A stretch of DNA of 48,346 nucleotides from Sulfurovum sp. GTDB lineage: Bacteria > Campylobacterota > Campylobacteria > Campylobacterales > Sulfurovaceae. Shown piece by piece: positions 1-48,346 of the stretch; within the stretch, counting starts at the first letter, position 1; every line of letters starts with the position of its first letter. A program made the position numbers and the translations under genes. The notes under the pieces are model-generated. The model had not been told where the DNA came from and searched no databases. It worked only from the letters and a program-made list of their open reading frames with translations. The stretch is from NCBI GenBank assembly GCA_027068485.1, contig JAMOSB010000012.1:1-48346 (forward strand), read 5' to 3'.

Positions 1-679
1 CTTGGTTACAGAGATCATGACACAAGTAGAAGCGACTCCAGCAAAGCGATCCGCGTATGTCGATGCCTTCTATGCCACACTAGGTAGGCTCTCCACTGCC
101 GTAGCCAGTACTGCTACTACACCATCACCAGCAGTGGATCTTGAGTCTGTGACACCCCCTCCACCTCCCGCACCTATAGAGGAGAGCCTACCCGAAGTCA
201 CCCCTATAGTAGAACCTAGCATCGTACCAGAGCCTGCTCCAGAGCCTCCTGCTCCTGTAGCAGAAGTCATTGAAGAGGTGGCACCTGAGCCTGAGCCTGA
301 AGAAGAGAGAGAAGGATTTGGTACAATTGACCTTGAGGGGATCAAGTCAATTCACTTTGACTTCCAGATGGAGCAAGCTGCCAGTGACCTGAGTCTACCT
401 GTAGAGCTTATCGAAGAGTTTGTCGGTGACTTTATCGAACAAGCCCATGAAGAGACTCTCAAGATGCTTGAGGCCTACGAACGAGGAGACCTCGATACGA
501 TTCAGAAGATCGGACACCTCCTCAAAGGAACCTCAAGCAACCTGCGTATTGATCCACTCGCTGAGACGCTCTATGAGATTCAATTTTGTGAAGATAGTAG
601 TCGACTTGAGGGTCTTATCAAAAACTACTGGGCTCATTTCCTCTCCCTAGAGGCACAAGTCAATCTTATCTCAAACTAA
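1..679 (+). CDS. Hpt-domain phosphotransfer protein (5' end outside window)
   Basis: The frame is open at the left edge, so the true start and any N-terminal domain are not visible. The visible part has an Ala/Thr-rich stretch, then a Pro/Glu-rich linker of about 75 residues. The C-terminal ~110 residues resemble a histidine phosphotransfer (Hpt) helical bundle. The motif IGHLLKGTSSNL supplies the His that accepts phosphate in this family, followed by the usual small/hydrophobic helix. It ends 12 bp before a hybrid histidine kinase that has a receiver but no obvious Hpt of its own, so it probably relays phosphate between that kinase and the response regulator at 3833. The acidic, proline-rich linker suggests a flexible tether to an upstream domain. 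The Hpt call is fairly sure; the identity of the whole protein is unknown. Confidence 0.7.
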   Translation, partial: LVTEIMTQVEATPAKRSAYVDAFYATLGRLSTAVASTATTPSPAVDLESVTPPPPPAPIEESLPEVTPIVEPSIVPEPAPEPPAPVAEVIEEVAPEPEPEEEREGFGTIDLEGIKSIHFDFQMEQAASDLSLPVELIEEFVGDFIEQAHEETLKMLEAYERGDLDTIQKIGHLLKGTSSNLRIDPLAETLYEIQFCEDSSRLEGLIKNYWAHFLSLEAQVNLISN

Positions 680-691
680 AAGGAAACGCTC

Positions 692-3600
692 ATGACTGTA
701 CGAACAAAACTAAAACTCATTGGGCTTCTGCCTATTGTATTACTTCTTTTAGTATCGGGTTACCTCTTTCTCACCTCATACTTAAACTTTGAGAAGGTCA
801 ATGCACTCAAAACTATCCTCACCAACAATGCCAATCTGGGACATACCCTCACCCAAGTGGGCAAAGAGGAGAGCCTCTCGGCTCTCTATATCGGAAGTGA
901 TCGAAAACTCTTTAACAACTCTCTACAAAAACAACGAAAAAATACCGATAAAGCACTACGGGAACTCCAAGCCAATCTTGTCGACCACCAAGAGGAGTAT
1001 ATCCCTTATATTCGTGAACTACTCGGAGAGCGTACCTATCTTGAGCAAGAGAAGTACCAAAAGCTACTCCACACCAGTCAAGAGCTTCCTGCCATCCGTA
1101 AGATGGTCGATCACTCCGCAGAGGAGTTTAAGTCTGTTATACTCAATGGCTATGACCCCAAACTCTCAGATCCGATACTCAAAAATCTACTACAGATCAA
1201 TAACTTTCCGCTCAATAGCAAAATCAGTCTACTCCTCGGGACACTCTCCGAACTCTACAACTCCAAAAAGAGTGCCTCACAAGAGCGTAGTTATGTCGCA
1301 TACTATATGACCAAACAGATCCCTATGTCCTTTGACGAGATAGCACAGTGGGATAGATTTAAGACCAAAGCCAATATGTTTGACCCCAATGAGCTCAAAG
1401 ATCCACAGCTTCGTCAAGAGCTCAACCGTGTCTTTAGTACCCCCAAAGCCCAAAAGATTCTCAAACAACTCGCACGGGTCTCTTCAGGTATCCAGTCCAA
1501 TGTCAACAGCGGTCACTACCAACAAGATGCGATGGAGTGGTTTAAGCTACAGACACAGAAGATCTCACTCTTTACCAAAGCAGAGCTTCTCCTCTCCAAT
1601 GCGTTATGGCAACAGAGTGATCGCTACCTAGAGAAACAGCTAATCCTACTCGCAGTTGCTGCGATGGTACTCTTCTTGAGTTTGATTCTCGCCTATATTG
1701 GCTACTCTACAGCCCAAGGTATCACACAAAATATCCAAGACCTAGAGGATGTCCTCAATAAAGCCGTCGATGATATGAAACGCAGTGCGGACTACCTCGC
1801 CTCCGATAGTGCCTATATCGAAAATATCGATCTCGATACCCATACAGGTACCAAAGAGGCGTATAAGTTCCTTGAGGCACTCGTGGATAAAGCCAAAGAG
1901 GATAAGCAGAGTGCATTCCAAGCCAATGAAGCAAAATCCCTCTTCCTTGCCAATATGTCTCATGAGATTCGTACCCCACTCAATGGTATTGTTGGGTTTA
2001 CGGAGATTCTACGCAATACCAATCTTGATGCGGAACAGAAAGAGTTCCTCTCGATTATTGATAAGAGTTCAGAAAACCTCCTAAGCATTATCAACAATAT
2101 TCTTGACCTCTCCAAAATTGAGAGTAATAAGATTGAGATTGAGAGTATTGTCTTTGACGCGGCAGAGGAGTTTGAAAGTGCGGTGGAGACCTACGCAGTT
2201 GGTGCCGCGGAGAAAAATATCGATCTTAACTTCTATATGGATCCAACTATTAGCCCTAACCTCAAAGGTGACCCTACTAAGATCAAAGAGGTACTGATCA
2301 ATCTACTCAGCAATGCCATTAAGTTTACCAACTATGGTGGGGCTATCACCCTTGAAGTAGAGCGTGTAGAGGATATTGGGCATGAACATCCAGGGATTCG
2401 GTTTATGATAGAAGATAGTGGGATCGGTATGACCAAAGAGCAACAGGCCAATATCTTTGAAGCCTTCTCACAAGCAGATGTCTCTGTCACCCGAAAGTAT
2501 GGTGGTACAGGGCTTGGACTGACTATCTCTAGCCAGTTTGTTGAGCTTATGGGTGGGAAACTAGAGATAGAGAGTGAAGAGGATAAGGGAACGACCTTCT
2601 ACTTCACAATCCCACTCGAAGAGGTTAACACTTCTGAGAAGTGTTATGAAGATGCCTTTAGTAGTGTCACGGTAGGAAGATACCAAGAGAGTACCCCTAC
2701 ACGACTCGATAGCGACTTGGATAAATACCTCACCTACTTTGGTGTGACTACCAAGTCTTTTGCCTCTACAGGCGAGCTTAAATCTCTCAATAGCGAAGGG
2801 GAGTGTCAAAGCTACTGGATCGATATCGACAAGGCAGACGCAACCATGATAGAGGCGATCGGTAACCTTGATAAGTCAAAACTCATCGTTATCGCCAATG
2901 TTACAAGTCGTAATAAGATTGAGAAAATTGGTGTAGCACAAGAGCATGTCATCTTCAAACCCGTCACCCTTACCAAGCTCAAAAATATCCTCAATCAGAG
3001 TATCGATACAGAGGTATCCGCTACAGAGGAGGCTCCACTCGATAAGCATACCAACTTTGATGCACATATCTTGGTGACTGAGGATAACCTCATCAACCAA
3101 AAGCTTATCAAGCGTATCCTTGAAGAGCATGGGATTACCGTCGATATCGCCAACAATGGATTAGAGTCCTTTGAGAAACGACGAAACAACGATTATGATC
3201 TACTCTTTATGGATATTCAGATGCCTGTGATGGATGGTATCGAAGCGACCCATGAGATCCTTGACTATGAAGAGGATGAGGGGGCTAAACATATCCCTAT
3301 TGTCGCCCTAACAGCCAATGCACTCAAAGGGGATCGAGAACGATTCTTAGGGGAAGGGATGGATGAGTATATGACCAAGCCTATCGAGACGACTGAGCTT
3401 CTCTATATCCTCAACAAGTTCCTCTCACATAAGGTCACTAAAGCTGTGCCTAAAAAACCTAGCACACCACCCAAACCAACACCAACACCTGCGGTAGCCA
3501 AACCGACACCAGAAACAGTTCGTGTTGAGACCAAACCCGAACCTGCTCCCAAAGCAGAGGAGTCCAAGAAAATTTTGATTGCCAAGAAGTTCCTCCTAGA

Positions 3601-3829
3601 GGGGAGAGTCTTGACCAAGGCGATTAGCAACCTAGGCTATGCCTATGATACCCTAGAGGCATTAGAGACGCTTCCAGAGGCACTAGGGTCAGGAGAATAT
3701 GATATAGTTTTCTGTGATAAGGATCTTATCACGGAGAATATCAGTCAATCCAATGCTAATCTTGCTATAATCACAACCATAAACTCCAAACAAGAGATCG
3801 ATGATCTCATTAAAACACATAGAGGATAA
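692..3829 (+). CDS. NIT-domain hybrid sensor histidine kinase with C-terminal receivers
   Basis: A 1045-residue inner-membrane hybrid kinase. TM1 is at about residues 8-29. A periplasmic region (~35-312) resembles the nitrate/nitrite-sensing NIT domain: an [12 protein letters not shown] segment followed by the conserved QRKNTDKAL pattern. TM2 is at ~316-339, followed by a coiled linker. The HisKA H-box [10 protein letters not shown] puts the phosphorylated His at residue 424. The HATPase domain has DSGIGM and GGTGLGL boxes. A complete receiver at ~787-905 has acceptor Asp841 in [11 protein letters not shown] and a TKP lysine. After a Pro/Lys-rich linker, a second receiver-like domain (~955-1040) keeps an Asp (VFCD) but has lost the N-terminal acidic pair (IAKKF), so it is probably degenerate. 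It lies between an Hpt protein and a CheY-like protein, which together form a phosphorelay. The ligand cannot be told from sequence; nitrate/nitrite is only the namesake of the fold. Confidence 0.85.
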
Positions 3830-3832
3830 CAG

Positions 3833-4198
3833 ATGGCACTCAAAGTACTTATCGTCGACGATGACTTTATCAACAGAAAACTTCTACTCACGCTCTTAAA
3901 GAAAAATCCCTTAGTTACGGATATGATTGAGGCGGAGAATGGTGCAGATGCGTTGGAACAGATCAAGAGGAATGGGGATATCAACTTTGTCCTACTTGAT
4001 ATTATGATGCCTATTGTAGATGGTGTAGAGTTTTTGAAGATCTTTAGAGCAGATCAAGCCAATGCCAATACTCCTGTTGTAGTACTCTCTACCGATGATA
4101 CACGCAAAGTCGAGGTCTTTGATAATGGGGCCAATGACTTCTTGCGTAAACCACTCAAAGAAGAGGATCTCTTCACTAAAATCTCACAGTGGTCATAG
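3833..4198 (+). CDS. Single-domain CheY-like response regulator
   Basis: A 121-residue protein consisting only of a receiver domain. The acidic triad is in IVDDDF, the phospho-acceptor Asp is in VLLDIMMPIVDG, the switch Thr/Ser region is VVLSTDD, and the conserved Lys is in LRKPLK. No output domain follows, so it acts by protein-protein contact or as a phosphate sink. It starts 3 bp after the hybrid kinase stop, with GAGG about 9 bases upstream of the ATG, so it is co-transcribed and is the likely terminal acceptor of the Hpt/kinase relay. A perfect hairpin follows the stop codon. It may regulate motility, as CheY does, or an adhesion output, but no target is visible. Confidence 0.88.
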   Translation: MALKVLIVDDDFINRKLLLTLLKKNPLVTDMIEAENGADALEQIKRNGDINFVLLDIMMPIVDGVEFLKIFRADQANANTPVVVLSTDDTRKVEVFDNGANDFLRKPLKEEDLFTKISQWS

Positions 4199-4214
4199 AC
4201 CCAATAGAGTCACA

Positions 4215-4237
4215 GAGAGGCTCCAGAGGAGCCTCTC
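4215..4237. terminator. Bidirectional hairpin between response regulator and lon
   Basis: A perfect 10-bp stem (GAGAGGCTCC / GGAGCCTCTC) with a 3-base loop lies in the 53-bp space between two convergent genes. The T-run on the + side is imperfect (acttcttacccctttt), so the terminator call rests mainly on the stem and the convergent layout. Confidence 0.65.
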
Positions 4238-4251
4238 ACTTCTTACCCCTT

Positions 4252-6669
4252 TTAGACAAACACCTCATCTAAAACCTCATCAACCGTTGAGACCCCTATA
4301 ATCCTAATATGCTCTTTGACCTCATCAGGAATATCCGCTAAATCACGCTCAAAATTCTTCATCGGTATCAGTGCTTTGGTGACACCTGCTTTATAGGCAG
4401 CGATCAGCTTCTCTTTGAGTCCACCAATAGGCAGTACTTTTCCTGTCAGTGTCACCTCTCCTGTCATCGCTACTTGATTGTCTATCTTCTGCTCTGAGAG
4501 GATAGAGGCGATAGCACTCACCATCGCAATTCCTGCACTCGGTCCATCTTTGGGGGTGGCACCCTCAGGAACATGGATATGGAGGTCATATCGCTTGTAG
4601 ATTTCACTCGCATCCAAAGTGATACGCTCTTCTCGCTCTTTGGCAGTGCGTGGGATGATAGAGGGTTTGATCTTGACCCGCTTCTGGTCGATCAGTATCT
4701 TCACAACAGAGTGAGCGATACGCACCGACTCCTTCATCACATCACCAAGGCTTCCTGTGAGCTGAAGTGTCCCTTTACCTTTGATCTTGATCGCCTCAAC
4801 GGTGAGGACATCCCCACCCACTGCTGTCCAAGCAAGTCCATTGACCACACCCACTTGTGGCGCTTTATCCACCAGAGATATCTCAAAGACCTTCTTGTCA
4901 GTAAAGCTCTCAAGGTTTTTCTTGGTGATAACGACCTTCTCCTTACGGCTCTCTTCAAGCAAAATACGCGCACCCTTACGCATCAATCCTGCGATGCGTC
5001 TTCGTAGATTTCTTACCCCTGCTTCTCGGGTATACTCATCGATAAGTATCTTCAAGGCTCTATCTGAGAGGGAGAACTCCCGTGATTTAAGGGCATGTTT
5101 CTTCAACTCTTGAGGGATAAGATAGCGTTTGGCTATCTCAAACTTCTCTTTGGGCGTATAACTACTCAGTCCGATAAACTCCATCCTATCACGCAGTGGT
5201 GAGGGGATACGCCCTACATCATTGGCTGTTGCGATAAAGATAGCCCGACTCAAATCGATATTGAAGTTGAGATAGTAGTCACGATACTTACTGTTTTGTT
5301 CAGGATCAAGAATCTCTAGGAGTGCAGCGGTAGGGTCTCCCCGCATACTGCGTCCGACCTTATCGATCTCATCGAGTACAATCACAGGATCCATACTCTT
5401 GGCCTCAATCAACCCTTGTACAATACGCCCTGGCATCGCTCCTACATAGGTACGGCGGTGTCCTCGTAGCTCATTGACATCCTCTAGTCCCCCCAGTGCG
5501 ATACGCACAAGCGGTCGCCCCAAGGCAGTAGCGATAGAGTTTGCCAAAGAGGTCTTACCCACACCTGGAGGTCCTGCAAAACAGAGGATTACCCCACCAA
5601 TCTCTCTGGACTTTACTCCGCGTAGCATCGCTAGCTCTCGTACAGAGAAGAACTCTACGATACGCTCTTTAGGCTTCTCTAGGGAGTAGTGATCACGATC
5701 CAACTCCGCTGAGACACTCTGGACACTCAAGTTGGTCTTGCTTCGCTTCCCAAATGGCAACTCAAGTACCCACTCAAGATAACTCTGTACGGTGTGTGCT
5801 TCCGCACTCTCAGGGTGCATCCGAGCAAAGCGATCAAGCTGTTTGCTAATCTCCTTAAACGCATCTTGTTGCATATGCGGTTTGAGTTGCTCAATCTTCT
5901 CACGAAAGGAGGCGATCTCCTCTTCGCGTTGGGTATCCATCCCTAGCTCTTGTTGGATCTCTTTGAGTTGCTCTTTGAGAAAGTACTCTTTATTGGTCTG
6001 CTCTATCTTTGAGTGGACTTTGGTATGGATCTCTCGTTGGATCTTCACCGACTCGATCTCTGCTGTCACCACATCAAGGAGTCCAAGAAGTCGCTTTTCA
6101 ATATTGGGTTCGATATAGAGTTGATACGCGATCGCTTTATCAAGCTTCAACATCGAAGAGACAAGATCTGCGATACGGTGAGGCTCATCATTCTCCTCTA
6201 TGGTGCGTACTAAGTCTGAGGGAAAACTACTACTCAAAGAGGAGAGTTGTTTCACCTTATCACGCAAAATTCCCATTAGGGCATCAGCTTTAAGCTGATT
6301 ATACCCCTCAGGCTCTACCTTCTTAATCACCGCACGGTTAAAGGCTCCATCAAGATGCTCAACAATCTCACCACGAGCAAGCCCTTGGAAGAGTATCTTC
6401 ACCCGTCCATCAGGGATATCCACCTTACGCATAATAGAACCAATCACCCCGACAGGATAGATCGCATCCGCATCACGGTTTCCCTCCTTGCCTGCGACTG
6501 AGGCACTCACAAAGAGGAGTGAGTTGTTCTCCATCGCATCGGTTACCGCATCAATATCTTTTTGATTCGATAGAAAGATGGGACTTATCATAAAAGGGTA
6601 TAAAAAAAGCTCATCCTCTACTACTATGGGAAGTGTAGCAGGGAAGGTATCATAATCACTTAGTTGCAT
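4252..6669 (-). CDS. lon: ATP-dependent protease La (Lon)
   Basis: An 805-residue cytoplasmic AAA+ serine protease that degrades misfolded and regulatory proteins. Domain order is a LonN substrate-binding region (~1-205), a coiled helical section, an AAA+ module with Walker A GPPGVGKTS and Walker B-type VIVLDEIDK, and the C-terminal protease. The catalytic dyad is visible: Ser711 in KDGPSAGIAM and Lys754 in GGLKEKL, 43 residues apart as in E. coli Lon. Length is normal. The ATG is preceded by AAAGGA. It lies 24 bp downstream of bamD on the same strand, so the two are probably co-transcribed, a pairing I recall from Campylobacter. It is complete and shows no anomalies. Confidence 0.98.
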   Translation of the reverse strand: MQLSDYDTFPATLPIVVEDELFLYPFMISPIFLSNQKDIDAVTDAMENNSLLFVSASVAGKEGNRDADAIYPVGVIGSIMRKVDIPDGRVKILFQGLARGEIVEHLDGAFNRAVIKKVEPEGYNQLKADALMGILRDKVKQLSSLSSSFPSDLVRTIEENDEPHRIADLVSSMLKLDKAIAYQLYIEPNIEKRLLGLLDVVTAEIESVKIQREIHTKVHSKIEQTNKEYFLKEQLKEIQQELGMDTQREEEIASFREKIEQLKPHMQQDAFKEISKQLDRFARMHPESAEAHTVQSYLEWVLELPFGKRSKTNLSVQSVSAELDRDHYSLEKPKERIVEFFSVRELAMLRGVKSREIGGVILCFAGPPGVGKTSLANSIATALGRPLVRIALGGLEDVNELRGHRRTYVGAMPGRIVQGLIEAKSMDPVIVLDEIDKVGRSMRGDPTAALLEILDPEQNSKYRDYYLNFNIDLSRAIFIATANDVGRIPSPLRDRMEFIGLSSYTPKEKFEIAKRYLIPQELKKHALKSREFSLSDRALKILIDEYTREAGVRNLRRRIAGLMRKGARILLEESRKEKVVITKKNLESFTDKKVFEISLVDKAPQVGVVNGLAWTAVGGDVLTVEAIKIKGKGTLQLTGSLGDVMKESVRIAHSVVKILIDQKRVKIKPSIIPRTAKEREERITLDASEIYKRYDLHIHVPEGATPKDGPSAGIAMVSAIASILSEQKIDNQVAMTGEVTLTGKVLPIGGLKEKLIAAYKAGVTKALIPMKNFERDLADIPDEVKEHIRIIGVSTVDEVLDEVFV

Positions 6670-6693
6670 GGTAATCCTTTAGTTCGTAATAGT

Positions 6694-7341
6694 TTAATCA
6701 AATACTTTACCGATTATCCCCTTCTTAGGAGGGGTGATATCGATCATTTCGACCACAGAGTGACTATTTTTTGCTCGATAGATCTTCGCTGCCTCAGGTT
6801 TATGCGTACGATCATAGAGTGCTGCGATATTCTCATTGAGCAGATATTGGCTCATATAGAGCCGTACCAAGAGGGTATTGACTAGTGGTGCGTAGCGTGA
6901 CTCAGGATAACGGAGGAGATACTTTTGGGCATTGGCGATACTATCCATAATGAGTTTCTGATCTTTATAGACATCTTTTACACCCAAAAAAGAGGCTTTG
7001 AGCTTCATAAAGGCGGTGTACTCTTGGCTCTTCTCTCCACCATAACGCTTGCTATACTCATCGAGATAGTAGTTGGCAAGAAGGTAGGATTCATCGTTCA
7101 TATGGGCATGTGCCAACATCATAATAGCCGTTGGCATCAGCGGTGAACGCATATGCTCACTCTTGAGTGAGATATAAAAAGCATCGGCTTTATCCATATT
7201 GCCCCGTCCAATACTCTCCCCTATCTTCTTGTACCAGTGTAGTGCAGGTTTATTAAACTCTGCAACCGACTCATCTTTGGCACACCCTGCCAATAGACCC
7301 CACATAACTACCGCCATCAAAACTATCTTTACTGCTTTCAA
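6694..7341 (-). CDS. bamD: Outer membrane assembly lipoprotein BamD/ComL
   Basis: A 215-residue lipoprotein of the BAM complex, which inserts beta-barrel proteins into the outer membrane. The N-terminus is a lipoprotein signal with lipobox LLAGC, so the mature protein is anchored through the Cys at residue 20. The rest is alpha-helical and TPR-like, with the LANYYLDEYSKRYG and QKYLLRYPESRYAP segments typical of BamD. The start is TTG, with GAGG about 10 bases upstream; the next in-frame Met (residue 9) would delete the Lys-containing n-region, so TTG is preferred. It is the first gene of a bamD-lon unit and runs divergently from the riboswitch-controlled pilin operon. Confidence 0.88.
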   Translation of the reverse strand: MKAVKIVLMAVVMWGLLAGCAKDESVAEFNKPALHWYKKIGESIGRGNMDKADAFYISLKSEHMRSPLMPTAIMMLAHAHMNDESYLLANYYLDEYSKRYGGEKSQEYTAFMKLKASFLGVKDVYKDQKLIMDSIANAQKYLLRYPESRYAPLVNTLLVRLYMSQYLLNENIAALYDRTHKPEAAKIYRAKNSHSVVEMIDITPPKKGIIGKVFD

Positions 7342-7360
7342 AATGATAAAACCTCGTCTC

Positions 7361-7369
7361 TATAATATA
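7361..7369 (-). promoter_or_regulatory. Possible bamD -10 region (also TATAAT on the + strand)
   Basis: Read on the minus strand, an AT-rich TATATTAT lies about 20 bases upstream of the bamD start. The same bases read TATAAT on the + strand (7361-7366), so this could also be a promoter for the leader RNA that begins further right. No convincing -35 is seen for either direction. Confidence 0.35.
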
Positions 7370-7469
7370 GTGGTATCATAGCCCAAAATAAGTAAAAAGT
7401 GTATTAGCTTTATTTTTCTCTCTAAACTTTGAAAGAGATTTAAGCTAAACTATGCCACAATAGTAAATA

Positions 7470-7540
7470 AGCATAAGGCCAAACCTATTGTGAAGTAGGG
7501 ACGGAAAGCCTCAGATCTCACGCAGATGGCTGGGTTACAC
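7470..7540 (+). ncRNA. Cyclic-di-GMP-I (GEMM) riboswitch aptamer
   Basis: The core matches the class I c-di-GMP aptamer layout. A GGCcAAACC 5' strand leads into a hairpin CCTATT-GTGA-AGTAGG with a GNRA tetraloop. Next come the invariant GGGACGgAAAGCC strand (GCC pairing back to GGC), a second hairpin with ATCT/AGAT stem, and the 3' GGCTGGGTTAC strand. The order of conserved blocks is as in the Vibrio Vc2 aptamer; the second hairpin is shorter. It lies about 75 bases upstream of the start codon of the giant adhesin. c-di-GMP is the known ligand of the class; the sign of regulation is not readable from the aptamer alone. Confidence 0.88.
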
Positions 7541-7589
7541 CACACGCTGTGAAAGTTTCAGCACCCCTTCACCTCTCCAATACTCTTTT

Positions 7590-7608
7590 GTCCTTATATA
7601 TAAAGGAT
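7590..7608 (+). promoter_or_regulatory. Putative Shine-Dalgarno-sequestering hairpin (riboswitch expression platform)
   Basis: TCCTT at 7591-7595 is complementary to AAGGA at 7603-7607, the ribosome-binding site of the gene starting at 7615, with a 7-base AT loop and one extra G-T pair. No poly-T terminator is seen between aptamer and start codon, so control through SD access is the simplest reading. The alternative pairing that would release the SD was not resolved by eye. Confidence 0.5.
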
Positions 7609-7614
7609 TTAGCT

Positions 7615-10600
7615 ATGAAACAGATTCGACTACTCTTGAAGTTTATGACTCTTGTACTACTCTTCACGACTCTCTCATTCTCTGCCTCTGACACATGTGA
7701 TGGGGATGTGATTACAGGCGATGTACAGGGTGAACTACTCTACTACGGTTGGTACAACCAAAACAAGCACGACTACTACCAGTATAAAGCTCCTAGTAAT
7801 GGGATACTGGATGTAAGTTTTAAGGCGGATAAAAAACTCTACTTTCATGGAGGAACATCCTGTGGTGATAGTGATATTATGCGAAAAGATGAAAAAGCCA
7901 GTGGTTCAAAAAGTAATATCAAGCTAACTAAGGGTGAGGTCGTCTATATCCATGTGAAACGATATGGGAAAGACATATCCAATAAATATGATATCTCTAT
8001 TAACTTCACCAATACAGACCCAGAGATCACCAGTGATGGCGGGGGGGATAGTGCAGCACTTTCCATAGAGGAGAATACCAAAGCCGTTACCACGGTAAAA
8101 GCGACCTCTAATGATAGCAAAGACTATATCACCTACGCTATCTCTGGTGGGGTTGATAGTGACAAATTCACCATCAATACAACCTCTGGAGAGCTAAGCT
8201 TTAAAGAAGCACCTGATTATGAGAATCCTACAGATTTCAATAGTGACAATGACTATAGTGTCGAGGTGCAAGCCGATGATGGAGATGGAAACCCTGATAC
8301 GCAGACGATTACGGTGACTATCACCGATAATACCACAGAGAACAATACCCCACCAGAGATCACCAGCGATGGTGGAGGGGATAGTGCTTCACTGACTATC
8401 ACAGAGAATGAAAAAGCGGTCACAACCGTGACGGCAACAGATGAGGACAATGATACGATTGTCTATAGTATCACAGGCGGGGATGATCAATCACTCTTTG
8501 ATATCGATAGTGCCACAGGAGATCTTACCTTTAAGAGTACTCCTGACTATGAGACACCAGAAGATAGCGACAGTAACAATGTCTATCTCGTTGAGGTGAC
8601 CGCAGATGATCAACAGACAGGTACAGACCTACAAACATTGGAGATTACCGTAGAGGATGATCCTAATGAGGTCAACCATATTCCTGAGATTACCAGCAAT
8701 AGTGGTGGCGATGAGGCAACGATTGTTGTCTTTGAAGGCAACACCGATGTAACCGATGTCGATGCCAATGATAGTGATAAGAGTGATACCCTCACCTTTA
8801 GTATCTCTGGTGCCGATGTAGCACTCTTTAGTATCGATAGTAGCAGTGGGGTCTTAACACTCAATGACCCAGCCGTAGCAGACAACAACTACACCATCAC
8901 GGTTACAGTCTCCGATGACAAAAATGCCACAGATGATCAACTACTCACTATCATCGTCCTTGAGAAGAGTCAATGTAGTAGTGACTTAGATGATGTCGCC
9001 AATGATGTCGCACCAGGTGCTACCATTCCTGCTCTACAAGATACCGTAGAAGATACCAACACCTGTCTCTCTGGACAATCTGAGAGCGGTGATGCAGACT
9101 ACTATAGCTTTACGGTGGGGATCGATGGTACCATTGACATTACTGCATCCGCACTCAATGACCACAACTTCAAGTTTAGACTCGACTCCAATGTCACAGG
9201 AACCATCTATAGTGAAGAGGTTGGAACCCAACACACCATCGAGAGCTATCCTGTCGATAAAGGGGAGAAGCTCACACTCTATATCGAAGAGGATGGTGGA
9301 GATGATATCGATATGTATATGGTAGATTTCCAGTTTAGAAAACTTGTAGAGAATGCCGATGATATCTGTTATGCTGAGCCTATCAGCACAGGATTCAACA
9401 TGATGGGAATGGTTAAAATATTTTGGCGAAATGAACTACCACTAAGAAACAGTGCCGAAGATGGAGAGACCCTCACCGATGTCAAAGTCGTCATCGATGA
9501 AGATGGGATGGGTGGCTCTATGGGTGATGATTGTGGTACGGATCACAACAGGAGCGATGGTGATGACAAAGATGGTGGTGAGTGTCAAGATAGTACAGGT
9601 ATGGGGCCTATGGGGGCGAAGATCACCCTTGGTGGGGAGTCTACGACTCAAACTGTTGATGATGATATCGAACCAGGTGATGAGAGTAACAGTGTCTGGA
9701 CCTCTACGATGTTTGAAATGAGTATGCTCCAAGAAAATATCTACACCAGCTACACCAAAGATGGTGTACGACATGTAGGAGCACTCAAACAGTGTGAGAT
9801 AGAGATCCCTAAAGATCCACAGTTTGTTGAGTGTGGATTGGCACCTAGTGCACTCAATACATGGAAAAAGATCAACCGAGGGAACAATGACCTTGTTATC
9901 GATTCCGATACACTCTACAATGAGGGGGTCAGTGGAGGCAAAGATATTGAGTGTCGTGCCAACGGTACGACTCAAGCGTGTCAAAATGAACCCATGGAGA
10001 TTGTTGCACCGAAGCTTCCTGACTTTATCCTCTCAATGCTCTATAGTAGCTACACCGCATCAGGTACAGAGACCAACTCTAGCTATGGAGATGTCACCAT
10101 CGCTAAAAATAGCTCTGTTACCTTCGAGAGTAATGAGACCTACAGTGATAGCAATACCTCCTTTATGCTTATTCAATCACTCGATATCAAAGAGGGGGCG
10201 ACGGTAACCTTCACTGAGGGAGACTACTGGATAGGAAAATGGCACAACTTAGCCTCTGTGACCATCCGTACACAAGGAGAGGTAAGACTCTTTATCAATA
10301 GTGATATGGATCTCGATAAGAATGGTCTCGACTTCAACTACGATAGTGACAACGGGGAAGCTAAAGATATGCGTATCTTTATCTATGGTGACTTTACCTT
10401 TGGCTCTAATGGTGGGGGAAATAGCTATGATATGGCAGCCTATGTCTATACCACAGGAGCCTATACAGGCAACCATAATACCAGCAATACCCACTTCAAA
10501 GGAGCCATCACGGCAGTAGAGGATATCAACCTCAACAATAACCATGAGTATACCTACGATATGAGTGGACTCAAAGAGGGTTGGGAAGCGTGTGGATGTG

Positions 10601-13600
10601 CAGGTATCGGCTTTGAGAAGAGCGGATACAATATCGCAGAGGATATCGATGAAGTGGGGACAGAGAAGTTTGTCAATACCCGTATCGTCCTGAGCCGTGC
10701 ACTCAACCATGATGTCACAGTCACCTACTCAACAATCGATGGCAACGCAACCGTATCAGATGGGGACTATAGACGCAAAGTAGACCAAAATATCACCATC
10801 AAAGCGGGTGAGAAGAGTGCCACACTACCTATTGGTATCTTCAATGATATCCCTATCGAACTAGCTGAAAACTTCTTTGTAGAGCTTACAGATAAGAGTG
10901 ATGATGATATCTGTTTTGATATCAAAAAGACAGAGATTACCATCCTCGCACAGCAAGACTCTCCTGTCTGTTTTGAAGACAACTTTGAGAATGGACTCGA
11001 TAGCAAATGGCGTGTCTTGCGTAGTGATGGTGGATTCACCCCTCAAATCGTCGATGTAGGTGGTGATAAACGCCTCAGACTCACCGATGGAAATAAACAC
11101 CTTGCCACTACGATTACCAAAGATTATGAGTTCCTTACCCAAGAGAACCTTATCATCGTAGAGTTTGACTACCATGCCTATGGTGGATGTGGTAGTAGCC
11201 ATGGTGGTGTGGGTCGCTATGGTGCCGATGGTATCGTCAATACCCTCTTTGACTCCGCCGTAGGAGCAGAGCCTGTCCCAGGAGGAAGTGGTGGATCGAT
11301 GGGGTATGCCCAGTATACCAATAACACTCCAGGGTTTGAGGGGGGTTGGCTTGGTCTTGGTATCGATGAGTATGGTAACTTCGGTAACTGTAATGAGAAC
11401 CGAGAAGGGGGACTCAAAGGCACCTCTTGTGATAATGGTAAGAGCTTTAATCCTCAAGCTCATACCAATACCGCGGTCATCCGTGGAGATGGAAATGGTA
11501 TGAGTGGATATGAGTTCCTCCAAGGGGTAGAGCTTACCGATACAGTAGCGGTTAAGAATACTACAGACTACTACTCAGGTCGCTACAAAATGACTATCGA
11601 TGCGAGAGATGCAGATCACCTCTATATCACACTCGAACGCGACATAGGTGATGGCTCTGGCTATCAAGTGATTATCGATCAGTTTGATGCCAAAGATTCT
11701 CAATACAATCAAGGGATTACACCTGCCAAGATCCGTTATGCGATCTCCTCGGGTACAGGGGGTGGATGTAACAACCACGAACTCTCATGGATCCGTATGA
11801 AAGGGAGCTGTGGATACTATGGTAAGCCACCAGAAACGGGACCATTTGATGCATGGGATACCTTCAGACATGATGAAAACAAGGTACCAGAAGATAAGAG
11901 TATCTCTACCAAAATCGTAGAGAAACCCTTCAAGGTAGAGCTAGTTAGTACCGATATGAATCAGACCCACTATGAGACCAAAGCCTCTACAGGAGAGGAT
12001 ACCACCGTAGAGGTCGCTATCTATCAAAAAAATAGTATAGGGATTCCTGTACGAGTGAGTGATATCACCAACTTTGACGCAGCCAATGATGCGACTATGG
12101 TCTCTGAGGAGTTTGATCTCCCTCGTGCCTACAAAGACCTCTCTGTAGGCTTTAAGATGTGTGTCACCAATGAGAACAATGCCACAACAGGACGCTATGT
12201 CTACCGTCTCTGGCCAGAAGAGAACTGTGATGGAACACAGCTTGATGACTGTACCGCAGAGACCGTAGGAAGTCCTACTTGGCACATCTGTTACTCTACA
12301 GACAACTTCGCTGTGCGTCCAAGAAACTTCACTGTCTCTAGTATCGCCAATCCTGTGCGTGCAGGGAAAGGGTATGAGATTGTCTATCGTGCAGAGGATG
12401 ATAGTGGGCAAAGTACCATCGCCTACAATGAACAACAAAACAGTAGCTTTGAGATCGTCACAGCACTCCCTGAGGATAAGTCGGTGTGTCCAAACCAAGT
12501 CCTAGAGTCCAATACCACCGTGGTATTTAATGATGGTCTCTTTGGTGGGGAGTCAAACCGTACCTACTTCAATACGGTAGGTGCCTTTAGCTTCACACTC
12601 CAAGAGATCAATGGTAGTGAGTTTGCCGCAGTCGATAATGATGACACACCTCATACCGAAGCAGAGCGTGTCGCGATCACACCCTACCAGACAAGTTCTG
12701 CGGTGACCGTGACCCCTGCGAAGTTCTCCTTTACTGGGACGCTCTTTAAAAATGCCAATGAGAGTGAGAAGTTTACCTATCTTCACGATATCTCAGGTAC
12801 CAATAAAGCCATGGGTGCCAAACTCTCTGTAGCCATAGAGGCACTCATCGCAGAGGGGATGCCCGCAGAGAACTATACCCAAGGGTGTTATGCCAAAGAT
12901 ACCACACTCACGGTTGAGTACAATCTCTCAGAGACGGTTAGACCTACAGGTGCCGTAAGCAAACTCCTCTACAACAAAACCACTACGCCAACAGCCAGTG
13001 GCTCTGTGACCTTAGAGGCAGACAATGAAGGAAACATCACCATCAACTTTGATAAAGCACTCTTCCAAGATGGTCACAATGGAGCAACCGATGTCAATAT
13101 GACACTCAACTTCGACCGTAAGAGAAATAGACCTGCTAACCCTATCAAACTTACGATTGCCAAAACAACCGTGAGTGATGCAGATGATGTGACAAGTAGT
13201 GATACCCACAACCTCAGTGCCAACTACTTCTATGCACGGGCTAAAGCCTCTAAAGCGTTCTATGAGAATGTCACAGCGTCCTCTATCCAAACCCCTATTA
13301 TGGTATCACTCTATTGTGATCTCTGGTTGGGATGTACAGAGAGAGGGATCAATACCATTGAGGGACAGACCAATGATAAAAACTGGTGGCTTTCAACCAA
13401 ACACAACACCACCAAAGCAGATGGTAATATCACCTTGCGTACCGTTAGCTCTGATGCCACCGTCGATACCGATGTTGCTATCACCTCAGAGGGACAAGAT
13501 AAGACAATCACGGTCAGAAACACAGGAAGCACCTTCCCTAAAGAGGTTCTTATCGACTTGGATACCACCAATGCAACCGATACAAGTGAGTGGCTTATCT

Positions 13601-13743
13601 ACAATGAAGCAGGAAGTGCTACCCCTAGTCCATTCTACAAAGTGAGATTTATCGGGACAAGTGGGTGGTCAGGTGTCGGTAAGACAGGACATGTACTTGA
13701 GATTAATGCAAGTAATACCAAAAATAGACGATTGAGCTGGTAA
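7615..13743 (+). CDS. Giant MshQ-like multidomain surface protein / pilus-associated adhesin
   Basis: A 2042-residue exported protein. The start is the ATG at 7615, with AAGGA 7 bases upstream and a clean Sec signal (cleavage near SFSA|SD); an in-frame GTG at 7549 would begin next to the riboswitch and bury the signal. Order: PPC-like domain (~27-125); three cadherin-like repeats of ~110 residues (~133-450), each opening PEITS; a second PPC-like domain (~455-580); a Gly/Asp-rich Cys-containing region; a Calx-beta-like domain (~1000-1100); a legume-lectin/LamG-like segment (~1115-1400) opening CFEDNFENGLDSKW; and a C-terminal ~600 residues resembling the MshQ/DUF6701 family, including the hallmark FAVRPRNFTV. 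MshQ proteins accompany MSHA type IV pili. The four genes that follow with overlapping starts are prepilin-like, so this is probably a pilus-tip or surface adhesin. Asp-rich repeats suggest calcium binding. The family call is good; the ligand is unknown. Confidence 0.8.
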   Translation: MKQIRLLLKFMTLVLLFTTLSFSASDTCDGDVITGDVQGELLYYGWYNQNKHDYYQYKAPSNGILDVSFKADKKLYFHGGTSCGDSDIMRKDEKASGSKSNIKLTKGEVVYIHVKRYGKDISNKYDISINFTNTDPEITSDGGGDSAALSIEENTKAVTTVKATSNDSKDYITYAISGGVDSDKFTINTTSGELSFKEAPDYENPTDFNSDNDYSVEVQADDGDGNPDTQTITVTITDNTTENNTPPEITSDGGGDSASLTITENEKAVTTVTATDEDNDTIVYSITGGDDQSLFDIDSATGDLTFKSTPDYETPEDSDSNNVYLVEVTADDQQTGTDLQTLEITVEDDPNEVNHIPEITSNSGGDEATIVVFEGNTDVTDVDANDSDKSDTLTFSISGADVALFSIDSSSGVLTLNDPAVADNNYTITVTVSDDKNATDDQLLTIIVLEKSQCSSDLDDVANDVAPGATIPALQDTVEDTNTCLSGQSESGDADYYSFTVGIDGTIDITASALNDHNFKFRLDSNVTGTIYSEEVGTQHTIESYPVDKGEKLTLYIEEDGGDDIDMYMVDFQFRKLVENADDICYAEPISTGFNMMGMVKIFWRNELPLRNSAEDGETLTDVKVVIDEDGMGGSMGDDCGTDHNRSDGDDKDGGECQDSTGMGPMGAKITLGGESTTQTVDDDIEPGDESNSVWTSTMFEMSMLQENIYTSYTKDGVRHVGALKQCEIEIPKDPQFVECGLAPSALNTWKKINRGNNDLVIDSDTLYNEGVSGGKDIECRANGTTQACQNEPMEIVAPKLPDFILSMLYSSYTASGTETNSSYGDVTIAKNSSVTFESNETYSDSNTSFMLIQSLDIKEGATVTFTEGDYWIGKWHNLASVTIRTQGEVRLFINSDMDLDKNGLDFNYDSDNGEAKDMRIFIYGDFTFGSNGGGNSYDMAAYVYTTGAYTGNHNTSNTHFKGAITAVEDINLNNNHEYTYDMSGLKEGWEACGCAGIGFEKSGYNIAEDIDEVGTEKFVNTRIVLSRALNHDVTVTYSTIDGNATVSDGDYRRKVDQNITIKAGEKSATLPIGIFNDIPIELAENFFVELTDKSDDDICFDIKKTEITILAQQDSPVCFEDNFENGLDSKWRVLRSDGGFTPQIVDVGGDKRLRLTDGNKHLATTITKDYEFLTQENLIIVEFDYHAYGGCGSSHGGVGRYGADGIVNTLFDSAVGAEPVPGGSGGSMGYAQYTNNTPGFEGGWLGLGIDEYGNFGNCNENREGGLKGTSCDNGKSFNPQAHTNTAVIRGDGNGMSGYEFLQGVELTDTVAVKNTTDYYSGRYKMTIDARDADHLYITLERDIGDGSGYQVIIDQFDAKDSQYNQGITPAKIRYAISSGTGGGCNNHELSWIRMKGSCGYYGKPPETGPFDAWDTFRHDENKVPEDKSISTKIVEKPFKVELVSTDMNQTHYETKASTGEDTTVEVAIYQKNSIGIPVRVSDITNFDAANDATMVSEEFDLPRAYKDLSVGFKMCVTNENNATTGRYVYRLWPEENCDGTQLDDCTAETVGSPTWHICYSTDNFAVRPRNFTVSSIANPVRAGKGYEIVYRAEDDSGQSTIAYNEQQNSSFEIVTALPEDKSVCPNQVLESNTTVVFNDGLFGGESNRTYFNTVGAFSFTLQEINGSEFAAVDNDDTPHTEAERVAITPYQTSSAVTVTPAKFSFTGTLFKNANESEKFTYLHDISGTNKAMGAKLSVAIEALIAEGMPAENYTQGCYAKDTTLTVEYNLSETVRPTGAVSKLLYNKTTTPTASGSVTLEADNEGNITINFDKALFQDGHNGATDVNMTLNFDRKRNRPANPIKLTIAKTTVSDADDVTSSDTHNLSANYFYARAKASKAFYENVTASSIQTPIMVSLYCDLWLGCTERGINTIEGQTNDKNWWLSTKHNTTKADGNITLRTVSSDATVDTDVAITSEGQDKTITVRNTGSTFPKEVLIDLDTTNATDTSEWLIYNEAGSATPSPFYKVRFIGTSGWSGVGKTGHVLEINASNTKNRRLSW
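8018..8960 (+). repeat. Three tandem cadherin-like repeat units inside the adhesin gene
   Basis: Units open at about 8020, 8355 and 8680 with near-identical DNA encoding PEITSDGGGDSA-, PEITSDGGGDSA- and PEITSNSGGDEA-type starts, and have a ~330-bp period. Units 1 and 2 are most alike at DNA level, which points to recent duplication. They are protein domain repeats, not a mobile element. Confidence 0.75.
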
Positions 13744-14492
13744 TGTATACGCGTATGAGAGATGCCATTGCAATGATAGAGCTGATTTTTGCTATCGTCA
13801 TCCTTGGTGTCGTAATGATGTCTGCCCCTACACTCATCTCCACTGCGAGCAAGAGTAGCTTTGTCGCCCTTCAGCAGGAGTCTATTGCGACCGTTGCGGC
13901 GGAGATTGGAATGGTACTTACACACCATTGGGATGAAGAGGATACCAATGAGACGCGTTCTGCTCCTATCCTTGCTGCTTCAGGTGATGGAGATCTCAAT
14001 GAGACCAATGCAAGTGGGACACTCTTTACGGGTCGGCGTGCGGGGACACCTGCTTCGAGTAAACGAAGTTTTCTTGACTCCATCGGTGAGAGACACAGTG
14101 CTACAGCGAGTAGTGACTTAGGATCAGATGGGGGAGATCAAGATGATATCGATGACTTCATCACCACAGGTGCGGGGGGTGGTAGTGGACTCTCTCAAGC
14201 AGAGAGTACAGGGAGTAAAGATGCCGATATCGTCGATAAAGATATCGTACTCACCACCAAAGTAGTCTATATCAGCGATATCCCTACGAGTGGAAGCTAC
14301 CTAGGAAGTGCTACAACCCTCAAGCTCAATGATCCACTCAACACCCCTGCTCCCAATGACACCTCCAATATCAAACATATAGAGGTACGCCTCACGACCA
14401 ACTCCAAAGAGAGTGAACTAGAGAAGAATATCGTGATGCACGCCTTCTCTTGCAATATCGGTACCTATGAACTCAACAGTAGGAGCTTCTAA
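13743..14492 (+). CDS. Prepilin-like protein (minor pilin), atypical Ala/Ile cleavage site
   Basis: A 249-residue protein whose start overlaps the adhesin stop (TAATG). The short basic leader MYTRMRDA is followed by IAMIELIFAIVILGVV, a class III/type IVa signal with Glu at +5. Processing would fall after Ala, giving Ile at +1 instead of the usual Phe, and Ala instead of Gly at -1. The rest is hydrophilic, with Asp/Gly/Ser-rich stretches and a single Cys near the C-terminus, as in minor pilins. Its place directly after an MshQ-like gene and before three more prepilin genes supports a minor pilin or pilus-initiation role. An ATG at 13755 is an alternative start. Confidence 0.72.
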   Translation: MYTRMRDAIAMIELIFAIVILGVVMMSAPTLISTASKSSFVALQQESIATVAAEIGMVLTHHWDEEDTNETRSAPILAASGDGDLNETNASGTLFTGRRAGTPASSKRSFLDSIGERHSATASSDLGSDGGDQDDIDDFITTGAGGGSGLSQAESTGSKDADIVDKDIVLTTKVVYISDIPTSGSYLGSATTLKLNDPLNTPAPNDTSNIKHIEVRLTTNSKESELEKNIVMHAFSCNIGTYELNSRSF

Positions 14493-15421
14493 TGCAAGCT
14501 TATAAGCGATCAGCCTTTACGATGCTTGAGGTGATTTTTGTCATTATGATCTTGGGGATTGTCACCTCGATTGGCTCACAGATCATTGTCAAAGTCTATG
14601 AGAACTACATCATCCAACGGGCGATGCACCGTACAAGTATCAAGACCGAGACCACGGCTACACAACTAGCCAACCGTCTCTCCTTTAGTATCCCTGGTAC
14701 GATTATTGGACGGATTGATGATGCGAACTTTGATGACCTAGAGAGTATCCCCGCAGGCACCACCGATAGAAATATCTTGGAGTGGATCGGATATGATAGT
14801 GATGGGTTTAATGCTAGCTTTAGTGATGACCCACGCAACCCTGCATGGTCAGGGTATGCAGATGTCACTGCGAGTAGTATCGATAGCCTCTCGACCCCTG
14901 GTTCAAAGCTAGGCAATGAAGATACCCTCATCAAAAATCTCTCCGATTCACAACTTAGTGATAGTGCGATCCTCTTTCCTGATACCTATACGGCACACCA
15001 TGTGGGCTACTCTGAGACCAACCGAAGTGATGCGGGGATACACCCTGTCTCGGGGAGTAGCTCCGATACTGCACTCACACTCGATAGTAGTACCACCGCA
15101 CCACACCGCACCATCAAAGAGCATTACAAACTCACATGGACAGCCTACGCTGTCGTCCCCACTATACTCTCCAAAGATGAGCGTATCGCAAGAGGGTTTA
15201 AGAGTGATGATGATCTATGGGATCTCACACTCTACTACGACTACCAACCATGGGAGGGTGAGACATACAGTGATGGAAAACACCAACCCCTCATCCGAAA
15301 TATCAGTGCATTTAACTTTATGGGGACAGGAAACACCGTACGCTTCAAACTCTGTCAAAAAGAGAGTATCGGTGGAGAGTTTAGTGTCAATACATGTAAA
15401 GAGAAGGCGGTGATACGATGA
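14492..15421 (+). CDS. Prepilin-like protein, MshO-type minor pilin
   Basis: A 309-residue protein. AGGAG lies 6 bases before an ATG that overlaps the preceding stop (TAATG). The leader MQAYKRSA is followed by FTMLEVIFVIMILGIV, with Phe +1, Glu +5 and Ala at -1, then the long N-terminal helix of type IV pilins. The globular part is Ser/Thr/Asp-rich and ends with two Cys that could form the C-terminal disulphide loop. Length and position (second prepilin, before a PilX/MshP-like gene) resemble MshO. It would be cleaved and N-methylated by PilD at the inner membrane and built into a pilus or pseudopilus. Assignment to MshO specifically is inference from order. Confidence 0.72.
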   Translation: MQAYKRSAFTMLEVIFVIMILGIVTSIGSQIIVKVYENYIIQRAMHRTSIKTETTATQLANRLSFSIPGTIIGRIDDANFDDLESIPAGTTDRNILEWIGYDSDGFNASFSDDPRNPAWSGYADVTASSIDSLSTPGSKLGNEDTLIKNLSDSQLSDSAILFPDTYTAHHVGYSETNRSDAGIHPVSGSSSDTALTLDSSTTAPHRTIKEHYKLTWTAYAVVPTILSKDERIARGFKSDDDLWDLTLYYDYQPWEGETYSDGKHQPLIRNISAFNFMGTGNTVRFKLCQKESIGGEFSVNTCKEKAVIR

Positions 15422-15924
15422 TAGTTAAACAACGCAAAGGGTTTTCACTCCTTACCGCACTCTTTTTGATTGTGATGATGTCGGGTGTCTCTGCACTGGT
15501 GATGAGCCTCTCAGGTAAGATGGTCAAAGAGACCACCAACCTCTACCAAAAAGAGCAAGCCACCCTCCTAGCCAAGAGCTATACTGAGTTGGCTATCATG
15601 AGTGTAATGTCCAATGATCGAAACGGGACAGGTAAGTGTATCAATGCCATTGATGCGGTAGTCAAACCCAAAGGTGCCACGGATACCTCACTTACAGGAG
15701 ATAATGGGATGGACTATCGGGTACGGGTACGCATCTCCTACATCGGTGCAGACAAAGATATCTCTTCGTGTTCTGCAATCAGTCAGCTAGGCAACCCCAG
15801 TGCGGGGAGTGATGAGCTCAATATCATTGTTGATGCCTATGTGGAGTACAAAGATATCTCCCAAGAGGACTTAAGTGCCTCTCCATGGATCACTTATCAT
15901 AGAAGGACACTCCAAAAGATATGA
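15418..15924 (+). CDS. PilX/MshP-like minor pilin lacking Glu+5
   Basis: A 168-residue protein whose ATG overlaps the upstream TGA (ATGA). The leader MIVKQRKG ends in the canonical Gly, followed by FSLLTALFLIVMMSGVSALV. Position +5 is Thr rather than Glu. Loss of Glu5 is a feature of the PilX/GspK/MshP class, which cap or initiate fibres rather than pack inside them. The remaining ~130 residues are soluble, with two Cys. Order in the operon matches MshP following MshO. Confidence in prepilin status is good; the exact orthology is inferred. Confidence 0.7.
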   Translation: MIVKQRKGFSLLTALFLIVMMSGVSALVMSLSGKMVKETTNLYQKEQATLLAKSYTELAIMSVMSNDRNGTGKCINAIDAVVKPKGATDTSLTGDNGMDYRVRVRISYIGADKDISSCSAISQLGNPSAGSDELNIIVDAYVEYKDISQEDLSASPWITYHRRTLQKI

Positions 15925-16619
15925 GAAAGCTAACCCAACAATCAACCAAGGCACGCATGGCGTTTACGATGATAGAGCTAATTATGGTCATTCTCGTACT
16001 GGGTATCCTCGCTTCACTGGCGATGCCCAGACTAGAGCGTGAGACAAAACAAGAGGCTGCCGATCAGATCCTCTCTGCTATCCGCTACACCCAACACCTT
16101 GCACTCATAGACCATAAGCACCTCTTCAATAACAAAAAGTGGCAACGACGACTCTGGCATATCCGTTTTGGTACCTGTAGTAGTGAGGATGAGACCCGTT
16201 ACTACGCCATTGGGAGTGATAATGATGCAAGTGGCTCAGACAATGCGGAGTTTTCCAAGTCAGAAGCAGCCACCGATCCCATCAGTAGCAAACCCCTCTT
16301 TTGGAAAAATGGCGAAAGCTGTAACAAAGGCGATAGTGGCACGGAGGAGGTGAGTAGTGAGATCTTCATCACTCAGAAGTATGGTGTCAAAAATGTGGAG
16401 AGTTCTGGTGGCTGTGCTAGTGCCAAGCATATTGGGTTTGACCACCTTGGAAGACCCTTCCACGGCAAGAAGTTTTCCAACTCAGATCAAGCAGACTACA
16501 GTGGCTATATGAAAGAGCGTTGTACCTTCACCTTCACCATGCAAGATGAGGAAACATTTGCTATCCATATCGAACCAGAGACGGGATATGCCTTTATTGG
16601 AGGGCAGTTAGGCTCCTAA
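15921..16619 (+). CDS. Prepilin-like protein (minor pilin), last gene of the riboswitch operon
   Basis: A 232-residue protein starting at an ATG that overlaps the preceding TGA. The 14-residue leader is rich in Lys/Arg/Gln and ends in Ala, then FTMIELIMVILVLGILASLA with Glu at +5. The GspH/FimT-like segment DQILSAIRYTQHLAL follows the helix. Cys residues in the C-terminal half could form disulphides. The last codons are part of an intrinsic terminator, so transcription from the riboswitch leader probably ends here. It is likely a FimT/MshD-type minor pilin; which one is uncertain. Confidence 0.72.
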   Translation: MRKLTQQSTKARMAFTMIELIMVILVLGILASLAMPRLERETKQEAADQILSAIRYTQHLALIDHKHLFNNKKWQRRLWHIRFGTCSSEDETRYYAIGSDNDASGSDNAEFSKSEAATDPISSKPLFWKNGESCNKGDSGTEEVSSEIFITQKYGVKNVESSGGCASAKHIGFDHLGRPFHGKKFSNSDQADYSGYMKERCTFTFTMQDEETFAIHIEPETGYAFIGGQLGS

Positions 16620-16641
16620 GCCTACAGTTGCCCCTTTTTTT
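16602..16641 (+). terminator. Intrinsic terminator ending the pilin operon
   Basis: A two-part stem, GGGCA...TGCCC outside and AGGC-tcctaa-GCCT inside, is followed by seven T. It overlaps the stop codon of the last prepilin gene. Confidence 0.85.
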
Positions 16642-16704
16642 AGTAAAATGTACTATTTAACATTTAAAATAGATTTAAGTGGCTTTTCATTAAGTTTCTT
16701 AAGT

Positions 16705-16710
16705 TACAAT
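16705..16710 (+). promoter_or_regulatory. Probable -10 box of hpf
   Basis: TACAAT within a strongly AT-rich 120-bp spacer, 52 bases upstream of the hpf start. No clear -35 is seen, as is usual for Campylobacterota sigma-70 promoters. Confidence 0.45.
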
Positions 16711-16761
16711 TAAGTAAGGGATAACAAGTCGTTACTCCTATTTAAAACCAAAGGATTTATC

Positions 16762-17295
16762 ATGAACAGAAGTATTACAGGAAGGCATTTTGAACTCACT
16801 GAGACGATTAAAGCGTATGCTGATGCAGCGATTGAAGGGCTTAGTAAATATCACCTTGATATCATTTCAGCCAATACTGTCATTTCAGCCAATGAGAAAA
16901 ATGGGAAAAAGGGATTTGCTGTAGAGTTCATTATCAATCTTAAAGATAAAAATACAATCGTGATCACTCAAGTAGATAAAGATGTCTACGCTGCGATTGA
17001 TTTGGCGATTGAGCGTGTGAAAAAAAGCCTTAGAAGACATGCCGATAAAATCAAAGGTCATAGAATTATGAGCTTTAAAGATATGGGTGAAGAGGCTGAA
17101 GCAGTAACTGAGTTGAATAATGATGAGATTGAGATCGTACCAATGGATCTTGAACTTCACAAACCACTCGACTTTGATGAGGCGATTGAAGCCCTCAAAG
17201 CAGAGACAAAAAGACAATTTATCGTCTTTAATGATCAGTCTGGGTTGATGAGAGTGATGTATAAAAGAGCCGATGGGAAATTTGGTCTCTATTAA
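16762..17295 (+). CDS. hpf: Ribosome hibernation promoting factor, long form
   Basis: A 177-residue protein. The N-terminal ~100 residues are the S30AE/YfiA fold: MNRSITGRHFELTETIKAYA opening and basic AIERVKKSLRRHADKIKGHR helix that sits in the 30S decoding centre. After an acidic linker, the C-terminal ~50 residues (RQFIVFNDQSGLMRVMYKR) match the dimerisation domain of long HPF, which makes 100S ribosomes by itself in stationary phase. AAAGGA precedes the ATG. It is monocistronic, with its own AT-rich promoter region and a perfect terminator shared with convergent recG. Confidence 0.95.
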   Translation: MNRSITGRHFELTETIKAYADAAIEGLSKYHLDIISANTVISANEKNGKKGFAVEFIINLKDKNTIVITQVDKDVYAAIDLAIERVKKSLRRHADKIKGHRIMSFKDMGEEAEAVTELNNDEIEIVPMDLELHKPLDFDEAIEALKAETKRQFIVFNDQSGLMRVMYKRADGKFGLY

Positions 17296-17300
17296 TCGTC

Positions 17301-19124
17301 CTAAGCAGGGGCTTGCCCCTGCTTCTCCTCTTTGAGTCTTGCTTTTGCTGAAGCGACAATCGCCTCATCCTCTCCCATATCCAACCACCTAAACTTCTGA
17401 CCACTCTGTATCGTCCCATCCAAAATATCCCCACTATCACGAAACTTCAAATCAAGCTTTGCAATATCAAATCCACTCGTTGTCTGTGTAAAGGCAGTAA
17501 GCCGTGCATTGACAGGGGCATTGCTATAGAGGTAGCACCAGCTTTTGAGTCCATTACGCCCTACCCGTCCTCGAAGCTGATGAAGTGTCGCCAACCCCAA
17601 TCGCTCTGCTCCCACAATGACAATCAGCGTCAAACAAGGTAGAGAGATTCCCACCTCTACCACCGTCGTCGCAAGGAGTATCTTCCCTCGTTCCCGAAAC
17701 TCAAGGAGTACCGCCTCTTTGTGCCTATCTTTCCCATGGGTGACAAACACCTCCTCAAATCGTTGCTCCCAAAACCCCCGACTCTCCTCTAGGGACTGAT
17801 AGGGTATCTCTTGGCTCTCCTCCACGAGAGGATAGACGATCAAGACCTGATGCTCCTGTGCCACCTCCTCCTTGATATGCTCCAAGAGTGAGGCAAACTC
17901 CCCCTTGCCTATCGTTTGAGTCAATACCTCTCGCTCAAAAGGGGTCGAGGTGATAAGACTCACATCCAGAAGCTCCGACTCCATCATCGCTTGGGTACGG
18001 GGGATAGGGGTCGCTGAGAACTGCAAAAAGTGAGGCTTATACTCCACTCCACCCATCATAGACTCCAACATCTGTCGCTGTTTGGTGCCAAATCGGTGCT
18101 GTTCATCGACCATCACCAAGGCACTAGAGGGGATATCCTCCTTATAGAGTAGTGCGTGGGTACCGATGATAAAATCTGCCTCTTGGTAGACCCCTTCACT
18201 CCGCCCCTGCATCACCAGTGCGATCCTCAGTGATGGTGGGAGATACTTACACGCCTCCTCATAGAGCTGAAGTGCAAGCAAAGAGGTGGGAGCCATCAAG
18301 ATACTCCTAGAGGGATATGCCATCATCACAGAGGCGAGTATTACCATCGTCTTCCCTGAACCTACATCCCCCACCACCATCCGCTTGGCTGCTCTATCGG
18401 TACGGGCAAGATCGATTTGGATCTGGGCTATCACCTGCTCCTGCTCAGGAGTGAGTCTAAAAGGAAGAGACACGACAAACGCAGTAATATCCCCTCGCAG
18501 TGCCTCTTTAGCGGGGAAATCCACCCGTTTTCCACGAAGCTTGCTCAGATGGTTAAACGCTTCAATACACTTGAGGGCATGTACCACCTCAGGGCGTAGA
18601 CTCCCTTGTAGATAGAGTGCCTCTAGGGTATGGGGAAAGTGAAGTTGATAGAGTATCTCCACCTCTTGAGGGTGTAGTCCCGTGGCCAAGAGGTTGGGTT
18701 TGGTAATCATTGAGGCGATCAACGCACGCATCTGTGTTGCCGTGAGTAGGCTCTTATACTTAGGGACTATCCTCCCTACACTCCCTATAGACTTGGGTTG
18801 TGAGATCTGAAGATGCCCATTGTAGCGTTCTAGCTTCCCTTGTATAGTATGGCTAGAGCCTACCCCAAAGCGTTGTTTATGGTAGGGAGTCACCTTAAAA
18901 AAAGTCGCAAAGAGTGGTTGGTTAAAGTCACTCAGCCAAAAGGTCAACTGGAGCTTACCACCACGGTAGCGATGCTCTCGTACCGTAGCCTTGAGGGTGT
19001 GTGATTGCCCTATGGTGAGTTGTTTGGAGAGGGTGGTGTCGTTGTAGGAGGTGGGGAGTATCAGTGCGAGATCAAGGAGGGTATGGATCTTGAGTCTACG
19101 CCATAGTGCTTTGGTCTCTTCCAT
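17301..19124 (-). CDS. recG: ATP-dependent DNA helicase RecG
   Basis: A 607-residue helicase that regresses stalled replication forks and branch-migrates recombination intermediates. An N-terminal wedge/OB region (~1-200) is followed by two RecA-like domains. Visible motifs are Walker A VGDVGSGKT, DEQH box MVDEQHRFG, motif III FSATPIPRT, motif V TTVVEVGISLP and motif VI QLRGRVGRNG. It is about 80 residues shorter than E. coli RecG, with the difference at the N-terminus, as in other Campylobacterota. It is the last gene of the minus-strand run beginning near 24907, 76 bp after the M16 gene. Its final codons lie within the shared terminator hairpin. Confidence 0.96.
   Translation of the reverse strand: MEETKALWRRLKIHTLLDLALILPTSYNDTTLSKQLTIGQSHTLKATVREHRYRGGKLQLTFWLSDFNQPLFATFFKVTPYHKQRFGVGSSHTIQGKLERYNGHLQISQPKSIGSVGRIVPKYKSLLTATQMRALIASMITKPNLLATGLHPQEVEILYQLHFPHTLEALYLQGSLRPEVVHALKCIEAFNHLSKLRGKRVDFPAKEALRGDITAFVVSLPFRLTPEQEQVIAQIQIDLARTDRAAKRMVVGDVGSGKTMVILASVMMAYPSRSILMAPTSLLALQLYEEACKYLPPSLRIALVMQGRSEGVYQEADFIIGTHALLYKEDIPSSALVMVDEQHRFGTKQRQMLESMMGGVEYKPHFLQFSATPIPRTQAMMESELLDVSLITSTPFEREVLTQTIGKGEFASLLEHIKEEVAQEHQVLIVYPLVEESQEIPYQSLEESRGFWEQRFEEVFVTHGKDRHKEAVLLEFRERGKILLATTVVEVGISLPCLTLIVIVGAERLGLATLHQLRGRVGRNGLKSWCYLYSNAPVNARLTAFTQTTSGFDIAKLDLKFRDSGDILDGTIQSGQKFRWLDMGEDEAIVASAKARLKEEKQGQAPA
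17303..17324. terminator. Perfect bidirectional terminator between hpf and recG
   Basis: AAGCAGGGGC-TT-GCCCCTGCTT, a perfect 10-bp stem, lies 7 bp after the hpf stop. On the minus strand the same bases encode the last residues of RecG, so the hairpin is inside that reading frame. Confidence 0.75.
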
Positions 19125-19200
19125 ACTATGCTCCCTTGAGTCTTTGGAGTATCATACCATATACCAAAGGGGCGTAGGGATAGTGTGTCACTTTGACATA

Positions 19201-20502
19201 CTATCGTTTTGGTATTGCATCTTGGGTTGTGACGATACTGAAGCTTAGATTGGCAAGCTCTGGATGAGAGAGGATAAAGTGATTCATCTCTTGGAGGGTG
19301 ACCTGCTCTATCTTCTTAAGCTGTGCCTTATCAAAATCCAATGCTCTACCGTAGTAGTAGGCGTTGTAGGCACGGTGGAGGCGTTGAGAGAGGGTCTCTG
19401 TGCGTAGAGGCTCTGAGCCTAAGAGAAACTGCTTGGTATCCTCTAGCTCCTTTTGGGTGATCCCCTTGGTCACAAACACTTCAACAATCTCTTCTATTAG
19501 TCGCTTCGCCTCCTCTTGGCTCTCTATCTTCGTCTGAAGATAGCCACTCAGATAGGAGACACTCTTACTCCGTATCAGGTGGGCATAGGCTCCATAGGTC
19601 AAGCCCCGTTTGACACGAAGCTCCTCCATCAGACGACTACCAAACCCCGCACCCCCAAGGAGATACTCCGCGATCTTAGCTTTGTATTGATCTTTTTGAT
19701 CATACCCATAGGCAAAGGGTGAGGCAAAGTAGATATAGGCTTGTTGTGTATCCTCAGGCGTATAGACCGATAGCTTCTTACTCGATACACCGATTGTGGG
19801 GAGTGGCTCTTCTTTGACTTTGGGGAGCTGTTTAGCGATCGCTTTGACGATCTGCTCCGCATCGGCTACCGTGATATCTCCTCCCACTACGGCGGTGAGA
19901 TTATTGTAGCCTAGATGGGTTGAGATAAACTGCTTGATATCCTCAAGGGTGATGGCATCAACACTCTCTAGTGTCCCATGATAGGGGCGTGCCAAGGCAC
20001 TCCCCTCAAAGAGAAGTTCGCGTAGCTTCGTCGCTGCAACAAAATCAAAATCCGCACGCTTCTGCTGTAGCCACCCTATCTTTTGGCGTTTGATCTGTGC
20101 GAGTGCTTCGGGGGTATAGTTGGGATCTTGGAGAAGTGCGTTGAGCATCTCCAATCCATACGGTAGCTCACTCTTCAGAGCAGAGAGTTCGATCGTCAGT
20201 GTCTCACGCCCTACCCCCGCATGGAGTTCAATCGCATGGTCATCAAGCTTAGTAGCAAACCCCACACTCCCCTCTTTGCGTGTCCCCTCATTGAGGAGTT
20301 TAGCACTCAAATCAGCTAGACCATCTTGGGTATTACTCAGATGTCCCGCATGCGAAAAGACCAGCTGTACCGTCACGATAGGGACAAAATCTCCCCCCTC
20401 ATAGACCATCGGAACACTGCTCCCTTTGACTGCTATCGCTTTGACTGTTTGTGCCATCAACACTCCTTGTAGTAGCATTAGTATTATTAGTAATTTTTTC
20501 AT
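19201..20502 (-). CDS. M16-family peptidase homologue lacking the zinc motif
   Basis: A 433-residue exported protein with Sec signal MKKLLIILMLLQGVLMAQ. It carries the two-lobed insulinase/MPP fold. Where active M16 enzymes have HxxEH, this protein reads GLADLSAKLLNEGT, so both His and the Glu are absent. The C-terminal lobe keeps the LRVKRGLTYGAYA segment with the substrate-contacting Arg/Tyr pair. This pattern is that of the non-catalytic partner in M16B heterodimers, probably periplasmic and needing a catalytic partner elsewhere. Helicobacter has a similar signal-bearing paralogue annotated ymxG, as I recall. It starts 5 bp after mqnC. Confidence 0.88.
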   Translation of the reverse strand: MKKLLIILMLLQGVLMAQTVKAIAVKGSSVPMVYEGGDFVPIVTVQLVFSHAGHLSNTQDGLADLSAKLLNEGTRKEGSVGFATKLDDHAIELHAGVGRETLTIELSALKSELPYGLEMLNALLQDPNYTPEALAQIKRQKIGWLQQKRADFDFVAATKLRELLFEGSALARPYHGTLESVDAITLEDIKQFISTHLGYNNLTAVVGGDITVADAEQIVKAIAKQLPKVKEEPLPTIGVSSKKLSVYTPEDTQQAYIYFASPFAYGYDQKDQYKAKIAEYLLGGAGFGSRLMEELRVKRGLTYGAYAHLIRSKSVSYLSGYLQTKIESQEEAKRLIEEIVEVFVTKGITQKELEDTKQFLLGSEPLRTETLSQRLHRAYNAYYYGRALDFDKAQLKKIEQVTLQEMNHFILSHPELANLSFSIVTTQDAIPKR

Positions 20503-20507
20503 GAGGA

Positions 20508-21557
20508 TTAGAACCGCTCCAAGATCTCATACGCAGTATTGCGTTTGGCAGGGGATTCCCCTACATCTTTGATGAGGCGTATCATCTCCTCTTGGTTCAT
20601 CTCATTTTTGGCTCCCGCTGCGGAGACGACATTCTCCTCCATCATGGTAGAGCCAAGATCATTGGCACCAAAGAGCAGTGCCATCTGTCCGATATAGGAG
20701 CCTTGTGTCACCCATGAGCTTTGGATATTGGGGATATTATCCAAAAAGAGTCGTGCCACAGCGAGGTAGCGTAGGTACTGATTGGGGGTACTCTTCGTGA
20801 GGGTAGGAAGCTCCCGTTTGAGCTGGGTATTATCACTCTGATACGACCACATAATAAACGCTCTAAAGCCCCCCGTCTCCTCTTGGAGCTGACGCACCAT
20901 ATCAAAATGCTCAACAATCTCACGCGTCGTCTCCACGGTACCATACATCATCGTCGCAGTTGACTTGATCCCGAGTTTATGTGCCTCACGGTGTACCGCT
21001 AGCCATCTATCTTTGTCTAGTTTCTTAGGAGCGATGATATCACGCACCCGATCGGAGAGTATCTCAGCTCCTGCTCCAGGGATAGAGCTAAGCCCCTTAT
21101 CTCGTAGACGCATGAGTACCTCTGAGATAGTGATCTGTGAGCGTTGAGCGATATAGTCTATCTCAATTGCAGAGAAGCCATGAATGGTCACTTGAGGGTA
21201 CTTGGTGTGGATATGGGCTACTAGCTCCTCATACCACTCAATCTCAAGCTTGGGGTGTACTCCCCCTTGGAAGAGTATCTGTGTCCCCCCAATTGCAAGA
21301 AGTGCTTCGATCTTCTGATCGATCTCCTCAAAACTCAAGATATAGGCATCGGCTTTTTTCTCATGGGTATAGAAGGCACAAAACTTACAATCGACCCAAC
21401 AGATATTGGTATAGTTGATATTTCTATCGACCACAAAAGTCGTCACCCCCTTAGGGTGTAGCTCCTTTTTGCGGGCGAGTGCCATCTTGCCCAACTGCTT
21501 AAGATCCCCATGTTCTATCAGCTCTACCGCCTCGTCGATACTCATCCGCTGTGTCAT
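20508..21557 (-). CDS. mqnC: Cyclic dehypoxanthinyl futalosine synthase
   Basis: A 349-residue radical SAM enzyme of the futalosine menaquinone pathway; it cyclises dehypoxanthine futalosine. The [4Fe-4S] ligands are in CWVDCKFCAF (C-x3-C-x2-C), preceded by NYTNIC, and the barrel includes ILFQGGVHPKLEIEWYEEL. The C-terminal half carries WVTQGSYIGQMALLFGANDLGSTMMEENV, shortened here as the family signature GANDLGSTMMEE. Length is typical. It lies 2 bp after nusB and 5 bp before the M16 gene, so it is translationally linked. Menaquinone is the sole quinone of most Campylobacterota, which fits the organism call. Confidence 0.94.
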   Translation of the reverse strand: MTQRMSIDEAVELIEHGDLKQLGKMALARKKELHPKGVTTFVVDRNINYTNICWVDCKFCAFYTHEKKADAYILSFEEIDQKIEALLAIGGTQILFQGGVHPKLEIEWYEELVAHIHTKYPQVTIHGFSAIEIDYIAQRSQITISEVLMRLRDKGLSSIPGAGAEILSDRVRDIIAPKKLDKDRWLAVHREAHKLGIKSTATMMYGTVETTREIVEHFDMVRQLQEETGGFRAFIMWSYQSDNTQLKRELPTLTKSTPNQYLRYLAVARLFLDNIPNIQSSWVTQGSYIGQMALLFGANDLGSTMMEENVVSAAGAKNEMNQEEMIRLIKDVGESPAKRNTAYEILERF

Positions 21558-21559
21558 GA

Positions 21560-21958
21560 CTAAGACTCTTTGCCTATCGCATCGAGTACACCGTTGATAA
21601 ACTTCGGTGACTTCTCATCGGCTAACTCTTTGGCAAGGTTGACCGCTTCATTGATGATGATCGCTCGATCGGTTTTAGCCACGAGTATCTCATAGGCTCC
21701 TAGTCGCATAATTGCCTTTTCGACCTTACCAATAGCCTCATAATCCCACTCTTTGAGGTGTGCTTCTATCTGGCTATCAAGCATCTCAAGATGCTCTAGT
21801 GTCCCATTGAAGAGGTTGTGAGAGAACTCTCGTTGTTTATTGCGGATCTTCCCCTCTTCAAAGATATCATCACTAAATTTCGCAATCGCCTCATTGCCTA
21901 AGTCATACGCATAGAGCAGTCCTACAACGGCTGTGCGTGATTGGTGTCGTGTTGCCAT
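21560..21958 (-). CDS. nusB: Transcription antitermination factor NusB
   Basis: A 132-residue all-helical RNA-binding protein that joins NusE (S10) on boxA RNA during rRNA transcription. The start [20 protein letters not shown] carries the Arg-rich first helix, and the family motifs AIMRLGAYEIL and IIINEAVNLAKELADEKSPKF-type region (ending FINGVLDAI) are present. Its start codon overlaps the ribH stop by one base, so the two are translationally coupled. kdsA-ribH-nusB is the same order I recall from the start of the Helicobacter pylori genome numbering. Confidence 0.95.
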   Translation of the reverse strand: MATRHQSRTAVVGLLYAYDLGNEAIAKFSDDIFEEGKIRNKQREFSHNLFNGTLEHLEMLDSQIEAHLKEWDYEAIGKVEKAIMRLGAYEILVAKTDRAIIINEAVNLAKELADEKSPKFINGVLDAIGKES

Positions 21959-22425
21959 TAATCCAACGCTCCATAGAGATTAATCAGCTCGATGAGTCCT
22001 ACCATCGCTTCTGCTCCCTTGTTCCCTGCTTTGGTACCTGCACGCTCGATGGCCTGCTCGATACTATCGACGGTAAGTACCCCAAAGGTTGCGGGCTTCC
22101 CATGCTTGAGTGTCACCGAAGCCACCCCTTTGGTCGCCTCCGCAGAGACATAGTCAAAGTGTGGTGTCGCACCACGAATTACCGCACCCAGACAACAGAC
22201 CGCATCATACTTCCCTGATGCGAGTGCCTTATCAAGAGCAAACGGTATCTCAAATGCCCCAGGGACTAAGATGAGATCCAACGCATCGGCATCACCACCA
22301 TGGCGTGCATAGGCATCTTTTGCCCCCTCAACGAGTCTATCGGTGATAAAGTGGTTAAATCGTGCATTAATAATGGCTACTTTTTTACTTCTATCGACTT
22401 GTAGGTTTCCCTCTACTATTTTCAT
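21958..22425 (-). CDS. ribH: 6,7-dimethyl-8-ribityllumazine synthase
   Basis: A 155-residue enzyme for the penultimate riboflavin step: it condenses 5-amino-6-ribitylaminouracil with dihydroxybutanone phosphate. Motifs are [20 protein letters not shown], the substrate loop [14 protein letters not shown], and [18 protein letters not shown] with the catalytic His. The ATG has AAGGAAA upstream. Length is standard for the icosahedral 60-mer class. It lies between kdsA (36 bp) and nusB (1-bp overlap). Confidence 0.97.
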
Positions 22426-22461
22426 TGTTTTCCTTTGTAATGTAATGTGGTTATGGTCTGG

Positions 22462-23262
22462 TTATCCGACGATGGTATGGATCGCATCGATCTGCTCGAT
22501 GAGTTGCTCTAGTTTGGTGAGGGTGATCATATTGGGACCATCACTCAGTGCCACAGAGGGGTCAAAGTGTGTCTCAAAGAAGAATCCATCCACCCCAACC
22601 GCAGCCGCAGCACGCGATAAGATCGGGACAAAAGAGCTATCACCTCCCGAACTCGCCCCCCCAGATGCGGGCATCTGTACAGCGTGTGTCGCATCAAAAA
22701 TCACAGGGGCAAACGCTCGCATGGTGTGGAGTCCACGCATATCGACAACCAAGTTACCATACCCAAAGCTAGAGCCTCGCTCAGTAAGCCACACCCCATA
22801 CTTCTGGGCATTCTCATAGCTCACCTCTCCCTCACACCCACGCGTACGCAGTACCTTGGCTACAGAGTGTTGCATCGCTTCAGGTGCGAGGAACTGCCCC
22901 TTTTTGATATTGACCACCGCAGAGGTCTGGGCAGCGGCTACGAGTAGATCAGTCTGACGGGAGAGAAAGGCAGGGATCTGCAACACATCTGCTACCTCAG
23001 CGACACTTGCGGGCTGTGAGGCATCATGGACATCGGTGAGGATCTGATACCCAAACTGCTCTTTGACCTCTTGGAGCATCTTGAGTCCCTCCTCAAGCCC
23101 TGGTCCACGAAAGCTCTCAAGGCTCGTACGGTTGGCTTTGTCAAAACTCGCCTTGAAGTAGAACTCTTTGGTACAATCCTCATGGTACTGCCCCAACGCC
23201 TCCGCAATCCGCATCACCGTATCTCGACTCTCTAATACACAAGGCCCCGCAATCAGTATCAT
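22462..23262 (-). CDS. kdsA: 3-deoxy-8-phosphooctulonate synthase (Kdo-8-P synthase)
   Basis: A 266-residue enzyme condensing arabinose-5-phosphate with PEP to give Kdo-8-phosphate for the lipid A inner core. Family segments are [45 protein letters not shown] and [10 protein letters not shown]. It has a Cys in the N-terminal AGPCVLE segment, which suggests the metal-dependent class, though assignment by eye is tentative. The start overlaps the end of the EamA transporter by 4 bp. It supplies surface lipopolysaccharide, as does the polysaccharide locus at the right end of the window. Confidence 0.97.
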
Positions 23263-24161
23263 GACTTTCCTTTAGGTAGGGCGACCAAAAGCCCCGATAA
23301 GATAACCAAAATTATACCCAAAACTGTCCAAAAATCAGGTATAGGATCACCTAGCATCACCCCGATAAAGAGTGCAAAGACGATGTTGCTGTAGCTAATG
23401 GTTCCGACAATTCCTGCTTTGGTGAGTTCATACGCTTTGGTCATAAGGAGTTGGGAGATGGTCGCAAAGATCCCCACTGCACTCACATAGAGCCACGCTA
23501 CCCCCTCAGGCATCACAAACACCGCAAACATCCAATCAAACTCTTCACTCACCGTGACAAATGGGGTAACAAGCATCAACAAGAGTGGTGCCACGGTACC
23601 TACTCCCATAAAGGAGAGGACAATCGCACGCGTATCGTAGTAGCGTCTAAGCTCCCGTATGGAGGTGTAGGCTAACGCCGCTCCAACCCCAGAGAAGAGT
23701 CCCAAGAGATCATACTTATCAAAGCTCCCCCCTTGGGGTTGTGCCACGAGGACAATCCCCACAAACCCTATCATAATCGCCCATAACGCACTCTTGTGAA
23801 GCTTCTCATTGAGAAAAACATAGGCAAAAATCGCCACAAAGAGCGGAGAGGTTTTGTTGTAAGTGACTGCCTCACCTAGTGGGATATGTGCCATGATGTA
23901 GAAGTAGGCAAGTAGTGCAGCAAACCCCATCGACCCACGAAAGAGGAGCAACAGAGGCTTTCCACCTCGCTGTTTAAGCGGTATCTTATAGATAGAGAGT
24001 CCAACAATCACCACCCCAAAGATATTACGAAAAAATGTCACCTCCACAGGGGGGAGCATCTGACTGACCACCTTGGCAAAGCCCCCCATTAGAGCAAAAC
24101 TCAATGATGCTAAGAGCATCAAGAGTACCCCTCTATCCATCGCCTGAATTCTACGCTTCAC
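23259..24161 (-). CDS. EamA/DMT-family membrane transporter
   Basis: A 300-residue integral membrane protein with about ten hydrophobic segments in two EamA repeats. Typical elements are [18 protein letters not shown] at the start, [20 protein letters not shown] closing the first half, and [20 protein letters not shown] in the second. Members of the drug/metabolite superfamily export small metabolites; the substrate cannot be deduced. The start is a GTG 8 bp after the upstream gene's stop, with a GGGGG SD-like tract; an ATG at 24140 is the alternative. The coding end overlaps kdsA by 4 bp. Confidence 0.85.
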
Positions 24162-24169
24162 ACCGCCCC

Positions 24170-24907
24170 CTATCGTCGTACGATTTTGACATCACCATAG
24201 AGGAGGATATCTTTCATCACCGCTTTTTGGACATAGCCATCTGCGGTGATAGAGAGGAAGATATCTCCCTTTTTATGCTTGAAGTTCTTTTGGTAGATAA
24301 GTGCTTTGGCATAGAGCTTGGCACCATTCCCCAACAGCTTGATGTAGGTACTTCGCTCAGTAGCACTCGGTACGCTCACCCGTACCTGCCCCTTCTGCTT
24401 CTCTAACCCTACGGCTTTAAAGTGGTAGGTCTTACCACGCTTCTGTATCGCTTTGCCAAGGTTGAAGTAGAGCGTAAGCAGATCATCTTTGGCGTAGAAG
24501 TTGAGGGTCTTGGTCTGCTCTTTGACCAGTTTGCCATGTTTCCATTTACGGTAACGGCGGATGACATGTTTGCGTTTGTGGTCGATACGGTACTCTTTAC
24601 TTGTGACGGTATCACTATAGTGCTGGATAATCTGATAGAGATCACTCACCATCAACCCCCTCTCATAATGCCCCTTGGAGATGTGGCGTTCACGGTGGTT
24701 TTTCAACAGGGCTTTGGCGATCCCTGAGAGGTGAACCGTCGTCTCTAGCTCATAGTGTTTGGTGCGTTTATTGAGCGTGGTATGGAGTCGTCCCACCGTG
24801 CCAAAGAGTCCAAACTTTGCATCATAATTGATCTGTATGATAGTGGCAAATGCCCCCGAAGCAAACACCAAACAGCACACCCCCATCCATAAAAATTTTT
24901 GTCTCAT
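24170..24907 (-). CDS. Exported DUF3108-like protein of unknown function
   Basis: A 245-residue periplasmic or outer-membrane-facing protein. The start was set at the ATG preceded by AAAGGAGAG and followed by a Sec signal (MRQKFLWMGVCCLVFASGAFA); the frame stays open 123 bp further upstream, across the divergent promoter, and that extension was rejected. The mature part is beta-rich, starting with IQINYDAKFGLFGTVGRLHT, has a Lys/Arg-rich middle, and ends SITADGYVQKAVMKDI. The pattern resembles DUF3108 proteins, which share a fold with lipoprotein-binding beta-barrels such as LolB. It is the first gene of the eight-gene minus-strand run. Function unknown. Confidence 0.72.
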   Translation of the reverse strand: MRQKFLWMGVCCLVFASGAFATIIQINYDAKFGLFGTVGRLHTTLNKRTKHYELETTVHLSGIAKALLKNHRERHISKGHYERGLMVSDLYQIIQHYSDTVTSKEYRIDHKRKHVIRRYRKWKHGKLVKEQTKTLNFYAKDDLLTLYFNLGKAIQKRGKTYHFKAVGLEKQKGQVRVSVPSATERSTYIKLLGNGAKLYAKALIYQKNFKHKKGDIFLSITADGYVQKAVMKDILLYGDVKIVRR

Positions 24908-24942
24908 TCTCTCTCCTTTGGAGTATCTCAATTGAATTCTAC

Positions 24943-24948
24943 TATAAT
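24943..24948. promoter_or_regulatory. Divergent promoter region, -10 TATAAT for the mscS-like gene
   Basis: TATAAT in a 73-bp spacer between divergent genes; on the minus strand the same spot reads TTATAGT, about 35 bases upstream of the DUF3108-like start. One AT-rich site could serve both directions. Confidence 0.45.
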
Positions 24949-24980
24949 TAGGTGAATAAACCATTGGAGTATCAAGAATA

Positions 24981-26186
24981 ATGCCAACACCCACCCCTGA
25001 CCTCAACACCACAGAGCTACTCAATGTCATCGATAAGATGGATATGGGATTTGCACAGACTGTCCAGAGCTGGATGACCCCACTCTACACCTCAAAGTAT
25101 GGCGAATTTTTCCAACAGACCATCTGGGATATCCCCCTTGCCAACTTGGGACTCGCTGTGCTTGTCTTCTTCTTTATCCTTCTACTACGCAGACTCTTCA
25201 CCTATGCAATCACCTCTCTTCTGTGCTTAGTGGCACAACGCACCGTCAACCACTATGATGATCGGGTGATTTTGGCTCTTAGAGCCCCTATCCGTTTTGC
25301 GTTTGTACTCATCGCCATTCACCTCTTCTTCTTGCTTATCTTCAAAGAGACGGAGTTTATCAAAGATATCCTCAATACCCTTGTCGTCTACACCGTCTTC
25401 TGGGCAATACTCGCTGTCATGGAGGCACTGCGTGGGGTTCTCTATGGTGTGACCAAGCGTCTCAATCCTGACCTCTCACGCGAACTAGGCAACTTCATTA
25501 TGGCGATCCTTAAGATCCTCATCTCAGGGGTTGGACTCGGGGCAATGCTTCAAGTGTGGGAGATCAATGTCACCGCTCTTGTCGCCTCACTCGGGATTGG
25601 GGGCTTGGCATTTGCCCTTGCTGCCAAAGATACCGCCGCCAACCTCTTCGCCTCACTCTCACTACTTGCTGACCGCTCGATCCGTATTGGAGAGTGGATC
25701 AAGGTCAATGGCGTAGAGGGAACTGTAGAGGATATCGGTATGCGTACGACCAAGATTCGCTCCTTTGGTAAATCACTCATCACCGTACCCAACCACATCA
25801 TCGCCAACAACCCCATCGAGAACTTCTCACGACGAAAAATCCGCCGTATCAAGATGCGTATAGGTCTCACCTATGATACCGATAGAGCCACCATCGATAC
25901 CATCGTCAAGAAGATCAAAGGGATGCTCCAAGCCCACCCCCATATCTCCCAAAAAGATACCCTGCTAGTCAACTTCGAATCCTTTGGAGACTCAGCCCTA
26001 CAGATCTTTATCTACACCTTTACCGATACGGCTAACTGGGAGTACTATCTCAAGATTAGAGAGGAGGTACATCTTCAGATTATGCGTATCGTAGAGGAGA
26101 GTGGTTCCGCGTTTGCATTCCCTTCACAGAGTATCTACCTTGAGAGCCTTCCCGATCCACTGCCCACCGCTCTAGCCACACCATAG
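24981..26186 (+). CDS. MscS-family mechanosensitive ion channel
   Basis: A 401-residue inner-membrane channel that opens under membrane tension during osmotic downshock. The N-terminus is ~50 soluble residues, then TM segments at about 52-75, 100-122 and 130-150, then the pore helix region ALVASLGIGGLAFALAAKDT. The beta domain has the family signature GEWIKVNGVEGTVEDIGMRT and VPNHIIANNPIENFSRR. A C-terminal alpha/beta cytoplasmic cage follows. Length is between E. coli MscS (286) and the larger YbdG-like types. The ATG has GGAG 11 bases upstream, a long spacing. It ends in a hairpin that includes the stop codon. Confidence 0.92.
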   Translation: MPTPTPDLNTTELLNVIDKMDMGFAQTVQSWMTPLYTSKYGEFFQQTIWDIPLANLGLAVLVFFFILLLRRLFTYAITSLLCLVAQRTVNHYDDRVILALRAPIRFAFVLIAIHLFFLLIFKETEFIKDILNTLVVYTVFWAILAVMEALRGVLYGVTKRLNPDLSRELGNFIMAILKILISGVGLGAMLQVWEINVTALVASLGIGGLAFALAAKDTAANLFASLSLLADRSIRIGEWIKVNGVEGTVEDIGMRTTKIRSFGKSLITVPNHIIANNPIENFSRRKIRRIKMRIGLTYDTDRATIDTIVKKIKGMLQAHPHISQKDTLLVNFESFGDSALQIFIYTFTDTANWEYYLKIREEVHLQIMRIVEESGSAFAFPSQSIYLESLPDPLPTALATP

Positions 26187-26205
26187 CATACCTAGAGTAT
26201 GCTAT
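26183..26205 (+). terminator. Hairpin at the mscS stop codon overlapping the der promoter
   Basis: ATAGCATAC-ctaga-GTATGCTAT is a perfect 9-bp stem containing the mscS TAG. No T-run follows; instead the 3' arm runs into TATAAT. It could be a weak terminator or simply mark the promoter. Confidence 0.4.
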
Positions 26206-26208
26206 AAT
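26203..26208 (+). promoter_or_regulatory. -10 box for der
   Basis: TATAAT 51 bases upstream of the der start, beginning within the 3' arm of the mscS hairpin. Confidence 0.5.
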
Positions 26209-26258
26209 ACCAAAGATAGAGACCACACCCCTATAACATCAAACAAAAGAGTATACCC

Positions 26259-27659
26259 ATGCAAGCATTAAAAAAAGTAGCCATTTTAGGACGACCCAAT
26301 GTAGGGAAGAGTTCGCTCTTCAACCGTCTAGCAAGACAGCGAGATGCCATCACCTCGGATGTCTCAGGTACCACACGCGATATCAAGAAGCGTATCGTCA
26401 CCATCTCAGGCAATCGTGACTTTGAGGTGATCGATACAGGGGGGATCGACTACTCCTCTGACCTCTTCTCCAAAGTCGCGGAGTTCTCTCTTCGTGCTGC
26501 CAAACAGGCCGATGTCATTATCTATATGGTCGATGGCAAGAGTATCCCATCTGAGGAGGATAGAGCACTATTCTACCGCCTCCAAGAGCAGAAAAAACCC
26601 CTCGCCCTTGTTGTCAACAAGATAGACAATGACAAAGAGGAGGAGCGATATTGGGAGTTTTTAGAGTTTGGAGCCGATAGAACTTTCCCTATGTCGGTGA
26701 GTCACAACCGCTACTTCAATGACTTCTATGAGTGGCTAGAGGCGTATATCCCTGCCAAAGAGGAGGAGGCTCCCCTAGCACTCACCGAAGATAAGACGAT
26801 TGACCCCTTTGAGGAGATCATCCGTGATATCAATATGGAGGTTGAAGAGGAGGCAGACAATGAGATTAGAGTCGCCATTATCGGGCGGGTCAATACAGGC
26901 AAAAGCTCCCTACTCAATGCCCTACTCGGTGAAGAGCGAAGTGTTGTCTCTGATGTCGCAGGTACCACCATCGACCCGATTGATGAGATGATAGAGCATA
27001 AGGATCATCAGATTACCTTTATCGATACCGCAGGGATACGCCGACGCAGTAAGATCGTTGGGATTGAAAAGTATGCCCTTGGACGCACCACCACCATGCT
27101 AGAGCAGGCCAACCTTGTCCTCTTGATGATCGATGCAACAGTAGGGGTCACAGAGCTTGATGAGCGGGTCGCAGGGTTGATTGAGAAGCACCGTTTGGCG
27201 TGTCTAATTGTCATCAATAAGTGGGATATCCGTGAGGATAAGAGCTATGAGGAGATGGTCGATGATATCCGTGATGAGCTTCGCTTCCTCCACTACGCAC
27301 CCCTCATCACTATCTCCGCCAAGACAGGAATGCGTGTCCACAAGATACTCGATCAGATTACCGAAATCTACGGACGCTACAAACAACGCATCAGCACCTC
27401 TAAGCTCAATGATGTCCTCAGAGAGGCGATGAGTCGCCACCATGTCCCCTCTCACAACGGTGCAGTTGTTAAGATCAAGTTTGCTACACAGTATGAGACC
27501 AAACCACCCAAGATCGCACTCATTAGTAACCGTCCTGAGTTTGTCCACTTCTCCTACAAACGCTACCTTGCCAACTACCTAAGAAGCAAGTTTGACTTTG
27601 AGGGGGTTCCTCTCGATATCGTCGCCCGTAAACGCGGTGAGCGGATTGATGAGGAGTAA
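26259..27659 (+). CDS. der: Ribosome biogenesis GTPase Der (EngA)
   Basis: A 466-residue essential GTPase with two tandem G domains and a KH-like tail, acting in 50S subunit maturation. G domain 1: P-loop GRPNVGKSSL, G3 DTGG, G4 NKID. G domain 2: P-loop GRVNTGKSSL, G3 DTAGI, G4 NKWD. The tail contains VPSHNGAVVKIKFATQ and FVHFSYKRYLANYLR, as in the family. The linker between the G domains is acidic. Length is normal. Confidence 0.97.
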   Translation: MQALKKVAILGRPNVGKSSLFNRLARQRDAITSDVSGTTRDIKKRIVTISGNRDFEVIDTGGIDYSSDLFSKVAEFSLRAAKQADVIIYMVDGKSIPSEEDRALFYRLQEQKKPLALVVNKIDNDKEEERYWEFLEFGADRTFPMSVSHNRYFNDFYEWLEAYIPAKEEEAPLALTEDKTIDPFEEIIRDINMEVEEEADNEIRVAIIGRVNTGKSSLLNALLGEERSVVSDVAGTTIDPIDEMIEHKDHQITFIDTAGIRRRSKIVGIEKYALGRTTTMLEQANLVLLMIDATVGVTELDERVAGLIEKHRLACLIVINKWDIREDKSYEEMVDDIRDELRFLHYAPLITISAKTGMRVHKILDQITEIYGRYKQRISTSKLNDVLREAMSRHHVPSHNGAVVKIKFATQYETKPPKIALISNRPEFVHFSYKRYLANYLRSKFDFEGVPLDIVARKRGERIDEE

Positions 27660-27670
27660 ATCATTATCTT

Positions 27671-27693
27671 GCTATAATTGCACAAATTATAGC
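27671..27693 (+). repeat. Perfect inverted repeat spanning the trpS -10 box
   Basis: GCTATAATT-gcaca-AATTATAGC, 9-bp arms with a 5-base spacer, sits between der and trpS. The left arm contains TATAAT (27673-27678), the likely trpS -10, and the right arm ends directly before the AGGAG ribosome-binding site. It could be an operator or part of a leader hairpin. Confidence 0.6.
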
Positions 27694-27703
27694 AGGAGAA
27701 ACC

Positions 27704-28663
27704 ATGCGTGTACTGACAGGAATCCAAGCTTCAGGTAAGCTTCATATCGGAAACTACTTCGGGGCGATGAAGCCCATGATAGAGCTACAAGAGGAGCATG
27801 AACTCTTCACTTTTATCGCCAACTACCACTCACTCACAAGCTCCAAAGATGCCCAAACACTCAAACAATACACCATCGATGCAGCCGTAGACTACCTCTC
27901 TTTGGGACTCGACCCCCAAAAGACCACCTTCTGGGTACAGAGCGATGTCCCAGAGGTACTTGAACTCTACTGGATACTCTCCAAGTTTACCCCTATGGGG
28001 CTACTCGAACGCGCCCATAGCTACAAAGATAAAGTCGCCAAAGGGATCCCTGCGAGCCATGCCCTCTTTAGCTATCCTGTCTTGATGGCAGCAGATATCC
28101 TCATGCTCGATACCCAAAAAGTCCCCGTGGGCAAAGATCAGATCCAACATGTGGAGATGACGCGTGATATCGCAACGAAGTTCAACAATGAGTATGGAGC
28201 TATCTTCACCCTCCCTGAGCATATCGTCCAAGAGGAGGTTGCTACCATTCCAGGGATCGATGGACAGAAGATGAGCAAGAGCTACAACAACGCCATCGAC
28301 CTCTTTATGGCAGAAAAACCCCTACAGAAACGGTGCAATAAGATCCTCAGTAGCTCCACCCCACTAGGAGAACCACTCGAACATGCAGGGTGCCACATCT
28401 ACAATCTCGCCGCACTCTTCCTCGATGAGGCAGGCAAAGCGGAGCTACAGGCACGATACAAAAGTGGCAAAGAGGGGTATGGACACTTCAAGAAGTACCT
28501 CAAAGAGCTGATATGGGAGGAGCTAGGAGAGGCGAGAGAGAAGCGAGAGTACTACCTCTCCCATATGGATGAAGTCCACGATATCCTCGCCATGGGTGCC
28601 AAGAGAGCCCAAACCGTCGCCCAAGCCAAAATGGCACAAGTGCGTGACGCAGTAGGACTCTAA
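27704..28663 (+). CDS. trpS: Tryptophanyl-tRNA synthetase
   Basis: A 319-residue class I aminoacyl-tRNA synthetase charging tRNA-Trp. The HIGH-type signature is in GIQASGKLHIGNYFG, and the KMSKS loop is present exactly (GQKMSKSYNNAI). Other family segments are SYPVLMAADIL and VPVGKDQIQHVEMTRDIA. AGGAG is 5 bases before the ATG. Length is typical for bacterial TrpRS. Its stop overlaps the murI stop by 4 bp, tail to tail, with no room for a terminator. Confidence 0.97.
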   Translation: MRVLTGIQASGKLHIGNYFGAMKPMIELQEEHELFTFIANYHSLTSSKDAQTLKQYTIDAAVDYLSLGLDPQKTTFWVQSDVPEVLELYWILSKFTPMGLLERAHSYKDKVAKGIPASHALFSYPVLMAADILMLDTQKVPVGKDQIQHVEMTRDIATKFNNEYGAIFTLPEHIVQEEVATIPGIDGQKMSKSYNNAIDLFMAEKPLQKRCNKILSSSTPLGEPLEHAGCHIYNLAALFLDEAGKAELQARYKSGKEGYGHFKKYLKELIWEELGEAREKREYYLSHMDEVHDILAMGAKRAQTVAQAKMAQVRDAVGL

Positions 28664-29448
28664 CCCTCGACGACAATCTCCTCCAAGCTCACATAAGAGG
28701 GGAGGATACGAGAAACCATCGCACGGTCGATCTTCCCTGTGGTGTAGAGATAGAGTCGGCTCTCTCCACGGTTGTGATGCCCTACCCCCTCAAGCAGACT
28801 CAACAACCGCTTCGCAATCGCTTCACCCGAATCAAGTAGCCTCACCTCTCGTTGCATCACTTGGGCAATTACCGACTTGGCGAGGGGGTAGTGGGTACAC
28901 CCCAACACGATTGTATCGACCCCCCCTACTCGCATCGGAGCCAACCACCCCTCTAGACGAGCCAAGCTCTGAGGGGTGGTGAGTCTATTGGTCTCAATCG
29001 CCTCTACCAATCCCGCACACGCCTGCTCATAGAGTGTGACGGGTCTATGGGTAGAGAGGGTATCGGCTAGGGTTTGATACTTATCTCCTTGGAGGGTGGC
29101 AGGGGTCGCTAGCACCCCAACAGCCCCCGTATGGGTCTGCTCAATCGCAGGCTTGAGTGCAGGCTCTGTCCCGACGATAAGAAGCTGAGGATAGCGGTGG
29201 CGGAGGGTGGAGATAGCAGAGGAGGTCGCAGTATTACACGCGATGACAAGGGCATCGATCTGATGGATAGAGAGGAAGTACTCCGTAATGGCTAAGGTGC
29301 GTTGGAGGATCTCGTGAGGGGACTTCTCCCCATAGGGAGCGTAGCGGGTATCGGCAAGATAGAAGAGCTCTACCCCATGTACCTGCTCAACAATCGCACG
29401 GAGTATCGTCAACCCCCCCAATCCTGAATCAAAGACACCCACACGCAT
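28660..29448 (-). CDS. murI: Glutamate racemase
   Basis: A 262-residue cofactor-independent racemase giving D-glutamate for peptidoglycan. It has the opening GVFDSGLGGLTIL, the first catalytic Cys in IACNTATS, and the second in VLGCTHYPL. YLADTRYAPYGEKS is the substrate-proximal loop. The ATG lies 12 bases after the rho stop, and a hairpin ties its SD to its start (see 29448-29463), suggesting translational coupling to rho. The 3' end overlaps convergent trpS by 4 bp. Confidence 0.96.
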   Translation of the reverse strand: MRVGVFDSGLGGLTILRAIVEQVHGVELFYLADTRYAPYGEKSPHEILQRTLAITEYFLSIHQIDALVIACNTATSSAISTLRHRYPQLLIVGTEPALKPAIEQTHTGAVGVLATPATLQGDKYQTLADTLSTHRPVTLYEQACAGLVEAIETNRLTTPQSLARLEGWLAPMRVGGVDTIVLGCTHYPLAKSVIAQVMQREVRLLDSGEAIAKRLLSLLEGVGHHNRGESRLYLYTTGKIDRAMVSRILPSYVSLEEIVVEG

Positions 29449-29463
29449 AGGGGGTAGCCCCTA
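29448..29463 (-). promoter_or_regulatory. Hairpin joining the rho stop, murI SD and murI start
   Basis: On the minus strand TAGGGG (beginning with the rho TAG) pairs with CCCCTA, whose last A is the first base of the murI ATG. Ribosomes finishing rho would open it, so it may couple murI translation to rho. Confidence 0.45.
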
Positions 29464-30783
29464 CTCGTTCATCATAGAGAGGAACTCTTCGTTACTTTTG
29501 GTCTTCATCATCTTAGAGAAGAGGAACTTCAACCCCTCGACCTCTTCCATGTTCTGCATCGCATTACGCAATGCCCAGACTTTTTGGAGTGTCTCTGCTC
29601 CGACCATTAGCTCCTCTTTTCGGGTACCTGACTTGGTCACATCGATCGCAGGGTAGATACGACGCTCAGAGACATGACGGCTGAGTACGACCTCTGAGTT
29701 ACCTGTCCCTTTGAACTCCTCGAAGATCACCTCATCCATACGACTCCCCGTCTCAATCAGTGCCGTAGCGATAATCGTCAAAGAGCCACCCTCTTCGATA
29801 TTTCTAGCCGCCCCAAAGAAACGCTTTGGCTTATGAAGTGCATTGGCATCGACCCCACCTGAGAGGACTTTACCTGAGCTTGGAGTGACGGTGTTGTAGG
29901 CACGGGCAAGACGGGTGATAGAGTCAAGCAAGATGACGACATCTTTCCCCATCTCGACGCGTCTTTTGGCCTTCTCTATCACCATCTCAGCCGTACGAAC
30001 ATGGTTTTGTGCAGGGAGGTCAAAGGTCGAGGCGTAGACCTCTCCTTTGACAGATCGTTGCATATCGGTGACCTCTTCGGGGCGTTCATCTACCAAGAGT
30101 ACCATCAACGAAGCATCGGGATTGTTGTAGGTGATACCGTGTGCTAGCTCTTTAAGAAGCTCCGTCTTACCTGTACGAGGTGGAGCGACCACCAACGCTC
30201 TCTGCCCTTTACCAATAGGGGTAAAGAGATCGAGTACCCGTCCTGTCATCTTCATCGGGTTATACTCAAGTTTGAGTTGCTCAGAGGCGTAGAGTGGCGT
30301 GAGGTTATCAAAGAGTGGACGGAGCTTAGACTGCTCAGGTGCAACATAGTTGATCGCCTCGATCTTTAGCAGTGCATAGTACTTCTCTTGGTCTTTGGGA
30401 GGGCGTACCTGTCCTGTGACGATATCTCCATTTCGTAGGGCAAAGCGTTTGACCTGTGTCCCACTCACATAGGTGTCGTTACTTGAGTTGGCGAAGTTGC
30501 CATCGATAGAGCGTAAGAACCCATATCCATCATTCATCACTTCCAAGATACCTGTATAGAGGATAAACCCACCCTGATTGACTTGTGACTTCAAGATCTC
30601 AAAAATCAGATCTTTTCGTTGGTACTCATTGGGGTTTTCGACCTTCATCTCACGGGCAATTTTGACAAGTTTATCGAGTGGTTGTTGTTGAAGATCCTCT
30701 ATCTTGTACCCTTTGACTGGTACATGTGTTCTATTCTTTCTAGCAGTACTATTGCTAGGAGAAGATTTTTTATTATCGCTCAT
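29461..30783 (-). CDS. rho: Transcription termination factor Rho
   Basis: A 440-residue hexameric RNA helicase that ends transcription. The start was placed at the ATG encoding [10 protein letters not shown], with GAGGA just upstream; the frame stays open 36 codons further into the leader, but that stretch has no SD and does not look like Rho. N-terminal helical and cold-shock-like RNA-binding domain: [18 protein letters not shown]. ATPase core: P-loop [12 protein letters not shown], Walker [17 protein letters not shown] and the Q/R-loop segment [20 protein letters not shown]. Length is normal. Confidence 0.97.
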
Positions 30784-30824
30784 AGTTCCTCTTGTGTTTA
30801 AGTATGAATTATAGAATGGAGATA

Positions 30825-30840
30825 CAATGGCACACCATTG
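30825..30840 (-). promoter_or_regulatory. Stem-loop in the rho leader
   Basis: CAATGG-CACA-CCATTG, a 6-bp perfect stem about 45 bases upstream of the rho start, inside the presumed 5' UTR. Rho autoregulates through its leader in E. coli, but no specific parallel is established here. Confidence 0.35.
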
Positions 30841-30853
30841 CTGTAGTGGTGCT

Positions 30854-30859
30854 ATTATA
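30854..30859 (-). promoter_or_regulatory. -10 box of rho
   Basis: TATAAT on the minus strand, 71 bases upstream of the chosen rho start. Confidence 0.5.
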
Positions 30860-30910
30860 ATCCTTTTTGGCTGAAAAGTCAAACCAAACATTACTTAACC
30901 CAATAAACAA

Positions 30911-30916
30911 TATAAT
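30911..30916 (+). promoter_or_regulatory. -10 box of gdhA
   Basis: TATAAT in an AT-rich context, 24 bases upstream of the gdhA ATG, giving a leader of roughly 17-20 bases. Confidence 0.5.
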
Positions 30917-30940
30917 TAGCCCAAAAATTAAGGAATCTTA

Positions 30941-32302
30941 ATGTCAGCCAAATCCGATATCGAAAATGTCTTACAACGCATCAAAGTGTGTAGCCCTGGT
31001 CAAAATGAGTTTTATCAAGCTGCCCATGAGGTACTCCACTCACTCATCCCTCTCCTTGAGGAGGATGAAATCTACTGTGCCAACAATATCTTGGAGCGTA
31101 TCACCGTAGCAGAACGCACCATTATCTTCCGTGTCAACTGGGTCGATGATCAAGGGAAGATCCAAACCAACCTTGGCTACCGTGTACAGTTTAACTCTGC
31201 GATTGGACCCTATAAAGGGGGGCTTCGCTTCCACCCCTCTGTCAACCTTGGGATTATCAAATTCTTAGGATTTGAACAGATCTTCAAAAACTCTCTAACA
31301 GGACTCCCTATCGGGGGTGCCAAAGGGGGGAGTAACTTCGATCCCAAAGGCAAGAGTGACAATGAGATTATGCGATTTTGCCAATCCTTTATGTCTGAAC
31401 TCTACAAACATATCGGAGAGACCAAAGATGTCCCCGCGGGAGATATCGGTGTAGGGGCGAGAGAGATTGGCTACCTCTTTGGGCAGTATAAGCGACTCAC
31501 AGGAACCTTTGAGGGGGTACTCACAGGTAAAAACATCAACTGGGGAGGCTCCAATGCACGCAAGGAGGCAACAGGGTATGGCTCAGTCTACTTTGCAGAC
31601 AACTTTCTACGCAAATACAACAAATCCCTAGAGGATAAAGTCTGTACCGTCTCAGGCTCAGGGAATGTGGCGATCTACACCATCGAGAAGCTCTACTCTA
31701 TGGGGGCTATCCCTGTCACTTGTAGTGATAGTCGAGGGAGTATCTACCACAAAAATGGTATCGACCTCAACTCACTCAAAGCGGTCAAAGAGATCAATAA
31801 GCAGTCACTTGAGGCCTATGTAGCACTTCACAGTGACGCAGTCTATACCCCTGTGAGTCACTACCCAAAAGGGGGGCATCAAGTCTGGAGTATCCCGTGT
31901 GATATCGCCTTCCCTTCTGCCACACAAAATGAGCTGACGATTGAAGATGCCAAGATGCTCGTCGACCACGGCTGTATCCTTGTCAATGAAGGAGCCAATA
32001 TGCCCACGACTCCTGATGCGATCACCTATCTACAAAAACACCATGTACTCTTCGCACCTGGTAAGGCAGCCAATGCAGGTGGGGTTGCCACCTCACAACT
32101 TGAGATGAGCCAAAATGCCAGTATGGCAACTTGGACCTTTGAAGAGGTGGATAATAAACTGCGTCAAATTATGTCCAATATCTTCAAAACAGCCTATGAG
32201 ACCTCCAAAGAGTTCAACTGTGAAGGGGATCTTGTCACAGGAGCCAATATCGCAGGCTTTAGAAAAGTAGCCGATTCGATGATCGATCAAGGGGCTATCT
32301 AA
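30941..32302 (+). CDS. gdhA: Glutamate dehydrogenase, probably NADP-specific
   Basis: A 453-residue hexameric-type dehydrogenase interconverting 2-oxoglutarate plus ammonium and glutamate, for ammonium assimilation. Segments: GPYKGGLRFHPSVN, the catalytic Lys in LPIGGAKGGSNFDP, DVPAGDIGVGAREIGYLFGQ, and the Rossmann region CTVSGSGNVAIYTIEKL. The Ser after the Gly-rich turn fits NADP(H) preference, which is inferred. AAGGAA precedes the ATG. It is monocistronic or reads into ccoI, with only a weak GC hairpin after the stop. Confidence 0.96.
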   Translation: MSAKSDIENVLQRIKVCSPGQNEFYQAAHEVLHSLIPLLEEDEIYCANNILERITVAERTIIFRVNWVDDQGKIQTNLGYRVQFNSAIGPYKGGLRFHPSVNLGIIKFLGFEQIFKNSLTGLPIGGAKGGSNFDPKGKSDNEIMRFCQSFMSELYKHIGETKDVPAGDIGVGAREIGYLFGQYKRLTGTFEGVLTGKNINWGGSNARKEATGYGSVYFADNFLRKYNKSLEDKVCTVSGSGNVAIYTIEKLYSMGAIPVTCSDSRGSIYHKNGIDLNSLKAVKEINKQSLEAYVALHSDAVYTPVSHYPKGGHQVWSIPCDIAFPSATQNELTIEDAKMLVDHGCILVNEGANMPTTPDAITYLQKHHVLFAPGKAANAGGVATSQLEMSQNASMATWTFEEVDNKLRQIMSNIFKTAYETSKEFNCEGDLVTGANIAGFRKVADSMIDQGAI

Positions 32303-32307
32303 GGACT

Positions 32308-32323
32308 GCGGGGCATCGCCCCC
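32308..32323 (+). terminator. Weak GC-rich hairpin after gdhA
   Basis: GCGGGGC-atc-GCCCC lies 6 bases after the gdhA stop. No T-run follows, so termination may be partial and ccoI could be partly expressed by read-through. Confidence 0.35.
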
Positions 32324-32358
32324 TCCTGCTACGCTAACATGACACAAAGGAGTGCAAT

Positions 32359-34779
32359 TTGGCACCACTACCCTGTACCCACTGTAACCTCACCTTTGAT
32401 GAGTCAGCGATGATCACCGAGGAGCACCCCGACCAGACTCTCCACTTCTGCTGTAAAGGGTGCCAAGGGGTCTACCATCTACTTCAAGAGGAGGGGCTAG
32501 ATACCTTCTATGATAAGCTAGGGGAGACGACCCTTCAGCCTGCCTCACCGCAGAGCGAAGATCTTGAGAAGTTTGATCTTGATGGCTTTAAGCAACGCTA
32601 TATCCATGAAGATAGTGAGGGACTCTACGAGATCAATCTCATTATCGAGGGGATTCACTGCTCTGCGTGTGTCTGGCTCAATGAGAAGGTACTCCACAAG
32701 ATGCAAGGGGTCATTGAAGCAACCATCAACTACACCAACAACAAAGCCAAGGTGATCTGGGATCCTGAAGTGGTGGCACTCTCACAGATCATCGAGACGA
32801 TTCGATCGATCGGCTACAACGCCTACCCCTATGACCCCTCGCTCCAAGAGGAGCGAGCCACCAAAACACGCAAAGCCTACTACTCCCGTATCCTTGTCGC
32901 AGTCTTTGGGAGTATGAATATCATGTGGATCGCCATCGCACACTACGCGGGCTACTTTAGTGGAATGAAGCAGGAGTTCAAAGATATTCTCAATGTCGCA
33001 GAGTTTCTCCTTGCGACCCCTGTACTCTTCTATAGTGGATGGATCTTCTTTCGGGGTGCCTACTATGGCTACAAAAACCGTATCATCAATATGGACACCC
33101 TCGTCTCTACGGGAGCGATACTCACCTACGCCTACTCCATCTATGCGATGATGAGCCAACACGGTGAGGTCTATTTTGACTCGGTGACGATGATTATCAC
33201 CTTTGTACTAGTGGGCAAATACCTAGAGGTACTCAGTAAAAAACACGCCGTCGATCGCCTCGACACTATCATGGGGAGTACCCCTACAGAGGTGACACTT
33301 GTGGACAAAGGGGTCAAGTCTCTTGTGAGTATTGAGCATATCATTGTGGGTGATATCATCGAGCTCAAACCGGGAGAGAAGGTGGTTATCGATGGGGTAG
33401 TCACACAAGGGGGTGCCTCCTTTGATGAGAGTCAACTCACAGGGGAGAACCTCCCTACCTATAAAACCCTAGGCGATCGTATCCTCAGTGGCTCACTCTG
33501 CCTCGACTCAGTCGTCCACTATGAAGCGACACGCGATGCCTCCTCCTCACTACTAAGCTCCATTGTCCAGCTCTTAGAGGAGTCTATCACCAAAAAACCC
33601 CGTATCGAACAGCTCGCCAATACCATCTCAGGCTACTTCTCCTTAGGTATCTTGATAATCGCTCTAGCAACCTTTGTAGGGTGGTACCTCACCACAGGGA
33701 ATTTTGAGCAGGCACTTATTATCGCAATCTCTGTTGTCGTCATCGCCTGCCCGTGTGCCTTGGGACTCGCTACGCCTATGGCGACACTCATTGGGATTAG
33801 TGTCTCAGCAAAACGCAGTATCCTTTTTAAAGAGGCAACCTTCCTAGAGACGATGGCTAAGAGTACCCTACTCGCATTGGATAAGACAGGTACCCTCACC
33901 GAGGGCAAACCCTCCGTCCTGACCCATCAGCCACTCCACCCCTACGACCCAAACCTCCTCTACGCACTGGTTGCCACCTCCACCCACCCTGTCTCAGAGG
34001 GGATACGCCACTACCTCACCCAAGCATATACCACCCTAGAGGCGGTACCACTAGAGCAGATCAAGAGTATCCAAGCCAAGGGAGTCGTCGCCTACTACCA
34101 AGGCAGACGCATCCTAGGAGGCAACGCCTCATTGATGGCGGAGTATGGTATCCCAACCCCTAGCCCCACCGATCATATCCTCTTCTACTTTGCCATCGAT
34201 GATACCCTCATCGCACACTTTGAGCTGAGTGATACCCTACGCCAAGGAGCGATTGAGATGGTCAAAGCAGTCAAGGCGTTGGGGATCAAGGTCGTGATGC
34301 TCACAGGAGATCACAAGCAGAGTGCCAATTCCATCGCCAAACAGGTGGGTATCGGTGAGGTCTATGCCACACTCCTCCCCCAAGAGAAAGCCGATATCAT
34401 CGACCACTTTCATCAGCAAGGAGAGGTGATTGTCATGGCGGGAGATGGGATCAATGATGCCATTGCACTCACCAAATCCGATATCGCCATTGCGATGGGT
34501 GGAGGAGCCGATGTGGCGATTGCAATGAGTGATGTGGTTGTCCTTGATGAGAAGCCTCACAGTATCACCGATGCCTTTAGACTCTCCAAGCGTACCTATC
34601 GAGCGATCAAGGAGAACCTCTCCCTCTCCCTTCTCTACAACGCTATTGCCCTTCCACTCGCCGTAATGGGCTTTGTCACCCCACTGATCGCCGCACTCTC
34701 AATGAGTCTGAGTTCACTACTCGTGGTAGGTAACTCCCTACGCATCAAACTACACACCAAAGGAGCAACAGATGAGTGA
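32359..34779 (+). CDS. ccoI: Copper-transporting P1B-ATPase CcoI/FixI for cbb3 oxidase assembly
   Basis: An 806-residue copper-exporting ATPase. The start is TTG with AAAGGAG 6 bases upstream; the first ATG (codon 20) would delete the N-terminal CTHC motif. N-terminal Cys cluster CTHC...FCCKGCQGVY, then an HMA domain with GIHCSACVW (CxxC). Eight TM segments are expected; TM6 bears CPCALGLATP. Phosphorylation site LDKTGTLTEG, nucleotide-binding SP/HP-type STHPVSEGI, hinge MAGDGINDAIAL. The N-terminal Cys-rich extension plus the adjoining ccoS point to the FixI/CcoI (CtpA-like) branch, which delivers copper toward the CcoN catalytic subunit, not to copper detoxification. ccoNOPQ is not in the window. 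Confidence 0.94.
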   Translation: MAPLPCTHCNLTFDESAMITEEHPDQTLHFCCKGCQGVYHLLQEEGLDTFYDKLGETTLQPASPQSEDLEKFDLDGFKQRYIHEDSEGLYEINLIIEGIHCSACVWLNEKVLHKMQGVIEATINYTNNKAKVIWDPEVVALSQIIETIRSIGYNAYPYDPSLQEERATKTRKAYYSRILVAVFGSMNIMWIAIAHYAGYFSGMKQEFKDILNVAEFLLATPVLFYSGWIFFRGAYYGYKNRIINMDTLVSTGAILTYAYSIYAMMSQHGEVYFDSVTMIITFVLVGKYLEVLSKKHAVDRLDTIMGSTPTEVTLVDKGVKSLVSIEHIIVGDIIELKPGEKVVIDGVVTQGGASFDESQLTGENLPTYKTLGDRILSGSLCLDSVVHYEATRDASSSLLSSIVQLLEESITKKPRIEQLANTISGYFSLGILIIALATFVGWYLTTGNFEQALIIAISVVVIACPCALGLATPMATLIGISVSAKRSILFKEATFLETMAKSTLLALDKTGTLTEGKPSVLTHQPLHPYDPNLLYALVATSTHPVSEGIRHYLTQAYTTLEAVPLEQIKSIQAKGVVAYYQGRRILGGNASLMAEYGIPTPSPTDHILFYFAIDDTLIAHFELSDTLRQGAIEMVKAVKALGIKVVMLTGDHKQSANSIAKQVGIGEVYATLLPQEKADIIDHFHQQGEVIVMAGDGINDAIALTKSDIAIAMGGGADVAIAMSDVVVLDEKPHSITDAFRLSKRTYRAIKENLSLSLLYNAIALPLAVMGFVTPLIAALSMSLSSLLVVGNSLRIKLHTKGATDE

Positions 34780-35014
34780 AAATATCGTCATACTAATGAT
34801 AGGAGTCTCGACCTTTTTAGGAGCCTTGGGGCTTATCGCCCTCCTCTGGGGGGTCAAGACAGGGCAGTTTGATGACCAGTCGAAGTTTATCGATGCGGCA
34901 CGCTACGACAACGAAGAGGAGCTACGCGATGCCGTGATGATGGAACAGAAAAAAGCTGATCACAAAAAGCGACGCGAAGAGGCGATCAAAAAACGCACTA
35001 TGCCCGTAGATTGA
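34772..35014 (+). CDS. ccoS: cbb3-type cytochrome oxidase assembly protein CcoS
   Basis: An 80-residue protein with a single N-terminal TM helix (IVILMIGVSTFLGALGLIAL), then the family signature LWGVKTGQFDD and a charged Lys/Glu-rich tail. CcoS/FixS is needed to mature CcoN haem/copper centres. The ATG overlaps the end of ccoI by 8 bp, so it is translationally coupled, and the ccoI-ccoS pairing mirrors fixI-fixS of other bacteria. Confidence 0.92.
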   Translation: MSENIVILMIGVSTFLGALGLIALLWGVKTGQFDDQSKFIDAARYDNEEELRDAVMMEQKKADHKKRREEAIKKRTMPVD

Positions 35015-35081
35015 ACCCTCACAGAGGTACTCTTTAGTGTTTCTGTGCTATGATATGCGTAAATATCAAATAGGAGATGTT

Positions 35082-35648
35082 ATGTCTTTTAAGCAAATCT
35101 TTTCTACCACCCTACTCACGACGGCTCTACTCACAGCTCAAAGTAGCGTAGGACTCAATATCAACGATAAAGATATTGAGTTTTATAGTGCCGTTGATCT
35201 CGACAACCTTACCGATAGTGCAGGGGGGACAGGCTATGTGCTGGACTTTAGCTTCCTCCATGCAGACAAAAAAGAGAATATTGCGATGCTAGGCTTTAGC
35301 GGACAAAATAGTGTTCAAGGTCTCTATGGACTCACGCTTGCTTTGGGTGCCAAGCTCATCTCGGCAGAGGACTTCACCGCCCTTCCAATGATGGTACGCG
35401 CGACCTACGCACTCCCCATCAGCTTCGATATGCCCGCCACTTCACTCATCGGGACACTCGCCTACGCTCCCTCTGTCCTCTCCTTCTCCGATGCCAAAAA
35501 CTACACCGAGTCACGCGTTGAGCTTGATATGGAGATGATCCCCAGTATCCACCTCTTTACAGGCTACCGCAATATCGATACAAACTACAAAGAGATTGAC
35601 TACAGCTTCAACAATAGCTTCTATGGAGGAATGAAACTGAGTTTCTAA
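35082..35648 (+). CDS. YfaZ-like outer-membrane beta-barrel protein
   Basis: A 188-residue exported protein. The start is the ATG with AGGAG 5 bases upstream and a signal peptide (MSFKQIFSTTLLTTALLTAQ); the frame opens 45 bp earlier but that portion lacks an SD. The mature part is alternating hydrophobic/polar strands rich in Ser, Thr, Asp and aromatic residues, ending in the C-terminal Phe (GGMKLSF) typical of BAM substrates. It resembles YfaZ-family barrels, whose role is unknown. It follows ccoS after 67 bp and has its own possible -10 TATGAT at about 35049. Confidence 0.75.
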   Translation: MSFKQIFSTTLLTTALLTAQSSVGLNINDKDIEFYSAVDLDNLTDSAGGTGYVLDFSFLHADKKENIAMLGFSGQNSVQGLYGLTLALGAKLISAEDFTALPMMVRATYALPISFDMPATSLIGTLAYAPSVLSFSDAKNYTESRVELDMEMIPSIHLFTGYRNIDTNYKEIDYSFNNSFYGGMKLSF

Positions 35649-35716
35649 TCCAAAAGCTTTACTTTACCCCATACTATATGTAATAATACTCCCATAATTA
35701 TATAAAAGGGACATAG

Positions 35717-37090
35717 ATGATTGAGAAGACCATTTTTAGGGAGTATGATATTAGGGGTATCTTTGAGAAAGAGCTTAATGCACAGAGTGTAAAACTCATC
35801 GGGTACTACCTTGGTAAAAAAATTGGTGGGGAGCGTGTCGTATCTATCGGGTATGATGCCCGCTCACACTCACCCCAACTGCGTGACTACCTCGCCTCAG
35901 GACTCAATGAAGTGGGGTGTCGTGTCTTGGATATGGGGATGGTTGCTACCCCTGTCAACTACTTTAGTAACTATATCGATTTTGATGGGGTGACCACGGA
36001 TGCGTCGATTATGATCACAGGATCACACAACCCTAGTGAGTATAACGGCTTTAAGATCACACTCGATAAAGCCCCCTTCTTTGGAGAGGCGATCTACGCC
36101 TTGGGTGATGAGATCATCGCAGACCAAGAGCGTCTCATCCCTGATAACCCAACCACCCAATCTATCGATGTCAAACAGCCCTATATCGACTTTATGGTCA
36201 AGGAGTTTGCTCACCTCAAAGGACTCAAAACCAAGATCATCGTCGATGGAGGTAACGGGGTTGCCGATACGGTACTGAGTGCGATCTTTGATGCCCTTGC
36301 GTTTGACTATAAGGGACTCTACCTTCAGCCCGATGGCACCTTCCCAAACCACCACCCTGACCCCTCTGTCGAGTCCAACCTCGTCGATGTCAAAGCACTC
36401 CTCGCCCAAGAGGGGGATATCGCATTTGCCTATGATGGGGATGCCGACCGTATCGCTGTTCTTACCCACCGCTACAATATCAAAGGTGACCAGATGGCAC
36501 TCCTCTATGCGATGAAGATGGATCACCCCACGGTCATCGGTGAAGTAAAGTGTTCTCAGGTGATGTATGATGAGCTTAAACGCCGTGGAGCTACCGCGAT
36601 CATGTACAAGACAGGACACTCAAACCTCAAAGTCAAGATGCGAGAGACCCACGCAGATCTTGCGTGTGAAGTGAGTGGGCATATCTTCTTTAAACACCGC
36701 TACTTTGGGTATGATGATGCGATCTATGCGACCCTACGGATGCTTGAACTCATAGCCGATGGGATCGACCTTGACCAAGAGCTTGATGCCCTCCCCCAAG
36801 TCTTCTCAACCGAAGAGATCAAGGTAGAGACCACCGAAGAGGAGAAGTTCAAGATCATCGACCGTGTCAAAGAACTCCTCCAAACTCCCCCCAGTAGCTT
36901 CCCAAAGATTATTGATATTATCGATGTAGATGGGGTGCGTATCAACTTTGAGCAAGGGTGGGGCTTGGTGCGTGCTAGCAACACCACCCCTGTACTTGTC
37001 ACCCGCTTTGAGTCGACTGATGCGACCCTAGCCAAGGTCTATGAAGAGGCGGTCAATGCACTTATCCAAGAGGCAAAGGATTCCCTATGA
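35717..37090 (+). CDS. algC: Phosphomannomutase/phosphoglucomutase
   Basis: A 457-residue alpha-D-phosphohexomutase interconverting mannose-6-P/mannose-1-P and probably glucose-6-P/glucose-1-P. The active-site phosphoserine loop is MITGSHNPSEYNGFK, the metal loop is AYDGDADRIAV, the sugar-specificity loop is CEVSGHIFF (GEVSGH-type), and the phosphate-binding loop is VRASNTTPVLVTRFE. Length fits the AlgC class. AAAAGGGA precedes the ATG. It overlaps pgi by 4 bp and opens the sugar-nucleotide operon, feeding ManC with mannose-1-P and GalU with glucose-1-P. Confidence 0.93.
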   Translation: MIEKTIFREYDIRGIFEKELNAQSVKLIGYYLGKKIGGERVVSIGYDARSHSPQLRDYLASGLNEVGCRVLDMGMVATPVNYFSNYIDFDGVTTDASIMITGSHNPSEYNGFKITLDKAPFFGEAIYALGDEIIADQERLIPDNPTTQSIDVKQPYIDFMVKEFAHLKGLKTKIIVDGGNGVADTVLSAIFDALAFDYKGLYLQPDGTFPNHHPDPSVESNLVDVKALLAQEGDIAFAYDGDADRIAVLTHRYNIKGDQMALLYAMKMDHPTVIGEVKCSQVMYDELKRRGATAIMYKTGHSNLKVKMRETHADLACEVSGHIFFKHRYFGYDDAIYATLRMLELIADGIDLDQELDALPQVFSTEEIKVETTEEEKFKIIDRVKELLQTPPSSFPKIIDIIDVDGVRINFEQGWGLVRASNTTPVLVTRFESTDATLAKVYEEAVNALIQEAKDSL

Positions 37091-38304
37091 ACAATCAACT
37101 CTTCTTTACCACCGACGACCAAACGATCAAACAGCGTGCCTTTGAGGCAATCGAGCAAGAGCAGGAGAGCATAGGCTACTATGCCCTCCCCGATCAAGAC
37201 ACCACCCCCATCAAAACCTACGCCAAAACTATCGATGCATCGGTTGATACCATTGTCGTCATCGGGATAGGGGGGAGTTCTCTTGGAGCCAAAGCGGTCT
37301 ACAACTTTCTTAAACCTGTCAAAAAACTCTCACGCAAACTCTACTTCTGTGAGACCACTGACCCTATTGAGATTAGTGATCTTCTTACTAATATTTCGAT
37401 TGAAAAAGCACACTTTTTAGTGATCTCTAAGTCAGGTACTACTGTGGAGACCTTTGCGATCTATAAGTATATCTACTCCCTTAGACCTGATGCGTGTGCC
37501 TATACCTTTATCACCGATCCAAACTCTCCACTAGAGCAGTACGCCAAGGAGATCAACGCCTCTGTCCTACACCTCCCACACACTGTTGGTGGACGCTTCT
37601 CTGTCCTCTCCACGGTTGGACTCCTCCCACTGGCTCTGTGTGGTGTCGATATCGATGCACTACTTAAGGGAGCCAAAGCGATCAAAGCGGAGTTCTTTGC
37701 CCAAGGAGTCTGCAACGATACCCTCCTCAACAAAGCCCTCTTCTATGCCAAACACCACACCCAGTACCATATCAACTGTCTCTTCGCCTACTCAGAGACA
37801 CTCAAGTACTTCTGTGAGTGGTATGTACAGCTCTGGGGAGAGAGCCTAGGCAAACGCCAACGCCACAGTGCCTCTCACCTAGGACTCACCCCCATTGGAC
37901 TCATCGGTCCCAAAGATCAACACTCCTTTCTCCAGCTCATTATGGAGGGGACACGAGACAAATCCGTCACCTTTATCAAGATAGAGGATTTTGAAGATAC
38001 GCTTACCATCCCTGATATCACACTCCCGCACCTAGAGAGCCTCGACACCCTCAACAACCTCCCCTTCTCCAAGCTGATCAATATGCAGTGTGACTCGGTC
38101 ATGGAGGCACTCAAAACCCAAGGAGATATCCCTATCGACTGTATCACCATTCCCCGTGTAGATGAGGAGCATATCGGTACACTCCTCTTCTACTACGAAC
38201 TGCTCACCTCCCTTGTCGGAGAGCTCATCGATGTCAACACCTATGACCAACCAGGTGTTGAAGCGGGCAAAATCATCCTCAAGAAAAAACTACAGAGAAG
38301 TTAA
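37087..38304 (+). CDS. pgi: Glucose-6-phosphate isomerase (short form)
   Basis: A 405-residue isomerase linking fructose-6-P and glucose-6-P. Two SIS domains: GIGGSSLGAKAVYNFL and ISKSGTTVETFAIYKY. The PGI signatures VGGRFSVLSTVGLLP and GPKDQHSFLQLIMEG are intact, with catalytic Glu/His/Lys positions in the expected blocks. It is about 140 residues shorter than the E. coli enzyme, as in Campylobacterota. Its ATG overlaps the algC stop (ATGA), so it is translationally coupled. It feeds the mutase and, through fructose-6-P, ManC. Confidence 0.95.
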   Translation: MNNQLFFTTDDQTIKQRAFEAIEQEQESIGYYALPDQDTTPIKTYAKTIDASVDTIVVIGIGGSSLGAKAVYNFLKPVKKLSRKLYFCETTDPIEISDLLTNISIEKAHFLVISKSGTTVETFAIYKYIYSLRPDACAYTFITDPNSPLEQYAKEINASVLHLPHTVGGRFSVLSTVGLLPLALCGVDIDALLKGAKAIKAEFFAQGVCNDTLLNKALFYAKHHTQYHINCLFAYSETLKYFCEWYVQLWGESLGKRQRHSASHLGLTPIGLIGPKDQHSFLQLIMEGTRDKSVTFIKIEDFEDTLTIPDITLPHLESLDTLNNLPFSKLINMQCDSVMEALKTQGDIPIDCITIPRVDEEHIGTLLFYYELLTSLVGELIDVNTYDQPGVEAGKIILKKKLQRS

Positions 38305-38306
38305 GG

Positions 38307-38312
38307 TATAAT
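38307..38312 (+). promoter_or_regulatory. Possible internal promoter before galU
   Basis: TATAAT 22 bases upstream of the galU ATG, within the 30-bp space after pgi. Leader length would be short. Confidence 0.4.
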
Positions 38313-38334
38313 TTGATAAAAAAGGGAGTCTACC

Positions 38335-39213
38335 ATGCCTAATCAAAAACGACGCAGAGAGGATCGAATCATCTCCAAATGTCTCTTCCCTGCTGCGGGG
38401 TATGGGACTCGCTTCCTCCCTGCCACCAAAGCCACCCCCAAAGAGATGCTCCCTATCCTCACCAAACCACTCATTCAGTATGGTATCGAGGAGGCACTTG
38501 AAGCAGGAATCCACACCATGGCAATAGTCACAGGACGGGGCAAACGGGCGATTGAGGATCATTTTGATATCTCTTATGAACTAGAGAATCAGATCCATGG
38601 GACGGCGAAAGAGCATCTCCTTGATGATATCGTCTCCCTACGCCAAGCGTGTACCTTCTCCTACACACGTCAAAAAGAGATGAAAGGGCTAGGACACGCT
38701 ATCCTCACAGGGGAGACACTCATCGGAGATGAACCCTTTGCCGTCGTCTTAGCTGATGACCTCTGTACCCATTCAGAGGATGGAGTACTCAGCCAGATGC
38801 TTAGCATCTACCAGAAGTACCAATGCTCCATTATCGCGATCGAAGAGGTTCCCCCAGCACAGACAAGCCGTTATGGTATCATTGCAGGAGAACCCCTCGC
38901 AGGAGAGGAGGGTCTCTACCGTGTAGATGATATGGTAGAGAAGCCCGATCCCCAAGATGCCCCAAGCACTATGGCGATTATCGGACGCTATATCCTCACC
39001 CCTGATATCTTCGATATCCTTAGAGAGACTCCTCCAGGACGAGGCGGAGAGATACAGATTACCGATGCCCTCCTCACCCAAGCCAAAGCGGGTAATGTCT
39101 TGGCACTCAAATTTAAAGGTAGACGCTTTGATTGTGGCTGTGTCGATGGCTTTGTCGAAGCGACCAACTACTTCTATCAACACACCACCCCCTCTACGAA
39201 AGAAGGACTATGA
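38335..39213 (+). CDS. galU: UTP-glucose-1-phosphate uridylyltransferase
   Basis: A 292-residue nucleotidyltransferase making UDP-glucose. The nucleotide-binding signature FPAAGYGTRFLPATKATPKE is intact; others are LTKPLIQYGIEEAL, AVVLADDLC and VDDMVEKPDP. The C-terminal segment FDCGCVDGFVEATNYF is typical. AAGGGAG precedes the ATG. Its TGA overlaps the manC ATG by 3 bases. UDP-glucose here may supply LPS core or exopolysaccharide. Confidence 0.96.
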   Translation: MPNQKRRREDRIISKCLFPAAGYGTRFLPATKATPKEMLPILTKPLIQYGIEEALEAGIHTMAIVTGRGKRAIEDHFDISYELENQIHGTAKEHLLDDIVSLRQACTFSYTRQKEMKGLGHAILTGETLIGDEPFAVVLADDLCTHSEDGVLSQMLSIYQKYQCSIIAIEEVPPAQTSRYGIIAGEPLAGEEGLYRVDDMVEKPDPQDAPSTMAIIGRYILTPDIFDILRETPPGRGGEIQITDALLTQAKAGNVLALKFKGRRFDCGCVDGFVEATNYFYQHTTPSTKEGL

Positions 39214-40598
39214 CCAATATTATCCTATGTGGTGGATCAGGGACACGCCTCTGGCCACTCAGTCGCACTCTCATGCCCAAGCAGTTTGTCAAGCTCTTTG
39301 AGGATAGCTCCCTCTTCCAACTCACTGTCAAACGCAACCAATCACTCTGCTCTCAACAGTTTATCGTCTCCAATGCGGAGCAGTACTTTCTTGCCAATGA
39401 CCAACTCGAAGAACTCTCCTCCCCCCACAATCAGTTTCTTCTTGAGCCAATCGGACGCAATACCGCCCCTGCAATCGCCTTAGCCTGCTTTGCACTCCCT
39501 CCTCAAGAGATTGTACTTATCTCTCCCTCTGACCACCTCATCAAAGATGAGCAAGCCTATCAGAAGGTACTCCAAAGAGCCATTACTTTAGCCAAAGAGG
39601 AGAACCTTGTCACCTTTGGGATCACACCCGCCTATGCGGAGACAGGCTTTGGGTATATTGAGGCAGAGGGTGAGCGTGTCCAAGCCTTTCACGAAAAACC
39701 CGATCAAACCACCGCCCAACGCTATATTGATGCGGGAAACTTCTACTGGAACTCAGGAATGTTCTGTTTTCAAGCAGGGGTCTTTTTGGAGGAGCTTCAA
39801 ACCTATGCTCCTACCATCTATGAGACGGCACTGCACGCCTACACTACGGCTAAAAAAGGGGAGGTTCTACGCATAGGGTATGATGAGATGCTAGCGATCC
39901 CTGATGAGAGTATCGACTACGCCGTGATGGAGAAGAGTCAACGGGTCAAAGTCGTCCCCTCTTCTATCGATTGGTCTGATCTAGGAAGCTTCGATGCCCT
40001 TGATAGTGAGACTCCCAAAGATACCAATGGCAATAGCATCATCCCACACCTCTACAGTGTCGATGCCAAAAATAACTTTGTCTATGCCAAGGAGCGTACC
40101 GTCGCACTTGCAGGGGTCGAAGATCTCATCATCGTCGATAGTGGTGATGCCCTACTCATCTCCAAAAAAGGAGAGAGCCAAAAGGTCAAAGCGATCGTCA
40201 AACAGCTCCAAGCAGACCAAAGTACCCTACACCGTATCCACCTCACCGCACACCGCCCATGGGGAAGCTACACCATACTAGAGGATACCCCAGGATACAA
40301 AATCAAACGCATAGAGGTCAAACCAGGCAAACGCCTCTCTCTACAGAAACACTTCCACCGTAATGAACACTGGATCGTGGTGAGTGGAAGTGCCACCGTC
40401 ACCATAGGGGAGACCACCACCCTGCTACGCCCCAATGAGAGTACCTATATCCAGATGGGTGAGGTACACCGCCTCTCCAATGAGGGGAAGATCCCTGTGG
40501 TACTGATCGAAGCACAGGTGGGCGAGTATACAGGTGAAGATGATATTGTTCGCTTAGAAGATGACTTTCAACGATTACATTCAAAAGGAGATAACTAG
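39210..40598 (+). CDS. manC: Bifunctional mannose-1-phosphate guanylyltransferase / mannose-6-phosphate isomerase
   Basis: A 462-residue type II PMI-GMP enzyme. The start is the ATG overlapping the galU stop, preceded by AGAAGGA; 26 codons of open frame upstream lie inside galU and were dropped. N-terminal GDP-Man pyrophosphorylase: ILCGGSGTRLWPLSR, MPKQF, VLISPSDHLI, FHEKPD. C-terminal cupin isomerase: HRPWGSYTILEDTPGYKIK and the metal-binding LQKHFHRNEHWIVVSG. One polypeptide thus makes mannose-6-P and GDP-mannose for Gmd next door. Confidence 0.96.
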   Translation: MTNIILCGGSGTRLWPLSRTLMPKQFVKLFEDSSLFQLTVKRNQSLCSQQFIVSNAEQYFLANDQLEELSSPHNQFLLEPIGRNTAPAIALACFALPPQEIVLISPSDHLIKDEQAYQKVLQRAITLAKEENLVTFGITPAYAETGFGYIEAEGERVQAFHEKPDQTTAQRYIDAGNFYWNSGMFCFQAGVFLEELQTYAPTIYETALHAYTTAKKGEVLRIGYDEMLAIPDESIDYAVMEKSQRVKVVPSSIDWSDLGSFDALDSETPKDTNGNSIIPHLYSVDAKNNFVYAKERTVALAGVEDLIIVDSGDALLISKKGESQKVKAIVKQLQADQSTLHRIHLTAHRPWGSYTILEDTPGYKIKRIEVKPGKRLSLQKHFHRNEHWIVVSGSATVTIGETTTLLRPNESTYIQMGEVHRLSNEGKIPVVLIEAQVGEYTGEDDIVRLEDDFQRLHSKGDN

Positions 40599-41714
40599 AT
40601 GAAAAAAATAGCACTAATTACAGGGATTACAGGTCAAGATGGCTCTTACCTTGCAGAGTTTCTACTCAAAAAAGGGTATGCGGTACACGGTATCAAGCGA
40701 CGCTCGTCACTCTTCAATACCGATAGAATCGACCACCTCTACCATGACCCACACATTGAGGGGCTAGACCTCACCCTGCACTTTGGTGATATGACCGATT
40801 CGATGAACCTCACACGCATTATCCAAGAGGTACAACCCGATGAGATCTACAACCTCGCGGCGATGAGTCATGTCGCAGTCTCCTTCGAGACCCCTGAGTA
40901 TGTTGCCAATGCCGATGGGACAGGCACCCTGCGTATCCTTGAAGCGGTCAAGCTCCTTGGGCTAGAGAAAAAAACCAAAATCTACCAAGCCTCTACCTCT
41001 GAACTCTACGGCAAAGTCCAAGAGACACCCCAGAGTGAGACCACCCCTTTCTACCCCCGTTCTCCCTATGCAGTAGCCAAGATGTACGCCTACTGGATCA
41101 CAGTCAACTACCGTGAAGCGTATGGGATGTTTGCGTGTAACGGTATCCTCTTCAACCATGAGTCCCCTGTGCGTGGGGAGACCTTTGTCACCCGTAAGAT
41201 CACCCGAGCTGCCTCCAAGATCGTCCTTGGACTTCAAGAGAAGCTCTACCTTGGTAACCTCGATGCCAAACGCGACTGGGGACACGCCAAAGACTATGTC
41301 CGTATGATGTGGATGATCCTTCAAGCTGATGAGCCAGAGGATTGGGTCATCGCTACAGGGACGACGACGACCGTGCGTGATTTTGTGCGTATGGCATTTG
41401 CCTATGCAGGCATTACCCTAGCGTTTAGAGGAGAGGGGGTCGAGGAGTGTGCTATCGTCACAGCATGTAGCAATCCTGACTACCAAGTAGCCATTGGCAA
41501 AGAGGTGGTCGCCGTTGATCCTCGATACTTCCGCCCTACAGAGGTCGATCTACTCCTTGGAGACCCCACCAAAGCCAATACCAAACTAGGTTGGAGACCA
41601 GAGTATGACCTCGAAGCACTTGTCAATGATATGATGGAGAGTGACCTCAAGCTTATGACCAAAGATCAGTACCTCCAAGAGGGTGGCTATACGATTATGA
41701 ACTATTTTGAATAG
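40599..41714 (+). CDS. gmd: GDP-mannose 4,6-dehydratase
   Basis: A 371-residue short-chain dehydrogenase/reductase giving GDP-4-keto-6-deoxymannose. The NADP-binding turn is [16 protein letters not shown], the catalytic Tyr/Lys pair is in [12 protein letters not shown], and family blocks [33 protein letters not shown] and [14 protein letters not shown] are intact. AAAGGAG precedes the ATG, 0 bp after the manC stop. With fcl 9 bp downstream it forms the GDP-L-fucose branch. Confidence 0.97.
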
Positions 41715-41723
41715 GAGCGAGCA

Positions 41724-42812
41724 ATGGATAAAACAAGTAAAATCTATATCGCAGGACATCGTGGACTCGTAGGGAGTGCCATCGTAAAGAATCTTCAAGC
41801 CAAAGGCTATACCAATCTTATCTACCGTACCCACCAAGAGCTAGACCTACTTGATAGTGGTGCAGTCGCAGAGTTTTTTGCCAAAGAGAAGCCAGAGTAT
41901 CTCTTTTTGGCTGCGGCTAAGGTCGGGGGGATTGTCGCCAACAACACCTACCGTGCGGACTTCATCTATGAGAACCTTCAGATACAAAACAATCTCATCC
42001 ACCAAAGCTACCTCCATGGAGTAAAGAAGCTGATGTTTCTAGGCTCTACCTGTATCTACCCCAAGCAGGCTCCCCAGCCTATGCCAGAGGATGCCCTACT
42101 CACAGGGGCGTTAGAGTACACCAATGAACCCTACGCCATCGCCAAGATCGCAGGGATCAAGATGTGTGAATCCTACAACCTACAGTATGGAACCAATTTT
42201 ATCAGTGTCATGCCAACCAACCTTTATGGTCCCAATGACAACTTCGATCTAGAAAAATCCCATGTCCTCCCCGCACTCATCCGCAAGATCCACTGTGCCA
42301 AACTCCTAGAGCAAGGCAAAGAGAGCCAGCTCCTCCAAGAGCTAGGATTAGAGCATATCGACCAAGCCAAAGCCTACCTTAAAGGCTTTGGAGTTGATGC
42401 GAAGCGTGTCGAGATCTGGGGTAGTGGCAAGCCGATGCGTGAGTTTTTGTGGAGTGAAGATATGGCAGATGCGTGTGTCTTTTTGATGGAGCATCGCAAC
42501 TTTAGTGATACCTATGAGCGTATAGAAGGATCCAACACCACCTGTACCCCACACCAAGAGACAACCCAAGAGATCCGTAACACCCATATCAATATCGGAA
42601 CAGGAGAGGATATCTCTATCCAAGCCCTAGCCCAACTCATCAAAGAGATCGTAGGGTTCCAAGGAGCACTCTACTTCAACCATGATAAACCCGATGGTAC
42701 GATGAAGAAACTCACCGATGTCTCCAAACTCCATGCCCTAGGGTGGCAACATACTACCGCTCTCCATCAAGGAATTGAGCGTATGTATCAGTGGTACCTT
42801 ACCCGTCCATAA
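41724..42812 (+). CDS. fcl: GDP-L-fucose synthase
   Basis: A 362-residue epimerase/reductase converting GDP-4-keto-6-deoxymannose to GDP-L-fucose. NADP-binding [11 protein letters not shown], catalytic Ser region [14 protein letters not shown], Tyr/Lys in [11 protein letters not shown], and [12 protein letters not shown] are present. It is ~45 residues longer than E. coli Fcl because of an insert around residues 190-280 ([15 protein letters not shown]... and the segment before HINIGTGED), as in some other Campylobacterota and Bacteroidota. A GDP-L-fucose or fucose-derived sugar in the surface glycan is the inference. Confidence 0.95.
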
Positions 42813-42856
42813 CGCTACTCCTTTTTGCCTTTATTTTCTTTTAAGCACTTTGTCCT

Positions 42857-42910
42857 TATACTAGAGGGATAAGGTGTCTTAATACACCAATAGTAGATTT
42901 TTTACTACAT
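42857..42910 (+). promoter_or_regulatory. Promoter and structured leader of the tail-fibre-like gene
   Basis: TATACT at 42857-42862 could be the -10. The leader then carries two small stem-loops, GGTGT-cttaat-ACACC (42873-42888) and GTAG-atttttta-CTAC (42893-42908), just before the AAAGGA ribosome-binding site. No riboswitch family is recognised. Confidence 0.4.
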
Positions 42911-42927
42911 AGATAAAGGATTTGACA

Positions 42928-44166
42928 ATGAAACAGTCACATTTAACTTCACTTGGATTTATACTACTGCTTTTTTTGAGTATCTTTAGTACACTCAATG
43001 CGGAAGATGATATCACAATCGATACGGATGATAGACCACAATTACATTTTGATGATACAGACGATAGTGGAAATCTTGATTGGACGATTACAGGGGATGA
43101 TGACTATTTTCAGATCTATGACCACCGTAATGATATTGATTCACTCCGTGTTAACTCTGATGGTGATATTCGACTTGCAGATAGCACGCTTTTTCTTGAT
43201 AAGAGTAGTCACTATGTAGGGATATTTAATAGCTCTCCAGAGGTAGAGCTTCATGTTGGAAAGACAGGTAATATTATGCTAGAGTGGCCCAAGACAAGTG
43301 AAAAACCTGCCTCTAAGTGGCTCATAGGGACAGATGAAGATGGAGGGATCGCTTTTGCAGATGCGGACAATAATATCTCCGCTAAAATCTTCAAGATGGA
43401 AGCCAAAGCCCCTAAAGACTCTCTTTATATTGATGCCAATGGAAGTATAGGTATTGGGACGAATGATCCTAAAGAAATACTTGATACACTAAGCATCGAT
43501 GCTGCTTCTCGTTTTCAACTTACAAGTATTACTGATACAGCCAATGAATCTGCCCAATTTATTCAAAGACGTGCTCGTTCCAATAGTGGAAAAGCAGAAG
43601 CTATTGAGAGTGGTGACTCCCTTGGATTTTATAGTTTTCGTGGATATACAGGATCTTCATGGACAGGCTCAAAAGCTGCTCTCTATGCAATGGCAACAGA
43701 AGATTGGGATGGTAGTAGCAATGGAAATAAACTTGTTCTAGCCCATACCCCTAATGGATCTACAAAATTAAAAACAGCATTAGAAATTAAAGGGAATGCA
43801 GATGTCTATATCCCTAACGGTAATCTCTATGTAGGGAGTACAGAGATGAATGTACCCGACTATGTCTTTGAAGAGAACTATAAGTTAATGTCACTTACTC
43901 AACTCAAACACTTTATCCAGACCAATAAACACCTCCCAGGTATCACTTCAGCCAAAGAGGTAGGAAAAGTCGGTGCAATTAATCTCTCTGATCTTCAGAT
44001 GAGACTCCTAGAGAAGGTCGAAGAGCTTACCCTCTATACACTCCAACAAGAAGAGGAGCTTGCCAAACAGCGTGCTACGATCAAATCTCTTAGCTATCTA
44101 CAAGAGCGTTTGGAGCGTGTTGAAGCACAGTTAAAGAGTCTCTCTCAAAAAACTCAAAAGCAATAA
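42928..44166 (+). CDS. Secreted tail-fibre-like / self-trimerising surface protein
   Basis: A 412-residue exported protein. The ATG has AAAGGA 7 bases upstream; a TTG two codons earlier is too close to the SD. Signal peptide to about residue 25 (cleavage LNA|ED). The middle is beta-rich, with repeated short turns such as DGDIRLADSTLFLD, GIGTNDPKE and GNADVYIPNGNLYVG, like phage tail-fibre or endosialidase-chaperone proteins. The C-terminal ~100 residues hold NVPDYVFEENYKLM, NKHLPGITSAKEVG and LLEKVEELTLYTLQQEE, then a heptad coiled coil. From memory the same C-terminal block ends many secreted proteins of Bacteroidota. It lies within the sugar-nucleotide/ABC-exporter locus on its own promoter. 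Function unknown; probably cell-surface. Confidence 0.65.
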   Translation: MKQSHLTSLGFILLLFLSIFSTLNAEDDITIDTDDRPQLHFDDTDDSGNLDWTITGDDDYFQIYDHRNDIDSLRVNSDGDIRLADSTLFLDKSSHYVGIFNSSPEVELHVGKTGNIMLEWPKTSEKPASKWLIGTDEDGGIAFADADNNISAKIFKMEAKAPKDSLYIDANGSIGIGTNDPKEILDTLSIDAASRFQLTSITDTANESAQFIQRRARSNSGKAEAIESGDSLGFYSFRGYTGSSWTGSKAALYAMATEDWDGSSNGNKLVLAHTPNGSTKLKTALEIKGNADVYIPNGNLYVGSTEMNVPDYVFEENYKLMSLTQLKHFIQTNKHLPGITSAKEVGKVGAINLSDLQMRLLEKVEELTLYTLQQEEELAKQRATIKSLSYLQERLERVEAQLKSLSQKTQKQ

Positions 44167-44182
44167 TATATCTTTTGATATA
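44167..44182 (+). repeat. Short perfect palindrome after the tail-fibre-like gene
   Basis: TATATC-TTTT-GATATA, directly after the stop codon and before a much larger hairpin. It may be part of the terminator region. Confidence 0.35.
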
Positions 44183-44216
44183 ACTGATTTCTCTTAACAT
44201 CAAAAGAGAAATCAGT
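44183..44216 (+). terminator. Large perfect stem-loop after the tail-fibre-like gene
   Basis: A 13-bp perfect stem (ACTGATTTCTCTT / AAGAGAAATCAGT) with an 8-base loop. No poly-T follows on the + strand, so it may act with other factors or as an mRNA 3'-end stabiliser. Confidence 0.5.
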
Positions 44217-44248
44217 CTGGCATATCTACTTTCTTACGCAAAAAATAG

Positions 44249-44254
44249 TATAAT
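44249..44254 (+). promoter_or_regulatory. -10 box of the ABC-exporter genes
   Basis: TATAAT in an AT-rich stretch, 76 bases upstream of the permease start. The rest of the 164-bp spacer holds the two hairpins above and a small ATCT/AGAT palindrome. Confidence 0.5.
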
Positions 44255-44330
44255 TATCTCTCTTAAGATAAGATCTATCAAAAAAAGTGCTTAGTATCTC
44301 ATCATAAAATAAAGATATCAAAGGGTCTCC

Positions 44331-45143
44331 TTGCTAAAAAGTATTCGTGATTTCTCTCAATTTCTACAAGATATTTATAAAAATCGAACACTTCTTATTA
44401 CCCTCTCTCACAATGATTTTAAAGAGCAATTTCTAGGCTCCTATCTTGGTCTTGTATGGGCTGTCTTACGCCCTGCACTCTTTATGCTTATCGTTTGGTT
44501 TATCTTCTCCATCGGCTTCAAAGGAGACGGTCAAAGTGATACGCCCTTTGTACTCTATCTCATGTGTGGCTATATCCCATGGTTTTTCTTCTCTGATGCT
44601 GTCACAGGGGGGATGAACTCTATTGTTAGTAATAAATTTCTTGTTAAAAAAGTCAACTTTAGAGTTAGTATTCTTCCTATTGTTAAAGTCCTCTCTGTAC
44701 TCTATTTACACTTTATCCTTTTGGCTATCTTAGTCGTAGTCTTTTTCCTCTATGGATATACCCCCAGTATCTACTGGTTACAACTTCCTTTCTATACCTT
44801 TATGATGTTTATCCTTGTACTTGGTATTAGTTGGCTCATCGCATCCCTTCGAGTATTTACAAAAGATATTGCACAAATCATTGGAGTACTTCTACAGCTT
44901 GGATTTTGGATAACTCCCATTTTTTGGTCTATCGAACGCGTACCAGAAAAGTACTTAATCTTCCTACAACTCAATCCGATGGTTTTTATTGTTGATGGCT
45001 ATCGAAATAGTTTTATCCACCATGTATGGTTTTGGGAATCTTCTCAATACACCACCTACTTTTTGATGACTACCTCACTCCTCCTTCTCATCGGTGCCAT
45101 CATCTTTAAACGATTAAGACCCCACTTTGGAGATGTACTCTAA
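44331..45143 (+). CDS. wzm: O-antigen/capsule ABC exporter permease (Wzm/KpsM-like)
   Basis: A 270-residue ABC-2 permease with six predicted TM segments. The start is TTG after an AAAGGG tract about 5 bases upstream. N-terminal amphipathic region with NRTLLITLSHNDFKEQFLGS, then YLGLVWAVLRPALFMLIVWF, the usual signature of polysaccharide exporters. Further features are GYIPWFFFSDAVTGGMNSIV and LNPMVFIVDGYRNSF near the C-terminus. It pairs with the ATPase whose ATG overlaps its stop by one base. It would move an undecaprenyl-linked glycan across the inner membrane. Confidence 0.92.
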   Translation: MLKSIRDFSQFLQDIYKNRTLLITLSHNDFKEQFLGSYLGLVWAVLRPALFMLIVWFIFSIGFKGDGQSDTPFVLYLMCGYIPWFFFSDAVTGGMNSIVSNKFLVKKVNFRVSILPIVKVLSVLYLHFILLAILVVVFFLYGYTPSIYWLQLPFYTFMMFILVLGISWLIASLRVFTKDIAQIIGVLLQLGFWITPIFWSIERVPEKYLIFLQLNPMVFIVDGYRNSFIHHVWFWESSQYTTYFLMTTSLLLLIGAIIFKRLRPHFGDVL

Positions 45144-46333
45144 TGCATAGATCTACGGTTGTCAAGGTTCAAAATATCTCAAAAATCTATAAGCTCTATA
45201 AGAAGCCCATCGATCGGGTAAAAGAAGCACTTAACCCTTTTAACAAAAATTATCATAAGGATTTTCATGCTCTTGATAATGTCTCCTTTGAGGTTAAACG
45301 AGGAGAGGCTTTAGGAATTATTGGACGCAATGGTAATGGAAAGTCTACCCTACTCAAGATTATTGCGGGGGTACTTACACCGAGCCAAGGAAAAAGCTCT
45401 ACCTATGGCAAAGTCTCTGCTATCCTAGAACTCACCTCTAGTCTCAAACCTGAACTTACAGGATTAGAAAATATTGAACTCAATCTCAAAATTAGTGGTT
45501 TCAAATCCCATGAACTTAAAGCAAAAATCAAAGAGATTGAAGCATTTGCAGAGATTGGAGAGTTTATCAGACAACCTGTCAAAACCTATAGTAGTGGAAT
45601 GAAATCAAGACTTGGATTTGGTATTGCAACCTCAAGTGAACCAGATATACTCATACTAGATGAGGTCTTAGCCGTAGGTGATTTCAACTTTAAACAGAAG
45701 TGTCTAGCTAAAATAAATAGTATGAGAAATGGTATTTCCATTATTTTCGTCTCTCACTCTATGAATGATGTACGAACTTTTTGTGATAATGTATTAGTAT
45801 TAGAAAGAGGTAAAAAAGTTTTTCATGGAAAAGTAGATAATGGAATTCAGTACTATCTAGCACAAGAAGAAAGGAAAAAAGAGCAACTTAAGTCTCATCA
45901 AGAAAAACAAGAGATTAAACCTTTTTATGGTGATGTTTTTTTAAATTCTAAAAAAATTTATAATATCCACTATCAGCTAAATAAAGATACTTATGAGATT
46001 GGAGATGAAATCATTTTATCTTTTTCATTTAATTTAAATTATCAGCCTAAAAATTTAATTATCGGAATGCCTATTTGGATTATTAGTGAAGGCAAATTTA
46101 TTACCTCTTTTACAACGGATTTTGATGGGACTACCCCCTATATGGAAGGTAACCAATGTAAAGGTACATTAAAGTTTATTTGCCAGCTAAACCCAGATAA
46201 ATATTTTACTACCTTTAATGTACGAGATGGAAGTGAATTTTTACATAGACAAGTTGCTGACTCGTTTCAGGTACAAAACCGTGCCAGAACTTATGGGTAT
46301 GTTACCCTAAATAGACAATGGAATTTTGAATGA
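45143..46333 (+). CDS. wzt: O-antigen ABC exporter ATPase with C-terminal glycan-binding domain (Wzt-like)
   Basis: A 396-residue protein in two parts. Residues ~1-240 are the nucleotide-binding domain: Walker A IGRNGNGKSTLL, signature YSSGMKSRLGFG, Walker B DILILDEVLAVGD, H-loop VSHS. Residues ~265-396 match the Wzt C-terminal carbohydrate-binding fold (TYEIGDEIILSFSFNL... ending YGYVTLNRQWNFE), which in E. coli O9a recognises the capped O-polysaccharide. The base composition falls sharply over the C-terminal part (lines around 45961-46080 count 22-27% GC), unlike the NBD. The stop overlaps the next ATG (ATGA). Confidence 0.92.
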   Translation: MHRSTVVKVQNISKIYKLYKKPIDRVKEALNPFNKNYHKDFHALDNVSFEVKRGEALGIIGRNGNGKSTLLKIIAGVLTPSQGKSSTYGKVSAILELTSSLKPELTGLENIELNLKISGFKSHELKAKIKEIEAFAEIGEFIRQPVKTYSSGMKSRLGFGIATSSEPDILILDEVLAVGDFNFKQKCLAKINSMRNGISIIFVSHSMNDVRTFCDNVLVLERGKKVFHGKVDNGIQYYLAQEERKKEQLKSHQEKQEIKPFYGDVFLNSKKIYNIHYQLNKDTYEIGDEIILSFSFNLNYQPKNLIIGMPIWIISEGKFITSFTTDFDGTTPYMEGNQCKGTLKFICQLNPDKYFTTFNVRDGSEFLHRQVADSFQVQNRARTYGYVTLNRQWNFE

Positions 46334-48346
46334 AACTTTTAATAAGCTTTGTAAACCAAGTATTGACACCTAATTTAAAACTAGGTATTTTTGATACTAA
46401 AACAGAGTCGTTTGTATGGATTGATAGAGGAATAGAAGATTTTGGAGAGGGTGCCGTTGGGATACTCATTCATAATGAAAAAATTTATATCTGCATGCAA
46501 CAATCTGAGTTGATTGTTTATGATTATCATTTTAATATCCTTCAAAACTATACCTTTAAGTTTGTACGAGACCCTCACTCTATACTCTATTATAATCATA
46601 ATCTTTATGTAGTTAGTACAGGTACAAATGAGATTTATAAACTTTATTTAGATACTTCAGGACTTATTCAGAAAGAGGAGTCTTTTTGGAAAGTTTCAAA
46701 ACTTCCAAACTATCAAGAAGATCTTGTTCACCTTAACTCTATTGCTCTACTTAATGGAGAGTTTTATGTAACAATGTTTGGAGAAAAAGATACAACGGGA
46801 CAGTGGGTTAATAATGGCAAACTCATTAACATCACTACAAATCAATATATTGAAAATATTGCACAACCACATACTGCTTACCCATTTCAAAATCAAATAA
46901 TCTATTGTGAGTCACGACATGGAACACTGAATAACAATCTCGGAGAATCTATACTCTCCTTAGGTGGGTATACACGAGGTATTGGTGAATGCCATCAATA
47001 TCTTTATATTGGATCTAGTGCCAGACGAAAACTTTCAAAAAGTAAGAAGAAACTTCTCAATGGAAGAAGTGGAGAATTAGAAAATCAAAATGATCAATGT
47101 AAAATAACATTAATCAATAAAAAGACAATGGAGATAGAACACTCTTTTCCCTTTACTAATTATGCCAATGAGATCTATGATATAGTCACTTTACCTACTG
47201 AGATATCATTACCAAAATTCACATTACATACTCACCCTCTTATACAAGTAATTAACTCAATGGAAAAAACTTTTTTAAATAAAGTAGCTCAATTTGAAGC
47301 TGAAACTGAAAAACTTTTGATAAAAATCTCTAATAGAGACCAAGCTATTGAGAAGAAAAAAGAAGAACTTGATAAACTACACATCAAAATAGATAATCGT
47401 GATGAGGCTATATTAGAAAAAAAATCAGAGATTTCGAAGCTTCAAATCAAAGTAACCAATAGAGATGAAACTATCACAAAGCAACAAGAAAAACTTAAAC
47501 ATCAAGAACAATTAATTCATCATAAAGATAAAATCATTGAAGATAAGCAAGAAGAACTTAGTAAACTACACATCAAAATAGATAATCGTGATGAGGCTAT
47601 TCTAAAGAAAAAATCTGAAGTTTCAATTTTGGAAACTAAACTAGATAATAGAAACACAACTATTACCAGACTACTTAGTGAACGAGATACACTTAAGAGG
47701 CTTGTTAATAATCGAGATCAACAGATTCATTTACTCAAAAATAAAATTATGGAGATAGGAAATATGGAGAATATATATAAAGATTTAGTATCGAGTGACC
47801 TACTCTATCAAAGAGTAGGTATCAATTTTTCAAGTAAATATCGATTTGGAAAACTGACGAAATTTTATGATAGAGCTTCAGAGCTTCAGAGCTTAGCACG
47901 CGGAAATGCCTTTATCAAAAACCTCAAAAATCGGTACAAAGGGCAACGCTGTTTTATTATCGGTAATGGTCCGAGCCTCAATGAACAAAACCTTACACTC
48001 CTCAAAGATGAGTTTACTATCGGTTCAAACTATATCTATATGAACTATGAAAAGATGGGCTTCTACCCTACGATCTTCACGATAACCAACTACCTTGTCG
48101 CAGAGCAACGCATCGATGAGATCAATGCTCTTCCAGAATCGATTAAAATATTCCCCTACTTCCTCAACTATATTATCAATGAGGATGAACGCACCTTTTT
48201 TCTCAACTCTGCCGCACTCAAAGAGTTCTCTACCGACTTGACTCAAAATATCTCATGGCAATCGACCGTCACCTTCTTCAATATGCAACTTGCCTACTAC
48301 TTAGGATTTGATGAAGTCTACCTTATCGGTGTAGACAACAGCTATG
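46330..48346 (+). CDS. Propeller-like, coiled-coil and MptE/Maf-like fusion protein (3' end outside window)
   Basis: The frame starts at an ATG overlapping the wzt stop and runs open for 672 codons to the window edge. Residues ~1-300 are strand-rich with repeating short segments (GILIHNEKIYICMQQS, HSILYYNHNLYVVSTG, NSIALLNGEFYVTMFG), like a beta-propeller (TIGR03032/DUF4915-type is my best guess). Residues ~311-478 are a Lys/Glu-rich coiled coil with a recurring NRDxxI unit. Residues ~520 onward match the MptE-like/DUF115 fold found in flagellin Maf glycosyltransferases: CFIIGNGPSLNEQN with GNGPSL at 545-550, and FDEVYLIGVDNSY. It follows Wzm/Wzt directly, so a role in glycan assembly or transfer is inferred. 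The C-terminus is missing. DNA up to ~47870 is AT-rich; after that it returns to local norm. Confidence 0.75.
   Translation, partial: MKLLISFVNQVLTPNLKLGIFDTKTESFVWIDRGIEDFGEGAVGILIHNEKIYICMQQSELIVYDYHFNILQNYTFKFVRDPHSILYYNHNLYVVSTGTNEIYKLYLDTSGLIQKEESFWKVSKLPNYQEDLVHLNSIALLNGEFYVTMFGEKDTTGQWVNNGKLINITTNQYIENIAQPHTAYPFQNQIIYCESRHGTLNNNLGESILSLGGYTRGIGECHQYLYIGSSARRKLSKSKKKLLNGRSGELENQNDQCKITLINKKTMEIEHSFPFTNYANEIYDIVTLPTEISLPKFTLHTHPLIQVINSMEKTFLNKVAQFEAETEKLLIKISNRDQAIEKKKEELDKLHIKIDNRDEAILEKKSEISKLQIKVTNRDETITKQQEKLKHQEQLIHHKDKIIEDKQEELSKLHIKIDNRDEAILKKKSEVSILETKLDNRNTTITRLLSERDTLKRLVNNRDQQIHLLKNKIMEIGNMENIYKDLVSSDLLYQRVGINFSSKYRFGKLTKFYDRASELQSLARGNAFIKNLKNRYKGQRCFIIGNGPSLNEQNLTLLKDEFTIGSNYIYMNYEKMGFYPTIFTITNYLVAEQRIDEINALPESIKIFPYFLNYIINEDERTFFLNSAALKEFSTDLTQNISWQSTVTFFNMQLAYYLGFDEVYLIGVDNSY
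47361..47600 (+). repeat. 189-bp-period direct repeat in the coiled-coil region
   Basis: A block at 47361-47411 recurs at 47550-47600 with only two mismatches near its left end; 39 consecutive bases are identical (47373-47411 and 47562-47600). The offset of 189 bp is 63 codons, exactly nine heptads, so duplication or loss keeps the coiled coil in phase. Both copies encode KLHIKIDNRDEAIL. Confidence 0.8.

Follow-up and report, generated by a model that had tools for sequence, protein, structure and literature searches.

A giant adhesin gene, closely followed by pilin-like genes and preceded by a leader that resembles a c-di-GMP sensor, raises the question of whether this second messenger controls the operon and, if so, at which step and in which direction. 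The locus lies within a 48,346-nucleotide contig of a Sulfurovum genome, hereafter the window. The initial annotation had recognized a GEMM class I aptamer with a GNRA hairpin, and both readings were borne out: in a cmscan search of the whole window, RF01051 was the only Rfam family matched at its gathering threshold, scoring 55 bits against a cut-off of 35 and spanning the complete model (positions 1–87). Each of the 18 helix pairs is a standard or a G–U pair, including the core pairs C7479–G7504 and C7480–G7503, with P2 (7484–7489/7494–7499) capped by the tetraloop GUGA at 7490–7493 and P3 formed by 7507–7517 and 7525–7536. In the numbering of Vc2, the structural reference for the class, the ligand residues G20, A47 and C92 correspond to G7478, A7505 and C7538. 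On sequence grounds, its assignment as a real c-di-GMP class I member of this known riboswitch class is solid.

The genes downstream (Table 1) largely fit the description first given of them. The adhesin is followed by four prepilin-like reading frames, each overlapping the preceding one by 1–4 nt, in keeping with the coupling proposed, although only two of the four proteins pass the NCBI prepilin motif TIGR02532, the other two being prepilin-like by eye. The suggested resemblance to MshQ may hold indirectly: a Pfam search with the C-terminus of the window adhesin returned no match, DUF6701 included, but two of ten aligned adhesin C-termini match DUF6701 (best E 1.4e-9), such that the conserved C-terminus is probably related to this family via its orthologues. 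Upstream lie the divergent genes bamD (YfiO family) and lon; the Lon protein, which shares 86% identity with Sulfurovum MAG proteins, gave the genus, and the proposed Campylobacterota host is indeed a Sulfurovum. A pilin search of named genomes had no match. In the window, as in several relatives, the prepilin genes are succeeded by one for hibernation-promoting factor.

Table 1. Coordinates of features at the adhesin locus, and of a hairpin insert in two orthologous loci
Feature	Position	Strand	Basis or remark
Extended –10 promoter element TATGCCACAAT	7451–7461	+	same place in 26/28 orthologous leaders
c-di-GMP class I riboswitch aptamer	7468–7542	+	RF01051, 55 bits, E 3.9e-8
Leader strand AUAAG, possible anti-sequester helix with CUUAU 7593–7597	7473–7477	+	model only
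Expression platform without intrinsic terminator	7543–7602	+	pattern scan
SD-masking hairpin TCCTT (7591–7595)/AAGGA (7603–7607)	7591–7607	+	–4.2 kcal/mol, including flanking G–U
Secreted giant adhesin of 2,042 aa with cadherin and Calx-beta domains	7615–13743	+	SD AAGGA 7603–7607
Prepilin-like protein 1	13743–14492	+	N_methyl weak
Prepilin-like protein 2	14492–15421	+	TIGR02532 above cut-off
Prepilin-like protein 3, lacking Glu5, weakly resembling GspK	15418–15924	+	sequence and sub-threshold match
Prepilin-like protein 4	15921–16619	+	TIGR02532 above cut-off
Hibernation-promoting factor gene (Ribosomal_S30AE)	16762–17295		after prepilin genes
165-nt hairpin insert	L071 G010:C89:22231-22395; L068 G012:C13:32197-32359		–86.3 kcal/mol, z –12.8

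Conservation of the locus was examined across the genus. The adhesin has matches in 52 of 78 Sulfurovum genomes, some of them to the cadherin part only, and prepilin 1 in 58 of 78; an aptamer at the gathering threshold was found in 18 of the 40 upstream regions fetched. Most orthologous aptamers lie 20–120 nt 5′ of the adhesin start, although in L067 the start caller places this start differently from the stop-to-stop frame. In the named genomes the aptamer, roughly 1–1.7 kb from lon on the opposite strand, again precedes this adhesin and then three or four prepilin genes. The arrangement of an adhesin and prepilin operon behind the aptamer is kept at the same locus, usually divergent from bamD-lon, in many species. 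Two species (L071 and L068) carry a near-perfect 165-nt hairpin element that interrupts the orthologous adhesin aptamer in its P3 loop. Copies related to it are spread over 21 of 78 Sulfurovum genomes, with at least 10 in G018, and were assigned to no family by Rfam. Group II intron RNA (RF02005, RF00029) was found upstream of one such adhesin leader, on the other strand (L068/L266, G012:C13).

The aptamer had been placed in the adhesin 5′-UTR, a position supported by its surroundings: the adhesin ATG lies 73 nt 3′ of it and a –10 element lies 5′. An extended –10 pattern shortly 5′ of the aptamer occurs in 26 of 28 distinct orthologous leaders, compared to 4.4 expected from shuffles, and from its position we infer a transcription start near 7466–7469. 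There is good evidence, from conservation, that the aptamer is a conserved 5′-UTR element, but conservation is silent on mechanism. A TATAAT-like stretch, AGTATAAT, is present between aptamer and gene in the platforms of L043, L053 and L062, where it could be an internal promoter that bypasses the riboswitch.

The initial annotation had further proposed that TCCTT masks the AAGGA Shine–Dalgarno (SD) sequence in a hairpin, and that this hairpin is the switch. Both strands are present and can pair, but when the platform is dinucleotide-shuffled, TCCTT still turns up in 24% of cases (in 12% if it must fall within 35 nt), and the hairpin is not clearly beyond chance. The local accessibility of the adhesin SD is the second lowest among the 22 genes of the window. 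Folding with and without the aptamer, the check suggested at the outset, agreed with the proposal in part: the leader folded without constraints failed to form the aptamer, whereas enforcing it raises the hairpin probability from ~0.12 to ~0.8 and masks the SD, with a fall in SD access of 0.24–0.32. Since a fall as extreme occurs in 5–7.5% of shuffles, the coupling between hairpin and aptamer in the folding models is borderline. The same fall is seen in the nearest relative, L043, but neither in L062 nor in the group-A orthologues computed (all but the last ones); L053 falls outside this comparison because its core motif was not recognized and the aptamer constraint was not applied.

Group A, comprising 20 leaders, has the most widespread orthologous platform, which is unlike that of the window. 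Directly 3′ of the aptamer it carries a covarying hairpin, C(G/A)UAAGC...GCUUAUG, together with a CAUC/GAUG helix and, ahead of the SD, a further hairpin; in the RNAalifold consensus the only partners of the group-A SD are three aptamer bases. As this platform differs and lacks the TCCTT/AAGGA hairpin, the latter is not the conserved part. Lying within chance, missing from group A and only borderline in its coupling, the hairpin is a reasonable candidate for the switch, not an established one. For group A the models also hint at a long-range closing helix without establishing it, since the pairings of the 20 orthologues' own strands beat swapped ones only at 0.07.

We consider it fairly probable that a c-di-GMP-I riboswitch heads the transcript of an MSHA-like operon for the adhesin and minor pilins and sets translation initiation via the strand 7591–7597, which is common to the SD hairpin and to an alternative leader helix, AUAAG/CUUAU. 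Binding of c-di-GMP to the leader would alter whether this strand pairs with the SD or elsewhere, its pairing would set translation initiation of the adhesin, and the overlapping genes would pass the effect on to the four prepilins. Support for the c-di-GMP input comes from the GGDEF proteins encoded in the same genome (seven strong matches and one weak). In the model, the AUAAG/CUUAU state leaves G20 free, raises SD openness from 0.05 to 0.46, and lies 2.9 kcal/mol above the aptamer-only ensemble. Because the energy model, which omits tertiary contacts and the ligand, cannot resolve a gap this small, the computation is compatible with either direction of the switch, on which the initial annotation had taken no position. 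We give expression at high c-di-GMP (ON) slightly better than even chances, given that the products are adhesive and that the leader AUAAG could serve as an anti-sequester, although folding of the single window sequence leans OFF.

The specific OFF mechanism, in which the ligand would lock the aptamer, free 7591–7595 from core and leader, and mask the SD, with the adhesin made at low c-di-GMP, draws on the rise in hairpin probability, the fall in SD access and the like trend in L043. We nevertheless hold it to be rather unlikely: besides the borderline statistics and the absence of the trend in L062 and the computed group-A orthologues, the ON state is just 2.9 kcal/mol higher, and the riboswitch-controlled adhesin of Bc2 is ON (PMC4933901). 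Nor was a general OFF direction retained for the genus, as the OFF skew is about what shuffles of the window would give; SD access with versus without the aptamer is centred near zero genus-wide, with no consistent change.

That translational control is the best guess follows from the platforms themselves. A pattern scan for intrinsic terminators (a G+C-rich hairpin with a U run) returned none in the window leader, and none in 68 platforms of the genus, with 0.7 expected. A duplex search for strands that could pair with the aptamer gave nothing significant in the window and only slight enrichment of leader/platform pairing in the genus (mean z –0.3). Control of transcription, by Rho or an unrecognized terminator, or of mRNA stability, with translation following passively, seems improbable given the lack of any site resembling an intrinsic terminator, even though Rho and decay effects are expected to leave no simple sequence mark and terminator-type platforms are common in the class elsewhere (Bc2, PMC4933901).

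The window aptamer belongs to a larger set. Counted as lower bounds and summed by hand, class I aptamers gave 254 matches in 37 Sulfurovum genomes, with at least one in 35 of the 37 and up to 21 in a single genome (G027); phylum-wide, matches occurred in 25 of 298 genomes, six of these 25 being Sulfurovum. The genome of the window (1.73 Mb, 98.4% complete) has five. A simple rule placed an open reading frame downstream at 83 of 86 fetched loci, with some start choices doubtful, and Pfam identified the targets as CarboxypepD_reg-like and DUF4382 lipoproteins, giant proteins with DUF11, SdrD_B or cadherin domains, and also PAS, PilJ, LysM-NlpC/P60 and a histidine kinase. At ten loci (e.g. L127, at G027:C6:400693-400920, L107, L131 and L140) class I aptamers stand in tandem, in several cases ahead of lipoprotein genes; the tandem arrangement is already known from 347 doublets (PMC9481103); at L137 (G028:C5) a second, degenerate aptamer-like copy follows the first. 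Elsewhere in the genome of the window, an aptamer precedes a DUF11-repeat giant protein (L075, G000:C11:14094-17430), and 3′ of it lie three possibly exchanging strands, ATAAGAAGAAC, GTTCTTCTTAT and the SD AAGGAGAAC, making L075 a candidate for a clearer sequester/anti-sequester pair than the window leader. From this set we tentatively propose, as a possibility that we rate below even, a Sulfurovum surface-protein regulon under translational c-di-GMP riboswitches without intrinsic terminators, in which, at its most conserved member, the adhesin-pilin operon, the mRNA 5′ end would pair long-range near the ribosome site and enclose the aptamer and an accessory hairpin.

The same set bears on ligand identity. 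Among 81 parsed aptamers, from Sulfurovum or nearby families and obtained with a parser that needed a paired core and rejected five (and was thus not fully blind), position 20 is G and position 47 is A in all 81, pair 21–46 is C–G, and pair 22–45 is C–G or U–A. The Vc2-type G–C pair at 21–46 is thus flipped in the window and in 81 of 81; we do not regard this as a novelty, as viral contigs are about equally divided (8 flipped and 6 unflipped stretches). RF03167 (c-di-GMP-I-GGC) also matches the window aptamer, below threshold (54.1 compared to a cut-off of 59), and is the best-scoring family for several aptamers of the genus, but its consensus has G at position 47 (from the printed alignment), and on account of A47 we set the GGC-variant ligand aside. 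Riboswitches for cGAMP (GEMM-Ib) have A at position 20, where the window aptamer has G7478. That the aptamer senses another ligand, whether cGAMP or the as yet unknown c-di-GMP-I-GGC ligand, is hence very improbable, despite the near-cut-off RF03167 scores, given G20 and A47 in the window and in every parsed aptamer.

Control of adhesins by class I riboswitches, many c-di-GMP riboswitches per genome and tandem aptamers are already known. The set in Sulfurovum is apparently unreported, as the open-licence literature yielded no report of c-di-GMP riboswitches in this genus, and it is the genus-wide set, more than the single locus, that is worth following. If the proposal is correct, an environmental genus of the phylum of C. 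jejuni, with aptamers ahead of adhesins, surface lipoproteins and sensors, would link c-di-GMP to attachment directly and in a testable way, and would offer ample material for comparing translational c-di-GMP-I platforms. Like RF01051 and Vc2, the window has a complete aptamer with a GNRA tetraloop and G20/A47/C92, positioned before genes for surface structures; it differs from Vc2 in pair 21–46. We know of no riboswitch in front of the Vibrio MSHA operon. The MSHA pilus of Vibrio cholerae is under c-di-GMP control, with MshQ as a putative adhesin (PMC7096442), and the Sulfurovum locus shares with it a large adhesin beside pilin genes and a link between pilus and c-di-GMP; the Sulfurovum genome also encodes one MshEN-domain protein, although on a different contig from the adhesin operon. 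For C. jejuni, TPP is the sole metabolite riboswitch described, and its relatives are said to be without such elements (PMC3847290). A close parallel is Bc2 of Bacillus thuringiensis, a class I riboswitch that precedes cap, a gene for a collagen adhesin (PMC4933901): both place a class I aptamer in the 5′-UTR of an adhesin gene, but Bc2 is an ON switch acting through a terminator/anti-terminator, whereas no terminator was found in the Sulfurovum leader. At the level of the genome, Clostridioides difficile controls surface factors by many c-di-GMP riboswitches (PMC6200980); the Sulfurovum candidates belong to another phylum, are all class I and have platforms in which no intrinsic terminator was found, but they too are numerous in a genome and stand before genes for surface factors.
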